Virus record (IMG/VR): IMGVR_UViG_3300000563_000006
Location: 185 to 48,232 of that record
Reading direction: 5' to 3' (one strand)
Length of the DNA stretch: 48,048 nt
Source: a virus
Part shown: positions 1 to 48,048 of the stretch, piece by piece
Layout of the letters: each line of letters opens with the position of its first letter
Position numbering within the stretch: position 1 is the stretch's first letter
Translations under genes and position numbers: made by a program
The notes under the pieces: generated by a model
Databases searched by the model: none
Seen by the model: only the letters and a program-made list of their open reading frames with translations
Told to the model about the DNA's origin: nothing

Positions 1-37
1 GAAATTATTGCTAATGTTGGTTTCATGTTGTTCCTTG

Positions 38-122
38 CGGAGAGTGATGGATTTGAACCACCGCACCACTACGGGCGTCTCGGTTTAGCAAACCGGCCTA
101 TTACCTACTCTAGCAACTCTCC
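38..122 (-). tRNA. tRNA-Ser (anticodon GCU)
   Basis: On the minus strand this folds as a class II tRNA. The acceptor stem pairs GGAGAGT with ACTCTCC, the anticodon loop is TTGCTAA, there is a long variable arm, and the T loop is TTCAAAT. No CCA is encoded after the discriminator G. It reads AGC/AGU codons and is the last tRNA of the array in transcription order within the window. Confidence 0.93.
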
Positions 123-127
123 ATATG

Positions 128-211
128 CAGAGGGTGAGGGATTCGAACCCCCAAACCACAGTGGGCGCTGGTTTTCAAGACCAGTGCAATAGCCAATTCT
201 GCCAACCCTCT
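128..211 (-). tRNA. tRNA-Ser (anticodon UGA)
   Basis: Minus-strand class II tRNA with acceptor pair AGAGGGT/ACCCTCT, anticodon TGA in the sequence TCTTGAAAA, a long variable arm and T loop TTCGAAT. The discriminator is G and no CCA is encoded. It is separated from the neighbouring Ser-GCU gene by only five bases. Confidence 0.94.
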
Positions 212-223
212 ATAATATTTATG

Positions 224-298
224 TACCCTCGGGAGGACTCAAACCTCCGACCCTCGGATTAGAAGTCCGATGCTCTTTTTCAACTGAGCTACGAGGGC
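224..298 (-). tRNA. tRNA-Arg (anticodon UCU)
   Basis: Minus-strand tRNA with acceptor GCCCTCG/CGAGGGT (first pair G-U), anticodon stem TCGGA/TCCGA around loop CTTCTAA, and discriminator A. No CCA is encoded. It would read AGA, a codon favoured by AT-rich phages. Its 5' end at 298 lies directly after the 3' end of the RNase P RNA, so 5' maturation of this tRNA would also create the 3' end of that RNA. Confidence 0.95.
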
Positions 299-489
299 AT
301 GTCGCTATACCTGTAAGCAGGATTCTGTCTACTCCTTTCGGAGGAGGCAATCATTTATCTATGCGACCCACCCAAGAGCTGCACGAGCATAGCTACGCTC
401 TCCTATTTGGTCTTGCTTCGAACTTTCGTCCCGCTCGTTGAAGTCCTGACTTTCCTCTTGCAATACAAGCGATTGCCCGGTATAGCTAG
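299..489 (-). ncRNA. rnpB: RNase P RNA, minimal form lacking most of the specificity domain
   Basis: The catalytic RNA of RNase P matures tRNA 5' ends. Read on the minus strand, the conserved blocks are in the right order: AGAGGAAAGTC (CR I, plus 448-458), GCAAGACCAAATAGGAG (CR IV, 400-416), AGATAAATGATTGCC (346-360) and AGACAGAATCCTGCTTACAG (CR V, 311-330). Helix P1 pairs GCTATACC (479-486) with GGTATAGC (304-311). P2 pairs GGGCAATC (471-478) with GATTGCCT (345-352). P3 is a tiny hairpin, CTTG-TATTG-CAAG (457-469). Between CR I and CR IV, where typical bacterial RNAs have a specificity domain of over 100 nt, there are only about 30 nt closed by CTTC/GAAG. The P18 hairpin is also missing. The length is about 190 nt against roughly 350-400 nt in bacteria. 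The gene abuts tRNA-Glu on the 5' side and tRNA-Arg on the 3' side. The identity is confident from the motifs; activity is an inference. Confidence 0.9.
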
Positions 490-565
490 TACTGCCGGGG
501 GGATTCGAACCCGCCGTTGCCGGATTGAAAGTCCGGAGTCCTAGGCCTGACTAGACGACGGCAGC
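490..565 (-). tRNA. tRNA-Glu (anticodon UUC)
   Basis: Minus-strand tRNA with acceptor GCTGCCG/CGGCAGT (first pair G-U), anticodon stem CCGGA/TCCGG around CTTTCAA, T loop TTCGAAT and discriminator A. No CCA is encoded. The T stem contains one C-C mismatch. Its 3' end is immediately upstream of the RNase P RNA, so trimming of this tRNA would free the 5' end of that RNA. Confidence 0.92.
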
Positions 566-681
566 ATATTGCCTGCTCGGGACTCCTCTTAATTAGAGTG
601 CGAATCATACGAATGATCCGAATACTTGTATGGTATTGGCAGGCACCTATTTCCACCGCCCGATTAAGTGTGATTAATGAG
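566..681 (-). ncRNA. Candidate structured RNA, cloverleaf-like but not a tRNA
   Basis: This is a 116-nt spacer between tRNA-Gly and tRNA-Glu. On the minus strand a 7-bp stem (TGCCTGC with GCAGGCA) closes a junction of three hairpins: AATAC/GTATT with a 7-nt loop, ATCAT/ATGAT with loop TCGT, and CTCT/AGAG with loop AATTA. The outline resembles a cloverleaf, but there is no T loop and no normal anticodon loop. A 5' flank with GGCGGTGGAAATAGG precedes it. It could be a decayed tRNA, a processing signal or a separate small RNA. The pairings are visible; function is unknown. Confidence 0.4.
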
Positions 682-752
682 AGGGGCTATTGAGAATCGA
701 ACTCAAGTCCTCTGATTGGAAGTCAGGTACTTTGCCACTAAGTTATAACCCC
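682..752 (-). tRNA. tRNA-Gly (anticodon UCC)
   Basis: Minus-strand tRNA with acceptor GGGGTTA/TAGCCCC, anticodon loop CTTCCAA and T loop TTCGATT. The discriminator is T and no CCA is encoded. It reads GGA/GGG codons. Confidence 0.92.
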
Positions 753-759
753 TTTATTT

Positions 760-897
760 TTAATCTTTTTTAACTGCAGTTCCAGATACTCCTAAATTTC
801 GCCCTATTTGCTCATAGCCATTCTTTATCATTGAATACTTTTTTGCCTTTAAATAATTTTGACACGCGTAATTTTGGTTAAATGTTATAATTACTTG
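760..897 (-). pseudogene. Remnant of a helix-turn-helix segment, possibly from an HNH endonuclease
   Basis: A gap of about 145 bp between tRNA-Gly and tRNA-Cys is open in one minus-strand frame up to a stop at 760-762. An ATG at 831 would give 23 residues ending GYEQIGRNLGVSGTAVKKD. This resembles the DNA-binding helix-turn-helix tail common in phage HNH homing endonucleases. The open frame continues upstream through a segment with a lone cysteine into the tRNA-Cys gene and has no proper start. I read it as the tail end of a lost homing endonuclease; it could also be chance. Confidence 0.3.
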
Positions 898-969
898 AGA
901 CGCCGGTGAGAGTCGAACTCACTAACACGGGATTTGCAGTCCCGCTCCTCGCCGTTTGGAATCAGCGTC
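898..969 (-). tRNA. tRNA-Cys (anticodon GCA)
   Basis: Minus-strand tRNA with acceptor GACGCTG/CGGCGTC, anticodon stem CGGGA/TCCCG around CTGCAAA, T loop TTCGACT and discriminator T. No CCA is encoded. Confidence 0.93.
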
Positions 970-972
970 GTG

Positions 973-1045
973 AGCTACGAGACGGAATCGAACCGCCGAC
1001 CGGCGCATTACAAGTGCGCTGCTCTACCTGCTGAGCTACCGTAGC
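973..1045 (-). tRNA. tRNA-Thr (anticodon UGU)
   Basis: Minus-strand tRNA with acceptor GCTACGG/TCGTAGC, D arm typical of elongator tRNAs, anticodon stem GCGCA/TGCGC around CTTGTAA, and T loop TTCGATT. No CCA is encoded. It lies three bases from tRNA-Cys. Confidence 0.95.
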
Positions 1046-1050
1046 TTATT

Positions 1051-1124
1051 GCGCGCCGTGTAGGAATCGAACCCACCTCACGAGGTTTTGGAGACCTCAT
1101 CGCCTCCATTGGCATGCCGACGCG
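1051..1124 (-). tRNA. tRNA-Trp (anticodon CCA)
   Basis: Minus-strand tRNA with acceptor CGCGTCG/CGGCGCG, anticodon stem GAGGT/ACCTC around CTCCAAA, and T loop TTCGATT. The exact ends are uncertain by one base because a neighbouring register of the acceptor stem is also possible. Confidence 0.9.
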
Positions 1125-1162
1125 TATCTTCTTCAACATTTTCATTTCAGAGATCCTGTAAA

Positions 1163-2122
1163 TTATTTTATTACAACTATGGTTTTAACAGCCTTGTAAG
1201 CCCCCGCAGCCATGCGATAAAAATAAATACCAGCAGCCAGACCACGTAAATCAACATCTACTGTGTGTAAGCCTCTGTTATAATGTCCGTTCACTAACAC
1301 TACAACCCGCTTACCCAAGAAGTCATACAACTCGATAACAACCTTTTCGGACCTCCCTAGACTAAAATACACGGTCGTAACCTCTTGGGAAGGATTTGGA
1401 AAGTTTTGGTACAACCGAGTTTCAAATTTTAAGTCACTGCTCCCTACCCAAGTAGATGTAGCTTTCACGGTCACCACCGCCCCAACTACCAGCGCTACCG
1501 GCGGATCTGACTGTACAACGCTATCTGGCAGCTCAAATACCCCAACAGCATCATAATCCCCCACGACGCTCGAATCGTAATCAGCAATCGTCCACTCTAG
1601 TCTAACAATATGCGGTACATCTCGACTGTCCACCATTATTGTAGAATCTACCAACGGTACTTCAGCCGCAGGTGTCCCCCATAACACCACTACGTCGTCT
1701 ACTGGCAAAATTGAAACTACGTGGGGTGGTGGTATTGGATCTAACGCCACAATAGTAAACTCAATTACATTAGACCGCACCTCCCGCAACTCCGTATAAT
1801 TTTTTGCCCATAGATGTATATACGGGTTATGCAGCCACACTTTACTATATACCCTGTAGGTACCACCTACAACAGAAAGAAGTCCTTCGTACCTTTCTAA
1901 AGCATAGGGCCCATCCGAATGAAATTTCCCCCGTATAGCAAACGAGCTATCTGCCACCCACCCAGAGTCCGGTTCAATACTACCAACGTAGTCCACAAAA
2001 AAGTAAACAGAATCGATTACATTATTTGTCGATGGTTTAGTAATCTCAACATGAAGCGGAACATCATCTACCCCTCCGACTACTCCAAGCACCAGTGACA
2101 GCAATACAACCGCTAGTCTCAT
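1163..2122 (-). CDS. Secreted protein with C-terminal T9SS type A sorting domain
   Basis: This 319-residue protein starts with a signal peptide (MRLAVVLLSLVLGVVGG). A middle region of about 210 residues has a beta-rich look and no recognised domain. The last 80 or so residues match the type A sorting domain of the type IX secretion system: YQNFPNPS near residue 239, then TTVYFSL, VVIELYDFLGKRV and a final AAGIYFYRM with a VIK end. In the Bacteroidota group this domain directs export across the outer membrane and attachment to the surface. The gene sits between two blocks of tRNA genes on the same strand and looks richer in GC than its neighbours, which suggests recent acquisition from a host. 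No good Shine-Dalgarno site precedes the ATG. The sorting domain is confident; the role (surface alteration, exclusion of other phages) is not known. Confidence 0.85.
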   Translation of the reverse strand: MRLAVVLLSLVLGVVGGVDDVPLHVEITKPSTNNVIDSVYFFVDYVGSIEPDSGWVADSSFAIRGKFHSDGPYALERYEGLLSVVGGTYRVYSKVWLHNPYIHLWAKNYTELREVRSNVIEFTIVALDPIPPPHVVSILPVDDVVVLWGTPAAEVPLVDSTIMVDSRDVPHIVRLEWTIADYDSSVVGDYDAVGVFELPDSVVQSDPPVALVVGAVVTVKATSTWVGSSDLKFETRLYQNFPNPSQEVTTVYFSLGRSEKVVIELYDFLGKRVVVLVNGHYNRGLHTVDVDLRGLAAGIYFYRMAAGAYKAVKTIVVIK

Positions 2123-2211
2123 ACAATAAACCCATTTATTATTTAGCTACCCACCTTCGTTGGTACTCTTGTTGTTTATCTTTATACGGCATTTTTTGTT
2201 ATTGGTTAAAG

Positions 2212-2283
2212 CTCCATCTTTAGGATTTGAACCTAAAACCTGCGCGTTAACAGCGCGCTGCTCTACCGTTGAGCTAAGATGGA
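2212..2283 (-). tRNA. tRNA-Asn (anticodon GUU)
   Basis: Minus-strand tRNA with acceptor TCCATCT/AGATGGA (U at position 1, as usual for Asn), anticodon stem GCGCG/CGCGC around CTGTTAA, T loop TTCAAAT and discriminator G. No CCA is encoded. Confidence 0.94.
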
Positions 2284-2569
2284 ATAATAACCCGCGAGCG
2301 ACTAGCCATTGGACGCTTAGCGCCCTACCCGCGGGTTAATTTATCTATATGCAAGCAACGCCAAAACATAGTTTCAACGTTGCTCGATCTCCTTCACCCA
2401 AATGGAGTGATGAGTCTTAGGTAGGGGTACTGCCACGTCGCTCGGCTGTCTGATGTTTTTATAGCACTGTTAGAGGATATCACCCCAACAAGCGCCGGGA
2501 TTGCTCTTGGCCTAACCGGAACCCCAGACAAACGTCTTAGTGACGCACCGCCGTCACTGAGTACCCTTG
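2284..2569 (-). ncRNA. Candidate structured non-coding RNA between tRNA-Gln and tRNA-Asn
   Basis: This stretch of 286 bases has no convincing reading frame and exactly fills the space between two tRNAs. On the minus strand, GGGTACT (plus 2560-2566) pairs with AGTACCC (2425-2431) and encloses a nested set of helices: hairpin AGTGACG/CGTCACT (2539-2545 with 2552-2558), TGTCTG/CAGACA (2525-2530 with 2447-2452), an inner GTTAGG/CCTCTAAC helix and a bulged hairpin CCAAGAGC/GCTTGTTGG. Downstream are a GCAACG/CGTTGC hairpin (2355-2383) and a 9-bp TAACCCGCG/CGCGGGTTA stem (2288-2338). I do not recognise the family; it is not tmRNA or RNase P RNA. Large ornate RNAs near phage tRNAs are known (for example GOLLD and manA), but I cannot match it to one. 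Confidence 0.55.
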
Positions 2570-2642
2570 CAGACGTGAATGGTTTCGAACCACCAACCTC
2601 AAGGTCCAAAGCCTTGCGCTCTGCCGGTTGAGCTACACGCCT
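2570..2642 (-). tRNA. tRNA-Gln (anticodon UUG)
   Basis: Minus-strand tRNA with acceptor AGGCGTG/CACGTCT, anticodon stem CAAGG/CCTTG around CTTTGGA, T loop TTCGAAA and discriminator G followed by CAA, so no CCA is encoded. Confidence 0.93.
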
Positions 2643-2652
2643 ATTCTTTTAG

Positions 2653-2726
2653 AAGCCACGGAAGGACTTAAACCCTCGACCTCTCGGTCCGTAGCCGAGC
2701 GCTCTTTTCAACTGAGCTACGTGGCC
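2653..2726 (-). tRNA. tRNA-Arg (anticodon ACG)
   Basis: Minus-strand tRNA with acceptor GGCCACG/CGTGGCT (first pair G-U), anticodon stem CTCGG/CCGAG around CTACGGA, and T loop TTTAAGT. It is the first tRNA after the promoter. The anticodon ACG normally requires A-to-I editing by the host TadA to read CGC and CGA. Confidence 0.92.
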
Positions 2727-2733
2727 ATTCTAA

Positions 2734-2762
2734 AATATAATAAAATTTTAATTAAAAAGCAA
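2734..2762 (-). promoter_or_regulatory. Sigma-70-like promoter for the tRNA array
   Basis: On the minus strand TTGCTT (2757-2762) and TATATT (2734-2739) are separated by 17 bp. Transcription would start near 2727, one base before tRNA-Arg(ACG). The AT-rich spacer is like that of the other promoters in this window. Confidence 0.7.
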
Positions 2763-2766
2763 ATTA

Positions 2767-2787
2767 GGGGCCCGAATTAACGGGCCC
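2767..2787 (-). terminator. Probable terminator after the replication operon
   Basis: The hairpin GGGCCCG-AATTAA-CGGGCCC (2768-2787) lies 18 bases past the stop of the last gene of the minus-strand operon. The following minus-strand sequence is CTAATTTGCTTTTTAATT, which is T-rich but not an immediate T run, so some read-through into the tRNA array is possible. Confidence 0.6.
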
Positions 2788-2804
2788 ACTAAACTTGATT
2801 TTAC

Positions 2805-3158
2805 TTATTGCTCTTCATAGCAAACTATTGCCATGAAGTTATTCTCTTTTGGTTGTATTAATATTTCCTTACCGACCAGATCAGCAAGTGATGCTGCCTT
2901 TAAATATTGCAACAGCTTGCCGAGTGTACTAGTGTACAATATCTGTCGATCAGTATCATAATTTAACCATAGACCTTTTACCTTTATCTCTCCACTGTGA
3001 TCTTTTATGAAGACTTCATTAATTTTATATTTAACTCCATCTTCAGCGATAGTATCGAAATACAGCCGTTCACTACCATCTTCTAGAGTTTTAGTGTATA
3101 CGTTTTCGATTTTTACTGTTTTACGACTACCACCTAATTTAAGATTTAATACGTCCAT
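2805..3158 (-). CDS. Hypothetical protein, 117 aa
   Basis: I do not recognise this protein. It is a soluble protein with alternating hydrophobic and charged residues that suggest a beta-rich fold (KTVKIENVYTKTLEDGS, then KYKINEVFIKDHSGEIKVKG), followed by a helical part and an ending LVGKEILIQPKENN. It follows the 90-residue gene by three bases and is the last gene before the terminator at 2767. Its place at the end of a DNA metabolism operon suggests a role there, but nothing more can be said. Confidence 0.7.
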   Translation of the reverse strand: MDVLNLKLGGSRKTVKIENVYTKTLEDGSERLYFDTIAEDGVKYKINEVFIKDHSGEIKVKGLWLNYDTDRQILYTSTLGKLLQYLKAASLADLVGKEILIQPKENNFMAIVCYEEQ

Positions 3159-3161
3159 CTG

Positions 3162-3434
3162 CTACTTGTCTTGGTTTTTCTCATCATAAATTTCATAACC
3201 CATTTCCCGTCTTTGCGCTACTTTTTCTTGGAACGCTTTTATTATTTCCTCATGGGGTCCGGGGCCAATCGCTGGCTTGGGTTTCTGTATAACAAAGTCG
3301 GTTCCATCAGAATCTAATGTCGTCTGTCCCCAACTTATCATTATTACGGATTTGCCATCGTTAAGTTCAATAAGATCCATATCAAAGAACTTATAGATGG
3401 ATTCCTGTTTCGCATGTTTAGCGATCATCCTCAT
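3162..3434 (-). CDS. Hypothetical protein, 90 aa
   Basis: A small soluble protein. The N-terminal half looks like beta strands (DMDLIELNDGKSVIMISWGQTT) and the C-terminal third is a charged helix (EEIIKAFQEKVAQRREMGYEI). Its start overlaps the stop of the ribonucleotide reductase gene by four bases, so the two are probably translationally coupled. No family recognised. Confidence 0.7.
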   Translation of the reverse strand: MRMIAKHAKQESIYKFFDMDLIELNDGKSVIMISWGQTTLDSDGTDFVIQKPKPAIGPGPHEEIIKAFQEKVAQRREMGYEIYDEKNQDK

Positions 3435-6400
3435 TTTTTTATCTCCGGTAATTCACATGAATCACTTTCACAGTATAAGTTTTCCGATTTACCCACATCT
3501 TCCGCTATAGGTTTAATCGGAGCTATTTTTAGTTTTTTCAACATTTTGTTATACTCTTCTTCAGTAATTGTTATATAAGGAGCCTGTTTATACCCGTGCT
3601 CTAGGATCGGCAAAAAGCTAACCGATTTTAATCGAGTCTCGTACAACTGCAAAGCTTCATTTATTTCTTTGGCTTCTTGCGGCTTAAATGTAACTGTTAT
3701 ACTGACAGAGTTATCTGACCAGTAATATTGCATTTGAGCTGCATTTTCCAATTGTTCCCATATTGTAATTTCATCTTTACCTTTGATAAAGTTATCTTCC
3801 TTTATAGGAAAACTAATAACAGAAGTTCCTGGTGAATAAATGTCTGCTTCTACGGGATAACCCGCATTCTCATATACCTTTACTAAAGGATTATTAGAAG
3901 CAATACGAACGTTTCTTATATAATATTCTGAGTGTGGGTAGTGTATCCCTGGAGTAACTCCAGGAAGTAAACTGACAGTACCAGATGGTTTGACAGTTGA
4001 TAGTTTTATTGACCGCGGTATACACAACCAATCAGAATATTGTTTATCTAAAGATTTTAAATATTCGTATCCTTCGTCTGCCCAACCCAATGTTTTTCGT
4101 TTTCCAAACTTACGAAAGGCTTGAGTTATGCCTGTTAAGCTTGTACCTATTCTACGATTACGCATCATAACTGCGTTGACACGCTCATCGTGGGTTGGAA
4201 TTAGTGTTACTGTTTTCGCATATAAGTATGCATATTTCAATGTAGTTTTTAGATCCTCATAAGAACTATGATTTGGTAACATTACTTCTACTAAATTGCA
4301 AAGCTCAAATGACTCTAGGGATTGCTCCCCACAATTGGCCACATTAATGCCAGTATATTCGTAATTTCCACTATCATGTTTTTTTTGATTCACTATAGCT
4401 ACAGTATGATTATCATCTACTGTAATATTATAGACTGTATGTAACCCATCTAAATATTCTATAGATTTTACTCGCGCATTATAATTTTCTGCAGCTTGTT
4501 TTAGTTCTTTATATTCTTTAAAAGAATTTTTAGATCCAGCGAATCTTATGGGAACTTTTTGCTTTTTACATTCGGATTCCCATTCGGTTTTTAAAGGATC
4601 TTTTTGTAATTTATATTTTAGGTCAGAATATACACGTAATTGTTCTATCTTTGTTTTTTCGATATTTTTTCTAAGTACTTCTTTCTGCCGCTTAAATCGT
4701 TTCTGATATACTATGGCATTTTCTTTAGAATTCAGATATTTATTAGAACATGCTGTACTACAGAAAGCTTGTTCACGGCTTTGATAGTTTATGTAGAAAT
4801 TATTTTTACAAATTTCACAAGCTCTTTCAACAAATACCTTTTCATCCTCAATTTTTGCAGTATATCCCTGTTCTAATGCTTTTTGGTATAATCTTAGGGT
4901 TCTAGGATCTAAATCCTGATTTTCAAAACCACATTCATTTGCGGCCCAGAGAGCTAATTGCTTTTCGGAACCTAAACTATCTCTTCTAAATTTCGAAAAT
5001 TGTGAAGGAATTCCAATTTCTTTCGCAAATTGGTTCCATTCTTTTACGCTAAATTTACGTCCCAAAGATTTGGTTAATTCCAGTGCATACTTCTTTAAAT
5101 CATCATTCGAATATCCAGAAAATCTTCCATTTTTGCTACCTTGAGTATCTACCTGAGCGTGCAATTTTGTATGCTCTTTAAATGACATGATTTCTAAATT
5201 TTCGGGAGAATTATTCAATGAATCATAGTCTTTATGGTGTACAGCAAGTCCGCCTTTAATCCAACCATTTTCTTGTTCTTTTTTATATTTTTGATTCCAT
5301 TCTTCGGGATAAAAATATTTTGTAATAATACGATGCTCGAAAATGCGACTATTTTTTGGATTATTAGCATCCAAATGTAGTAGGTAATATAATTTACTAT
5401 CTTTACTGGTTTTCGCTAATCGCTTTTTAAACGGAGATAAACTATCCCCAGGCTGTAAATCTTTTGCCTCAACTTCAACTCCATCCTTTTTGATAAATTT
5501 ATGATTCGGAGTTACATCAAAATAGTTATCGTCGGTTAAATGAACTCTAATTAATTTTTGAGCTGTTCCAGTTATTCTTGGATTTCTTCCCATTTTAATT
5601 GAAATTAATCCTGTTGTCTTATTTAAGGAATATACTGGAACGTCTTTTTCTTCCTTTGCTAATTGTTCTATACTAACTGCATTTCTACCGTCTGCTACTG
5701 CTATTAATGTGTCTTTCGCGTAACATGGATTGAATCCCATGACCCTTCGGTCTTTCCAATTCTCTCCATCTTTTAATCGTCCATATCTTCGTGCGTTATC
5801 TAACCATACATACCCGGGTTCTCCATTAACCGCAGTATCTTGTGCAAATACAGAATAATCTATGCCAACTTTAACAGCTATTGAATTATTACTGGCCCAT
5901 CTATGATGACTTAGTTTATATTCGTTTTGTTTTAACTTTATAAACTCATTATCAAAGGGTGAGCCAATCATTAGCTCTGCAGCTCGCCGCGTATTACCGG
6001 CTACAACGCAACGCCCAATTAGATTAAATATATCAACTATCTGAGTAGAAGATATTTCATATGGCTCAAATTCCTTTATTAAAGAACTGATATCCATGAC
6101 GTCTTCTTTGGGATAGTTCTCTTTAAATCGATTATCGGTTTTACATAACACTTTTATTACATCGTCAACCAAAGCTTTTAAAGGGCCTGGTCCAGATGAG
6201 GTTCCCCCGAAGGTTTTAATTGGTTCGCCCTCAGCACGTATCCTTGAAAAGTCTACTAGCTTGGGAAGTTGCTTTCCTAGAAATGATTCTAGTAAAATTT
6301 CCAATAAAGAAACCCAACTTTCGCGTGTATCTTCTACAACGAAAGTACCATCAATTAGTTTCGGAGGACGGATTGTTACTTTCCCAGCACCTTCCGTATC

Positions 6401-7804
6401 AGCACCAACGCCCACTCCTAACATCATGAAATCCATCATATACGTAAAGGGAGCGGAGAAACTAGTATCTAGCTCGTTTGTGCTTACGAATCCACAATTT
6501 GAAGTTAATATATTATCGGCTAAAGTAAACGCATGTTTTTCAGGAACAATAGCACAAAATACTTCTTCTATTTGATTAGTTTTTTCAACTGACTTTACCG
6601 ACCAATACTGATATTGATCCGTATAGTTTTTTATAAACGATTTTTTATGATGATCGAGTAAAAAGAAATCTTCAGATAAATGTTGCCTCATCAGTTTAAT
6701 AGAATAGCAAGTGTGATTTCTTCCTGTTAAATTAGATTTTCTTGTTTCTGAAATAATTGAATAAGTACCTATTCCCAGAATAGAGCATACTTCTCTAATA
6801 AATAGTATGTTTTCTTTATTATAAGAGTCTATCTCAGGAGATCCACTGCTACAATTTCCATCTGCAGCAAAATAACCTATTAACCACCCATATAAATATG
6901 ACTTGGTTTCATTTATATTAGGTAACTTTTTAAAATAATTGGGTAATCCAGTTATTTTAATATTTAAACCAGATGATTTTTGAGATTCGTTATTATTGAA
7001 GTATTTCTTTAAACATGCATTTTCCTCCCCACAAAGAATTATGTGGTTAGAATTTTTTTGTCCTGGAACTTGAGACCCATCTCCAAAAGAAATGCCGTGC
7101 GCTATCCCAAACGTAGACGGAGTTATATTTTTGATACCTTGTCCAAATGCATATCTTAATCTATGCTTTTCTGGGCGCAAATCTTTAGTTTTAACTCTTA
7201 TCCACTTGTTTGATTTTCTATATGGATTACGCCTGTCTTTTGTAAACCACTCATGGTCTTCGGTAGTATATATAATTTTTTCTACTCCAGATCTAGTAAG
7301 AGTTAATTTCCATAACGTTTGGTTTCCAAAAGATTTTATGGGAGCGGCAATCCATTGCCCATTTTCACTTAGTAGTTCAGCACTACTTCCGGCTAGATCT
7401 CCGATCTTTTTAATTCCTTCAGATGTAATTATCTCAGTATTATACTGAAAACAATTATTTAAAGCCCCAGAGCCTTTAGCACGTATTAGAGGTAAATGCA
7501 TGGCCCATAAACCACGGCCAGGCGGTAGGAACTTAAATTCCCACATACGTCTATACATTTCTTGCGCGCTCTTCTGCGCCTTATGCGCGTTCCACGGAAG
7601 CTTGTATTTATCACAATGTTCTCGTTGAATAGTGTACGCAGCTTCTACTACTCGTTGTAGCGTCTGATGAAACTCTTCTGAGTGTCCATTGTCTTTTCTA
7701 GAATATGTTCGTTTATAAACCATGTAACCTAAAGGCCCCCATTTAGGTTGGGAGCCTTCAAATTCTTTTAAAAAATTATTAGATAGTTTGAATTCTACTG
7801 CCAT
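3431..7804 (-). CDS. nrdJ: Class II (B12-dependent) ribonucleotide reductase, interrupted by two inteins
   Basis: This enzyme makes deoxyribonucleotides using adenosylcobalamin. The 1457-residue precursor contains 674 residues of reductase once inteins at residues 118-436 and 694-1157 are removed, close to the roughly 740 residues of the monomeric Lactobacillus-type enzyme. Visible landmarks are PPGRGLWAM near residue 94, ALNN-CGFVST at the first splice junction (a catalytic cysteine), NP-CGEQSLE at the second junction (the second active-site cysteine with its Glu), a triphosphate-type loop KPSGTVSLLPGVTPG, and a C-terminal redox pair CESDSC. Both inteins begin with Cys, end with Asn and are followed by Cys. 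It is followed by a four-base overlap with the next small gene. The dUTPase lies just upstream, completing a nucleotide supply group. Confidence 0.95.
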   Translation of the reverse strand: MAVEFKLSNNFLKEFEGSQPKWGPLGYMVYKRTYSRKDNGHSEEFHQTLQRVVEAAYTIQREHCDKYKLPWNAHKAQKSAQEMYRRMWEFKFLPPGRGLWAMHLPLIRAKGSGALNNCFQYNTEIITSEGIKKIGDLAGSSAELLSENGQWIAAPIKSFGNQTLWKLTLTRSGVEKIIYTTEDHEWFTKDRRNPYRKSNKWIRVKTKDLRPEKHRLRYAFGQGIKNITPSTFGIAHGISFGDGSQVPGQKNSNHIILCGEENACLKKYFNNNESQKSSGLNIKITGLPNYFKKLPNINETKSYLYGWLIGYFAADGNCSSGSPEIDSYNKENILFIREVCSILGIGTYSIISETRKSNLTGRNHTCYSIKLMRQHLSEDFFLLDHHKKSFIKNYTDQYQYWSVKSVEKTNQIEEVFCAIVPEKHAFTLADNILTSNCGFVSTNELDTSFSAPFTYMMDFMMLGVGVGADTEGAGKVTIRPPKLIDGTFVVEDTRESWVSLLEILLESFLGKQLPKLVDFSRIRAEGEPIKTFGGTSSGPGPLKALVDDVIKVLCKTDNRFKENYPKEDVMDISSLIKEFEPYEISSTQIVDIFNLIGRCVVAGNTRRAAELMIGSPFDNEFIKLKQNEYKLSHHRWASNNSIAVKVGIDYSVFAQDTAVNGEPGYVWLDNARRYGRLKDGENWKDRRVMGFNPCYAKDTLIAVADGRNAVSIEQLAKEEKDVPVYSLNKTTGLISIKMGRNPRITGTAQKLIRVHLTDDNYFDVTPNHKFIKKDGVEVEAKDLQPGDSLSPFKKRLAKTSKDSKLYYLLHLDANNPKNSRIFEHRIITKYFYPEEWNQKYKKEQENGWIKGGLAVHHKDYDSLNNSPENLEIMSFKEHTKLHAQVDTQGSKNGRFSGYSNDDLKKYALELTKSLGRKFSVKEWNQFAKEIGIPSQFSKFRRDSLGSEKQLALWAANECGFENQDLDPRTLRLYQKALEQGYTAKIEDEKVFVERACEICKNNFYINYQSREQAFCSTACSNKYLNSKENAIVYQKRFKRQKEVLRKNIEKTKIEQLRVYSDLKYKLQKDPLKTEWESECKKQKVPIRFAGSKNSFKEYKELKQAAENYNARVKSIEYLDGLHTVYNITVDDNHTVAIVNQKKHDSGNYEYTGINVANCGEQSLESFELCNLVEVMLPNHSSYEDLKTTLKYAYLYAKTVTLIPTHDERVNAVMMRNRRIGTSLTGITQAFRKFGKRKTLGWADEGYEYLKSLDKQYSDWLCIPRSIKLSTVKPSGTVSLLPGVTPGIHYPHSEYYIRNVRIASNNPLVKVYENAGYPVEADIYSPGTSVISFPIKEDNFIKGKDEITIWEQLENAAQMQYYWSDNSVSITVTFKPQEAKEINEALQLYETRLKSVSFLPILEHGYKQAPYITITEEEYNKMLKKLKIAPIKPIAEDVGKSENLYCESDSCELPEIKK
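4334..5725 (-). mobile_element. Intein 2 of the reductase, with HNH endonuclease and zinc-finger region
   Basis: Residues 694-1157 of the precursor (464 aa) lie exactly between NP and CGEQ. The splicing start is CYAKDTLIAVADGR, a block B-like segment is DVTPNHKFIKKDG, and the end is YTGINVAN followed by Cys. The insert has an HNH motif, HHKDYDSLNNSPENLEIMS, at about residues 856-874, and two cysteine pairs (CEIC near 996 and CSTAC near 1015) that suggest a zinc-binding module. Homing by HNH differs from the LAGLIDADG type of intein 1, so the two inteins have separate origins. Confidence 0.92.
6497..7453 (-). mobile_element. Intein 1 of the reductase, with LAGLIDADG endonuclease
   Basis: Residues 118-436 (319 aa) start with CFQYNTEIITSEG and end NILTSN before Cys. 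Two LAGLIDADG-like helices are visible, GIAHGISFGDGS (about 233-244) and YGWLIGYFAADG (about 305-316). A block B-like TEDHEWF and a block F-like VFCAIVPEKHAFTLADN are in place. The penultimate residue is Ser rather than the usual His, which is seen in some active inteins but may slow splicing. Confidence 0.92.
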
Positions 7805-7822
7805 CTATCATCGCCTTTCACC

Positions 7823-8323
7823 TTACTTACCAGTAGAACCAAGTCCTCCTTCACCGCGTTTAGTTTCGGATAACTTGTCTACTTCAACTATCTCAGCGTC
7901 AGTTACTTTCTCAACTGTAAACTGGGCAACACGCTGTCCTTTTTCAATAGTTACTGGAAAATCTCCAGCGTTGCCTAATATGATTTTTACTTCGCCTCGA
8001 TAATCTGAATCTATAGTGCCAGCCTTTACGAATGTTTTTTCGTCTAGCGCTAATCCACTACGATCCTTAATTTGTACAAAATAACCTTCTGGAATTTCCA
8101 TAGCTAATCCCGTAGGTATTGCAGCAGTAGATAGTCCGGATGCAATAGTTTTTACCGACGCAGTTATATCAAATCCAGCGCTTTCTGGATATGCTTTCTT
8201 TGGTAACTGCGCATCGTTATTCAGCTTTTTAACTTTTATTTTAACCGTGGGCTGTTTTGCTGCGCTGGTCCTTTTGCGCGTACTCTTCTTCGGTGCTTGT
8301 TTGGCTTCTTGTGCTTTTGACAT
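7823..8323 (-). CDS. dut: dUTPase (trimeric type)
   Basis: This enzyme hydrolyses dUTP to dUMP and pyrophosphate, keeping uracil out of DNA and feeding dTMP synthesis. All five family motifs are present in the 166-residue protein: AGFDI (49-53), RSGLAL (88-93), GTIDSDYRGEV (102-112), GQRVAQ (129-134) and the glycine-rich tail RGEGGLGSTG (156-165). An N-terminal extension of about 27 residues rich in Lys and Ala precedes the core. It overlaps the end of the upstream 115-residue gene by 83 bases in another frame, so either the extension or the tail of the other gene could be over-called. It lies directly upstream of the reductase. Confidence 0.96.
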   Translation of the reverse strand: MSKAQEAKQAPKKSTRKRTSAAKQPTVKIKVKKLNNDAQLPKKAYPESAGFDITASVKTIASGLSTAAIPTGLAMEIPEGYFVQIKDRSGLALDEKTFVKAGTIDSDYRGEVKIILGNAGDFPVTIEKGQRVAQFTVEKVTDAEIVEVDKLSETKRGEGGLGSTGK

Positions 8324-8588
8324 AATTTATTGTTTGTTCGTCTATTTCGTGATGTTCCGATATTCTAATTATAGAATTTTTCGGTATGTGTTCTGTCACG
8401 ATTACTGGATTAAAAATTTCTAAATCTTTAGAAGGATCGTCGTCTGCTAGTGGTTTTAATGCCACCATGTTTATACTATCTAATGATGACTTTGACAATA
8501 TCCCACATAAAGATATAATGTTCTTGCCCTCTAGTATTCTAAGACTGACGGCCTTTCCAAATAATGAATTGAAACTGCTCGGACTCAT
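8241..8588 (-). CDS. Hypothetical protein, 115 aa, possible Sm-like fold
   Basis: The first 50 residues (FGKAVSLRILEGKNIISLCG, then a strand INMVALKPL) recall the small barrel of Sm-like or SH3-like proteins; this is only a pattern impression. The C-terminal 30 residues are charged and low in complexity and overlap the dUTPase start. The ATG immediately follows the stop of the RecU-like gene, so both belong to one transcript. Confidence 0.6.
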   Translation of the reverse strand: MSPSSFNSLFGKAVSLRILEGKNIISLCGILSKSSLDSINMVALKPLADDDPSKDLEIFNPVIVTEHIPKNSIIRISEHHEIDEQTINYVKSTRSQTSTEEEYAQKDQRSKTAHG

Positions 8589-9032
8589 TTAAATATACTG
8601 GTTAAGGTAATTATTAATTTCAACTAACCAATCAGAATTGAAATCTTTGATTGGTATGCTCTTTCTCCCCTTTGGATTATCCCAATACTGATGTATTTTG
8701 CTTAGAGGTGTTATAAACGCCTTATCCTTATACAAAGATGTAAAATGTATTAGGAAAAATGCGATACCGCCACACTCACTCCAATAATCCAAAAAGTCTA
8801 GTTGATGCTGATGTATATTACTGAGAGGAAAACTAGTTTTATTTTTAGTTTCTTTCGCATCAAATGCAATAGCTCTACCTCCAACACAGCCGAAAAAATC
8901 AACTGTGGACGGTTTCATTACCAACCCTTCTGAGGTCATTACGATGGGAGTCTCGATCTTTTGTACTATTGCTACTTTTTTTATTCTATAATCTAGGTTG
9001 GCCTTTTTTACCAGGCCTTCGAGTTTTTCCAT
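8589..9032 (-). CDS. recU: RecU-like Holliday junction resolvase
   Basis: RecU nucleases cut four-way DNA junctions during recombination. The key stretch STVDFFGCVGG, then AIAFDAKETKNKTSF, closely follows the RecU active site (an acidic residue, then D/E-x-K in a PD-(D/E)xK fold), and IHQHQLDFLDYWSECGGIAF continues the family pattern. Its 147 residues are somewhat shorter than the approximately 170-200 of Firmicutes RecU. A consensus promoter lies just upstream with transcription expected to start about two bases before the ATG, and no Shine-Dalgarno site is present, so translation may be leaderless. Confidence 0.88.
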   Translation of the reverse strand: MEKLEGLVKKANLDYRIKKVAIVQKIETPIVMTSEGLVMKPSTVDFFGCVGGRAIAFDAKETKNKTSFPLSNIHQHQLDFLDYWSECGGIAFFLIHFTSLYKDKAFITPLSKIHQYWDNPKGRKSIPIKDFNSDWLVEINNYLNQYI

Positions 9033-9040
9033 GGGAATTA

Positions 9041-9069
9041 ATTATAATAAATAGTTCATTAAATGTCAA
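9041..9069 (-). promoter_or_regulatory. Consensus sigma-70 promoter for the RecU-like gene
   Basis: On the minus strand TTGACA (9064-9069), 17 bp, TATAAT (9041-9046) is a perfect consensus. The expected start of transcription is near 9034, while the start codon begins at 9032. The -35 box lies inside the 3' end of the upstream phosphoesterase gene. Confidence 0.88.
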
Positions 9070-9721
9070 TAATCTCAAAGCCATATTTTTGAACTATTTT
9101 ATAATTTTTGTCGGGAAATGTGTATGCATAATGATAGTGCCCAAAACGAGCAATATCAGGATCAAATTCGTCCACAAGTTGTTGTATTTCACTACATCCC
9201 CACCCACGTGTACCGTGTGGAGGTGCTTCGTGGGCGATGAATATCTTTACTTTACTAGTATATTTATATCTTGCAATGGTATTCATCGCGCGTCTGTGGT
9301 CTACGCGCGTAAAATGATTTAACCTATGCCCGGAACGTTGATTAGGTTGCATCCCCCATGTTCTTGGGGAATATACGCCACCGAAACCTATAATGACAAA
9401 ATTATCTGTTTCTGCGCAATGTCCATCGGGAATATAATATAAGTTAGGAATTATTTGCTTTACTTCGTTCAAGCTTAACAAATATTTTTGATCATCGTGA
9501 TTACCGCGGATAAAGTAGGTGGGAATTTTAATGTATTTTTCTCGATTGTAATAAGGTAGGAATCCATACGCACTCCCTTTCTCTTTACTCTTGTCATCAG
9601 CAAGCTGGGGATCCGGAAATACTCCCAGATCCCCTACTTGTATTTGATAGTCAATGTCGCCAGGGATTTGAGATAGTTTATCTACATATCCGTGCAAATC
9701 TCCGACAATTGCAATCCTCAT
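9059..9721 (-). CDS. Calcineurin-like metallophosphoesterase
   Basis: A 220-residue protein with the metal-binding motifs of this family in order: GDLHG (residues 7-11), QVGDLG, RGNHDD, IAHEAPPHG and FGHYHYAY. Such enzymes use two metal ions to hydrolyse phosphomonoesters, cyclic nucleotides or dinucleotides; the substrate cannot be told from the sequence. Its start overlaps the stop of the 51-residue gene upstream (ATGA), showing coupled translation. In phages these often accompany end-processing or nucleotide signalling genes. Confidence 0.9.
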   Translation of the reverse strand: MRIAIVGDLHGYVDKLSQIPGDIDYQIQVGDLGVFPDPQLADDKSKEKGSAYGFLPYYNREKYIKIPTYFIRGNHDDQKYLLSLNEVKQIIPNLYYIPDGHCAETDNFVIIGFGGVYSPRTWGMQPNQRSGHRLNHFTRVDHRRAMNTIARYKYTSKVKIFIAHEAPPHGTRGWGCSEIQQLVDEFDPDIARFGHYHYAYTFPDKNYKIVQKYGFEIIDI

Positions 9722-9873
9722 TCTTCGTTTTCTTTCTTAATTATATCTTTAGTTGCTGCGGTTATAAGGGTTCTCAAACTCTCTTTAAATGAATTAAATG
9801 CACGACTAACATTAACAATGTAGTCTCGTATATTATCAGCAGCTATTTCTGCTGATGTACGTTCTTTATTCAT
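9718..9873 (-). CDS. Small helical protein, 51 aa
   Basis: This short reading frame fills the gap between two genes. It starts at 9873 (MNKERTSAEIAADN) and ends ATKDIIKKENEE. It is predicted helical and soluble. Both ends overlap their neighbours in the phage style: its ATG lies in the ATGAATAA of the preceding stop, and its TGA overlaps the next ATG. That packing is the main evidence that it is real. No family recognised. Confidence 0.65.
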   Translation of the reverse strand: MNKERTSAEIAADNIRDYIVNVSRAFNSFKESLRTLITAATKDIIKKENEE

Positions 9874-10192
9874 CTTCTTCTGTTGGTTTGTGTTTGATTA
9901 CTACGACTTGATCCGAGTAACAAGCTCGAAAGCCTATTTCTGGGGACAAAAGGTAAACTATTGTTTTATCATTAGGGGCTTTTGAAAATCCAGTAACTTT
10001 TAAGGTGACGTTAGCGGATTTTGACCCGGGCTGTTGAGCCATTCTTACTTCAGCGCCAATGTGCTCCGGATTCTTTAATAATAATTCTTTGGGTATTTTT
10101 TTATATCGCCAACCAACTACTCCATTTTCACCTGTAAACTCCTCTACTTTCAAGGACCGCAAAAGCCCCGATAATGTCTTTTTTCTAGGCAT
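9866..10192 (-). CDS. Hypothetical protein, 108 aa
   Basis: A basic N-terminus (MPRKKTLSGLLRSLKVEEF) is followed by a probable beta-rich domain with a clear hydrophobic alternation (EVRMAQQ, NVTLKVTGF, KTIVYLLSPEIG, QVVVIKHK) and an acidic tail EEDE. It overlaps the upstream zinc-ribbon gene by eight bases and the downstream small gene by eight. No family recognised; the strand pattern would fit a small nucleic-acid-binding barrel. Confidence 0.7.
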   Translation of the reverse strand: MPRKKTLSGLLRSLKVEEFTGENGVVGWRYKKIPKELLLKNPEHIGAEVRMAQQPGSKSANVTLKVTGFSKAPNDKTIVYLLSPEIGFRACYSDQVVVIKHKPTEEDE

Positions 10193-10421
10193 TCCTCAAT
10201 GTGATTTTTCGCTCAAAGTCCAGAATATTCTTTGGATCTTTGCCCAAAAGTCTATAGTATTTGGTTAATGTAATTTTCTTTTGGCCGTTGCATACCTTGC
10301 ATTTCCTCACTGAGGTCGTTTTGCTTTGCCGTTTGCATTCCTTACATTTACAGTATGCAAACCGCCATTTTCCGGTGCTTGAGCATCCTGGACATCCAAT
10401 TAAAACTTTAAATTTGGTCAT
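10185..10421 (-). CDS. Small cysteine-rich zinc-ribbon protein
   Basis: This 78-residue protein has paired cysteines like those of DnaJ-type zinc modules: CPGCSSTGKW (from residue 10), CKCKEC and CKVCNGQKK. Together these could bind one or two zinc ions. The C-terminal part (YYRLLGKDPKNILDFERKI) is not cysteine-rich. Such proteins in phages often bind nucleic acid or modify host protein assemblies, but no function is shown. It is followed by an eight-base overlap with the next gene. Confidence 0.75.
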   Translation of the reverse strand: MTKFKVLIGCPGCSSTGKWRFAYCKCKECKRQSKTTSVRKCKVCNGQKKITLTKYYRLLGKDPKNILDFERKITLRNA

Positions 10422-10423
10422 GA

Positions 10424-11152
10424 TTAATAAATAATTAATTGACGGTTTTTGTTAATTAGGTTTCTAATTTTCGCTAGCCCATACTTTTTTAAGCTTTGGA
10501 CCACTTCTGGATTGTCAATTTTGTTTAGGTTACCATCGTCTATTTTACGTAGCAAGTTAGAGGGTCTATACTTACTATATAAAGGGCTGTTTTTCAACAT
10601 TCTATGCGTAAACATATTCTTATTCGAATGCACAGTAAATTTCTTTATCCAATGTACAGCACTATAGAAATCGTGATAGTTGCATTCCATAATTAAATTA
10701 AATGCATGCACCATTTCTTTGGGGTAATCAATAGTAAAATCCCCTGTTAAGAACGCCGAAAGGAATTCGTTAGTTCCCTCATATAAAAATTGATACGATC
10801 CATATCCACCGCTCTCCACTTGAAAGAAGTGTATTAGCTCGTGAATAACGGTCGCCATTGGGATAATGTACACGTCTGGTATTTCAATTCTATCGACGTA
10901 CGCAAAACCCTGAAACACAATTACTTTGTTTATATGGTCATAGAATGCGTCTATGTTCGTATTAATTTCGTTAATCCACTCGTCCGTAACAGTCTCGTAT
11001 TGATACCATAGCTTTGCAAAGTGCTTAGCTGTCTTAGCGATTTTGACTTTAGGTATTTCGTACGGAATGTAGTTCAAGTGGTAAGACAGAAATGTAACCA
11101 GGTTCTTAATCTCGGTATGGGTGATCCTGTCTTTAAATACAGATTTATGCAT
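10424..11152 (-). CDS. Zincin-like metallopeptidase
   Basis: A 242-residue protein with HELIH in ATVIHELIHFFQVES (about residues 103-107), followed by an EGTNEFLSAFL segment that can supply the third zinc ligand. The arrangement HExxH plus a downstream Glu is that of gluzincin-type peptidases. There is no signal peptide, so it acts in the cytoplasm or in the virion. Fold and zinc binding are likely; peptidase activity is inferred. It lies after the terminator at 11184 and no promoter was seen, so it may depend on read-through. Confidence 0.7.
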   Translation of the reverse strand: MHKSVFKDRITHTEIKNLVTFLSYHLNYIPYEIPKVKIAKTAKHFAKLWYQYETVTDEWINEINTNIDAFYDHINKVIVFQGFAYVDRIEIPDVYIIPMATVIHELIHFFQVESGGYGSYQFLYEGTNEFLSAFLTGDFTIDYPKEMVHAFNLIMECNYHDFYSAVHWIKKFTVHSNKNMFTHRMLKNSPLYSKYRPSNLLRKIDDGNLNKIDNPEVVQSLKKYGLAKIRNLINKNRQLIIY

Positions 11153-11183
11153 CTTTTAGGTTGATTAGAAGATTAAATAAAAA

Positions 11184-11206
11184 AGGCCGGGTGGTTAGCC
11201 CGGCCT
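11184..11206 (-). terminator. Rho-independent terminator
   Basis: An 8-bp stem AGGCCGGG/CCCGGCCT with a 7-nt loop is followed on the minus strand by TTTTTTATTTAAT. It sits eight bases beyond the stop of the DUF669-like gene and closes the recombination operon. Confidence 0.88.
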
Positions 11207-11213
11207 GATTTAA

Positions 11214-11651
11214 TTAGTCTTTCATCCAATCTGGGACATCGTTTGCTGACTGTCCTGCTGAAACATTAGCACTAGATGGAAAGAGCTTTCGCACTTTATT
11301 CGTCGGATTACCAGTGTTAGTAGTATCCGGCTCGGTATAAATATCGAGAGTTTTCCCTTTTAATTCCTTCACGATTTGCTCAATACCTACTCCAGGCTTA
11401 TCCGCAAGATCGCTGCCAACTACTTCAAGTAGTTGTTTCACTCGCCAAAGTGAGTTTTCGGTAAGGGTTATATTATCCCATACCTTACGCTTTTCATATT
11501 TTCCGGCGGTAACAGTGTATGTTATTGCTAACATTTGTTTTTGCCCGTCGTTTGTTTTGCGTAACTCCACGTCATCGATTACCACAGGATAACGGTCTTC
11601 TGGCAATGAATCAAAAGAAGTGCTTTTTATTTCGTTGAAGTTGAACTTCAT
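11214..11651 (-). CDS. DUF669-like single-stranded-DNA-binding protein
   Basis: A 145-residue protein starting MKFNFNEIKS, with a beta-rich core (YPVVIDDVELRKTNDGQK, LAITYTVTAGKYEKRKVWD) and an acidic end DVPDWMKD like the tip used by SSB proteins to recruit partners. This pattern and position match DUF669 proteins, which are encoded beside Sak4-type recombination ATPases in many phages. It is one base from the ATPase gene upstream and is followed by a terminator. Family assignment is from memory of the pattern. Confidence 0.72.
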   Translation of the reverse strand: MKFNFNEIKSTSFDSLPEDRYPVVIDDVELRKTNDGQKQMLAITYTVTAGKYEKRKVWDNITLTENSLWRVKQLLEVVGSDLADKPGVGIEQIVKELKGKTLDIYTEPDTTNTGNPTNKVRKLFPSSANVSAGQSANDVPDWMKD

Positions 11652-11652
11652 T

Positions 11653-12576
11653 TTATGAATTGGTTATGTCTTCTAAGAATAACTTAGCTTCGTCTTCACG
11701 TAGATCCAATATATTCGATACAGAATAATCTTCTGTAAGTTTATCTCTTATTATATTCGGATCCTTCTCTTTTACTACTTTTAATATCCTCCCATAAGTT
11801 TCGGTAGTAATACCGGCACTCATAAGCTTTTCACCATTCACTACAATTTCAGTAGTACGTCGCGCTCCAGTGCTAAGTTTCTCTTGCGCAACCTCTTTTT
11901 TAGCTTTCCTCTTTAGTTTATCCATGTCAAAGTAACTTACCATTTGATCATACGTAAACTCAAATGTTCGAGGAAGTGTGTTGGTTCTATCTTTGATCGT
12001 TTTGGCGATACGGGATTCTCCATCAGGAGCAACCTGTAACTCCAGAACCGTGTCCATTAAATACGGAACCTCTTTAGGAGAATCCGATGTCTGACCAACG
12101 ATTTTCATGAACTCCCCGCCGGAGCTATCATATTCCGGTTTGGATTGCGCTGTTATAACAACGTTCATGTCTAAAGCAATAAGCTTATTAATCAACATTT
12201 TTAAGTCGGATTTAATAACCTTATAATCTGCTGGTTGTAATGTGTAATTCGGATTTCCTTTTTTGACTCGTAGCCTTCTCAAATGTTTATCTTGTAACAG
12301 GTCATAGAATCGAGTCATACTATCGAGAACAAACGTTCTTATCTCTCCAGGATCATTAATTAACTCATCAACTGCTTGATAAATCGTATCAATGTCCGAA
12401 GTTTTTAGACGTTTAAATTCAAAGTGTTTAGCATAGTGATCAGTGCCACCATCTAAATCTATAAGAGCTATATTTGGAAAATATAGCGTCGTAATCGTTT
12501 TCCCTACTCCGCTGGGTCCGAATAAAAATAGCTTTAGCCTTTTATCTTCGTCCACTGCGGATCTAAACAAACTCAT
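11653..12576 (-). CDS. Sak4/AAA_24-like RecA-fold ATPase
   Basis: A 307-residue protein with Walker A GPSGVGKT (20-27), a nearby IDLDGGTDHY and Walker B FVLDSMTRF. The arrangement is that of phage AAA_24 proteins such as Sak4, which are distant RecA relatives that promote single-strand annealing. The neighbouring DUF669-like protein is the usual partner. The C-terminal 90 residues are charged and helical. It probably loads onto DNA and works with the exonuclease upstream. Confidence 0.85.
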   Translation of the reverse strand: MSLFRSAVDEDKRLKLFLFGPSGVGKTITTLYFPNIALIDLDGGTDHYAKHFEFKRLKTSDIDTIYQAVDELINDPGEIRTFVLDSMTRFYDLLQDKHLRRLRVKKGNPNYTLQPADYKVIKSDLKMLINKLIALDMNVVITAQSKPEYDSSGGEFMKIVGQTSDSPKEVPYLMDTVLELQVAPDGESRIAKTIKDRTNTLPRTFEFTYDQMVSYFDMDKLKRKAKKEVAQEKLSTGARRTTEIVVNGEKLMSAGITTETYGRILKVVKEKDPNIIRDKLTEDYSVSNILDLREDEAKLFLEDITNS

Positions 12577-12588
12577 GTATGTTATTGG

Positions 12589-13299
12589 TTATCTATTATT
12601 TATTGGTGTGTATTTCTTAATTCGTTGAAATACTTGATAAGTTGCCTTTAAATCTCGGGCACAGTACTCAGCTATTTTATTGAATTGTCCATTTGCATAA
12701 GCTATGTGTACTGTTGAATTAGTAATTTCTCCATCTTTAGGGCTTTCTATCCCTAACATCTCACAAGCCTGTTCCAGGCTCATATACATATCCCTACCAC
12801 AGAGTTCTAGTAAACAATCATAGTGTGGTGGGAAGGGATTGTATTTTGTATAATTAAGAAAGTTTGGGTTTGTAGGTAAAATCTTATGTACAATGGAACG
12901 CCTTATTATAAAAGGGATGTCAAAACCTCTACCATTATACGATATAAATATACCATCATTATACCCATCTATCAATTTCCAAAAGCTTTCAAGTATGTTT
13001 GCTTCGTTTTGCTCGGCATAATTATATTCTTCTGGACCATCCGGAAAATACACGCTTATGCACGCTATTTTTCCCAGGTAAGCATCTAGGCTGCATATTT
13101 TACGCCTATGTTCCGCTTCTTCTAGTCCGTGGTTTATACCTCTGTCCGAGTTTCTAGCAAATTTTTTATCTAAATATTCCTGCTGTAAACTTGACAGTGA
13201 ATCTTGTGGAACTGTTTCAATATCAAATACTAGTCTAGAATATTTATAAGCTGGTGGTACGTTTGGAGTGTTTAGGTTTGCCTGTTCAAAAAGTGACAT
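12589..13299 (-). CDS. DEDD-family 3'-5' exonuclease (PolB proofreading-like)
   Basis: The protein is 236 residues. The three exonuclease motifs are visible: LVFDIETVPQ (Exo I, with Asp and Glu), FISYNGRGFDIPFII (Exo II) and YCARDLKATYQVF (Exo III, DEDDy type). It resembles stand-alone proofreading domains related to DNA polymerase B that occur in recombination operons. The ATG lies 12 bases past the expected transcription start of the promoter at 13318-13346, with no Shine-Dalgarno site. Confidence 0.9.
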   Translation of the reverse strand: MSLFEQANLNTPNVPPAYKYSRLVFDIETVPQDSLSSLQQEYLDKKFARNSDRGINHGLEEAEHRRKICSLDAYLGKIACISVYFPDGPEEYNYAEQNEANILESFWKLIDGYNDGIFISYNGRGFDIPFIIRRSIVHKILPTNPNFLNYTKYNPFPPHYDCLLELCGRDMYMSLEQACEMLGIESPKDGEITNSTVHIAYANGQFNKIAEYCARDLKATYQVFQRIKKYTPINNR

Positions 13300-13317
13300 T
13301 AATTATTTGGTTTATCA

Positions 13318-13346
13318 ATTATACTAAATTTTTTAGAAAAAGTCAA
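13318..13346 (-). promoter_or_regulatory. Sigma-70 promoter for the exonuclease-ATPase-DUF669 operon
   Basis: On the minus strand TTGACT (13341-13346), 17 bp, TATAAT (13318-13323). The spacer is almost the same as that of the promoter at 43522-43550 (both contain AAAAAATTT at the same place), so the two may be regulated together. Confidence 0.9.
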
Positions 13347-13660
13347 GTTGCCAAGGTATCATTTACTAGAACAACCATCTTGTCCACAGCGAACAGTTGG
13401 TTCATAGGCGCGTCAATTAATTCTAAAGGTTTTTGGTTCTTAATCGCGAATTTGGCCAATGCTTTAATAGTGCCTAATTTGGTGTCTCTACCGACTCGAA
13501 ATTTAATCTTATCGTCATGGAGTTCAAATATAATACTTTTATCATCGGCTACGTAGACCTTGGCTTTTTTATAAGGCTGAGACTCGTCAAGCTGAGCCTT
13601 ATCCATTTCTTGTCCTCTTAAAGTATAAACTGATTTCTTCCATGTTACGTGGCGGATCAT
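13343..13660 (-). CDS. Hypothetical protein, 105 aa
   Basis: A soluble protein beginning MIRHVTWKKSVYTL. The middle is beta-rich (KAKVYVADDKSIIFELHDDKIKFRVG is the visible strand pattern, residues about 33-58), followed by a helix LGTIKALAKFAIK and a C-terminal VDKMVVLVNDTLAT. It overlaps the metallo-beta-lactamase-like gene by four bases. No family recognised. Confidence 0.7.
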   Translation of the reverse strand: MIRHVTWKKSVYTLRGQEMDKAQLDESQPYKKAKVYVADDKSIIFELHDDKIKFRVGRDTKLGTIKALAKFAIKNQKPLELIDAPMNQLFAVDKMVVLVNDTLAT

Positions 13661-14397
13661 ACTTCTACCTCTAGCCCTTCGGAGGCTATTATAAACTTAC
13701 GGTTATCAAATGCTGTTTTTAAATGGCCCTCTAATACTTCAGGGCGGTTAGTTCTTGGAGATAGGTGTCCTAAAATAATAGATTTTTTAGCATCCAGATC
13801 CACTGACTGCAAGTATTCTACTACTTGACGATTACTCAAATGACCGAAGTTACTAGTTATTCGTTCTTTCAGTAGTTGGTCATAATGTTCATATTCCCTT
13901 AATAGTTTTTCATCGTAGTCAGTTTCTATGATTAAAGAATCGCAGTCCCTTAGTGCGTTTTCAATTACTTTACTAATACTTCCAGTATCGGTTAATATGC
14001 CAAGCTTAGTATTCTCATCACTGATAACAAACCCCAAAGAGTATATGCTATCGTGTTTGGTACTGAATGGTGTAATCTCCATTGACCCAACGCTTATTGT
14101 GGTGCCTTCTATAAGGTCTTGTATACGTGGGTCATCTTTTAATTCCGGGAATTTTTGCTCGACTATTCGTGAGTTTATATATATTCTAGATAGGTCAGTC
14201 TTTTTCATTAGTGGCTTCATGCCTTTGATATGATCCGAGTGCTCATGACTTATGAACAACGCATCAAAGGATTTTCTACCAGCTATTTCGATAGTCTTTT
14301 TGGCAGATAATCCGGCATCCACTAGAATATGTGTATCATTATTAAATATATAAGTAGAGTTCCCAGAAGAACTCGAACCTATAATTCGAATTTTCAT
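13657..14397 (-). CDS. Metallo-beta-lactamase-fold hydrolase (YycJ-like)
   Basis: A 246-residue protein with a typical start (MKIRIIGSSSSGNSTYI), the metal-binding motif SHEHSDHIKG, a later ILTDTGS with the bridging Asp, and LGHLSPRTNRPE near the end. The serine-rich GSSSSGNS start and overall length match the YycJ/WalJ group, which includes 5'-3' exonucleases acting in DNA repair. A nuclease role fits the neighbouring recombination genes but is not proven. Confidence 0.87.
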   Translation of the reverse strand: MKIRIIGSSSSGNSTYIFNNDTHILVDAGLSAKKTIEIAGRKSFDALFISHEHSDHIKGMKPLMKKTDLSRIYINSRIVEQKFPELKDDPRIQDLIEGTTISVGSMEITPFSTKHDSIYSLGFVISDENTKLGILTDTGSISKVIENALRDCDSLIIETDYDEKLLREYEHYDQLLKERITSNFGHLSNRQVVEYLQSVDLDAKKSIILGHLSPRTNRPEVLEGHLKTAFDNRKFIIASEGLEVEV

Positions 14398-14409
14398 TGT
14401 TAGTTGTGG

Positions 14410-14658
14410 TTAAGTGCGCTTATGGTAGCGTAAAAACAATTTGAGTTTTTTCTCGTCGGGCCACATGTTGTTGAGCCAATCAACAAAATCTTCGTCCTTC
14501 AAATCCTTTTCGGTTAAATCCCGAACTATCGCCCACTGATTTTTAAAGCTACACAAGTGTAGCCTCTCTGTTCTTATACCATAAATTTTGGAGATGTCGT
14601 CCGTGAAATTTGTGACTAAAATCACAGGCTTGCCGACATATTTTTTAAAATCAATCAT
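14410..14658 (-). CDS. Hypothetical protein, 82 aa
   Basis: A small soluble protein (MIDFKKYVGKPVILVTNF...) with a strand-rich first half and a helical second half rich in Lys and Asp. The start codon coincides with the predicted transcription start of the promoter at 14665-14693, which suggests leaderless translation. No family recognised. Confidence 0.7.
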   Translation of the reverse strand: MIDFKKYVGKPVILVTNFTDDISKIYGIRTERLHLCSFKNQWAIVRDLTEKDLKDEDFVDWLNNMWPDEKKLKLFLRYHKRT

Positions 14659-14664
14659 AAGTTA

Positions 14665-14693
14665 ATTATACTAATAATTTAATTAAAAATCAA
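14665..14693 (-). promoter_or_regulatory. Sigma-70-like promoter, leaderless arrangement
   Basis: On the minus strand TTGATT (14688-14693), 17 bp, TATAAT (14665-14670). Counting seven bases from the end of the -10 box gives position 14658, the A of the start codon of the 82-residue gene. Confidence 0.85.
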
Positions 14694-15088
14694 ATATTAT
14701 TGGCAGATATCCTTATTTCTTCCCAGCGGACTTTTCCCTCCTCGATCTGTTTTTTAATTTTGGTTTGTTTAGTAGAAAGTTTTGAGTTACCAGTCTTAAC
14801 TTCTAAAAAGATCACCTCTTCATCCTCGAATACTACGAAGTCCACTGGCCTCCCAAGAAAGTGCGAATCATTGACATTATACGGATAGTCCTTCATAAAA
14901 GGTATGAAGTGTTCTACCGCCATTCCGTGTTTACTTTCAACGGAACGTTTTTTGCTTCGCAGTTCCTTAATTTCATCCTGTAGTGCGTTGGCCCGTATGG
15001 ATAGTCTTTTCAATCGAACTAATGAATAGATCAACGTACCGATACAGGTTAGAATTAATATAATAAATAATATGGCTACTAGGTCCAA
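14690..15088 (-). CDS. Membrane-anchored Holliday-junction-resolvase-related endonuclease
   Basis: A single N-terminal membrane helix (LVAILFIILILTCIGTLIYS) and a coiled-coil linker (about residues 30-50) precede a nuclease-like domain: LGRPVDFVVFEDEEVIFLEV, then KTGNSKLSTKQTKIK and VRWEEIRI. The D...E-x-K arrangement matches the Endonuc_Holl family of predicted endonucleases related to archaeal Holliday junction resolvases. It would sit at the inner membrane with the nuclease in the cytoplasm. It overlaps the CCA-enzyme-like gene by ten bases. Being membrane-bound, it may act on incoming DNA rather than in recombination. Confidence 0.8.
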   Translation of the reverse strand: MDLVAILFIILILTCIGTLIYSLVRLKRLSIRANALQDEIKELRSKKRSVESKHGMAVEHFIPFMKDYPYNVNDSHFLGRPVDFVVFEDEEVIFLEVKTGNSKLSTKQTKIKKQIEEGKVRWEEIRISANNI

Positions 15089-16164
15089 TCTTCTAGTTCC
15101 TTTCGTATTTTTCGTTTGAGGTTAATCACCTTTTTCATGCTAATTTTGTTTGGGCTTCCTTGGCGATCCGCCTCTCTTACCTTTAACAGGTCCCATATAT
15201 GCTCAGCCCCAACTCTTTTAATCAGCCTTCTAACTCCGCGGCTAGTCATTTTAGGATCAATATCAAACATATGATGTTTAACCAAATGACTAACCTTATC
15301 GACCAGTTCGGGATTGAATTTTAGATCCGTTAAGGTTTTTCGAGCTATTTCGGCACCGGTGACTTCGTGCCCAAAAAAGTGAATCTGTCCCGATGAAGTT
15401 ATCTGCATGGTGTCCGCTTTCCCGATATCATGAAATAATATGGTAAGGCGTATAGCCAAATCAGTTGGTGTATTATCTAACGCATACATAGTGTGATCAA
15501 AAACGTTAGTAACGCCATCTCGTTTGCTCTGCACCACAGAGTCGCTGAAATGTAACTTGGGGATAATGTACTCTAATAGTCCAGAATCTTTTAACATTTT
15601 AATCCCTGCGGAAGGTTTTTCCGACATAACTATTTTAATCAGTTCATCCCGTATATATTCTGGGCTTACGGATTGCACTAAACTAGCGTAATCGTAAATT
15701 AATATCCAAGTATCGGTATTTAAAACAAACCCTAGTTGTGAAGCTAGACTAACAGCTCTGAGCATTAATTCCGGATTGCTTAAAAAGAGTTTGCGATCAT
15801 TGATCTTTATCAATCTTTGCCTGATATCCGAAAGCCCTCTCATGGGGTCGTGTATCTCAGAGTTAAGCGTTCCGACTGCTATAGAATCTATTGAAAAGTC
15901 CCTAGAGGTTAAGTACCCATATAAATCATTTCCACAATCTATAAATTTATGGTTTTCCTTATTTATAGTAATAAGCTTAGGATAGTTTTTGCCTAGGACT
16001 TTCTCCAGATGTTCATGCGTTGAAACGTTAGTGTCATTGACTATTAATACATCATAATAATCAATGGGCATTGATAAAACCTTGTAATAAATACAACTAC
16101 CAGAGTAGTACGTTTTGATTCCCAGATCATTTAATTTTTCAAATACTTTATTATGTGAATTCAT
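15079..16164 (-). CDS. tRNA nucleotidyltransferase (CCA-adding)-like protein with HD domain
   Basis: A 361-residue protein in the layout of bacterial CCA-adding/poly(A) polymerases with a C-terminal HD domain. The second half of the head domain is clear: RDFSIDSIAVGTL (88-100), HDPMRGLSDIRQRLIKI (105-121), then NPELMLRAVSLASQLGF (130-146). The HD domain has LFHDIGKAD (243-251) and FFGHEVTGAEIA (263 on). The first catalytic segment is degenerate: where the family has GG...RD and D-x-D, this has SGSCIYYKVLSMPIDYYDVLI, so catalytic capacity is uncertain. The phage tRNAs lack an encoded CCA, so such an activity would have a use. It could instead be an HD phosphohydrolase only. Confidence 0.75.
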   Translation of the reverse strand: MNSHNKVFEKLNDLGIKTYYSGSCIYYKVLSMPIDYYDVLIVNDTNVSTHEHLEKVLGKNYPKLITINKENHKFIDCGNDLYGYLTSRDFSIDSIAVGTLNSEIHDPMRGLSDIRQRLIKINDRKLFLSNPELMLRAVSLASQLGFVLNTDTWILIYDYASLVQSVSPEYIRDELIKIVMSEKPSAGIKMLKDSGLLEYIIPKLHFSDSVVQSKRDGVTNVFDHTMYALDNTPTDLAIRLTILFHDIGKADTMQITSSGQIHFFGHEVTGAEIARKTLTDLKFNPELVDKVSHLVKHHMFDIDPKMTSRGVRRLIKRVGAEHIWDLLKVREADRQGSPNKISMKKVINLKRKIRKELEDWT

Positions 16165-16372
16165 CTGGTGTTTTTATTCCGTATCGATGTTTAAAGCCTT
16201 CGATTTTAATTCTGGATTTCCAAAGGTGCCCTTCACATGTAAAAAACGGATGTACTTTTCGGGTTTCATCTGTCTTATTAGTTACTCCGGGCAGCTTGCA
16301 TTCTCTTTTTCTTGCCACAAAAAACTTGCAGTAGGCGCATACGCGCGCCATTTCTAATTCAGGGATCTTCAT
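16151..16372 (-). CDS. Small cysteine-rich protein, possible zinc binding
   Basis: A 73-residue protein with five cysteines and nearby histidines: CAYCKFF (12-18), CKLPG (about 25), and VHPFFTCEGHLW. The spacing suggests one zinc site. It overlaps the stop of the small membrane protein upstream by 14 bases and the start of the CCA-enzyme-like gene by 14 bases. No family recognised. Confidence 0.68.
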   Translation of the reverse strand: MKIPELEMARVCAYCKFFVARKRECKLPGVTNKTDETRKVHPFFTCEGHLWKSRIKIEGFKHRYGIKTPDEFT

Positions 16373-16535
16373 AGATTCTTTCTCCTTTAGCTATTGTGTA
16401 GGTTATGTAAAAGGCTATTAGCCCTATTATGAAAATAACAGTTAATAATACAGAGGACAGTAGTGCTTCAACTGTGCCCCATAATACTACAAAGCCTATA
16501 CATATAAATGATATCAAGAACATGAAATTTTTCAT
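16359..16535 (-). CDS. Small membrane protein, 58 aa
   Basis: A short gene starting at 16535 (MKNFMFLISF) with two closely spaced membrane helices: FLISFICIGFVVLWG, then SSVLLTVIFIIGLIAFYITY, ending with a charged IAKGERIYEDP. The start overlaps the upstream stop (ATGA). The dense overlap and the good helices make it likely real. It could be a small holin-like or host-membrane-acting protein, but nothing identifies it. Confidence 0.68.
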   Translation of the reverse strand: MKNFMFLISFICIGFVVLWGTVEALLSSVLLTVIFIIGLIAFYITYTIAKGERIYEDP

Positions 16536-16870
16536 TTGTCCTCCAGTAAATCTAGTTGTGGGTGTGGTCCTGGGTTACGTTGTTTGTGATAATTAAGTTG
16601 TTGTATTCTGTTCTCTATAAAGTTACTGAGTCTATGTAGCTCATATAGATCGTTGTCCTCGGGTGATTTAGTAAAACAATCTATATGCCCAATTGTTTCT
16701 AAGTCATTATCAACCCATTTTTCTAATTCTGTGTGGGCCTCAATAAATATTCCGTGAGGCCCATCATAATCAGATATACGGGTTACTATTCCTATGCGAT
16801 TGTCATGATTTTTGCAGATTACGATTGATCCTACTCTATAGTTCAATCTTTTCATGCTTGACCTCCCCAT
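16532..16870 (-). CDS. Hypothetical protein, 112 aa
   Basis: The first 60 residues look like a small barrel (YRVGSIVICKNHDNRIGIV, then FIEAHTELEKWV), comparable to SH3-like domains; the C-terminus is a charged helix (LYELHRLSNFIENRIQQL). A better start may be the second methionine at residue 6, since the first five residues overlap the upstream gene. No family recognised. Confidence 0.68.
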   Translation of the reverse strand: MGRSSMKRLNYRVGSIVICKNHDNRIGIVTRISDYDGPHGIFIEAHTELEKWVDNDLETIGHIDCFTKSPEDNDLYELHRLSNFIENRIQQLNYHKQRNPGPHPQLDLLEDK

Positions 16871-17204
16871 TATTAACGGTTAACCTTACAATCTCATCCC
16901 CGCTTTCCCACACCAAGAAAGCTTCTAAAAATCCGGAGCTATTCTGTAATGTTGGTACCAATATGTCATTATAGACCGATCCTGAGCCTTCATATCGTAA
17001 ATATATCTCAGCTACGCGCATTTGTTTGTTGGGCAGTATAACCCCTTTTATTGAGCACAATTCACACAGATCAGTTATTTCGATCATCATGGTATCGAAG
17101 TCTATGAGCACCGGGCGTTTTTGATTATCCGGGCACAACATAGCTAGAGGAACTACTAGGTCTTTTATTTTTTTAGTTTTCCACAAAGAAATGTTATAAG
17201 ACAT
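16836..17204 (-). CDS. Hypothetical protein, 122 aa
   Basis: A beta-rich soluble protein (RPVLIDFDTMMIEITDLCEL, then RVAEIYLRYEGSGSVYND and EIVRLTVNNGEVK). It starts one base after the helicase stop and overlaps the next gene by 35 bases. No family recognised. Confidence 0.68.
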   Translation of the reverse strand: MSYNISLWKTKKIKDLVVPLAMLCPDNQKRPVLIDFDTMMIEITDLCELCSIKGVILPNKQMRVAEIYLRYEGSGSVYNDILVPTLQNSSGFLEAFLVWESGDEIVRLTVNNGEVKHEKIEL

Positions 17205-17205
17205 T

Positions 17206-18528
17206 CTATGCTCCTATGATCTTTTTGAGAGTTCGGTTTCTATTATAAAATTGAAATTTCAGTATCTCTACCTTGTCATCGTAAAAATCTATAATAATAG
17301 GCTTCTTTTTATTTGCTAATGGTCGCATAATTCGTCCAGCCATTTGCTTGACTAATATTTTTGATTTAACTGGAGCACAAATAAATAGCGCATCCAACGA
17401 TGGCACGTCTATACCTGTAGAAAATAATTGTATAGTGGATATCACAGCTTTGCATTTACCGGAGGATAATTCTTTCATAATTTTCTTCCTCTGTGCCTTA
17501 GGAGTTTTGCTAGTTAACATACGTGAGCCTTGTATATTCTCGTGCAACCATTTTACCTGGGATTGGCGCTGACACAGCATAACTACTTGCCGGTCTTTAT
17601 AGTCCTTGTATGTATCAAGTATTAGATTATTTCGAGCATCATCTTCGGAAAGGTGTGATATCATTTGTGTGTATTCCGAAGAATCAAATATAGGAAAAAA
17701 ATAGTCTGTTTTAATGACCTTTAATTCCGGTATCACTATTGAACTTTTAACATCAGTATCATCTACAATATAGTGGTTCATACCCGTTAACCAAAATATA
17801 ATCTTTGTTAATCCATCCGTCCTTTCGGGAGTAGCCCCTAGCGCCCACTTATATTTAGCCTTTAGTCGAGCGATAGCAGCAGCAAAAGTATTGGCCGGAA
17901 TAATATGTGCTTCATCTACAAATATTTGTCCGAAAGTTTTATTTAATTCCGTTGGGTCCATCTTGGTAACAGACTGTAGCAATCCAACTGTTACCGGCTT
18001 AATAATCTTTCGAGTATCTCCGATGAATCCAACGTCTCTTATATTTGTGAAAGCTTTTAATCTATCCACAAACTGGTTCGCTAACTCTAGGGTGTGCACC
18101 AAAATTAAAGTGGGCTGTTTCCTCTTACATATCGCAGCTATGGCGATCACAGTTTTTCCAGTACCTGTTGGGGCCTGTATAACCCCATTAGTGTTGCCTA
18201 AAATAAAATCTACCGGACCTTTTTGGTATTCCCTAAGCTCGCCGCTGAACTCAATGTCCAGTAAATCAGGAGACTCAACGCGATAATCTTCAATATCATG
18301 ATGAGCCAAATAGTTGTCTTTTAACGAAATGCCATATCCTATTGGAATCACTAGACCCTCTTGCGTATCTTTAAAATAATACGTATATTTAGATATGCCC
18401 ATAACGTTCTTACCCAACGACATTGCAACGCTAAACTTTGGGTTAGTGATCGTTAAAGCGCTTTTAATGTCCGATTTTTCAATATTTGACAGGTCGGTAA
18501 GCAGGGCCTGGTTTGAGAGTTTTATCAT
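17206..18528 (-). CDS. SF2 DEAH-type helicase (UvsW/type III restriction-like)
   Basis: A 440-residue helicase with motif I APTGTGKT (119-126), motif II DEAH (205-208), motif III region GATPERTDG (231-239), motif V STGIDVPSLD, and motif VI QMAGRIMRP. An N-terminal domain of about 95 residues precedes the core. Phage helicases of this shape (T4 UvsW) unwind branched DNA and drive junction migration in recombination-dependent replication, which fits the exonuclease, annealing ATPase and resolvases in the same block. It is the first gene of the leftward operon; divergent promoters lie upstream. Confidence 0.92.
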   Translation of the reverse strand: MIKLSNQALLTDLSNIEKSDIKSALTITNPKFSVAMSLGKNVMGISKYTYYFKDTQEGLVIPIGYGISLKDNYLAHHDIEDYRVESPDLLDIEFSGELREYQKGPVDFILGNTNGVIQAPTGTGKTVIAIAAICKRKQPTLILVHTLELANQFVDRLKAFTNIRDVGFIGDTRKIIKPVTVGLLQSVTKMDPTELNKTFGQIFVDEAHIIPANTFAAAIARLKAKYKWALGATPERTDGLTKIIFWLTGMNHYIVDDTDVKSSIVIPELKVIKTDYFFPIFDSSEYTQMISHLSEDDARNNLILDTYKDYKDRQVVMLCQRQSQVKWLHENIQGSRMLTSKTPKAQRKKIMKELSSGKCKAVISTIQLFSTGIDVPSLDALFICAPVKSKILVKQMAGRIMRPLANKKKPIIIDFYDDKVEILKFQFYNRNRTLKKIIGA

Positions 18529-18561
18529 AAAAAAATTTGGTTAGATTCTTCTCACAGTTCT

Positions 18562-18607
18562 TATACCAGAATATATAGTTGATTTTAATCAGTATATTTA
18601 TTATAAT
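18562..18607. promoter_or_regulatory. Divergent promoter region between helicase and tail genes
   Basis: Rightward, TTGATT (18579-18584), 17 bp, TATAAT (18602-18607) is a strong sigma-70-like promoter with transcription expected from about 18614. Leftward, a weaker pair TTAAAA, 17 bp, TATAAG is readable toward the helicase. The leader to the first tail gene contains AAAGGAG, a good Shine-Dalgarno site. Confidence 0.75.
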
Positions 18608-18637
18608 AAAATATCAAATAAAATTCAAAGGAGATTT

Positions 18638-19054
18638 ATGAATAAGACAACCGAACAAATACTGAATGACCTGTTTGAACATAATTACGCATTAAAGCAG
18701 GCTTCGATATTAAACGATAAGGTGCAAATTGTACTAAAAAGCTTAACTGCCAAAGAGCAGTTAGAGATAGACGAAAAATCTAAAGATTCTGATACATACG
18801 TACAGTTTCTACGAAATAACACACTGGTTACATTGGCTTATATGTTAAAACAATATTCTAGTCCGAAAAAACAAATGAAGTTTGAGGATCCGGATAAAGC
18901 GTTAGACTTTCTTAAAGAGCTACCAGTGGCTGTAGTCGACGCGATTACACAAGTTCGACAAGAGTTCGACAAAGAAGTTCGTGCTGCACTCAACGCCGAG
19001 AATCTAGATGAAAATTTTACCACAACCCCATCAACAGAAAGCGAGTCCAATTAA
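18638..19054 (+). CDS. Tail assembly chaperone, short form (gpG-like)
   Basis: A 138-residue, mostly helical acidic protein starting MNKTTEQILNDLFEHNYALK. It lies directly before the tape measure gene, the universal place of tail tape measure chaperones. A ribosomal slip at AAATTTT (19012-19018) would extend it into the next frame. The last part, after residue 127, is low in complexity (TTTPSTESESN), as is usual for the short product. It has the best Shine-Dalgarno site of the region (AAAGGAG). Confidence 0.85.
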   Translation: MNKTTEQILNDLFEHNYALKQASILNDKVQIVLKSLTAKEQLEIDEKSKDSDTYVQFLRNNTLVTLAYMLKQYSSPKKQMKFEDPDKALDFLKELPVAVVDAITQVRQEFDKEVRAALNAENLDENFTTTPSTESESN

Positions 19055-19362
19055 TCCTTGATGGGGTTAATGTTGAACCTGATTCTCTACGAGAGGCTGT
19101 TTTAATAAATGAAAAGCAACGAAAGGAAGGGCTGGAAACTATGCAGTTTCAGTTGTTGCTGTCTGCTATCCTAACCGACAAGCAAGATTCTACCGGAATG
19201 AATAAGCTTAACCAACTACTATCAAAGTATAACGATCTTATACGTCCAGATAGAGTTAAATCTAGAGGTAAGTTTGTTAAAAAGAATGAAGACTTACTAA
19301 AAGATATGAAGTCATTTAATTTTAAAAAAGTGAAAGTAGAAAATAATGCCCTTATTCAGTGA
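18638..19362 (+). CDS. Tail assembly chaperone, long form by -1 frameshift (gpGT-like)
   Basis: The -1 frame is open from the slippery site to a stop at 19362 and has no start codon of its own near the junction. The fused protein has 127 residues from the short form and 114 from the downstream frame (starting YHNPINRKRVQLILDG, ending VENNALIQ), 241 in all. The downstream part ends 17 bases inside the tape measure gene. In lambda and many other phages this long form binds the tape measure protein while the tail tube forms. The frameshift is inferred from the site, the open frame and the position. Confidence 0.78.
19012..19018 (+). promoter_or_regulatory. Slippery heptamer A AAT TTT for -1 frameshifting
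   Basis: The heptamer is in frame as X XXY YYZ (GAA AAT TTT in frame 0). Both tRNAs can re-pair one base back on AAA TTT. No clear downstream stem-loop was picked out by eye. Confidence 0.72.
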
Positions 19363-21955
19363 TATCGGGGCTAATCCCGAAGAAGAAATAACTTATCGTG
19401 TAAATGTAGATACTTCTAATCTAAGCGCACAGCTACAACAAGTTCGCCAGGAAATTGGTCAATCGATGCAAGCCGGTGGCACATTTAGTGCACCTACAAT
19501 GGGAGCTATGATGGCCGCCCCGATTGGCGCGATAGAAAACGCCCAACAACAAATATCAACACATGCCAACACTGCCTTTGGTACTGCTGTTATGGGGCTT
19601 CAAAGATTTTCTGAAGACGCGCAGATGGCTGTTGAGCGTGTCGGAGGCGGATGGAGGGACATGTACAGATCCTTTATGGCTACTGGATGGAGCCCTGATA
19701 TGCCCATTACTCGTGGGGACTGGGGAGAGGCCCATAGAAGAGAAATGGATTATGATATACGTATGGGATTCAGAGCCGGTGGAATGGTTGCAGGAACCGC
19801 AGCGGGCGCGTGGTTTGGTCCTTGGGGTGCAGCCATTGGAGGCTGGGCAGGAGAGCGCGTTGGTGGAATGGCGCATACAGCATATGCAACTACCATTGGT
19901 CGTGGACATATCGCGTTAGAAGACACAGAAAGATTTATACGTGATACATCGTGGCGATTTGCTGGTGGGCGTATTGAAGGTACTGAGGCCCGAGATTTGG
20001 CTTACTCTATTCAAGCTATGCGTAGAGATCCCGCAGTTAGGGGCGAAAGATTAGGCAGATCGGACATACAAGAGATACAAGCAGAATTTACCGAGATAGG
20101 TGGTTTTGATTTTGTAAGATCGGCTGAGGAATATGCTGATAGGATGCGACAAGTTGTTACACAGCATAGAGACGTAATGCGTACTCTAAGAGTATCACGA
20201 TCAGAGGCTTTACAAATTATGCGTGGCATGGATGACCTTGGATTAGAGGGCCAAGGATTCGACTACGCCACAACAGCTGCCATGACAAATGCAATGGCGC
20301 GACGTGCAGGTTATCGTGGTACAGAAATGTTAGAGTTTGGAATGCAATCTGCACAGCTAGCCCAAGGTTTTGGTCTTAATATGGGTGGGGGTTTTCTAAG
20401 TGGTATGGAAGTTTTAACTATGCTTAGAGAGCATCCGGGTCTATATTCAAGACAAATGATTCAACAAGCTGGTGGCATAGAAAACATTGCTATGAATGTG
20501 CAACAGCGTGCTTATCAATGGGCAACTGGAACACAAGGATTCCTACATTATACAGCAGGTCAGGGTGCTGGGGATTGGCAGCCGTTCGGCGAACGAGCAT
20601 TAGGAGCAGTCCAAAATATTCGTGACGTTGGAGATTTTCTAACGCAAACTGCGATGCTTCCAAGTCGGATATCCCAGGATACAGCTGGAACGCAGTTTAT
20701 GTTTAGTATGGCAGACAACGTAGCTCGTATGAATATGATGGCTGGGGCAGGAGTCGATGTTACTAATCCGGCACATTATATTGGTTTAAGAATGCGGCAA
20801 GGTCTTGACCACCAATCTGCGGTTCGTGAGTGGCGAGAGTTTAGTTTAATAAATGAGCCTATACAGTTTATGGGCGCTGATTTTGCTAGAGAGGCTATGT
20901 GGGGGGCTGAAACCTCTCCGTGGTCTAGAATATGGGATCGGGCATGGAGCGAACCGGCTGGTCGTGCAATGGACGTAGGTTCTGCTATTCTTAGAGGTGC
21001 TGCGGATCAGTATTGGCACAGACCATTACGTGGACTACAAAGGAGGTTTGAACGTGCGTTTGGAATCGAAGTTCCTACAGTGGCTGCTGGGGGTATAAAC
21101 TTCTCAAATATCGCTGATGATGTTATAGATAGAGTATTAGAAGCTGGAGATTATGCTGGAGTAGAATCACCAATGCGGGAAGAAGATGTACGAGAGCCTT
21201 ATAGGCCAGGGCACGGACGGGAATACCGAAGGGTTCTTGAAAGGGCAGATTTAACCGACGAGCGGCTTCGTCGAGTAGGTTTCGAGAGCATACAAGAATT
21301 AGATGAATTCTTATTAGGAAGTACTCCGGAAGACTATACAAGGTTTTTGGAACAACATAATTTATGGAATCCTAGAACAGCCCGCTCTCGTGAGTTACGC
21401 CGGATTTTAGATGAAAGGTCTATGTATGTATGGAGCCCCGAAGGTCAAGAAGACATTGTTCGACAAAGATTGTCCGGACTTCATGCAACCCTTGAAGCCT
21501 TTGATGAAATTAGAGACCCGCTTATGGAGTTTTATGCTAAGAAAGAAGGCGAACAATTATCTACTGACGATCTAATAAAAAGAATTCGTGAGGAAGAGCC
21601 AGAATTCTTTCAACAGTTAGTAGCAACAACAAACGTAACAGATCCAGTGGGAACTATAAGAGCCACTGGCGGACCAGGTCCATGGCTAGAAACTCAACGA
21701 CGTGCTGTTACCGCAGAAGGTCGTCGACTAGCTTTGGTAGAAAGCTTACGAGAAATGAATATCGACGTTGAAAGGCTTGGTATAATTCCCGAAGAGGGCG
21801 AGCCCGAACATGAAATATTTAGGGACGTGGGTCTACAAGTAAATACTGGTATGGCCCATAATATACAAACAATGTTACAATTAATGAGATCCACAGGTAT
21901 TGCCGTTAGACAAGCTGGTGGTATAGGTGTGGAATCAGCAGATTACGGAAGGTAA
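19346..21955 (+). CDS. Tail tape measure protein
   Basis: An 869-residue protein placed right after the chaperone gene. The start EITYRVNVDTSNLSAQLQQV is the usual opening of tape measure proteins. Residues about 145-175 form a Gly/Ala-rich hydrophobic stretch (GGMVAGTAAGAWFGPWGAAI) that could cross the host membrane on DNA injection. The remainder is long, helical and rich in Arg and Glu. Tape measure length sets tail length; about 870 residues would suggest a tail on the order of 130 nm using the common rule of 0.15 nm per residue. No lysozyme or peptidase domain was noticed. Confidence 0.85.
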   Translation: MPLFSDIGANPEEEITYRVNVDTSNLSAQLQQVRQEIGQSMQAGGTFSAPTMGAMMAAPIGAIENAQQQISTHANTAFGTAVMGLQRFSEDAQMAVERVGGGWRDMYRSFMATGWSPDMPITRGDWGEAHRREMDYDIRMGFRAGGMVAGTAAGAWFGPWGAAIGGWAGERVGGMAHTAYATTIGRGHIALEDTERFIRDTSWRFAGGRIEGTEARDLAYSIQAMRRDPAVRGERLGRSDIQEIQAEFTEIGGFDFVRSAEEYADRMRQVVTQHRDVMRTLRVSRSEALQIMRGMDDLGLEGQGFDYATTAAMTNAMARRAGYRGTEMLEFGMQSAQLAQGFGLNMGGGFLSGMEVLTMLREHPGLYSRQMIQQAGGIENIAMNVQQRAYQWATGTQGFLHYTAGQGAGDWQPFGERALGAVQNIRDVGDFLTQTAMLPSRISQDTAGTQFMFSMADNVARMNMMAGAGVDVTNPAHYIGLRMRQGLDHQSAVREWREFSLINEPIQFMGADFAREAMWGAETSPWSRIWDRAWSEPAGRAMDVGSAILRGAADQYWHRPLRGLQRRFERAFGIEVPTVAAGGINFSNIADDVIDRVLEAGDYAGVESPMREEDVREPYRPGHGREYRRVLERADLTDERLRRVGFESIQELDEFLLGSTPEDYTRFLEQHNLWNPRTARSRELRRILDERSMYVWSPEGQEDIVRQRLSGLHATLEAFDEIRDPLMEFYAKKEGEQLSTDDLIKRIREEEPEFFQQLVATTNVTDPVGTIRATGGPGPWLETQRRAVTAEGRRLALVESLREMNIDVERLGIIPEEGEPEHEIFRDVGLQVNTGMAHNIQTMLQLMRSTGIAVRQAGGIGVESADYGR

Positions 21956-21957
21956 CC

Positions 21958-23886
21958 ATGAAGGCAGTAGCAGTTGATGCTAAGGTTAAATTAGAAGGTA
22001 TTGAGGTAAATTTTAATAGTATTCAGATAAGTGAAGTGGATGGTAACGCACCTACAGCAAGTATAAGCTTTCCTGCGACGGAAAAATTAATGTCTATACT
22101 TCCCAGAACCGTAGTGGAGATTTACTATAGAATTGGTAAAGAGTATTATCTATTATTTGATGGGGAACTACACCAATATACTTTACAAAGAACCGCTGAC
22201 AGTAGAAGTGTAAATCTACAATTTGTTGGTAATCTATATAATTGGGCAGCAAACTATATAATACCTCATGAAGCATCTGTAGTATCAATGTTGCAGAGAG
22301 CCGTGTATGGAATAGCGACTCCACTCCCAGATGGATCTACTCAACAATCATTAATAAAATATATAAAAGCCGACGATTTGATGTCTCCTATGACAGAGTT
22401 AGCTAATGCGCTTCATCGGTTATCAGACGAACCAATGAACTCTGTAATAAAAAGGGCTGTACAAGACCTCAACACAACATTAAGCCCTTTTTATCGTAGA
22501 ATATCTTCGGCGTTAAAAATGTCCGAAAAAACTTTAGTTATTAATTCAGAAGTTGCTAGGGACATTGTAATAAATCAAGCTACTATTGAATATATTACCA
22601 ATACTGTGCGAGCCTTAGCCGATGTTAATCCTATCCTTAAAGTCTTTGGACGAATGTTAGATAGTTTTGCTTTTAGATTATCTGAGATTTCCGCACCAAT
22701 ACGTTCGGGCAGTAATGTATATAAGATCATTGCACACCCTATATCATCAAACTTTTCTCCATTAACTTGTAATATTATTTTTAGCGACCAAATAGGAACT
22801 ATAAACTATAGTAGAGCGATTGAAATGGAACCTACTAGATTAGTAAGCACATCTCCGTCTCTTGAAATACCGGAGGGTGCAGACCGTGAATTGCCCATTA
22901 ATTTGTTATTGGCTATAGTTGCTCCGCATCATGTTTTAGTGCAGAATATATTTTCTGGAGGCGATCAAGTTAAAGAACATAGCCGTATATTACGCATAAC
23001 CCAAGAGGAAAAGTTCAAAGGAATTAATACCAAGTCTTCACAGGAGCACAATCGAATATTCAATGCGTTTATATATAGTAAGCACGGGACTAAAGCTTCT
23101 AAAGAACAAGCGAAGGATAATCCAGCCAAAGCTGAGGTGCTTAATCTTAGAAAGGCAGTGATAGAGCAGGCTGCTAATTTAGATAGTTTAAAAACTAATT
23201 TTGAGAAAAATGTGCAAAAAGGTGATCCAGTATACTTTAGGATCAAAAGAGCCGAATTTGATTTTCAAAACGCTAGATACGAAGCTCGTACTGCAAACCT
23301 AACTGTGGATTACAATCCTTATCGGGTAGTAGGACACACTGCTCTTATAATAGATAAAAATTTACCTGTAATTCTAGGTAATATAACTAACCTAACTACT
23401 ATCATTTCAGCCGGCGGGCAGATAACTCAGAACTTGGCGCTTAGCCACGTTCGCACTATTCCCACTGAGAAATTCAATATGAATTATGAATTTTTAGACG
23501 ACCTGTTTATGGACACCTTTCCATGGTTTGAGCAAGAATTTAACTTTGATAATATAGGTGAAAATTATTATAATAAACTTACAGGAAACACACGAGGAAG
23601 CCTAAAATACTGGGTTCCCAAAGAAGCGCAGGGCAAGGATTTACACGATAGATTTATGGCGGCAGTGAAAAATCTAATTGGAAGATATGAGGCATCTACT
23701 AATAAAGTGGAGTTTGAAAACTATGTTACGCATAGAAATTTAGTTACTGAAAAACAATACGCTTCCTTTATTAATAGTCAAGTAGACACTATTGATAACA
23801 TTTGGCAAGACGAATTGAACCCAACAGATAATTTATATGTACAAGAAAGACAAGATAGAGTAAAGGAAATTTTTGATATAGCATGA
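21958..23886 (+). CDS. Probable baseplate hub / tail protein
   Basis: A 642-residue protein. The N-terminal domain (VKLEGIEVNFNSIQISEVDG, ASISFPATEKLMSILPRTVV, YLLFDGELHQYTL) has the beta-rich look of hub domains shared by gp27/gpD-like proteins, where a threshold phrase on field lines and energies is replaced by LLFDGEL. The middle is helical, with a charged segment (residues about 370-440). It starts three bases after the tape measure stop and overlaps the next gene by four bases. The hub role is an inference from position and pattern. Confidence 0.65.
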   Translation: MKAVAVDAKVKLEGIEVNFNSIQISEVDGNAPTASISFPATEKLMSILPRTVVEIYYRIGKEYYLLFDGELHQYTLQRTADSRSVNLQFVGNLYNWAANYIIPHEASVVSMLQRAVYGIATPLPDGSTQQSLIKYIKADDLMSPMTELANALHRLSDEPMNSVIKRAVQDLNTTLSPFYRRISSALKMSEKTLVINSEVARDIVINQATIEYITNTVRALADVNPILKVFGRMLDSFAFRLSEISAPIRSGSNVYKIIAHPISSNFSPLTCNIIFSDQIGTINYSRAIEMEPTRLVSTSPSLEIPEGADRELPINLLLAIVAPHHVLVQNIFSGGDQVKEHSRILRITQEEKFKGINTKSSQEHNRIFNAFIYSKHGTKASKEQAKDNPAKAEVLNLRKAVIEQAANLDSLKTNFEKNVQKGDPVYFRIKRAEFDFQNARYEARTANLTVDYNPYRVVGHTALIIDKNLPVILGNITNLTTIISAGGQITQNLALSHVRTIPTEKFNMNYEFLDDLFMDTFPWFEQEFNFDNIGENYYNKLTGNTRGSLKYWVPKEAQGKDLHDRFMAAVKNLIGRYEASTNKVEFENYVTHRNLVTEKQYASFINSQVDTIDNIWQDELNPTDNLYVQERQDRVKEIFDIA

Positions 23887-24806
23887 GTGATCTAAAAGTT
23901 AAAAAAATACCTACACCGAACGCTCCTCCAAGAAGTTTGGCCCCAGATGAACCGGTTAATACTAAAAAACTATTAGAAGCCGATACAGATTGGTATACAG
24001 TACCCAACCAGAACGTACAAGAGATATTAGATGAATCCGGAAATTTCATTGGATACACCAGAGACAAGCAACCTATTTCGGGAGTCTCGCCCATACATTT
24101 TCCGGCAACAATCATGATTCGGTCAATTAATCCTAATGTAAAGAAAATAGACCTCCAAACTAATAAGTTTATAATTACAAATATAACTAAACCTAGGATG
24201 GAGAGATTTCAAATTGTTGAGACCTTTGGTGCATCAGCTTTATACTTTTTCAATGAACGTACAAAAGTTTACACTTTTTCCGGAGAAGTGGCCGACGCTT
24301 TCTTTGATGGCGCTCCCAAGGAAAAATACCTGTGGGGACAAATGCTCCAGTCATTATATAATGATCATTTACGAGCTACTCTATTGGCTGAACGCCAAAG
24401 AATAGCTATACTATCTGCAGATCGCATGATGTTACAAGGTTATCCAGTGCAGCTGAACATATCCAAAACAGCAGATCGACACAATCTTATGTCCTTCCAA
24501 ATGACTTGGATTGTGACAAAAGAAATATTAATGGATCGGAATAAAATAAGAGAAGCTTATGATTCACCTATGCAGGATGGGTATGCTAATTGGTTAGAAC
24601 GTTATTTAGCTCTATACGAGGAATATACAAGATTAATAGATGAAATAAACCAAGAGTTATTTGGAGATCCAGATGGGCTTGTGGATTTAGCACGAGCCAA
24701 CTCATTAAAGCAGGATTTAGAAGAAGTTGAAAAGAAAATCAGAGAACAGATCGCTTTTAAACCAGATCATCATAAAGCAGCTAGGGCAGCCGGAAGATGG
24801 GACTAG
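23883..24806 (+). CDS. Tail/baseplate structural protein, 307 aa
   Basis: A disordered, proline-rich N-terminus (about residues 1-70) is followed by a beta-rich domain (FPATIMIRSINPNVKKIDL, KFIITNITKPRMERFQIVET, KVYTFSGEVADAFF) and a helical C-terminus (LARANSLKQDLEEVEKKIRE). The four-base overlap with the hub-like gene shows translational coupling. I do not recognise the family; it lies where other phages encode tail-tube-end or baseplate connector proteins. Confidence 0.65.
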   Translation: MSDLKVKKIPTPNAPPRSLAPDEPVNTKKLLEADTDWYTVPNQNVQEILDESGNFIGYTRDKQPISGVSPIHFPATIMIRSINPNVKKIDLQTNKFIITNITKPRMERFQIVETFGASALYFFNERTKVYTFSGEVADAFFDGAPKEKYLWGQMLQSLYNDHLRATLLAERQRIAILSADRMMLQGYPVQLNISKTADRHNLMSFQMTWIVTKEILMDRNKIREAYDSPMQDGYANWLERYLALYEEYTRLIDEINQELFGDPDGLVDLARANSLKQDLEEVEKKIREQIAFKPDHHKAARAAGRWD

Positions 24807-24835
24807 TTGATTAATTTAATTTAATTTAATATAAT
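24807..24835 (+). promoter_or_regulatory. Sigma-70-like promoter for the sigma factor gene, leaderless arrangement
   Basis: TTGATT (24807-24812), 17 bp, TATAAT (24830-24835). The spacer is made of TTTAA repeats. The predicted transcription start is 24842, one base before the ATG at 24843, and no Shine-Dalgarno site is present. Confidence 0.85.
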
Positions 24836-24842
24836 TAATGAT

Positions 24843-25556
24843 ATGACAAGAGAACAAGAATTTGAAACTTGGCAAAAATGGAAACAAACCGGTCGCGGGG
24901 AACACCTCACCGATCTGATAAAGTCCATGGATCCCCTGCTACAAAAGCAGGTTAATAAATTTTCAGCTGCCCCACTTCCTAGACCATTTTTAGAGTCTAA
25001 AGCCAAGGTTTTAGCTGCTAAAGCGTTGAGAACCTACGACCCAACCAAAGGCGCTGCTTTAGGTACGCATGTTACAAATGAACTACGGCATTTAAGTCGT
25101 GAAGTGGCTGAGTACCAAAACGTTGGTAGAATTCCCGAGGCTAGAGTACTGACTATATCCAAGTTTAATAATATAAAATCTCACCTGGAGCAGGACCTGG
25201 GCAGAGAACCCAACACATATGAACTAGCTGATGCACTGAGCTGGAATGTGCGAGAAGTAGAGCGTATGCAGCTTGAAATGCGAAAGGACCTAACAGCCGA
25301 TGAGGAAATTGACCCAATGTTTGGTACACATTTTATTGAGTCTGATCGACCATTAGATGCTGCACATTTCGTTTATCACAGCTTAAGCAATAACGAGGAA
25401 CGTAAACTATTAGAACATATGTTCGGATTATGGGGTGCGCCAAGAATAACATCTACTGCTGAGTTAGCTAGACGATTAGGTAAATCACAAACCGCTATAA
25501 GAAATATGAAGAAAAGACTAGCATCTGAAATTAACAGAGTATCGAGGAAGATGTAA
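24843..25556 (+). CDS. Sigma-70-family RNA polymerase sigma factor
   Basis: A 237-residue protein. A region 2-like segment (about 30-95: KALRTYDPTKGAALGTHVTN is the core) is followed by a region 3-like helix bundle (SHLEQDLGREPNTYELADAL, about 125-145) and a region 4 helix-turn-helix (STAELARRLGKSQTAIRNMK, about 203-222). This is the order of primary-type sigma factors, in a shortened form comparable to flagellar or phage sigma factors. It would redirect host RNA polymerase, probably to late genes, though I found no separate late promoter class. It has its own promoter within the tail gene block. Confidence 0.85.
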   Translation: MTREQEFETWQKWKQTGRGEHLTDLIKSMDPLLQKQVNKFSAAPLPRPFLESKAKVLAAKALRTYDPTKGAALGTHVTNELRHLSREVAEYQNVGRIPEARVLTISKFNNIKSHLEQDLGREPNTYELADALSWNVREVERMQLEMRKDLTADEEIDPMFGTHFIESDRPLDAAHFVYHSLSNNEERKLLEHMFGLWGAPRITSTAELARRLGKSQTAIRNMKKRLASEINRVSRKM

Positions 25557-27241
25557 TGAGTTCAGTCTGCAAATATCAAGATGGTTATGTAGACATTCGT
25601 GAATTAGTAAAGCGCGCTGATGAAGAAAGCGATGCCTTTGCTGCTTCAAAATATAACGGATTTCTAGGCAGACCAGTCACACAAAATATATTTGATGACA
25701 CCAACGCCTTTTTAGCAGAAGTGTTGCTGGCCGGAGGAGAGTATGTATTTTCAGAGGCATCAAGGCATGCTGAGAAAAGTATTAAAAATGCTCTTGCAGA
25801 TTTTGGAATAACTTCAGTAAATATTGGTGCTGTTATAGCTGGTATAGCTACATTTACCGTGTTAAGTTCGGAAGCTAAATTTGCATTTGCCGGAATTATA
25901 ATAGATAATATTAAGCGGCATTTAGAAATGAGAATCCATATATACAGGGATCTTATAGTCATTTACAGACAAATCATTGGAGAGTTAGTTAGATATCGTC
26001 TGGCAACTCTAAATGGTATTTTATTGCGGGTGCGTAGAAGTAAGCGTTATGTGGATAGGGCGTTAACAAACATAGTACGACTTAGAAATAGATTAGAACA
26101 GTTTAGAATATATTCTACGGGTTTGCACCGAAATGCTTATACCAACATAGAGGCTGCTAAAAATGCTCTACGCCAATATAATATTTCTGGAGATATTTTT
26201 AGACAACCTAATACAGTTGAGCGTTTAAAAGAAAAGTATTTTAATAGGGTAATAGCTCGACAAACAATGTTTATAGATAACTTGACTGTTAGAATTAGCA
26301 GAATTATTCGATGGATACCTGACTTCGGAATAATTTCCAAGATAGCAAGTAGTCGTGGTATTACTAAATGGATAGGTCAGCAATTATTTAATCTGGACCC
26401 TAGAGTCTCAGAACGTGAATTACCTCCAATCCCAGAACATCTAAAAAATACTGGATTAATACCTATAGGATTGGTTATTAAACAGCTTGTTTCTAATCTA
26501 GACATGTTTGAGAGTGAATGGGAAGACGTACAGCGATTAGCAGTACATTTATTAAACGCACTATCTAATGTTGAGAATACACTAGAAAGGCTATCCAATG
26601 AAATGGATGAAGCTATTGCTGATGGTAATACTTTTTCATTGACGTATAAAATTCCGGCATGGGTTACACAGTTGGCTGGACTCGAAAAATATAAAGGTTT
26701 AATGGAGGAGACCGGTCGACTGCAAGAAAATCTCGCCAGGGATGCAATAGCACTAAATAATATCATGGGGGCTGCAGAAGACTACAATGCTGAAATACAC
26801 GAAGAGTTAATAGGAAGCCTAGTTAGTTCTATAGAAATTATAGCTAGAGCGCCGTTGAGTCACCGGTATCTAAATCACAGCATAGGAGTATGTAATACGG
26901 TTGTAAGAAAAATTAATGTATGCATGCAAGAGGATAGACGTCTATTATCAACATTATCTAGATTTAATGCGCACGATAATCCAATACTATCTACTAGTGT
27001 AAACGCAGTAGCAGATTATTTAAATAATGTAAAGAATGCGCCTGGAATATTAAGCGCGGTCGCCACTGAAATACAGGACGGTAATTTTGATTTTACAAAA
27101 AGGATTATGAAATACTTAGCAGGTGGTGGGCAAGCCGTAGCTGAATTGGTGGCTTTCGTGAGGGAGCGTTGTCCAGATAAAGTAGACGAGCAATCAAACA
27201 TTCAAAGCAACAACGATAAATTAAGATATAGAGACGTATGA
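25556..27241 (+). CDS. Large helical protein in the baseplate operon, unknown function
   Basis: A 561-residue, largely alpha-helical protein starting one base within the stop of the sigma factor gene (TAATG). It has one hydrophobic stretch near residue 80-115 (VNIGAVIAGIATFTVLSS), long Arg-rich helices (ILLRVRRSKRYVDRALTNIV) and a further helical half. It overlaps the gp25-like gene by four bases. No family recognised. The hydrophobic stretch and its place next to baseplate genes would suit a second tape-measure-like or injected protein. Confidence 0.65.
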   Translation: MSSVCKYQDGYVDIRELVKRADEESDAFAASKYNGFLGRPVTQNIFDDTNAFLAEVLLAGGEYVFSEASRHAEKSIKNALADFGITSVNIGAVIAGIATFTVLSSEAKFAFAGIIIDNIKRHLEMRIHIYRDLIVIYRQIIGELVRYRLATLNGILLRVRRSKRYVDRALTNIVRLRNRLEQFRIYSTGLHRNAYTNIEAAKNALRQYNISGDIFRQPNTVERLKEKYFNRVIARQTMFIDNLTVRISRIIRWIPDFGIISKIASSRGITKWIGQQLFNLDPRVSERELPPIPEHLKNTGLIPIGLVIKQLVSNLDMFESEWEDVQRLAVHLLNALSNVENTLERLSNEMDEAIADGNTFSLTYKIPAWVTQLAGLEKYKGLMEETGRLQENLARDAIALNNIMGAAEDYNAEIHEELIGSLVSSIEIIARAPLSHRYLNHSIGVCNTVVRKINVCMQEDRRLLSTLSRFNAHDNPILSTSVNAVADYLNNVKNAPGILSAVATEIQDGNFDFTKRIMKYLAGGGQAVAELVAFVRERCPDKVDEQSNIQSNNDKLRYRDV

Positions 27242-27666
27242 AATCATTAAGCATATACTTCGTGGATGAGGAGACAGGATTGCTTCGTTCCGGGCTACGC
27301 GATAAAAAACCTAGGCGAATATCCAATGAATCCGTCTTGCTAGAAAAAATAATAAAAATACTGTTAACTAAATTAAATTCAAATTTATTTTCTCCGGAAG
27401 TAGGAAGTGAATTCGCAACAATACCTGGTAATACACAGAATATTACATTGGATCACGTAACGACTGTGGTTCAGCTGGGTATTTCCGATGTTGAATCTTC
27501 GGTAATAACTGAACAGCAGGATCAATTACTTCCGGATAGTCAAAAATTACTAGAGTTAAATTTAATAAATGTGGAGCAAAATCCATCCGATCCAACTACA
27601 TTTCATGTTACTTTAGAAGTAATTAATGAAGAAAATAAAGAATATAGGTTTACTATACCATTATGA
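27238..27666 (+). CDS. Baseplate wedge protein, gp25/W-like
   Basis: A 142-residue protein whose middle (LLEKIIKILLTKLNSNLFSP, then VGSEFATIPGN, followed by VTTVVQLGISDVESSV) has the features of gp25-like proteins, including the turn after the first helix that leads to a Gly-Ser pair. These proteins form part of the wedge in contractile tails. It overlaps the J-like gene by four bases, the standard W-J pairing. Confidence 0.8.
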   Translation: MKSLSIYFVDEETGLLRSGLRDKKPRRISNESVLLEKIIKILLTKLNSNLFSPEVGSEFATIPGNTQNITLDHVTTVVQLGISDVESSVITEQQDQLLPDSQKLLELNLINVEQNPSDPTTFHVTLEVINEENKEYRFTIPL

Positions 27667-28922
27667 ACAATTTAAGAGAATATATAAAACGCATCGTTTC
27701 GGAAGAATATCCAGACTTAGATCTATCAAATAGTTCTCCGATAACTGATTTAGTAATTAATCCTGGTAGCTCAATGCTATCACCATTTAATTCCCAGTTA
27801 TACTTTTTATGGGATAATCTGGGACTAAGTAATCCAGAAGTCATGGATTGGGAAGAGCTTTTCGCAATAGGCTCCAACTTCTTGGTAGCTCCGCAGGGAG
27901 AAACACACGTAATTGGCGATGTAGAATTACTATACGAGGTCCCCACTACTGTAGAAATTCCAGAGGGAGCTGAGTTCTATACAGAGGATGGAAGAACTTA
28001 CGTAGCGGTTAGAAACTACATAGTTACCGCAAGTACTATGGAGAATAGCACTGCTAGAGCACCCCTATACTCGACCGGGTCTATACGAGTTAGAGCATTA
28101 GAGCCTGGAAGTGAATACGTGATCGACCCAGAAGAGATAATTTCCACAAATGTTATTCCGGAACCGATTAACGTAACTAACTTTTCCGCGTTCAGTGATG
28201 TGGCCCTTTCTGAAACTAAAACTGAATTTGTTGATCGTATTTTTAAATCGGTTATTTCTAGAAGCTTCGGTAGTTCAAAAAGTATAGAAACAACTATTAA
28301 AGAGAAATTTCCAACGGTCAAAAATGTTACTGTTAAGGGAATAAACGACGAGGAAATGATACGCGACCTCGTAGTCAATGGGTTGAATTTCTTTTATAAT
28401 TTTCATATACTAGATTTTAAAGGTAAACATAGAGGACAAGCATCAGATCCATTCCCACAAAGCAGCGCATACAAGTTTCTACTTTATATCGATCCACTAC
28501 TAATCGATGAAGCGAGTGGATCATTAATACAAAATCTACGTGATGTTTTGAATCAATTTACTCCAGAACAGTTTTCTGATGAAGATCTGGGAGGTATCGA
28601 GTTTAGCAACGAAGCCTACGCAGGTATCTATGCATTTAGTAGCCATACGGCCACTGTGAATTCTAGACTATTACTAGAAGACGATTTTTCGGACTTGCGT
28701 GAAGATGTATGGACACTTTCAGATTCTGCTTTATTTCCGGGTCAGTTGCGTGACGATAGAGAAATACAAGTTGAAGATAATCGAGTTAGATTAGGCGTTA
28801 AATTCGATCCCGACGCAACCGTAGAAACAGTTAACTTGACTTCTGGATTTATCAAAGAACTAAGTAGTCTGTTGGAACAAGTTAAACAGCAGACTGCTCC
28901 GATGGGAGAAGAGGTTATTTAA
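27663..28922 (+). CDS. Baseplate J-like protein
   Basis: A 419-residue protein with the J-like opening: an N-terminal helical arm (residues 1-40), FAIGSNFLVAPQGETHV near 70-90, and then VEIPEGAEFYTEDGRTYVAV (about 99-118), which is the typical J phrase. SVISRSFGSSKSIETTIKE and VKNVTVKGINDEEMIRDLVV continue the wedge core. It follows gp25/W as in Mu, P2 and T4-like baseplates, supporting a contractile tail or a related baseplate. Confidence 0.85.
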   Translation: MNNLREYIKRIVSEEYPDLDLSNSSPITDLVINPGSSMLSPFNSQLYFLWDNLGLSNPEVMDWEELFAIGSNFLVAPQGETHVIGDVELLYEVPTTVEIPEGAEFYTEDGRTYVAVRNYIVTASTMENSTARAPLYSTGSIRVRALEPGSEYVIDPEEIISTNVIPEPINVTNFSAFSDVALSETKTEFVDRIFKSVISRSFGSSKSIETTIKEKFPTVKNVTVKGINDEEMIRDLVVNGLNFFYNFHILDFKGKHRGQASDPFPQSSAYKFLLYIDPLLIDEASGSLIQNLRDVLNQFTPEQFSDEDLGGIEFSNEAYAGIYAFSSHTATVNSRLLLEDDFSDLREDVWTLSDSALFPGQLRDDREIQVEDNRVRLGVKFDPDATVETVNLTSGFIKELSSLLEQVKQQTAPMGEEVI

Positions 28923-28924
28923 TT

Positions 28925-30658
28925 ATGCAAAACAAATTACAAAATACATTAAATTCATTACGACGTAAATTAGAGCCGGAGGAAATGTTAAATTTCTATC
29001 CACTAATGCATGCTCCGATAGCTACAACTCAAAACATAGAGATTACTGGCACGTTTAGCACGAATGACACCTCGGAATTAGGACAGTTGTCTTATGTAAC
29101 AGTTGGTCGTGATATCGTCGAAGACGAATATTTTGATCCAGCCAGTGGTTTAGGTTTTGCTTGGAAAAAATCCGTACCTCCGGAAGGATCTCCTCATGAC
29201 TCAGATTACAACGTTTACTTAGTGGACAACAACCCGTTAACTAAAGACTTTTTTATTAATCCGTACATGATTGTGCAGGATACCGGGGAGAATTCATTTC
29301 TAGCGGCTAGTCGGGAATTCCCTATACAGCTCGATACCGATTACAGTTTTAGATTTACTATTGATCACCATCCATCTGAAGCCAATGAACATAGAGTTAG
29401 TTTAAAATTAGAACTATGGGAAGGAACAAGCGAAACCCCACCGACGGATCATGAAGAATATTTAATTATGGAAAAAGGACCGTATGTCCCAAGAGCACGA
29501 GGGCCATACTTTGGGATTAGTGTCTTAGGTACCAAAGGTAGTGAATGGTTTTATAACAATATACGCATTCGAGCCCTCTCCGGAACATATGCTATTGCTA
29601 TGTTTAGATTTAAGCCAGACTCCGCAGTGTTTGCACCTGGAGCAAATATATCATTTAAATATTTTGGATTCGGTAAAGACGGAGACAACTTTGGACTAGT
29701 ATCGTATATATATAACCCCAATACATCTGAATGGGATTTTATCGGAGATACTGATGCACTTCCGGGACAACGTTTCCTAGATCAGCCTGATATATTATTC
29801 CAAGATTCTGATCTAATAGGAAATTATCTAGATGCGTCGGGACATATTAACATTATGGTTATGAACGAAACATCTGAATCTATAAGTGATGCTCGAGTTG
29901 CCACATACTACACCTCGCTTGAAAAGGATGCTCCGTTTGGAGTTCACGCTGGAGGAAAGGCTGACATATATGTAAATGACCCAACTAAGATAGTAATTGC
30001 CACTACTTCTGAAATTACTATACCTCCTAGCTTACAAGTTGATTTAGCAGCTGAGGGCGTTAATCTGCCACTACACACCATATTACAAGTTGAGTTATCA
30101 GGTGGGGGAACGCTTATAGCGGGGGAAGATTGGTGGTTAACATCTCCGGATCAAGGCAGTCTAGCTTTCTCTACACAAGAATCTCCCGTACTACATTTTG
30201 TTCCGGAATCTCAGGAAGATCAAATTCCACTTGAAGGTGCTCAAGTAGTAGTTACATATAGATACTATTTAGATGGTCAAGATATTCAAACTTTTATAGA
30301 GAGTCCTGAGTATAGACTAGTTGGTGTGGATAATCTAGCAAAAATATATCCACCAATAATTGTAACTATAAACAATCTAGAATTTGTAGGTAATGTATCC
30401 ATTAACGAGGTACGTACTACAGTAAAGAATTTTGTAAATAATCTGCAAGATAATATTAGTGTGTCTAATCTAATATCAGCTCTTCGAGATATAGGAGTTA
30501 CACATGTAGATCTTGTGTCATTGGACATCTTATTAACAGAATACAATGAGAAAAGGCAAGTTGTATCTGAGCAACAACTAACAAACATACACGAAAGACC
30601 AGATTTCAGAGTATATTTTACGGATAATTGGGAACTAACTGGAGTTACTAGACAATAA
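28925..30658 (+). CDS. Baseplate/tail structural protein, 577 aa
   Basis: A beta-rich protein with several probable jelly-roll or immunoglobulin-like sections (YSFRFTIDHHPSEANEHRVS, TYAIAMFRFKPDSAVFAPGA) and a C-terminal half rich in short strands (STPIIV-like motifs are absent here; VRTTVKNFVNNLQDNISVSN is helical). It lies between J and a helical baseplate protein. The carbohydrate-binding look of the middle is only an impression. No family recognised. Confidence 0.62.
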   Translation: MQNKLQNTLNSLRRKLEPEEMLNFYPLMHAPIATTQNIEITGTFSTNDTSELGQLSYVTVGRDIVEDEYFDPASGLGFAWKKSVPPEGSPHDSDYNVYLVDNNPLTKDFFINPYMIVQDTGENSFLAASREFPIQLDTDYSFRFTIDHHPSEANEHRVSLKLELWEGTSETPPTDHEEYLIMEKGPYVPRARGPYFGISVLGTKGSEWFYNNIRIRALSGTYAIAMFRFKPDSAVFAPGANISFKYFGFGKDGDNFGLVSYIYNPNTSEWDFIGDTDALPGQRFLDQPDILFQDSDLIGNYLDASGHINIMVMNETSESISDARVATYYTSLEKDAPFGVHAGGKADIYVNDPTKIVIATTSEITIPPSLQVDLAAEGVNLPLHTILQVELSGGGTLIAGEDWWLTSPDQGSLAFSTQESPVLHFVPESQEDQIPLEGAQVVVTYRYYLDGQDIQTFIESPEYRLVGVDNLAKIYPPIIVTINNLEFVGNVSINEVRTTVKNFVNNLQDNISVSNLISALRDIGVTHVDLVSLDILLTEYNEKRQVVSEQQLTNIHERPDFRVYFTDNWELTGVTRQ

Positions 30659-31908
30659 TGCAAACTAAAAAGTTTATACCCTCAGAATTTTGGGATTACC
30701 TAGGGTCATCCTGGAGTACATTTGAGGACAAAGATCTTATAGAGCAAATATGGTTATCCTTCTCGGGCATTACTCAAAAGTTAAATATTAATTTGTATCA
30801 ACTACAGCAAAGCAGAGTGATGGATGTACTACCGCCCATTGTTACTGAAGGGCCTATACTCTATACACTTGTATTTAATGGTAACAAGAAAAATGTTATC
30901 TTACCAGAGCCGGGTGAAACAGATTTTAAATTTATGTTTAATGTGCCTAAATGGTCATTTGACATTCCCATTATTGAACATTCAGAGACCGGCACACAAT
31001 ATACTCAAGGTGTTGACTACGAGCTTATTAACAATGGCACTATAAAATGGACAGCAACCATACCAGATTTCGACTCACGATTTCCTGTAAACACATTGAA
31101 GCTTTACGTAGAAGAAATACGAAAAATTAATCCAGTTTTAATGGATGTATGGTGCCAGTTTGTAGACTTTAAGCTAGAATACCTGGATGACTACAACACA
31201 TTCAAAGAGGATACTAGCGATGAAACTTTATATACTCATTTAAAATATTTAGTTTGGGCGCTAAGTTACAAGCAGCTACAAGCTCCAAGTTTAAAAAATC
31301 TAAAAGATTTATTGGCTATCTCTAGAGGAATGCCTTTTGCTTACAATGCTGGAATGCTAACGTCTACATTAGATGGTACTCAATACCGAGTTTTTATTGA
31401 GCACGATGGCGGGACAGACGAGTATTTATTTCCCGAGAATCTAGAGCCGATACCTGATGGGGAAGTTAAGAAGTTTGATATAATAGCTGAAGGTGTTGAA
31501 TTACTAAGCTATAGTGACGACCCATTATTATTTGATAGTTTAGTAAATGAATGGCCTGAAGATCCGCCAGACGCACCGCCGTTTATTCGGCCAGAGAATG
31601 TACAACTAATTGATTCTATAATTATGGGCAGACTAACAACCTTTGCAGAATCAGGTGCATTAGACGGGTTAGATATATCTATAGAAACTGAATTCTCTAT
31701 GGGTAACAACCAAGGCTTTTTTGATAGTCAGCGGGTAGTAGACGAAATAGTTGAAATAGTTCTTCCTTTAGTTGAACTAGGTCTAGAAGATGAGCAAGAG
31801 GTTGAAGATAGTATTACAGAGACAACATCTGATCCAGATATAATGGAGCCTCTACACGATATACATGATATGGATGATGAATTAAATGAGACAATTGAAC
31901 CATTATAA
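30658..31908 (+). CDS. Baseplate/tail structural protein, 416 aa, with acidic tail
   Basis: The N-terminal third (FIPSEFWDYLGSSWSTFED, LIEQIWLSFSGITQKLNINL) is helical and probably contacts the baseplate. A middle section includes QAPSLKNLKDLLAISRGMPF, which resembles gp7/appendage-type tail proteins of large phages. The last 80 residues are very acidic (EDEQEVEDSITETTSDPDI). The start overlaps the previous stop by one base. The next gene begins inside its 3' end. Confidence 0.62.
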   Translation: MQTKKFIPSEFWDYLGSSWSTFEDKDLIEQIWLSFSGITQKLNINLYQLQQSRVMDVLPPIVTEGPILYTLVFNGNKKNVILPEPGETDFKFMFNVPKWSFDIPIIEHSETGTQYTQGVDYELINNGTIKWTATIPDFDSRFPVNTLKLYVEEIRKINPVLMDVWCQFVDFKLEYLDDYNTFKEDTSDETLYTHLKYLVWALSYKQLQAPSLKNLKDLLAISRGMPFAYNAGMLTSTLDGTQYRVFIEHDGGTDEYLFPENLEPIPDGEVKKFDIIAEGVELLSYSDDPLLFDSLVNEWPEDPPDAPPFIRPENVQLIDSIIMGRLTTFAESGALDGLDISIETEFSMGNNQGFFDSQRVVDEIVEIVLPLVELGLEDEQEVEDSITETTSDPDIMEPLHDIHDMDDELNETIEPL

Positions 31909-32371
31909 AAATAAATTAAAAGGGCGAGGTATTATTAAATTTATCTGGTCCGAAAAGGTGGGTGATAAATGGGTTCCCGTAAAAAGTTTTGAAGACAATA
32001 ATACGGTGTTAACTGATACTAAGACATTGTTAGCTCAGGCATTAGTCACCGGGGAATTCCCGGAAGCTAATAGAATACAAGCTGATATGCTCCCAGAAGG
32101 TAATGGCATAGATTTTTTAGATATATCAACTCACGAGCCGGGTATTAGCATAATATCGGGTGGAAGCTTAGTAGATAATGTAACTTGGTCAGCTTACTGG
32201 TTAAATAATACAGGTCAACAGCAAACTATTTCTATATTGTATTTGCGACATACTGGAACATCAGATTTTGATTATTTATCCTATGACGCAGTTCCTGTAG
32301 AGCTAGATCCGTGGCAGAAGCTGACGGTTGAGTGGACATACACCGCTAATGCGCTAGTCGGAGGAAGTTAA
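31886..32371 (+). CDS. Minor tail/fibre protein, copy A1 of a duplicated pair
   Basis: A 161-residue beta-rich protein starting MRQLNHYKNKLKGRGIIKFI. It is a paralogue of the gene at 38059: both share GRG/ARGRI-x-F-x-W at the start, W-P/L-K near residue 30, a central glycine-rich turn, and an end with LDPWQKLTVEW against LNPHQRLIVNW. It starts within the end of the previous gene (23-base overlap) and stops one base before the next gene. Probably a small fibre or decoration protein. Confidence 0.72.
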   Translation: MRQLNHYKNKLKGRGIIKFIWSEKVGDKWVPVKSFEDNNTVLTDTKTLLAQALVTGEFPEANRIQADMLPEGNGIDFLDISTHEPGISIISGGSLVDNVTWSAYWLNNTGQQQTISILYLRHTGTSDFDYLSYDAVPVELDPWQKLTVEWTYTANALVGGS

Positions 32372-32827
32372 ATGCAGGGATTTGTAAAAGAAAAAATATA
32401 CGTTAAGAGAAATGGATTATGGGTGTTACATCGAGAGTACTCTGGTAATAACCAATTACATAATAATCTAGTTGTATCTGCACCAAGAGCATTGTCCCAC
32501 GGTATTTTAGCGCCCACTGGACCGGGGAAACCTGTGGTACACATGGCTTTTAAATTTGGTGCTTATGATTATCTATTTGGCCTTAAGCCTAGCAACGATA
32601 CTCCTGGAGTTGATTTAATCGGCGGTGGAGACGGTGTAGAGACATTTGCCACTTTTAGTGCATACGCGGAGGTTTTAGAAGACACTACGATAGAATCCAT
32701 ACACTTAGTTTATTACGAGCAAGATTTAGAGTTAGGAAGTTTTGAAGAATACGGAAGCATTGAGGTAAATAGATATTTTGACGCGGATAGCAAGTATACT
32801 ATTGATTATACGGTAAATTTTTATTAA
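32372..32827 (+). CDS. Minor tail/fibre protein, copy B1 of a duplicated pair
   Basis: A 151-residue protein starting MQGFVKEKIYVKRNGLWVLH. Its paralogue at 38623 starts MYGYTKEIILKSENGLWVPK, and both carry GVDLIGGGDG or GVDIVDGGDG and end with an SKYTIDYT or TKYIVEWT strand. The pair A1-B1 therefore matches the pair at 38059-39084 in order and content. Confidence 0.72.
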   Translation: MQGFVKEKIYVKRNGLWVLHREYSGNNQLHNNLVVSAPRALSHGILAPTGPGKPVVHMAFKFGAYDYLFGLKPSNDTPGVDLIGGGDGVETFATFSAYAEVLEDTTIESIHLVYYEQDLELGSFEEYGSIEVNRYFDADSKYTIDYTVNFY

Positions 32828-32835
32828 ACTGGAGA

Positions 32836-33666
32836 ATGAGGATGCAATTACAAATAACAGGGGAATTAGTTATTTCCATAATAGAGTCTGGAAATATAGT
32901 GGAAAAGCTACATTTCAAAAACACAATACGAGATGAATTGAAACAGGCCTGCGCTCGTGCTGTAAGCACTGGAGACTTCGTGGCTACAGGTGAGACTCCT
33001 GGGGACGGCCATATACAAAGTATATACCTTCACGAGGGAGAATCAGTAGTATCGGATCCATTTCCTTTAATCAGAGCATATAAGGAATCTAATCCCGCAG
33101 AACGAGGCGTAGATCTAATAGCTGGTGGAGATGGTAACAGCAACTTTGCAACTTTCCAATCCATTTATACAGCTGTCTCAACCACACAGTTTTCTGTAGT
33201 TGCGCTTTCTCCATTAAATGCTCTTAATATTGATAGTAATGATCTGATATACGCATATAGAAGCCTATCAACCCCAATAATTGTAACTGAGGGCCAAACT
33301 ATGGTTGTAGCTTACACATTACGTGTGAATAAGTTAACCTGGGTAACACATGATTTCATAAACATGTTGGCCAAAGCATTCGTAACTGGGGTATTTGATG
33401 AAGTACCCAATAGTATGCAGGCTAGACATGAGCCTGAGGGTGTCAATAAAGCATTAACTTCATTTAGTATATCATCACCATCTTCATATGAATATGCAGA
33501 ATTTTCCGGACTATTTACACATGAAGCTACAGCAGACATTGTTTCAATCATATTAGGAAGGGACCTCTCTTCCGATGGAACGCAATACGCACAGGATACC
33601 AGTTTTTCACCACAACCAGTTCCGGCATTTGTACCGGTAACATGCAGAACAAAGATAACATTTTAA
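32836..33666 (+). CDS. Fibre-like protein with two copies of the duplicated domain
   Basis: A 276-residue protein. The first half (ELVISIIESGNIVEKLHFKN, ARAVSTGDFVATGETPGDG, GVDLIAGGDGNSNFATFQS) resembles the two preceding genes. The second half (WVTHDFINMLAKAFVTGVFD, with another A-x-A-x-x-TG-x-F phrase) looks like a second, shorter copy. It is probably an internal fusion within the same small-fibre family. Start at ATGAGG with TGGAG six bases upstream. Confidence 0.68.
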   Translation: MRMQLQITGELVISIIESGNIVEKLHFKNTIRDELKQACARAVSTGDFVATGETPGDGHIQSIYLHEGESVVSDPFPLIRAYKESNPAERGVDLIAGGDGNSNFATFQSIYTAVSTTQFSVVALSPLNALNIDSNDLIYAYRSLSTPIIVTEGQTMVVAYTLRVNKLTWVTHDFINMLAKAFVTGVFDEVPNSMQARHEPEGVNKALTSFSISSPSSYEYAEFSGLFTHEATADIVSIILGRDLSSDGTQYAQDTSFSPQPVPAFVPVTCRTKITF

Positions 33667-33675
33667 GGACACAAT

Positions 33676-35397
33676 ATGAATAGAGTATTAGTAAAAAAAG
33701 GAACGCGATTAAGTTTACCTGACATATTTAATAGAATACAGGATTTTAGCAGGGATAACTTAAAAAACAAATCTGATGCTGCCGTGCGTACATACGGTGT
33801 AGTGGCTTATGGAAATGATGTAGACGGCTATGACAGAAACTTACAAGTTACCATTGAGGGCAATGATTTAATTATTAGGCCAGGTATAGCTATTACCCCA
33901 AACTTCAATTTTATTCGGGTTACACAGAACATAACAATAGATAGTGGATTATACCCAACCACCATGCCACAGGATGTATATATAAGATATACCACGGAAG
34001 CTACAGGGGCATCGGTTCCCGTTCAGGATGGTTTTTACTACGAGGGGGAATCATCGGATATTACTTCACAATTAGAGGAGGTTGGATCCTATGAAATTGT
34101 TCTTCAGAATACTGGTACAGCTGCTCCTAGTAATTCACTTGTATTAGCTAGAGCCTTCTTTTTTAATAGCTTACCTACTAGCGTCACTGATAGGCGACAT
34201 TTAAATCTATATCGTCCAAGATTCTTTCATGCTGGACCAATATGGCATCAAGGCTGGAGATCTTGGGACGGACATACTCCTACCTTAGGTATTCATCCAA
34301 CAATTATGCCCACACACCCATCAGATAATGCTGATGCTGCTTGGAGGGCCCCAGCGCTAAGGCTGCGAAGCTGGCATGCAAACGCGAGTGCGAAACCTGC
34401 TATTATATTCTCTAATAACGATGGAGCTAGATTCCAAGGTGAAGGTATGAGCGTTGGAGTTCCAATGAGGTATTCATTCTACCAAAACCGCACCACTGAC
34501 GGCCCTACTGGAAGTGTAATATTACACCTGTACGGTCATAGGCCTCATGATGAAAATAATATGTCAAAACCTGATTGGATATGGAGGAACTGGGTCCAAA
34601 TTAAAAAAGAAGAAGAATTAGCAAACGTTCGTTATCGCACCGTTATAGAGGAAAACTGGGGACATATAGTTTTACGGACTAGAAGTGTTAATGAATATCC
34701 TGTGGGTTATCGCTTCAGAGGTGTGGGAATAAATATGGATGTTCCTGGCAGTAGCCTACAAATAAATGGAAATTTGGCTGTAGGGTTTGGTAATACACCA
34801 GTAGTAGCACCAACTAACGGTATTGTAATAAATGGAGCTTCCGGATTTGGTTTTACGCATAACAACGCAGACGAGGTAGATACAGCTGTATCTGCGCATT
34901 TCAAAAAAATTATAAGAATGGATGCTGGGGTAGAGGATAATCCAGACATTACTGGAGAACCAGCATCATATGTACAAATTAAATTCGGTGATGACATAGG
35001 ATGGATACCTATTTACACTGCAGATGGCGAGTCTCCAGAACCACCAGAACCGCCTGATGAAGATACGTTCAATCCATCTACTATGCCTACAATAACCAAG
35101 TGGGAGTTTGGTCCTGGAGGTATTGGTTCTGGTAGATTGGAATGGGCTAGCGGCTATACAGAATATGAAACTCAAGTACAGTTTTCATTTAATTTTGGAG
35201 CATTCGGACAAACACAGTTTCATGCAGCCGGTACAGTTGGGGGAACATGGTCTCCTCCCGGATCGGAAGGCGATACAATACTCGCGCGTTTACGGCATTA
35301 CAACCAGAATAATCCTAATTGGGAATCACAAGGTTTATATACTGACTGGGTGGTAAGTGGTCCTATAACAGTACCTGAGGGAGAAGGAATTCAATAA
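33676..35397 (+). CDS. Tail fibre protein, with possible fibronectin-III-like C-terminus
   Basis: A 573-residue protein. The N-terminal region (LPDIFNRIQDFSRDNLKNKS, then LQVTIEGNDLIIRPGIAITP) resembles the head of phage tail-attachment fibres. The centre is rich in Trp, His and Gly (PIWHQGWRSWDGHTPTLGIH). A Pro/Glu linker (PEPPEPPDED, about 466-475) leads to a final domain of about 90 residues (TITKWEFGPGGIGSGRLEWA to VSGPITVPEG) with a fibronectin-III-like outline. Likely the receptor-binding fibre. Confidence 0.72.
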   Translation: MNRVLVKKGTRLSLPDIFNRIQDFSRDNLKNKSDAAVRTYGVVAYGNDVDGYDRNLQVTIEGNDLIIRPGIAITPNFNFIRVTQNITIDSGLYPTTMPQDVYIRYTTEATGASVPVQDGFYYEGESSDITSQLEEVGSYEIVLQNTGTAAPSNSLVLARAFFFNSLPTSVTDRRHLNLYRPRFFHAGPIWHQGWRSWDGHTPTLGIHPTIMPTHPSDNADAAWRAPALRLRSWHANASAKPAIIFSNNDGARFQGEGMSVGVPMRYSFYQNRTTDGPTGSVILHLYGHRPHDENNMSKPDWIWRNWVQIKKEEELANVRYRTVIEENWGHIVLRTRSVNEYPVGYRFRGVGINMDVPGSSLQINGNLAVGFGNTPVVAPTNGIVINGASGFGFTHNNADEVDTAVSAHFKKIIRMDAGVEDNPDITGEPASYVQIKFGDDIGWIPIYTADGESPEPPEPPDEDTFNPSTMPTITKWEFGPGGIGSGRLEWASGYTEYETQVQFSFNFGAFGQTQFHAAGTVGGTWSPPGSEGDTILARLRHYNQNNPNWESQGLYTDWVVSGPITVPEGEGIQ

Positions 35398-35398
35398 A

Positions 35399-35427
35399 TT
35401 GCATTTTTAATTATAAATTAGTATAAT
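35399..35427 (+). promoter_or_regulatory. Sigma-70-like promoter upstream of the PAS/holin group
   Basis: TTGCAT (35399-35404), 17 bp, TATAAT (35422-35427). Transcription would start near 35434, giving a 25-base leader containing AAAGGAAG before the ATG at 35459. Confidence 0.85.
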
Positions 35428-35458
35428 TAAATATCAATTGAAAGGAAGAACTAGTACG

Positions 35459-35938
35459 ATGAAAATCACATTGAATGATTTAATGTTAGCCGAATCTGCG
35501 CTCTTAAAGCTATTTTTTGTTGATTCGGATCGAAAGGATGGGCAACAATGGACACCCAGATCTGGAAAAACAATAGGAGCCACTATGAGAATAGGAAGGC
35601 TAGCAAAAATATGTTTAGAGGAAATGCAGAATTTCCATACTCATAGAACAAACCTTTGGAGAAAATATGGGACTGCCGAGATGGTTCCACAGAAGGATCC
35701 CGAAGGCGAAGAGATGAAAGACGAAAAAGGCGAGACAATTATGGTCGAGTCTGGAAAATACAATATACCGAAAGAGAATGTTGAAAACTATATAAAAGAA
35801 GAGGCCGACCTTCTAGATACGGCTATAGAGATTCCTGATGGATTCAAAATAAAGCAAAATGATCTAGATGGGATTGATTTAAACTGGAGAGATTTAGAAA
35901 TATTACGAGAGCACTTTCTCGAATTAGAAGATGAGTAA
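35459..35938 (+). CDS. Hypothetical protein, 159 aa
   Basis: A charged, helical protein starting MKITLNDLMLAESALLKLFF. A TTG at 35438 would add seven residues but lies upstream of the Shine-Dalgarno site, so the ATG was chosen. The middle has a short hairpin of charged repeats (DPEGEEMKDEKGETIMVESG), followed by helix VENYIKEEADLLDTAIEIPD. It overlaps the PAS gene by eight bases. No family recognised with confidence. Confidence 0.7.
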   Translation: MKITLNDLMLAESALLKLFFVDSDRKDGQQWTPRSGKTIGATMRIGRLAKICLEEMQNFHTHRTNLWRKYGTAEMVPQKDPEGEEMKDEKGETIMVESGKYNIPKENVENYIKEEADLLDTAIEIPDGFKIKQNDLDGIDLNWRDLEILREHFLELEDE

Positions 35939-36740
35939 CAATATAGAAAATCTTGAGAAATTAACTAAAGAACTTGAGGATAGAGATCTAGAAATACGGA
36001 GCCTATTAAAGTTTTTGGAAACAATTCTTGACAGCGTAAATGATGCAATAATAATACACGATGTTAATGGTAAGATACGCGAAGTAAGTTGGAAAGCCAT
36101 AAAATTATTCGAAAAATCCAAAGAAGAATTAATAGGCTCTGAATTATTGTCATATTTCTATGGACATTCTAAGCAGGATTTGGAAGGTTGTTGGTTAGAT
36201 TTGGTAAGTAAAAGTAAAAATTCGTGCCAACACAAACAACTGGCCTTGGTTAAGGATAGAGTAATAAAGTTATCCGTATATTCTGTACGTATAGAGCATG
36301 AAGGCAGGAATCTAGTGTTATCAGTTCTTACGGATATATCAGAACTAATGGAGGCTTTAGATTTAATAGAAGAGATTGACGTTATCTTCAAAAAGACAAT
36401 AGATGATATGTCTGATCCAGTATTAATTACTGGAGATAAATTAGACCCTGAACCACTGATAGTGTATGTTAATCCAGCATTTGAACAACATACTGATTAT
36501 AGCAAAGAAGAGCTGATAGGCAAAAATCCAATCGTAATGAGACATGAAGAATCTGATTTAGATACTGCAAAGCTAAAACAAGAATTAAAAGAAAAAGGAT
36601 TCTGGTGTGGGATTGTAACTAATAAAAAGAAAGACGGGAGCATGTTTAAAGCTAAATTAGAGATTTATCCGGTCTTTACCAAGGACAAAGTAATTAATTA
36701 TGTAGGAATATATAGTCCTACAGAGAGTGTAGATTTATGA
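35931..36740 (+). CDS. Two-PAS-domain sensor-like protein
   Basis: A coiled-coil start (ENLEKLTKELEDRDLEIRSL) is followed by PAS 1 (about 25-140: LDSVNDAIIIHDVNGKIREV, FEKSKEELIGSELLSYF) and PAS 2 (about 150-265: IVYVNPAFEQHTDYSKEELI, GKNPIVMRHEESD, FWCGIVTNKKKDGSMFKAKL). There is no kinase, cyclase or DNA-binding output domain. PAS 2 resembles the light-sensing LOV group but has Pro-Ile-Val where LOV needs a reactive Cys, so it is not LOV. PAS domains sense small molecules, redox state or partners. Its place between fibre and holin-like genes would allow sensing linked to lysis. Confidence 0.88.
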   Translation: MSNNIENLEKLTKELEDRDLEIRSLLKFLETILDSVNDAIIIHDVNGKIREVSWKAIKLFEKSKEELIGSELLSYFYGHSKQDLEGCWLDLVSKSKNSCQHKQLALVKDRVIKLSVYSVRIEHEGRNLVLSVLTDISELMEALDLIEEIDVIFKKTIDDMSDPVLITGDKLDPEPLIVYVNPAFEQHTDYSKEELIGKNPIVMRHEESDLDTAKLKQELKEKGFWCGIVTNKKKDGSMFKAKLEIYPVFTKDKVINYVGIYSPTESVDL

Positions 36741-36997
36741 TTTCTTCAAATATCGAGAGAGAAGATGGATGGGTAAAATGGGGACAACACGTTCTCGCCG
36801 AATTACAACGTCAAAATGAAGAAATCAAAGAGTTGAGGAAAGAACATATCAAATTTGTACAGGATGTTAGTAGTGAAAGAATATTGAACGCAAAAGACAT
36901 TGCCGAACTTAAAACAAAAATGAGATTACAGGGTGGTATTATTTCTGCCCTCATATCCGGCGCTGTAACCGCACTAATAAATTTCTTAATGAACTAA
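36737..36997 (+). CDS. Holin-like protein (XhlA-type layout)
   Basis: An 86-residue protein. A long amphipathic helix (LAELQRQNEEIKELRKEHIK) is followed by a single C-terminal membrane helix (GGIISALISGAVTALINFLM). This layout is that of XhlA-type hemolysin/holin partners. It overlaps the PAS gene by four bases. No endolysin gene is seen nearby. Confidence 0.68.
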   Translation: MISSNIEREDGWVKWGQHVLAELQRQNEEIKELRKEHIKFVQDVSSERILNAKDIAELKTKMRLQGGIISALISGAVTALINFLMN

Positions 36998-37006
36998 GGA
37001 GAAAAG

Positions 37007-38062
37007 ATGAAAAAATTCGCAAGTAGGGCGTATGATGTTACCGACTATGTCACTAATGGGCAGATAGAGTTAGTAGCCCAAGTAAGTAGAGGCGACGATG
37101 AACTGATAAAAAATGCCTACATACCGTCGTCAGAAGAGTATGAAGATCGTCCGGATGAGGATTTTGCTTTAATTGTGCATCATCCACATGTAGGTACGTT
37201 AAAAAAATATGCTACGTTTGATAAATATTTATCTAAACTAAACATCGGAATACTTAGAGAAATAGCAGACGAAATCCCCGATGAATTAGCAAAAACCGCA
37301 GGCTACTTTCTCAAGAAAGCTGCTAAATTTTATGGGTTGGACTTCCCTAAAGAGCTTGAGAAATATGCAAAAGAAAAACCTACGACTAACTATGTTAACC
37401 TAGCTAATATTAATCAAGCTAACTGGTTTAAAAAGGAGTCCAAATTGCAGAGAATTACTAAGATTGCTTACGCGCTCCCCGCTGCAAAGAAATACCCAAT
37501 TTCTACAAAAGATAACGTGCAAACCGCAGTTAATTATTTTGAAAAGCGCGCTAGCCAATTCAGTCCACAAGAGGCATGTGAATATACCGCAAACGTTATA
37601 AAATCTGCAAGGTCTCTAGGTGTTAAAATAGAAAATACCAAATTGGAGAAGTATGCACATTTATCATCCAAGACGTTTAACCCAGATTTTGAAAAACATG
37701 TTACAATACGTAAATCATATTTATATGAAACAGATGCTGATATTTATGATGATATTCTGCTTCAAAAAGATTTTAATGGTGTTACAAAAACAGCAAGCTT
37801 GTTATATGATGCCGATATAGAAACAGGTAACTACAAATATTGGGGTCGAGGTATTGAAGATCCAGTATTATCTGTATTCGGCATGCAAAAAGAGGCTTCA
37901 GTTAAATACGCTGGTAAAGAGGTAACGTTAGCAAAACTAAAAAATCTAGACACTGATCTGGTTGATGAAACCACATTAACAGGTTTAAAAAGTGATGAAG
38001 GACTAGATGTTTTTGAATCATTGCCTACACCAGTAAAGGATGAATTAATTAATTTATTATGA
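37007..38062 (+). CDS. Probable virion protein, 351 aa
   Basis: A basic, helical protein starting MKKFASRAYDVTDYV. The stretch ALPAAKKYPISTKDNVQTAV, then NYFEKRASQFSPQEACEYT, is of a type found in prohead-associated or structural proteins of large phages. The first 130 residues contain several Lys-rich repeats (LEKYAKEKP, LKKYATFDK). It overlaps the next fibre-like gene by four bases. Exact role unknown. Confidence 0.6.
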   Translation: MKKFASRAYDVTDYVTNGQIELVAQVSRGDDELIKNAYIPSSEEYEDRPDEDFALIVHHPHVGTLKKYATFDKYLSKLNIGILREIADEIPDELAKTAGYFLKKAAKFYGLDFPKELEKYAKEKPTTNYVNLANINQANWFKKESKLQRITKIAYALPAAKKYPISTKDNVQTAVNYFEKRASQFSPQEACEYTANVIKSARSLGVKIENTKLEKYAHLSSKTFNPDFEKHVTIRKSYLYETDADIYDDILLQKDFNGVTKTASLLYDADIETGNYKYWGRGIEDPVLSVFGMQKEASVKYAGKEVTLAKLKNLDTDLVDETTLTGLKSDEGLDVFESLPTPVKDELINLL

Positions 38063-38622
38063 AAGAAAAAATAAAAGCACGAGGTAGGATTCGTTTTAGC
38101 TGGTTCGATAGAATAGACGGTAAATGGTGCCTAATAAAAGAAAAGACTGTGTACAATGCTCTTACGAGTACTACCAGAAATCTTTGGGCCTCAGCAGTTG
38201 GATATGGTAACTTTAATTGGGAGGAGCCTGGCCAGCCAGCTGGTCCTGCCGCTGTAGACAGGATGTATGCAGCTCCGGGAGATTTGCAAAGTGACGGAAA
38301 TCTATATGTTATTAGAAGACCATCCAATGACGAATTTGGTGTGGACTTGGCTAGTGGAGCCGACGGTACTACTCAGTTAGGAGAGATCGTTGGATATTGG
38401 GAAAACACTACCGGAAATACAGTCAATCTAAGGTCTTTTATGTTAGGACATAGTGGATTTGCGACGGTGACCGATGATTTAATTCTAGTGGAATTTCCAG
38501 AAACTTTCGGTACCTATGCACAATTTGCTTATCATGTTTTACCAGCACAGGATACAATAGAATTAAATCCTCACCAACGATTAATTGTAAACTGGGAATT
38601 ATTACTAGAGACTGAGGTTTAA
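38059..38622 (+). CDS. Minor tail/fibre protein, copy A2 of a duplicated pair
   Basis: A 187-residue protein starting MKEKIKARGRIRFSWFDRI. It is the second copy of the gene at 31886: ARGRIRFSW near the start, a central GVDLASGADG, and LNPHQRLIVNWELL at the end. It carries a longer central section than copy A1. It stops one base before copy B2. Confidence 0.72.
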   Translation: MKEKIKARGRIRFSWFDRIDGKWCLIKEKTVYNALTSTTRNLWASAVGYGNFNWEEPGQPAGPAAVDRMYAAPGDLQSDGNLYVIRRPSNDEFGVDLASGADGTTQLGEIVGYWENTTGNTVNLRSFMLGHSGFATVTDDLILVEFPETFGTYAQFAYHVLPAQDTIELNPHQRLIVNWELLLETEV

Positions 38623-39084
38623 ATGTACGGATACACTAAAGAAATAATATTAAAATCAGAGAATGGGCTCTGGGTGCCAAAAGACATTATTATTAAGCCT
38701 AACCAGGTCAATAGTAATTTATTATATGCGGCTGTAAGGTCGTTCTTTACCGGACACTTTAACCTCGGAGGTACTGATGCCGAACCTGTAACAGACATGT
38801 TGTTTACTGAATTAGTATCTGGGGATAGTGTGGGCGGTAGAAAACTATCAGATGACGAATTCGGAGTAGATATTGTCGATGGTGGGGATGGTAATACTAA
38901 TGAAATTACATTCGCAGCCTATTATTTAGCCACTAGTGCAGTAACAATATCATTTTTACAGTTAGGGTATAATCGAATAGAGGACGCGCTAGAAACTGTG
39001 TTCGCGACACAAACTCCGGATACCCCGCTAGACGCAAATACAAAGTATATAGTTGAATGGACAATAGGATTTCCTGAACCATAA
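38623..39084 (+). CDS. Minor tail/fibre protein, copy B2 of a duplicated pair
   Basis: A 153-residue protein starting MYGYTKEIILKSENGLWVPK, the counterpart of the gene at 32372. It shares the ENGLWV opening, a GVDIVDGGDG turn and the final TKYIVEWT strand. Its stop overlaps the next start by one base (ATAATG). Confidence 0.72.
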   Translation: MYGYTKEIILKSENGLWVPKDIIIKPNQVNSNLLYAAVRSFFTGHFNLGGTDAEPVTDMLFTELVSGDSVGGRKLSDDEFGVDIVDGGDGNTNEITFAAYYLATSAVTISFLQLGYNRIEDALETVFATQTPDTPLDANTKYIVEWTIGFPEP

Positions 39085-39350
39085 TGAAAGATTTTAAAAG
39101 AGATACGTGGCTTATGGGATTAAGAAAACTAGGATTTAAACTGGATGATAAGCTAAGGCGAATGCATCCGATGAAACGCGAACAGCTACACGACGAGTTG
39201 TTACGCCCAAGAACTGAAGTAGATCAAGTTAAGATTGGTGATAAATGGTATAGTCGAACTAAAGTTTACAAGACTTTGGAAAAGATTGCGCAAGAAAAGA
39301 CAGCAGAAAAAGTTACTAAAAAGGATATGCATGAGGCGGCAGCAAAATGA
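39084..39350 (+). CDS. Hypothetical protein, 88 aa
   Basis: A small, very basic, helical protein (KRDTWLMGLRKLGFKLDDKL) with many Lys and Arg; it ends KKDMHEAAAK. The charge suggests nucleic acid or structural binding. It overlaps the next gene by four bases. No family recognised. Confidence 0.68.
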   Translation: MKDFKRDTWLMGLRKLGFKLDDKLRRMHPMKREQLHDELLRPRTEVDQVKIGDKWYSRTKVYKTLEKIAQEKTAEKVTKKDMHEAAAK

Positions 39351-39841
39351 CACTACCAGAAATTATTAATTCAGGTGAAGTAATAGAACCAGAAACTCTA
39401 CGACAACTTCATCCAAGTTTATCAGAAGAAGAATTTAACCAGTTAATGGCATTACTGGTGCTTAGAAACACACGCCATTTTTGGGAAAATTTTGTATCAT
39501 TCGAAAATATAGTTTTAGCATTAAACAAAATAGTACCTGACTTTACTAAAGTCGAGGGGTGTTCACCAGAACAAATATGGTACGCCTTAGATGTTGCAAA
39601 AAAGCTTTACCCAGATCGTGAATTCACAGAAGAGATATTGGCATATATCCGCGCAATGTTCAACGATGCTGGAGTATTTGTGTATCCGCCTCATCTAGGT
39701 TTGGACAATCCATATTATGAAAAGGCTCTCAAAAAATCAAAGAACGGACCTTTTCCGTTAAGTGACGACACTCCCGAAGATATACAAGCGCATAAACTTT
39801 TAGCAATTTCAATGTACTTAGATAAAAAATCAAAGGAGTAA
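39347..39841 (+). CDS. Hypothetical protein upstream of portal, 164 aa
   Basis: A soluble, helical protein (LPEIINSGEVIEPETLRQLH, SEEEFNQLMALLVLRN) with a Pro-rich turn VYPPHLGLDNPYY. It stops three bases before the portal gene. A head-assembly role is possible from position alone. Confidence 0.68.
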   Translation: MTLPEIINSGEVIEPETLRQLHPSLSEEEFNQLMALLVLRNTRHFWENFVSFENIVLALNKIVPDFTKVEGCSPEQIWYALDVAKKLYPDREFTEEILAYIRAMFNDAGVFVYPPHLGLDNPYYEKALKKSKNGPFPLSDDTPEDIQAHKLLAISMYLDKKSKE

Positions 39842-39844
39842 CAA

Positions 39845-42712
39845 ATGCCAAATACATTAGGACGTGAGTTCCTTAACGTGGCCCCAGCGGAACGTTATGG
39901 AACCAGATTGAATTATCCAAATCCGTTTTTCGACCTGTCTAGGCTATACTACCCGAAAACAGTTAAACATTTATTTCGTATATGTAAAATATTCTTTTAC
40001 AAAAACGAATTTATACACAATGTAATATTTAAGCTCGCAGAGTATCCAGTCACAGATTTTATATTCGAGGGAGCAAATGACCCTGGAATACAAAGCGAAT
40101 ACGTGGAGCTATTTAACTACCATTTAAAACTGAAATCATTTTTAATTGAAGTTGGTCTGGATTATTTTACCTATGGTAACGCAATTATATCGGCCAACAT
40201 GAAATTTAAAAGATTCTTGAAGTGCACTGAGTGTGGATTCGAGAATCCAATAGAGCAGACTAAATATAAATTTACTAACTATAACTTTGTGGGTAAATGT
40301 GAAAAATGTGGTCGTGAAGCCGTAACCTTTAAAATACAAGATCATTATTCAAAAAGCCCTAAAGCTTTAAAATTCATACGTTGGAATCCAGAAAGTATCG
40401 ACATAGAGTACGACGAACTAACGGGAGATAGTAAATACTATTATACAATACATCCGCGTATACGTAAGGCTATAAACGCTGGTAGAAAACCTGTTCTAGA
40501 GACAACTCCTGCGATCTTTATTGAGGCGCTGAAATCCGGAAAACGAATTGAACTAGATCCCGGTAACCTATATCACTTTAAACGACCTACACTGGCCGAA
40601 GAAGATATGGGGTGGGGTAAACCTCTTATACTTCCAGCTATACCAATGCTTTGGTACCTACAAACGCTACGACGAGGTAACGAGGCTATTGTTGCGGACC
40701 ACTTAGTTCCTATGAGAAGTGTGTTCCCAAGTAGTCAAGGCACAATTGATCCATACTGTTTAGATGTAGATTCTTTTATATTAACTAAAGACGGAATAAA
40801 ACAGGCTGGAGAGTTAACTAAAAACGATATTCTTATAACCGAAAACCATAAATATACTAAAATAAAAGAGTTAAAATTTGAATTAGCTCAGAATTTATAC
40901 AAAATACATATTCATGGATTATCCAGTTTTAATCCCACGGCAACTAACGTGCATCCTTTTAGGGTGTACGATACTCAAGAAATAAAGTGGAAGTCCGCTA
41001 GTGAGTTGACAACGGACGATTTAATTGTTTATCCACGCAAAAAAATTAAAAATCTTCCTACTAAATATTTACTAACAAAAAATCTTTTAGGAGAGCAGCT
41101 AAGAAAATGCAAACATAATCTACCTGAAAAAATTGAGTTAACGAATGAAGTGTTACAATTATTTGGGCTATATTTAGCTGAGGGATGTTCTTATGAAACT
41201 GGTAAAGTAGAATTTGCGTTTCATACAAAAGAGCAAAATTATTATCAACTAATTAAAAAAATTCTTGATTCCTGGTTACCTGAATCTGAATCAAAAGTGT
41301 ATACTCGTGGTAATTCAACTTCAGTCGCTAAATACAGCGTTTATTTACAGAAAATGTTCTCTAACTTATTGGGTAATAAATGCACATGCAAAACAACAAG
41401 AAAATTACCTGAATTAAATAGATCCCAATTAATATCGCTATTAAAAGGAGTATATCAAGGAGATGGTACATTTTTCTATGAAAAAAATAAATTTCCACGA
41501 TTAGCCTTGAAGTCTATTAATCTAAATTTAATTGTCGAAATACGAGAACATCTTATTTCATTGGGGTATTATCCAACTATTGTGCGCGATAAGTCTTATT
41601 CTCATGATGGTCCGGTTGGAAAATGCTATCAATTAAAATTAACAGGATATCAAGCTGAACAATTGGCAAAAGAATTTGGATTTAAAACACAGAACAGATA
41701 CACCAAAGATTTAAATAACAGATATACTATTTATGATAATTTTATTACCGTTAAAATAAATAAAATTGAAAAAATTGAAAATGCTGTGATAGCCGCCTTT
41801 GAAGTTGAGGATGCAACAAAATCGTATTTATCTCTAGGATTTATAAATCATAATACACAAATTAACCTAGGTAAATGGAGATCGCAAGTAGAAACCCAAG
41901 TTGGTCGTTGGCGACAAGATCCAAATCATATTGGAATATTTCCAATACCTATGGGTCTACAGCAATTAGGTGGACAAGCAAAAATGCTCAACGCAACTCC
42001 GGAAATGAAGTTCCTAGAAGAAAGCATTATTAATAGTTTTGGTGTTCCTATCGAGTTCATTAAAGGTGGAAGTACCTGGACTAGCAGTTCAGTGTCATTA
42101 CGTATTGTAGAGAACCACTTCCTGCAATATCGTGAACAGCTTGCAGAGTTTTTAAACTTTTTCGTTATTCCAAAAATAAAAGGATTTCTAAAATATCCTC
42201 CGGTAAAGATACGGTTCCAGAAATTCAAAATGTCAGACGATGCACAACACAAAGAATTCTTACTAATGCTGTCACAAACTGGTAAATTAGCGGATGAATA
42301 CATACTGACTGAGTCGGGAATCGATTATGAAGAAAATAAGAGAATGCTTAAGAACCAATCACGTGATCAGGTTGATCGTCAACGCGATATGATGACGGCG
42401 GAAGCAAAAGCTCAAGCTAAAGGTATGGAACATCAAGCTAAAGGACAAGCCCGTGCACAAGAAGCGCTAATCGATGAGACCGCACGAATTCAGGAACGTA
42501 AATTCACAGAAGAGCTAATGCTTGAGATGCAAGCTCCTAATGAAGATCCTAGCAATATCATACAAAGGTATGCTATACAACTTAGCGGTATGCAGCCCAG
42601 AGAACAAGACGCTGCATTAAAAGACCTTGCCAAGTCTATGCCGTTAACATTCGGGTTTGTGATTAACCGATTAAGAAACATGATGGCAGCGGCAGGAGGT
42701 GAGCAACGATGA
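39845..42712 (+). CDS. Portal protein, interrupted by an intein
   Basis: The portal forms the dodecameric gate of the capsid. The 955-residue precursor contains 589 residues of portal after removal of the intein at residues 305-670. Landmarks are a tail-like start, a zinc-ribbon insert (CTECGFENP at 127-135 and CEKCGREA at 152-159), VGLDYFTYGNAIISANMKFK, and a C-terminal coiled region (AKGMEHQAKGQARAQEALID). The zinc ribbon inside a portal is typical of some large phages. The portal is the last large gene of the rightward block. There is an AGGAGGT site at its end serving the next small gene. Confidence 0.88.
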   Translation: MPNTLGREFLNVAPAERYGTRLNYPNPFFDLSRLYYPKTVKHLFRICKIFFYKNEFIHNVIFKLAEYPVTDFIFEGANDPGIQSEYVELFNYHLKLKSFLIEVGLDYFTYGNAIISANMKFKRFLKCTECGFENPIEQTKYKFTNYNFVGKCEKCGREAVTFKIQDHYSKSPKALKFIRWNPESIDIEYDELTGDSKYYYTIHPRIRKAINAGRKPVLETTPAIFIEALKSGKRIELDPGNLYHFKRPTLAEEDMGWGKPLILPAIPMLWYLQTLRRGNEAIVADHLVPMRSVFPSSQGTIDPYCLDVDSFILTKDGIKQAGELTKNDILITENHKYTKIKELKFELAQNLYKIHIHGLSSFNPTATNVHPFRVYDTQEIKWKSASELTTDDLIVYPRKKIKNLPTKYLLTKNLLGEQLRKCKHNLPEKIELTNEVLQLFGLYLAEGCSYETGKVEFAFHTKEQNYYQLIKKILDSWLPESESKVYTRGNSTSVAKYSVYLQKMFSNLLGNKCTCKTTRKLPELNRSQLISLLKGVYQGDGTFFYEKNKFPRLALKSINLNLIVEIREHLISLGYYPTIVRDKSYSHDGPVGKCYQLKLTGYQAEQLAKEFGFKTQNRYTKDLNNRYTIYDNFITVKINKIEKIENAVIAAFEVEDATKSYLSLGFINHNTQINLGKWRSQVETQVGRWRQDPNHIGIFPIPMGLQQLGGQAKMLNATPEMKFLEESIINSFGVPIEFIKGGSTWTSSSVSLRIVENHFLQYREQLAEFLNFFVIPKIKGFLKYPPVKIRFQKFKMSDDAQHKEFLLMLSQTGKLADEYILTESGIDYEENKRMLKNQSRDQVDRQRDMMTAEAKAQAKGMEHQAKGQARAQEALIDETARIQERKFTEELMLEMQAPNEDPSNIIQRYAIQLSGMQPREQDAALKDLAKSMPLTFGFVINRLRNMMAAAGGEQR
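40757..41854 (+). mobile_element. Portal intein with LAGLIDADG endonuclease
   Basis: Residues 305-670 (366 aa) start CLDVDSFILTKDG and end SLGFINHN, followed by Thr. The two LAGLIDADG-type helices are LFGLYLAEG (439-447) and LLKGVYQGDG (532-541). TNVHPF is a block B-like segment. The His-Asn end is intact. The first extein residue after it is Thr rather than Cys, an accepted but less common choice. Confidence 0.93.
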
Positions 42713-42882
42713 TGGAAAAATATGGCGTAATGTATAAATATAAATGTAAGCAATGTAAAGAAGAAATCGTTGTTCCATATTATGAAGAGAAGAACGACGA
42801 ACTATCTAAACATGCCGAGAATGAAGCATGTAGTCACGAATGGGAACATCAAGAAAATGAGAGCGAACGAGTCGAAGAGTAA
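42709..42882 (+). CDS. Small zinc-ribbon protein, 57 aa
   Basis: This short gene starts with ATGATG overlapping the portal stop and is preceded by AGGAGGT, the strongest Shine-Dalgarno site of the region. The protein (MMEKYGVMYKYKCKQCKEEI) has CKQC and a later CSHEWEH, which could bind one zinc ion. The end is acidic. Function unknown. Confidence 0.72.
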   Translation: MMEKYGVMYKYKCKQCKEEIVVPYYEEKNDELSKHAENEACSHEWEHQENESERVEE

Positions 42883-43039
42883 ACGAGTAGAAGTATTTGA
42901 ATTGGACATGCCGGATCAAAGACATAGGTACGAAGCCTTGCTCAATGATCCGTCAGTCCAAATCTATAAAGAGGATGCAGCTTTTATTAAATCCACTGGA
43001 ATTTATAAAATAACTGTATGGTATTTAAAGGAAAATTAA
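42857..43039 (+). CDS. Hypothetical protein, 60 aa
   Basis: The start was set at ATG 42857 (MRANESKSKRVEVFELDMPD), because further upstream the frame runs through the zinc-ribbon gene. It is a soluble protein. Its stop overlaps by four bases the stop of the convergent membrane protein gene, so the two operons meet with no terminator between. Confidence 0.6.
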   Translation: MRANESKSKRVEVFELDMPDQRHRYEALLNDPSVQIYKEDAAFIKSTGIYKITVWYLKEN

Positions 43040-43497
43040 CGTCCGGAAAGATGTACTGATACTGCTAAGAATAATATTAATCCGAGTAGGCTTAGTATAT
43101 TCCATCCTAATGCCACACCCAAAGTTATCATCAGATAAATTACTAATCTAGTAGACCATATAACATATAGATCGAATTCTGATATCTCACCATGTCCGGA
43201 TGAATACTGTAGGAGTATGAAGGATGTTAATGGATCGTCTATTTCTGAGTTGTCTTTTGTTATTTTGGAGAATACGAAGAAGCTTACCACCTCAAACGCT
43301 ATCGCAGATAGTCCACCTATAGCTATTGGGATAGCACCTCCTAACCCTAGCACCCACGCACATATTGCGGATACAAATATCCCCAATTTAAAACTGAAGG
43401 GTACAATAAATATCACGTAATTATAATTCTGTACTACTAGATTAAAATACGCTGGAATTAGTTTGGCTGCTTCGTAGAGCCGTTTCATAGCTGTCAT
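43036..43497 (-). CDS. Membrane protein with four predicted helices
   Basis: A 153-residue protein. Hydrophobic segments lie at about 27-45 (NYVIFIVPFSFKLGIFVSAI), 45-75 (AWVLGLGGAIPIAIGGLSAI), 110-130 (LVIYLMITLGVALGWNIL) and 130-148 (SLLGLILFLAVSV). A short acidic loop (KDNSEIDDPL) separates the halves. It has its own strong promoter and no recognised family; holin or superinfection-exclusion roles are possible. Confidence 0.75.
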   Translation of the reverse strand: MTAMKRLYEAAKLIPAYFNLVVQNYNYVIFIVPFSFKLGIFVSAICAWVLGLGGAIPIAIGGLSAIAFEVVSFFVFSKITKDNSEIDDPLTSFILLQYSSGHGEISEFDLYVIWSTRLVIYLMITLGVALGWNILSLLGLILFLAVSVHLSGR

Positions 43498-43521
43498 GAC
43501 TTCTGTTTGGTTAGATATCTA

Positions 43522-43550
43522 ATTATACGAAATTTTTTGGAGAAAGTCAA
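43522..43550 (-). promoter_or_regulatory. Sigma-70 promoter for the membrane protein gene
   Basis: On the minus strand TTGACT (43545-43550), 17 bp, TATAAT (43522-43527). The spacer is nearly the same as that of the promoter at 13318-13346. The expected transcription start is about 18 bases before the ATG. Confidence 0.88.
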
Positions 43551-43593
43551 ATTGTCAGATTAGGAACTTTTGTCATGACAAGATTGTTGCACT

Positions 43594-43806
43594 TTATGCC
43601 AAAACGGCATAACATATAATAATCAATATCTAACTATCTACGGAGAACTAAAAAATGAATACACTACTAGGGAAATTAATAAATCCTATCACATCGGTAC
43701 CTCCGTAGATATCGATAATGCAAAAGCCGAGTTAAACAATGGCCTATTGAAAGTCGTGTTACCAAAGACTAAAGAGGCTATTGGCAGAGAAATCCCAATC
43801 TCGTAG
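43594..43806 (+). pseudogene. C-terminal fragment of a small heat shock protein (Hsp20)
   Basis: An open frame with no start codon ends at 43806. It reads LTIYGELKNEYTTREINKSY, then SVDIDNAKAELNNGLLKVVL and PKTKEAIGREIPIS. These match the end of the alpha-crystallin domain (ELNNGLLKVVLPK) and the I-x-I tail (IPI) of Hsp20 proteins, which are common in large cyanophages. The N-terminal half is missing. A Shine-Dalgarno GGAG and ATG at 43654 exist in another frame and stop after 17 codons. It was probably left by deletion at the junction with the promoter region. Confidence 0.7.
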
Positions 43807-43817
43807 GCTAAAAAAAT

Positions 43818-43842
43818 ACCCCGGGTTTTTAAGGCCCGGGGT
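43818..43842. terminator. Rho-independent terminator, usable on both strands
   Basis: An 8-bp stem ACCCCGGG/CCCGGGGT with a nine-base loop. On the minus strand it is followed by ATTTTTTT; on the plus strand by TTAATTT. It closes the leftward accessory operon. The stop codon of the 114-residue gene lies in its loop. Confidence 0.85.
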
Positions 43843-44173
43843 TTAATTTAAGTATTTCCATGTGATCTTTTTCCCATTCCTCATATTCCACAGTTCGGGT
43901 AAAGTCCTCTAAATCACTATATGAGAACGGCACGTGTGAAAACTGTCCGCTACGATGCTTGTTTATAAATGTATCTCTTATAGCCACTCTTACAAATTCT
44001 CGGGCAGCCTGTCTTGCGGCCCCTTTTGTTCTCCATGAGGATTTGTGGGTAAACGGGTGCCTAACTCTCACGCCATCTATTTCGGCAATAAAATCATCAG
44101 CTGAATTAGCTTCCAAAAAATCTTTAAACCTTCTATCATCCATAAGATCACGAAACATCTCATAATTATTCAT
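43829..44173 (-). CDS. Hypothetical protein, 114 aa
   Basis: Start set at the ATG at 44173 (MNNYEMFRDLMDDRRFKDFL), which overlaps the DNA ligase stop as ATGAATAA; a TTG five codons earlier is less likely. A helical, charged protein with Arg-rich segments (HKSSWRTKGAARQAAREFVR) and an ending in a Pro-Gly stretch. The coding sequence runs into the terminator hairpin. No family recognised. Confidence 0.7.
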   Translation of the reverse strand: MNNYEMFRDLMDDRRFKDFLEANSADDFIAEIDGVRVRHPFTHKSSWRTKGAARQAAREFVRVAIRDTFINKHRSGQFSHVPFSYSDLEDFTRTVEYEEWEKDHMEILKLNPGP

Positions 44174-45275
44174 AGTCTTTTCTGTCAATTGCTATTACGT
44201 AAGGGAATCTGGGAATTCCGTCCGGAGTTAATCTAAAATATCTTATTGTTGCGGTTTTACCAATTAAGTTTTCCTTATTCTTTAAAACCTTTTCCAGATA
44301 TTTAAACGAGCCCTTCAGGTTAGATCTAAATGCTTTTCCGGATTTTGTTATCGTCTCAATATATCCTGCTGTTCCGGACCTATTACCTTCGCCCTCTACA
44401 ATGTTCTTGATTATGAACTCGTCCATAATAAACTCTTTTCGTTTTAATAATGACTTTGTTCGTTTATTTTCATAAGGCTTGTTGAGCCTTATAATTTGCC
44501 CTTCATAACCAGCATCTATGTAATTTTCATACATAGTGTCTAGTTGCTTTTTATCGTTTATTGGGGCTGTAGGTACTAGGACAATTGGATCTCTAACATC
44601 CAGCCTATCAATGATTAACCTTAGCCCTTCAAAGCGGTATCCAAAGTTTTTATCGGATTGGTCGGGTAAGTATATATCATATACCCAATATTGAATATAA
44701 TCCCTGGATTTCTTTAAATCGTTTTCACTCAGTTTAGTTCTCCGAACTATAGATGTTATAGCATTGAAATCATCTTTGTATTTATGGTTATACAATTCAC
44801 CATCTATAACAACGTTCGGGTATTTTTCAAATATTTTTCTAAGTTCTACTTCAATGTGCGGGATCGAATAGAATAGTTTACCGTTACGAGACTTAATCCA
44901 GTCTTTGGTAGCTACCGCGCGTATTCCATCTAATTTTGGTTGTGAATAGCATGGGTAATATTGGCGATCTTTTTCATACTCATATGCCAACATTGGTTTA
45001 AAGTATTCCAGATCTTCGATCTCAGCTACATTTTCTTTATAGTCTTTTTCGAGCTTTTTTGTTCTTGCAGCTTGTGCCTCTTTAAGAGCCTGCTCTTCTG
45101 GAGTAGTTTCATTTTTCTTTCCAACATTTTTACCAGCACACTCTTTCCATTTACTAGTAACTTTTTTACCGCCTTGTTGCCCAGTGATAGTACGGAATTT
45201 ATTTCCTTGTATCTCCACTTCCCACTCTACAATTTTACCTGTAGATGCTTTTTTATAAATTTTCTCTAGCTTCAT
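44166..45275 (-). CDS. ATP-dependent DNA ligase with N-terminal WGR-like domain
   Basis: Seals nicks in duplex DNA using ATP. Of 369 residues, the first 50 (KIVEWEVEIQGNKFRTITG) look like a WGR-type domain. The nucleophile motif is PKLDGIRA with Lys114. Further motifs are SRNGK, VIDGELYNH, YEGQIIRLN and a C-terminal OB-fold-like part (EFIIKNIVEGEG to GKTATIRYFRLTPDG). The same design is known in large phages. Confidence 0.93.
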   Translation of the reverse strand: MKLEKIYKKASTGKIVEWEVEIQGNKFRTITGQQGGKKVTSKWKECAGKNVGKKNETTPEEQALKEAQAARTKKLEKDYKENVAEIEDLEYFKPMLAYEYEKDRQYYPCYSQPKLDGIRAVATKDWIKSRNGKLFYSIPHIEVELRKIFEKYPNVVIDGELYNHKYKDDFNAITSIVRRTKLSENDLKKSRDYIQYWVYDIYLPDQSDKNFGYRFEGLRLIIDRLDVRDPIVLVPTAPINDKKQLDTMYENYIDAGYEGQIIRLNKPYENKRTKSLLKRKEFIMDEFIIKNIVEGEGNRSGTAGYIETITKSGKAFRSNLKGSFKYLEKVLKNKENLIGKTATIRYFRLTPDGIPRFPYVIAIDRKDYE

Positions 45276-45516
45276 CCGAATGCACCTCTACACAGCAGTC
45301 TATATGCGCTGCTCCTATTACCACGTCTCTTGGATTATTTCTTAAATGTGACTCGATGACTTTATGTCTATCGATCACAGGTTGATCAAGCTTAACCGCC
45401 CTTAATAAAAAGGTTAACAAATTTGTGTTGTCGGGATTTGTTTGATCTATTCGATCAGTATCTATTTCATAGATATTGTCTCTATTGTCTTTCTTATAAT
45501 TAATTGAAATTATCAT
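45253..45516 (-). CDS. Hypothetical protein, 87 aa
   Basis: A soluble protein (MIISINYKKDNRDNIYEIDT) with a strand-rich first part and a helix LLTFLLRAVKLDQPVIDRHK. Near the end is DVVIGAAHIDCCVEVHSDEA. It overlaps the ligase start by 23 bases. No family recognised. Confidence 0.65.
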   Translation of the reverse strand: MIISINYKKDNRDNIYEIDTDRIDQTNPDNTNLLTFLLRAVKLDQPVIDRHKVIESHLRNNPRDVVIGAAHIDCCVEVHSDEARENL

Positions 45517-45923
45517 ACTTGTATTAATAAAAATGTATATGTTCCGGAATCATCATGTGTTGTAATCAATAAGTAACCTGTGATATCCTGACTAATCTTT
45601 TTGTATTTAACTGCATAAAAACCAACAATCATTATCACTTTATCTTCTACCAGATTTATGGGTTCTATTATGAACCCTCTATGTTCCAAATCGTAGGCAC
45701 TTCCTCCCGGAAATATTAACTCATCATCCTGATGTTGTGTTAAATAAATCTCTGCACCCTGATTGTCATGGGCATCTTTTATTTCAGCAAAAGTATCCGG
45801 ATCCATATTTAGATCCGACAATAACTCCATTTGGTCAGGTGTGATTTTAGTATACTGTTTGCCGGCGAACTCAACTCTACGGCGTGCTGTGTTGAATTGA
45901 TGATCGTACTCAATTAGCTTCAT
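45513..45923 (-). CDS. Hypothetical protein, 136 aa
   Basis: A soluble protein with a charged beginning (MKLIEYDHQFNTARRRVEFA), a helical part (PDQMELLSDLNMDPDTFAEI) and a beta-rich end (VIMIVGFYAVKYKKI, GYLLITTHDDSGTYTFLLIQ). It overlaps the next gene by four bases. A GC-rich hairpin lies in its leader. No family recognised. Confidence 0.68.
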   Translation of the reverse strand: MKLIEYDHQFNTARRRVEFAGKQYTKITPDQMELLSDLNMDPDTFAEIKDAHDNQGAEIYLTQHQDDELIFPGGSAYDLEHRGFIIEPINLVEDKVIMIVGFYAVKYKKISQDITGYLLITTHDDSGTYTFLLIQV

Positions 45924-45942
45924 AATGCTCTCTAAAATATTG

Positions 45943-45960
45943 GGAGGGGAGTTATCCCCT
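45943..45960 (-). promoter_or_regulatory. Leader hairpin before the 136-aa gene
   Basis: AGGGGA/TCCCCT with a four-base loop lies in the 51-base gap before the gene at 45923. It is not followed by a T run, so a regulatory or mRNA-stabilising role is more likely than termination. A TATAAT lies just upstream on the same strand but without a recognisable -35 box. Confidence 0.4.
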
Positions 45961-45974
45961 ACCTAATTATATAA

Positions 45975-46109
45975 TTACGGCTGTGGAATAGTTACGAGAG
46001 GAATACCCCCAGGTCCCGTAACTTGTGGTAGTATTCCATTCCAGGTTTGTATAGCTTGCCATTGAATCATTTCCGGAGTTAATGATCTAGCTATTTCGAT
46101 AGGTTTCAT
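45975..46109 (-). CDS. Small protein, 44 aa
   Basis: A short gene starting at 46109 (MKPIEIARSLTPEMIQWQAI) and ending GGIPLVTIPQP. Its ATG overlaps the stop of the acetyltransferase gene (ATGA), and AGGAAC lies a few bases before. A hydrophobic, Pro/Gly-rich end follows a short helix. No function can be given; the translational coupling is the main support. Confidence 0.6.
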   Translation of the reverse strand: MKPIEIARSLTPEMIQWQAIQTWNGILPQVTGPGGIPLVTIPQP

Positions 46110-46621
46110 CTTGGGTTCCTTTTTATAAATGAATAAATATACGCATCGTAAACTTTACCACTTCTCCATATGCGATGCTTTAAGATGCCCTCCTTGTTAG
46201 CTTTAAGCTTTTCCATACATTTTTGCATAGCTAAGTTATCTTCAGCACACAAGACTTCGATACGATGTACGTCTGGATAATTTCGACTCGCATAAGCTAT
46301 CATTTGCTGCATGGCTTCCGTAGCTATGCCCTTACCGGCTTCACTTTTTCTTACCCAGCAACCCAAAAGTGCAGTCTTATTGCATACGGATATCATGGTT
46401 AAAGACACTATACCTAGAAAGCGTCCATTAGATGATCTGCGTACTGCAAAGATTCGATGCGTGTTGTCGCACATAGCAACGAAGTTTTCGGCGTCATCCA
46501 GGCTGTAGTCGTCTTTAGCCCAATGGAATCTTTCTTTTAGATCATCTAGTGTTTCTAGCACGGACTCATGCAAATCAACGACATCCATATCGTGCAGATA
46601 ACTTGTGTATATATCGTTCAT
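46106..46621 (-). CDS. GNAT-family N-acetyltransferase (RimJ/RimL-like)
   Basis: A 171-residue protein with the GNAT acetyl-CoA site WVRKSEAGKGIATEAMQQMI (about 88-107, the GKGIA loop), preceded by strand FLGIVSLTMISVCNKTALLG and followed by VHRIEVLCAEDNLAMQKCME. The layout is that of RimJ/RimL-type enzymes that acetylate protein N-termini or small amines. The substrate is unknown; phages use such enzymes to modify host proteins or toxins. It starts four bases inside the previous gene. Confidence 0.88.
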   Translation of the reverse strand: MNDIYTSYLHDMDVVDLHESVLETLDDLKERFHWAKDDYSLDDAENFVAMCDNTHRIFAVRRSSNGRFLGIVSLTMISVCNKTALLGCWVRKSEAGKGIATEAMQQMIAYASRNYPDVHRIEVLCAEDNLAMQKCMEKLKANKEGILKHRIWRSGKVYDAYIYSFIKRNPR

Positions 46622-46908
46622 AATTCTATTTGATCTGTTATATTGTTTAAACTGTCCGTTAAGAATTCGAGTTTATCGCAATATTTATTTATAATTTCAG
46701 CGATCTCGCTCCGACACGCTTTTGTATCCCGGCTATCTGGCTCGGTAGTAGGATTGCCACCTAGTACCGGCTTTACTCGTACGTATAATCGATTAATAGC
46801 TTCTTCTATTTCCATAATACGAGTTTCCAAATCATCGAGTACGGAGGGTATTTCCCGCTGTGTCTCAGTCCCAGCATTTTTATTTGAATGTTTTATTGTG
46901 TTTTCCAT
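46618..46908 (-). CDS. Coiled-coil protein, 96 aa
   Basis: Start set at the ATG at 46908 (MENTIKHSNKNAGTETQREI), which has AAGGA seven bases upstream; a start at 46938 would lie inside a terminator hairpin. Two heptad-rich helices (VLDDLETRIMEIEEAINRLY, and ISEIINKYCDKLEFLTDSL-like) flank a short Pro/Gly linker. Possibly a small structural or regulatory protein. Confidence 0.68.
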   Translation of the reverse strand: MENTIKHSNKNAGTETQREIPSVLDDLETRIMEIEEAINRLYVRVKPVLGGNPTTEPDSRDTKACRSEIAEIINKYCDKLEFLTDSLNNITDQIEL

Positions 46909-46927
46909 AGGTTCCTTGTGATTAAAA

Positions 46928-46954
46928 TGCCCCGACACGCCCTTTGCCGAGGCA
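46928..46954 (-). terminator. Probable rho-independent terminator
   Basis: A nine-base-pair stem with two G-U pairs, TGCCTCGGC/GTCGGGGCA on the minus strand, is followed by TTTTAAT. It separates the membrane-protein gene group upstream from the coiled-coil gene. Confidence 0.7.
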
Positions 46955-46971
46955 TATATAAGTGCAGTGAA

Positions 46972-47160
46972 TTATTGTATTTTACCGTCCATTGCATCAA
47001 ATACTAGCTGCGTATTCGTTGCAGTATCAGCAATGTCAAAGGTGGCTCCTGATTTAAGTCCAAGCTCGCGTATTCCCTCTTCCTCGGGACCCAAGTATTC
47101 TATTTCAGAGGAATTAACATAAATTACGTCTGTTTGTAGCCCGTAGTCATTTATACCTAG
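46972..47160 (-). other. Open segment in frame with the membrane protein gene, after its stop codon
   Basis: Directly after the TAA at 47161, the same frame continues for 62 codons to a second stop: LGINDYGLQTDVIYVNSSEI, then EYLGPEEEGIRELGLKSGAT. The amino-acid pattern looks protein-like and there is no ATG, GTG or strong Shine-Dalgarno site for a separate start. It may be a read-through extension, a gene split by a nonsense mutation, or a separate gene with a rare start (TTG in EYLG). Confidence 0.45.
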
Positions 47161-47706
47161 TTAGTTGTTGTTAGTGAATACCGCAATATTCGTTCGAGTC
47201 ATTAAAATAATAATTACTGTACCATTGTAGCCTATAACTTTAAATATACCAGGTGATGCGTCACTTTCACGCCAGTCCATAAGAATGCGTACTGGCATGA
47301 TCTCGCCACTCTTTTGTCCGCGGTAAAACGCCAGATTGATCATCTGCTCTGTAGCAAATAGACCTGTGGCCGCGCGTGCATTGCGTATTTCAAAGGACCT
47401 TCGAGCCTCAGCACTAAGATTATCGTTCTCATTTAATTGTAATTCATTAAACACGAACGATGTTATCTCATTGAAATTATTAGCATGTAAATCTTGAGAA
47501 TCTGCAGACATGCTCAATAGCAGTAGGATTATTATGAATAATGTCCATCCTGCAATGCCTATTCCCGCGCTTTCATCAGGATTTTTATATCTGCGGGCAA
47601 ATGTTAATAATGTACCAACTATGCCTACTATTAATATGGCCATAAAATTTAGGCACAGGGAACCACGGTGGCTTGCCCCGTGGTAAGTTACTAATGTGTC
47701 GTTCAT
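47161..47706 (-). CDS. Membrane protein, 181 aa
   Basis: Two predicted membrane helices at about 20-38 (NFMAILIVGIVGTLLTFARR) and 51-68 (IAGWTLFIIILLLLSMSADS) precede a soluble domain of about 110 residues (LNENDNLSAEARRSFEIRNA, YRGQKSGEIMPVRILMDWRE). It ends FTNNN; the frame continues after the stop (see 46972-47160). It overlaps the next gene by four bases. No family recognised. Confidence 0.75.
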   Translation of the reverse strand: MNDTLVTYHGASHRGSLCLNFMAILIVGIVGTLLTFARRYKNPDESAGIGIAGWTLFIIILLLLSMSADSQDLHANNFNEITSFVFNELQLNENDNLSAEARRSFEIRNARAATGLFATEQMINLAFYRGQKSGEIMPVRILMDWRESDASPGIFKVIGYNGTVIIILMTRTNIAVFTNNN

Positions 47707-47924
47707 GATTTTGTATCCTTGTGTTTAATATAGAAGATAGGTACATATCCTTCTTCCAACACGGTCTTTAGTTGGTGTTCTTGTTCAGGATCAAGGTCTA
47801 CTTTGGCTTCAAAAGTAGACCCTGAATGAAAATCGGTAAGTGATAAAGAAACTCCTTCTTCGGTATTATATACACTCTTCATATCCTGGTTATACCAATC
47901 CAGAAATACCAGACTAACTTTCAT
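47703..47924 (-). CDS. Hypothetical protein, 73 aa
   Basis: A small soluble protein starting MKVSLVFLDWYNQDMKSVYN, with beta-strand pattern in the first half (VSLSLTDFHSGSTFEAKVDL) and a short C-terminal strand (VPIFYIKHKDTKS). AAAGGAA lies seven bases before the ATG. No family recognised. Confidence 0.7.
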   Translation of the reverse strand: MKVSLVFLDWYNQDMKSVYNTEEGVSLSLTDFHSGSTFEAKVDLDPEQEHQLKTVLEEGYVPIFYIKHKDTKS

Positions 47925-47974
47925 ACCGCTTATTCCTTTCTTGATACCCCCTCTACTGGGAGAGGGACACGTTT

Positions 47975-48048
47975 TTAGTTCATACTAGCCTGATATAAAA
48001 TTAATTCTCTCATCACTTTCATAAGATGTTCCGCATCTTTAAAATCAT
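47975..48048 (-). CDS. C-terminal end of a gene continuing beyond the window
   Basis: An open frame reaches the window edge and stops at 47975: DFKDAEHLMKVMRELILYQA then SMN. It is helical and too short to identify. Between it and the next gene is a 6-bp hairpin CCCTCT/AGAGGG without a T run. Confidence 0.5.
   Translation of the reverse strand, partial: DFKDAEHLMKVMRELILYQASMN

Follow-up and report, generated by a model that had tools for sequence, protein, structure and literature searches.

A predicted class A RNase P RNA of a phage, consisting of the catalytic domain only and embedded in a tRNA gene array

RNase P RNA (RPR) is the textbook essential trans-acting ribozyme of cells. Can a phage bring its own, and how little of the molecule would it then need? 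The question is raised by positions 299–489 (minus strand) of the window, by which we mean the whole stretch of 48,048 nt analysed here: a 48,232-base linear metagenomic contig from IMG/VR minus its first 184 bases, the last of which (record position 184) is an N. The record encodes an intein-containing portal protein with about 29–30% identity to the portals of Salmonella phage Arash and Vibrio phage D181, along with a baseplate wedge protein, a class II ribonucleotide reductase (with inteins), dUTPase, RecU, a helicase and a DNA ligase. The portal alignment comprises 80 viral loci, several of them on contigs of 150–210 kb, and the record is therefore probably a fragment of a larger genome.

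The covariance evidence for an RPR is clear. On the minus strand at 298–488, cmscan matches the bacterial type A family RF00010 with 106.8 bits (E 8.7e-32; E 5.4e-33 when 3 kb were searched), above the gathering score of 100, which bears out the first-pass annotation, where a phage-encoded RNase P RNA had been proposed. The alignment spans model positions 1–367, end to end, despite deletion of the specificity (S) domain, P18 and much of P3, and among the models of the RNase P clan the best match retained is to RF00010 rather than to the archaeal T model. The conserved blocks of the catalytic (C) domain are whole: CR-I (GAGGAAAGUC), CR-IV (AGCAAG-CCAAAUAG), J15/16 (GGGU) and CR-V (ACAGAA....GCUUACAG). 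All 57 assigned pairs are canonical by script, 44 of them nested and 13 in the pseudoknots P4 and P6. A nested covariance model does not score these two pseudoknots as pairs; P4 and P6 cross the nested helices and thus provide evidence additional to the pairs that the covariance score counts. Two pairs of P4 (C-G to A-U and G-C to A-U) and one of P15 differ from the RF00010 consensus by paired changes. By minimum free energy the RNA stands out only slightly (z -1.86); the case for it is made by the covariance score and the comparative pairing, not by folding energy. Judged from its sequence, the element is a class A RPR reduced to the catalytic domain, and its lack of P8–P14, CR-II and CR-III makes it a variant of the class rather than a standard member.

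P1–P7, P15–P17 and P19 are all there, as are the bulged U in P4 and the GGU motif for CCA binding (numbering below from r1 = 489 to r191 = 299). P1 pairs GCUAUACC (479–486) with GGUAUAGC (304–311) over 8 bp (r4–11/179–186), and P2 pairs 471–477 with GAUUGCC at 346–352 over 7 bp (r13–19/138–144). P3 is a 5-bp mini-hairpin at 457–469 (r21–25/29–33); the earlier statement that the catalytic blocks are present with P1, P2 and P3 thus holds, with P3 in miniature. The segment comprising CR-I and the 5′ strand of P4 (GAGGAAAGUCAGGA, 444–457) is identical to the CR-I consensus and includes the bulged U at 449. P4 itself is formed by r38–40 and r42–46 with r168–175, leaving U41 bulged, and its 3′ strand (315–322) lies in CR-V (ACAGAAUCCUGCUUA, 314–328), as located by the RF00010 alignment and a comparison of P4. 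CR-IV (AGCAAGACCAAAUAG, 403–417) contains the 5′ strand of P15 (409–412; P15 r78–81/122–125) and is followed by the P16/P17 arm at 374–402 (P16 r88–93/111–116; P17 r97–98/108–109). The P6 pseudoknot, a type A trait absent in type B, consists of 5 bp between CGAGC at 433–437 and GCUCG at 384–388 in L17 (r53–57/102–106). GGGU at 370–373, 5′ of P15, matches the RF00010 consensus in position and sequence, and we take it, by its role in E. coli RPR, to be the motif that pairs with the tRNA 3′ RCC(A). A P19 hairpin with a GAAA loop, unmentioned in the earlier description, occupies 332–343 (r147–150/155–158).

Two parts of the standard molecule are missing. P18 is absent, as had been claimed, with 24 model positions deleted in the RF00010 alignment. 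The S domain had been described as reduced to about 30 nt; it is indeed stripped, but not merely shortened. Everything beyond P7 is gone, and positions 416–443 hold what replaces P8–P14: P5 (440–443/416–419; r47–50/71–74), J5/7, and P7 (420–431; r59–62/67–70) closed by a GAAA tetraloop.

Is this RNA alone among phages? Pattern scans combined with covariance models identified RPRs of 158–375 nt in 16 further phage-like viral records, plus one interrupted copy (on contig G084), mostly within tRNA arrays. One (L099) was found with a tight 3′-half pattern, 15 records with a looser pattern and RF00010, and one (L124) by inspection. L099 is a 297-nt RPR that keeps its specificity domain and has no P18; its contig measures 173 kb, and the 12.7 kb examined there hold 26 tRNAs. 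The looser-pattern records are contigs of up to 330 kb, five of which (including those of 243 kb and 328 kb) carry a terminase, and 10 of their 15 RPRs score below the RF00010 gathering score, but with E values of 3e-10 or better. With 316–335 bits, most RPRs from the tight pattern (L096–L098, L100–L104 and L106–L108) resemble complete bacterial ones; they were excluded, being probably host sequence on contigs that contain a prophage. A GGAAA..C.GGAC scan gave, among matches not already known as RPRs, only L124 as a real one. P4 is paired at 8/8 positions in all 16 phage RPRs compared, a set that counts the window's but neither the interrupted copy nor L124. Five of the eight positions vary, all by paired changes that include A-U/C-G/G-C exchanges; pair 3, for example, is G-C in nine, C-G in six and U-G in one. 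A same-strand tRNA lies within 20 nt of 11 of 17 phage RPRs, again counting the window's, and in nine of these 11 the following tRNA is at most 7 nt away.

Five records (L161–L164 and L124) hold a still smaller form of 158 nt, which lacks P7, P18 and P19 and has its P6 strand within the P5 loop. In four of the five a tRNA follows directly 3′, and terminase is encoded on the 243 kb and 328 kb records. Across 47 pairs of this class, 96.2% of cells are paired, and both sides change in 12 pairs (in P1, P2, P3, P4, P6 and P16), against a shuffled mean of 5.0 with none of 500 shuffles as high and 0–3 in slid controls. This covariation is support, not proof, because five related sequences are few. 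A model of the 158-nt class finds the window RNA with 62.4 bits (E 1.6e-13), and the reciprocal search with a model of the window RNA finds the class with 64.6–74.5 bits (E <= 3.1e-17). The two are alike in being phage-encoded, S-domain-free class A cores, and differ in P7, P19, the placement of the P6 strand and the phages that carry them. The window RNA fits a proposed group of phage catalytic-domain RPRs: its record is that of a phage (portal and baseplate homologues), its gene is linked to tRNAs and it has a class A core without P8–P14.

The 158-nt class bears on whether the missing S domain was simply lost in assembly. That artefact has a precedent, since three bacterial MAG hits with a short S domain proved to be scaffold gaps filled with N. 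They came from a search of 84,980 prokaryote species for CR-I followed by CR-IV within 22–52 nt, which yielded no genuine specificity-domain-free type A RPR; the pattern consists of exact motifs, which divergent cases could escape. None of the four cellular hits (L111–L114) was real: L111, read directly, and L112 and L114, with N in their alignments, are RPRs with N-filled assembly gaps, and L113 is a chance match. The phage gene, however, contains no N, its junction is a paired P7 with a tetraloop, and the 158-nt class occurs in five separate records, so we regard loss in assembly as extremely improbable.

How does the RNA compare with known RPRs? With bacterial type A (RF00010, rnpB) it shares CR-I, CR-IV, CR-V, P1–P7, P15–P17, the bulged U of P4, P6 and GGU. 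It differs in its 191 nt, against a typical 340–420 nt (PMC4919922), in lacking P8–P14, CR-II/III and P18, and in being phage-borne inside a tRNA array on a record where no RnpA gene was found. The extreme minimal size first noted, about 190 nt, is correct, but the RNA is not the smallest of its kind, with archaeal type T RPRs at 195–215 nt by coordinates (PMC7191817) and other phages at 158 nt; the window RNA falls just below the type T range and the 158-nt class clearly below it. Type T RPRs are described, in the account given in PMC4919922, from Pyrobaculum, Caldivirga and Thermoproteus (Lai et al. 2010, PMC3012483). Like the window RNA they lack P18, their S domain is missing or degenerate, and P6 is modelled as present (PMC5839562); unlike it, they work with archaeal proteins, whereas the phage RNA scores as class A. 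The resemblance is one of architecture, not kinship.

A functional analogy is found among engineered RNAs. In E. coli, the catalytic domain by itself is enough for substrate cleavage, whether or not the C5 protein is present, and in such S-less constructs P18 and the length of P3 hardly matter, whereas a P6-like contact does (PMC5839562). The phage RNA resembles the Eco CP RPR, delP18 and P3Mini constructs of that study in having a C domain, a mini-P3 and a P6-type contact and in lacking the S domain and P18; those molecules were made in the laboratory, whereas the phage RNA occurs in nature and has P19 and a P7 capped by GAAA. By this analogy it is a natural counterpart of C-domain constructs known to cleave. 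Yeast mitochondrial RPR offers a parallel in gene arrangement, being encoded by a small gene that is co-transcribed with, and flanked by, tRNA genes, and some such RPRs are even shorter than the 158-nt class. Unlike the phage RNA, however, they are mitochondrial and A/U-rich and have another protein partner.

The genomic setting suggests how the phage RNA might be made and used. ARAGORN confirms the eleven adjoining tRNA genes first noted, all on the minus strand between 37 and 2726: tRNA-Ser(GCU) and tRNA-Ser(UGA) at 37–211, tRNA-Arg(UCU) at 223–298, tRNA-Glu(UUC) at 489–565, tRNA-Gly, -Cys, -Thr and -Trp at 681–1123, and tRNA-Asn, -Gln and -Arg(ACG) at 2211–2726. The RPR fills the gap between tRNA-Glu, directly 5′, and tRNA-Arg(UCU), directly 3′, without spacer. 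The tRNA-Glu discriminator base is position 490 and its encoded C74 (with no CCA) is 489, the start of the RPR; tRNA-Arg begins at 298, and the site of its 5′ cleavage coincides with the RPR 3′ end. From this zero-spacer packing and the proximity of 11 of 17 phage RPRs to tRNA genes we infer, with good support, a part in tRNA maturation, as the first-pass annotation had suggested. Scans for promoters and terminators gave chance-level results only. RnpA (PF00825) was not found on the 48 kb record or on 29 other records, so host RnpA is the likely partner.

We consider it likely that the element functions as an RNase P RNA, is released from among the tRNAs and uses the host's RnpA to mature phage tRNAs. 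It would be transcribed together with the tRNA array and, to go by its position, freed by tRNA processing: the 3′ end by cleavage at the tRNA-Arg 5′ end, initially by host RNase P and then by the phage RNA itself, and the 5′ end by 3′ processing of tRNA-Glu. Bound to host RnpA, the RNA is predicted to cleave phage pre-tRNAs at +1, removing their 5′ leaders. It would read the substrate mainly by its acceptor stem, with GGU pairing to the 3′ N73-C74 encoded by 11/11 phage tRNA genes, and would make no use of a T-loop-binding specificity domain. The benefit to the phage might be a tRNA supply kept up under shutoff or limitation of host rnpB.

RnpA contacts lie in the C domain, and no phage RnpA was found, so a C domain that folds and binds host RnpA but hardly cleaves could act as a decoy, titrating RnpA and slowing host tRNA maturation. 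Without the S domain, E. coli RPR is about 500 times less efficient (PMC5839562); such a loss is expected to reduce activity strongly, and the phage RNA may by analogy be a poor enzyme unless a protein compensates. A decoy would, however, have no need of the active-site nucleotides and the GGU substrate motif, both of which are kept; the gene lies within tRNA arrays rather than with host-takeover genes, and the phage itself requires tRNA processing. We therefore think a decoy unlikely. Loss of the T-loop reader could alternatively have changed the specificity of the RNA toward non-tRNA substrates such as phage or host mRNAs or polycistronic spacers, and C-domain RNAs do cut small hairpins, model substrates unable to use the T-loop site (PMC5839562). 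The tight linkage to tRNA genes and the retention of GGU, which reads the tRNA 3′ end, make this distinctly improbable, and maturation of phage tRNAs remains the reading we favour.

Could the tRNAs have adapted to the RNA? C74 is encoded in 11/11 of the record's own tRNA genes, an outcome with a chance of about 2e-8 at local composition, and the full CCA in 0/11. Such a pattern fits co-adaptation to the window RPR without proving it; it is not clearly an adaptation, because C74 is equally conserved (51/53 tRNAs) in four relatives without a detected RPR (L087, L089, L091 and L093). In these phage tRNA genes the first C is almost always encoded, but CC or CCA is rare; in the relative L091, CC occurs in 13/16. 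A complete phage tRNA-maturation kit was considered and rejected, and we claim neither of two other candidate products as a tRNA-processing enzyme. The protein of 15079–16164 (minus), which belongs to the CCA-adding/poly(A) polymerase family and has an HD domain, lacks GGxxR, the nucleotidyltransferase-domain DxD and EDxxR, and by its sequence motifs is probably not a CCA-adding enzyme. The metallo-beta-lactamase protein of 13657–14397 scores 42 bits as RNase Z against a curated cut-off of 293.

Within the phage group the gene is patchy. This exact RNA occurs in one record only. RF00010 had no match in 50 related records, and the window-RNA model none in 45 of these 50, in a record search whose negatives are weak, as its first look missed L124, which scores 66 bits by direct covariance search. 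Direct covariance search of the tRNA arrays of five relatives (L087–L095, 14–32 tRNAs each) detected no RPR; the gene has thus been gained or lost in the group, and is dispensable there. Strict viral scans for GAGGAAAGTC-N95..125-ACAGAA....G.TTA and GAGGAAAGTC-N20..50-AGCAAG gave no match, with the record itself possibly left out of the scanned set, and blastn of five phage RPRs against cultured phages returned chance-level fragments or nothing. The shortness of the RNA and the seeming lack of RPRs in related phages might suggest a remnant of a host rnpB that was captured and is now decaying or without function. Yet no pair is broken and no core nucleotide lost, a clean GAAA-looped stem stands in place of the missing domain, and compensatory change is seen in an independent S-less class, all of which makes a remnant very improbable.

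Full-text literature searches, covering mostly sources outside subscription, turned up no description of an RNase P RNA encoded by a phage, the 158-nt forms included. The jumbo-phage reviews consulted, one of them from 2026, do not mention RNase P, and a paper on rnpB annotation in metagenomes does not mention phages. On balance we favour the view that large phages encode unreported, structurally diverse RPRs, freed from tRNA arrays by their own cleavage, with at least two S-less architectures (191 nt with a GAAA-capped P7, and 158 nt without P7) that would be the smallest bacterial-type RNase P ribozymes known, acting as hybrids with host RnpA. If phages do bring their own RPR, tRNA 5′ maturation joins the functions that they take over, and the reasons (host rnpB shutoff, tRNA load or changed specificity) become testable. 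Natural class A RNAs consisting of the catalytic domain only are test molecules for how little RNase P RNA suffices; they also bear on catalytic-domain-first models (PMC12974513) and offer compact scaffolds for structural and ribozyme work.

Several further observations concern these phages and their RNAs. Five RPRs of 236–293 nt (L160 and L166–L169) have a specificity domain seemingly replaced by other stems, a possible third architecture. The RPR on the 138 kb contig G084 (L165/L170) appears to be split in two by an insert whose ORF (L170, 980–1483, minus) encodes an HNH-type protein (NHKNGISNDNRPENL), possibly an intron or homing element within the RPR gene. On the 31 kb contig G083, the 158-nt RPR has a permuted, alphaproteobacterial-type tmRNA (L163, 1–221; 110 bits) about 1.3 kb upstream; this phage carries both RNAs itself, and an alphaproteobacterial host is suggested. 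In the relative L091 (180 kb contig), a match to GOLLD RNA at 13681–14091 (121 bits, E 1.7e-31, below the gathering score) adjoins tRNA-Leu within the tRNA array.

In the window, inteins are located in the class II ribonucleotide reductase (3431–7804, minus; with HNH) and at residues 305–670 of the portal protein (39845–42712, plus). Among the tRNA genes, 1163–2122 (minus) encodes a secreted-looking protein of 319 aa with a Por_Secre_tail (type IX secretion sorting) domain, suggesting that the host belongs to the Bacteroidota/FCB group. A 285-nt stretch that separates tRNA-Gln from tRNA-Asn (2284–2568, minus) matched no Rfam family and folds at -107.9 kcal/mol (z -4.06; 0/200 shuffles), making it a candidate large phage non-coding RNA.

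Follow-up and report, generated by a model that had tools for sequence, protein, structure and literature searches.

Phage-encoded cargo of the bacterial type IX secretion system (T9SS) has already been published. The report on Cryophage (Bellas et al. 2020, PMC7468147), in the portions of its text used here, describes a 76 kb Bacteroidetes phage with genes for proteins that carry T9SS type A sorting domains; its three cargo genes, for an endoglucanase, a GH39 protein and a PA14 protein, vary between locations. The authors presumed that the host machinery is hijacked and proposed a role in superinfection exclusion. Similarly, the cited section of a study of crAss-like gut phages (PMC6949934) describes a BACON ORF near the head genes that contains a T9SS sorting domain. 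Within the open-licence literature covered, these two appear to be the papers that matter for the question. Few phage genes are known to dress the infected cell by way of a host secretion system. At the locus described here, the orphan body of the cargo protein and its genomic setting are new.

The analyzed window of 48,048 nucleotides comprises bases 185–48,232 of a 48,232-base IMG/VR contig (IMGVR_UViG_3300000563_000006, designated G000) that is classed as linear. The source DNA is a tailed phage. Window proteins match portal and baseplate-wedge PHROGs, a ribonucleotide reductase with inteins, a dUTPase and a DNA ligase are encoded, and the gene order is common to the window and four relatives of 169–210 kb (G002, G018, G004 and G023). 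The closest annotated phage portals, those of Vibrio phage D181 and three other phages, are approximately 30% identical. Portal, baseplate wedge and synteny place the cargo gene on a phage genome, with the ORF near the contig end and the structural genes far from it, at about 19–43 kb of the window. In the ribonucleotide reductase gene (3431–7804, minus strand), two intein stretches occur together with a match to an HNH endonuclease; the portal gene (39845–42712, plus strand) has a LAGLIDADG-type intein. A Sigma-70 region 3 protein encoded amid the structural genes (24843–25556, plus strand) is a probable phage sigma factor.

Table 1 Window coordinates of the tRNA array and of the predicted cargo protein.
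Feature	Position	Strand	Basis or remark
Cargo ORF, predicted T9SS type A cargo	1163-2122	-	ATG start, 319 aa
Cluster of 11 tRNA genes enclosing the cargo ORF	37-2726	-	tRNA calls, all minus strand
tRNA-Trp (cca), downstream neighbor on the coding strand	1051-1123	-	tRNA call
tRNA-Asn (gtt), upstream neighbor on the coding strand	2211-2283	-	tRNA call
RNase P RNA without specificity domain	298-488	-	RF00010, 106.8 bits (gathering score 100)
Signal peptide-like N-terminus, residues 1-19, end approximate	2066-2122	-	Sequence reading and hydropathy heuristic
Orphan middle region, residues 20-236 (217 aa)	1415-2065	-	No family or relative detected
T9SS C-terminal sorting domain, residues 241-317 of 319	1172-1402	-	TIGR04183 and PF18962

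The C-terminus of the cargo protein scores above the cut-off of both curated sorting-domain models, with 39.5 bits against TIGR04183 (E 4.1e-10; cut-off 23) and 41.1 bits against PF18962 (E 2.2e-10; cut-off 27), which bears out the first-pass annotation of this DNA. By these sequence scores the match is far beyond chance, and the domain occupies the very C-terminus of the protein. The same annotation had called the domain textbook, which overstates the case a little: it has the N-F-P-N-P core, but S-Q-E comes next, where at least 90% of the aligned tails continue with F-N-P. The invariant positions across 26 bacterial tails are L237, Q239, N240, P242, N243, P244, T249, G270, G298 and Y300. Structure prediction models the tail at high confidence (62 residues with pLDDT of at least 90). 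A Foldseek query, which took in the poorly modeled rest of the protein as well as the tail, matched the tails of mirolase (8qb1), NucA (8glk) and RemA (8gl6) with E values of 1.4e-3 to 1.7e-2 and TMt of 0.57–0.75. The predicted tail thus resembles the β-sandwich tails of solved T9SS cargo, and the ORF product is very probably a T9SS type A cargo.

The N-terminus reads MR, then the hydrophobic stretch LAVVLLSLVLGVV, then the small residues GGV, and the protein contains no cysteine. Only this protein among the 56 of the window passes a crude hydropathy test for signal peptides. Both readings agree with the export signal that had been proposed for it, and point to a putative signal peptide. The rest of the protein, for which a homologue search had been advised, is an orphan. 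No Pfam family comes near its cut-off in residues 20–236, Pfam shows neither an enzyme nor a carbohydrate-binding family in residues 1–236, and no PHROG matches the middle region. Relatives of the N-terminal and middle part were found neither in viral contigs and phage records nor in 13 related contigs and 27 bacterial genomes, and the whole protein has no match at E ≤ 1 among 50,697 phage records, so that the middle 217 residues are without a detectable relative. The best bacterial match (L111, E 0.0057) was discarded as a chance hit: the long ORF in which it falls looks, on visual reading, like a transcription-repair helicase (Mfd). A suspected resemblance of residues 134–222 to a bacterial Ig-like (Big_4) domain was dropped, there being no such Pfam match. 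Models of the middle region show some β-strands at pLDDT values mostly below 50; fold matches outside the tail (interleukin receptors, complement) were set aside because the model of this region is unusable.

A search with the tail confirmed at least 501 relatives among at least 576 stretches, of which the best 80 were kept (L031–L110). Among the matches listed, the nearest sorting tails belong mostly to Ignavibacteria, KSB1 and Candidatus Zixiibacteriota (Zixibacteria). The PorU sortase model (NF033707) matches in all 27 genomes drawn from the best 80 tails, in 26 of them over its cut-off, and finds nothing in this phage contig or in the related contig G052 described below. The phage would therefore rely on host machinery. 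The sorting domain points to a probable T9SS-bearing host, as originally proposed, which can be narrowed to one with the Ignavibacteria/KSB1/Zixibacteria type of tail. The cargo tail gives a clue to which bacteria a group of large, uncultured phages infect.

The portal search returned 23 related contigs, 10 of them shorter than 20 kb; the PF18962 domain was found in none of the 23. Viral T9SS tails were sought by tail alignment and one exact peptide motif, which yielded 52 stretches and four confirmed viral contigs. One of these, G052 (IMGVR_UViG_3300031673_011235, 81,655 bases), is genuinely related: its portal is 55% identical over 282 residues, an AAA protein 48% and a helicase 43%, and its baseplate and tail genes are in matching order with those of the window. 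G052 encodes a T9SS protein of 438 residues (L115:6936–8252) with a signal-like start and a NosD-like β-helix, whose sorting domain scores 38.5 bits. The two cargo proteins are alike in having a signal-like start, in belonging to the same tail family and in being carried by phages with syntenic replication and structural genes. In contrast, the G052 protein has a β-helix body, and its gene lies outside a tRNA array, with tail genes around it as well as two genes that look, on visual reading, like glycosyltransferases; only the tails are alike, with 28% identity over 89 residues. Two related phages with unrelated T9SS cargo at different loci fit separate acquisitions. In two further contigs, G053 and G054, the sorting domain is the only thing in common with the window; G054, which also has a T9SS cargo gene, contains a Pistol ribozyme (L130:14319–14380, plus strand; 49.5 bits, gathering score 34.5). 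One of the four finds, L114, looks by eye as if a tail gene had been joined to a sorting domain.

We consider the best overall explanation to be a phage-carried T9SS cargo that would be exported by the host and may coat or remodel its surface against competing phages, with a probability of roughly 0.6. A T9SS-bearing member of the Bacteroidota/Ignavibacteria/KSB1/Zixibacteria assemblage would have been the source of the gene, which the phage then retained in its tRNA array. In the infected cell, the signal peptide would direct the product across the inner membrane via Sec. By established T9SS biology, the host system would then recognize the C-terminal tail and carry the protein across the outer membrane, and the PorU sortase would remove the tail, leaving the product on the surface or releasing it. 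The exported part may coat or remodel the host surface and limit adsorption by competing phages. Such superinfection exclusion, suggested by analogy, is put forward tentatively as the most likely function. Several observations tell against the overall explanation: the full protein has no close relative in the searches made, none of the 23 portal relatives has a sorting domain, the tail motif has S-Q-E in place of F-N-P, and the ORF is preceded by neither a Shine-Dalgarno-like motif nor an excess of promoter-like sites over chance. Alteration of the cell surface by the cargo product, which had been anticipated for infection or lysogeny, would be a reasonable inference. Lysogeny is unsupported: a Pfam scan of 20 window proteins shows neither an integrase nor a repressor, a weak negative given that the contig is a fragment.

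The export route may also be retained for another purpose, namely glycan binding or processing, or adhesion of the infected cell, and a glycan-related role is possible and nearly as likely as superinfection exclusion. T9SS cargo of other phages has the look of glycan-active proteins. The Cryophage cargo comprises an endoglucanase, GH39 and PA14 proteins according to the text cited (PMC7468147), the G052 cargo has its NosD-like β-helix, and the crAss-like ORF combines BACON with a sorting domain in the section cited (PMC6949934). Against such a role stands the absence of any enzyme or carbohydrate-binding family in the Pfam comparison of residues 1–236, a span whose middle part cannot be judged from its model.

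Base composition bears on the origin of the gene and on its benefit to the phage. The cargo ORF has a GC of 0.452 and a GC3 of 0.401, versus 0.376 ± 0.040 and 0.288 ± 0.048 in the other genes taken as 193 overlapping blocks of 319 codons; third-position G is 0.279 versus a maximum of 0.232 among those blocks. GC alone is not unique to this ORF, since an 869-residue ORF at 19346 reaches 0.464, and by per-codon departure the cargo ORF ranks ninth of 55 genes, the eight ahead all being shorter. The shift on which the first-pass annotation based capture from a host is thus moderately supported; the capture itself is plausible from the sequence rather than proven. No Shine-Dalgarno-like motif precedes the ORF, a motif present at 20 of 56 window genes and in 9% of random windows, and promoter-like sites there do not exceed chance expectation. 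The foreign composition, the lack of a detectable ribosome-binding motif and the lack of a related protein in other members of the lineage would all suit a recently captured passenger that brings the phage no benefit and is heading for loss. This reading is improbable: the ORF runs uninterrupted through 319 codons, and G052 has its own, different T9SS cargo. That a related phage carries a different cargo with a signal-like start elsewhere is an argument for the usefulness of such cargo to the lineage.

The cargo gene lies inside a phage tRNA array, as first described, and the array also contains an RNase P RNA of 191 nt in which the region of the specificity domain, 142 positions in the model, is down to a stub of 4 nt. 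This RNA keeps the conserved catalytic motifs and directly adjoins tRNA-Arg and tRNA-Glu, and it is perhaps more unusual than the cargo gene. RF00010 matches none of the 23 portal-related contigs, no viral contig matched a pattern written for RNase P RNAs that lack the specificity domain (a weak negative, as the pattern requires exact matches), and titles and abstract beginnings of the open-licence literature yielded no report of a phage-encoded RNase P RNA. No CCA is encoded after any of the 11 array tRNAs. A protein with PolyA_pol RNA-binding and HD domains (15079–16164, minus strand) is, by that architecture, a relative of CCA-adding enzymes. Given this relative, the lack of tRNA-encoded CCA and the RNase P RNA, the phage may carry parts for the maturation of both tRNA ends.

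Among 296 genomes from the phylum to which genome G028 belongs, 264 match the array tRNAs, as do 28 of 29 genomes of a mixed set. The best match is 86% over 87 nt (G310), and bacterial matches reach 84–86% over about 85 nt. The three best matches in the mixed set are Ignavibacteria-labeled, but a Latescibacterota genome is close to them and the tRNA host signal is therefore weak. The RNase P RNA is at best 64% identical, with an Ignavibacteriales copy, among 28 of 29 copies compared; L187, in which the conserved GAAAGTC could not be located, was left out. Both RNAs would agree weakly with an Ignavibacteria-type host. One Ignavibacteria genome (G029) has two RNase P RNA matches over the cut-off (L200 and L207, 436 and 399 nt). 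In the arrays of the four large relatives lie 6 of 37 heuristic matches to exported-protein genes, no clear enrichment as the arrays make up roughly 8–13% of those contigs. By eye, one ORF in these arrays has a type IV pilin-like start (G004 125657, minus strand) and two have lipoprotein-like starts (G002 37819 and 48671, plus strand).

These data also bear on whether the first ~2.8 kb, with tRNAs, RNase P RNA and cargo ORF, is bacterial DNA misassembled onto the phage. The region is at the contig end (the window begins at base 185) and richer in GC (0.44–0.50), its tRNAs are closer to bacterial ones than to the same-anticodon tRNAs of the relatives (53–75%), and no portal relative shares its RF00010 match. 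However, RNase P RNA copies measure 366–464 nt in all 28 bacterial genomes tested, so that the 191-nt RNA without specificity domain marks the region as something other than ordinary host DNA. The large relatives likewise have clusters of 16–27 tRNAs, and the array abuts a gene on the same strand (2805–3158) that is conserved beside the ribonucleotide reductase or dUTPase gene in all four. Misassembly is accordingly rated highly improbable. Ig-like β-sandwich domains are common in phage virions, but a virion protein whose C-terminal β-sandwich merely resembles a sorting tail is scarcely credible in view of the curated models passed over cut-off, the signal-like N-terminus and the distance from the structural genes.

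Host-exported T9SS cargo acting at the cell surface, our preferred reading, may be part of a wider pattern. Large tRNA-rich phages of Ignavibacteria-like hosts might repeatedly acquire unrelated T9SS cargo and display an orphan surface domain that changes adsorption, here along with a miniature RNase P RNA; this extension is conceivable, although on balance doubtful. T9SS type A cargo encoded on the chromosomes of Ignavibacteria, KSB1, Zixibacteria and other bacteria (L031–L110) resembles the phage protein in its tail, with 28–45% identity in the best segment, and differs in its bodies, with open frames of 222–1137 residues in the 32 loci read out. As far as the cited texts describe them, Cryophage (PMC7468147) and the crAss-like phage (PMC6949934) share with this phage a sorting-domain protein encoded in the phage genome. 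Unlike Cryophage, this phage has a single orphan-domain cargo, placed in a tRNA array, its relatives reach 169–210 kb, and its cargo tail is nearest, among the matches listed, to those of Ignavibacteria, KSB1 and Zixibacteria. The crAss-like ORF, from gut phages, differs in its BACON domains and its location near head genes. Two different cargos in related phages, together with the Ignavibacteria/KSB1/Zixibacteria-like tail, suggest a habit wider than the published cases.
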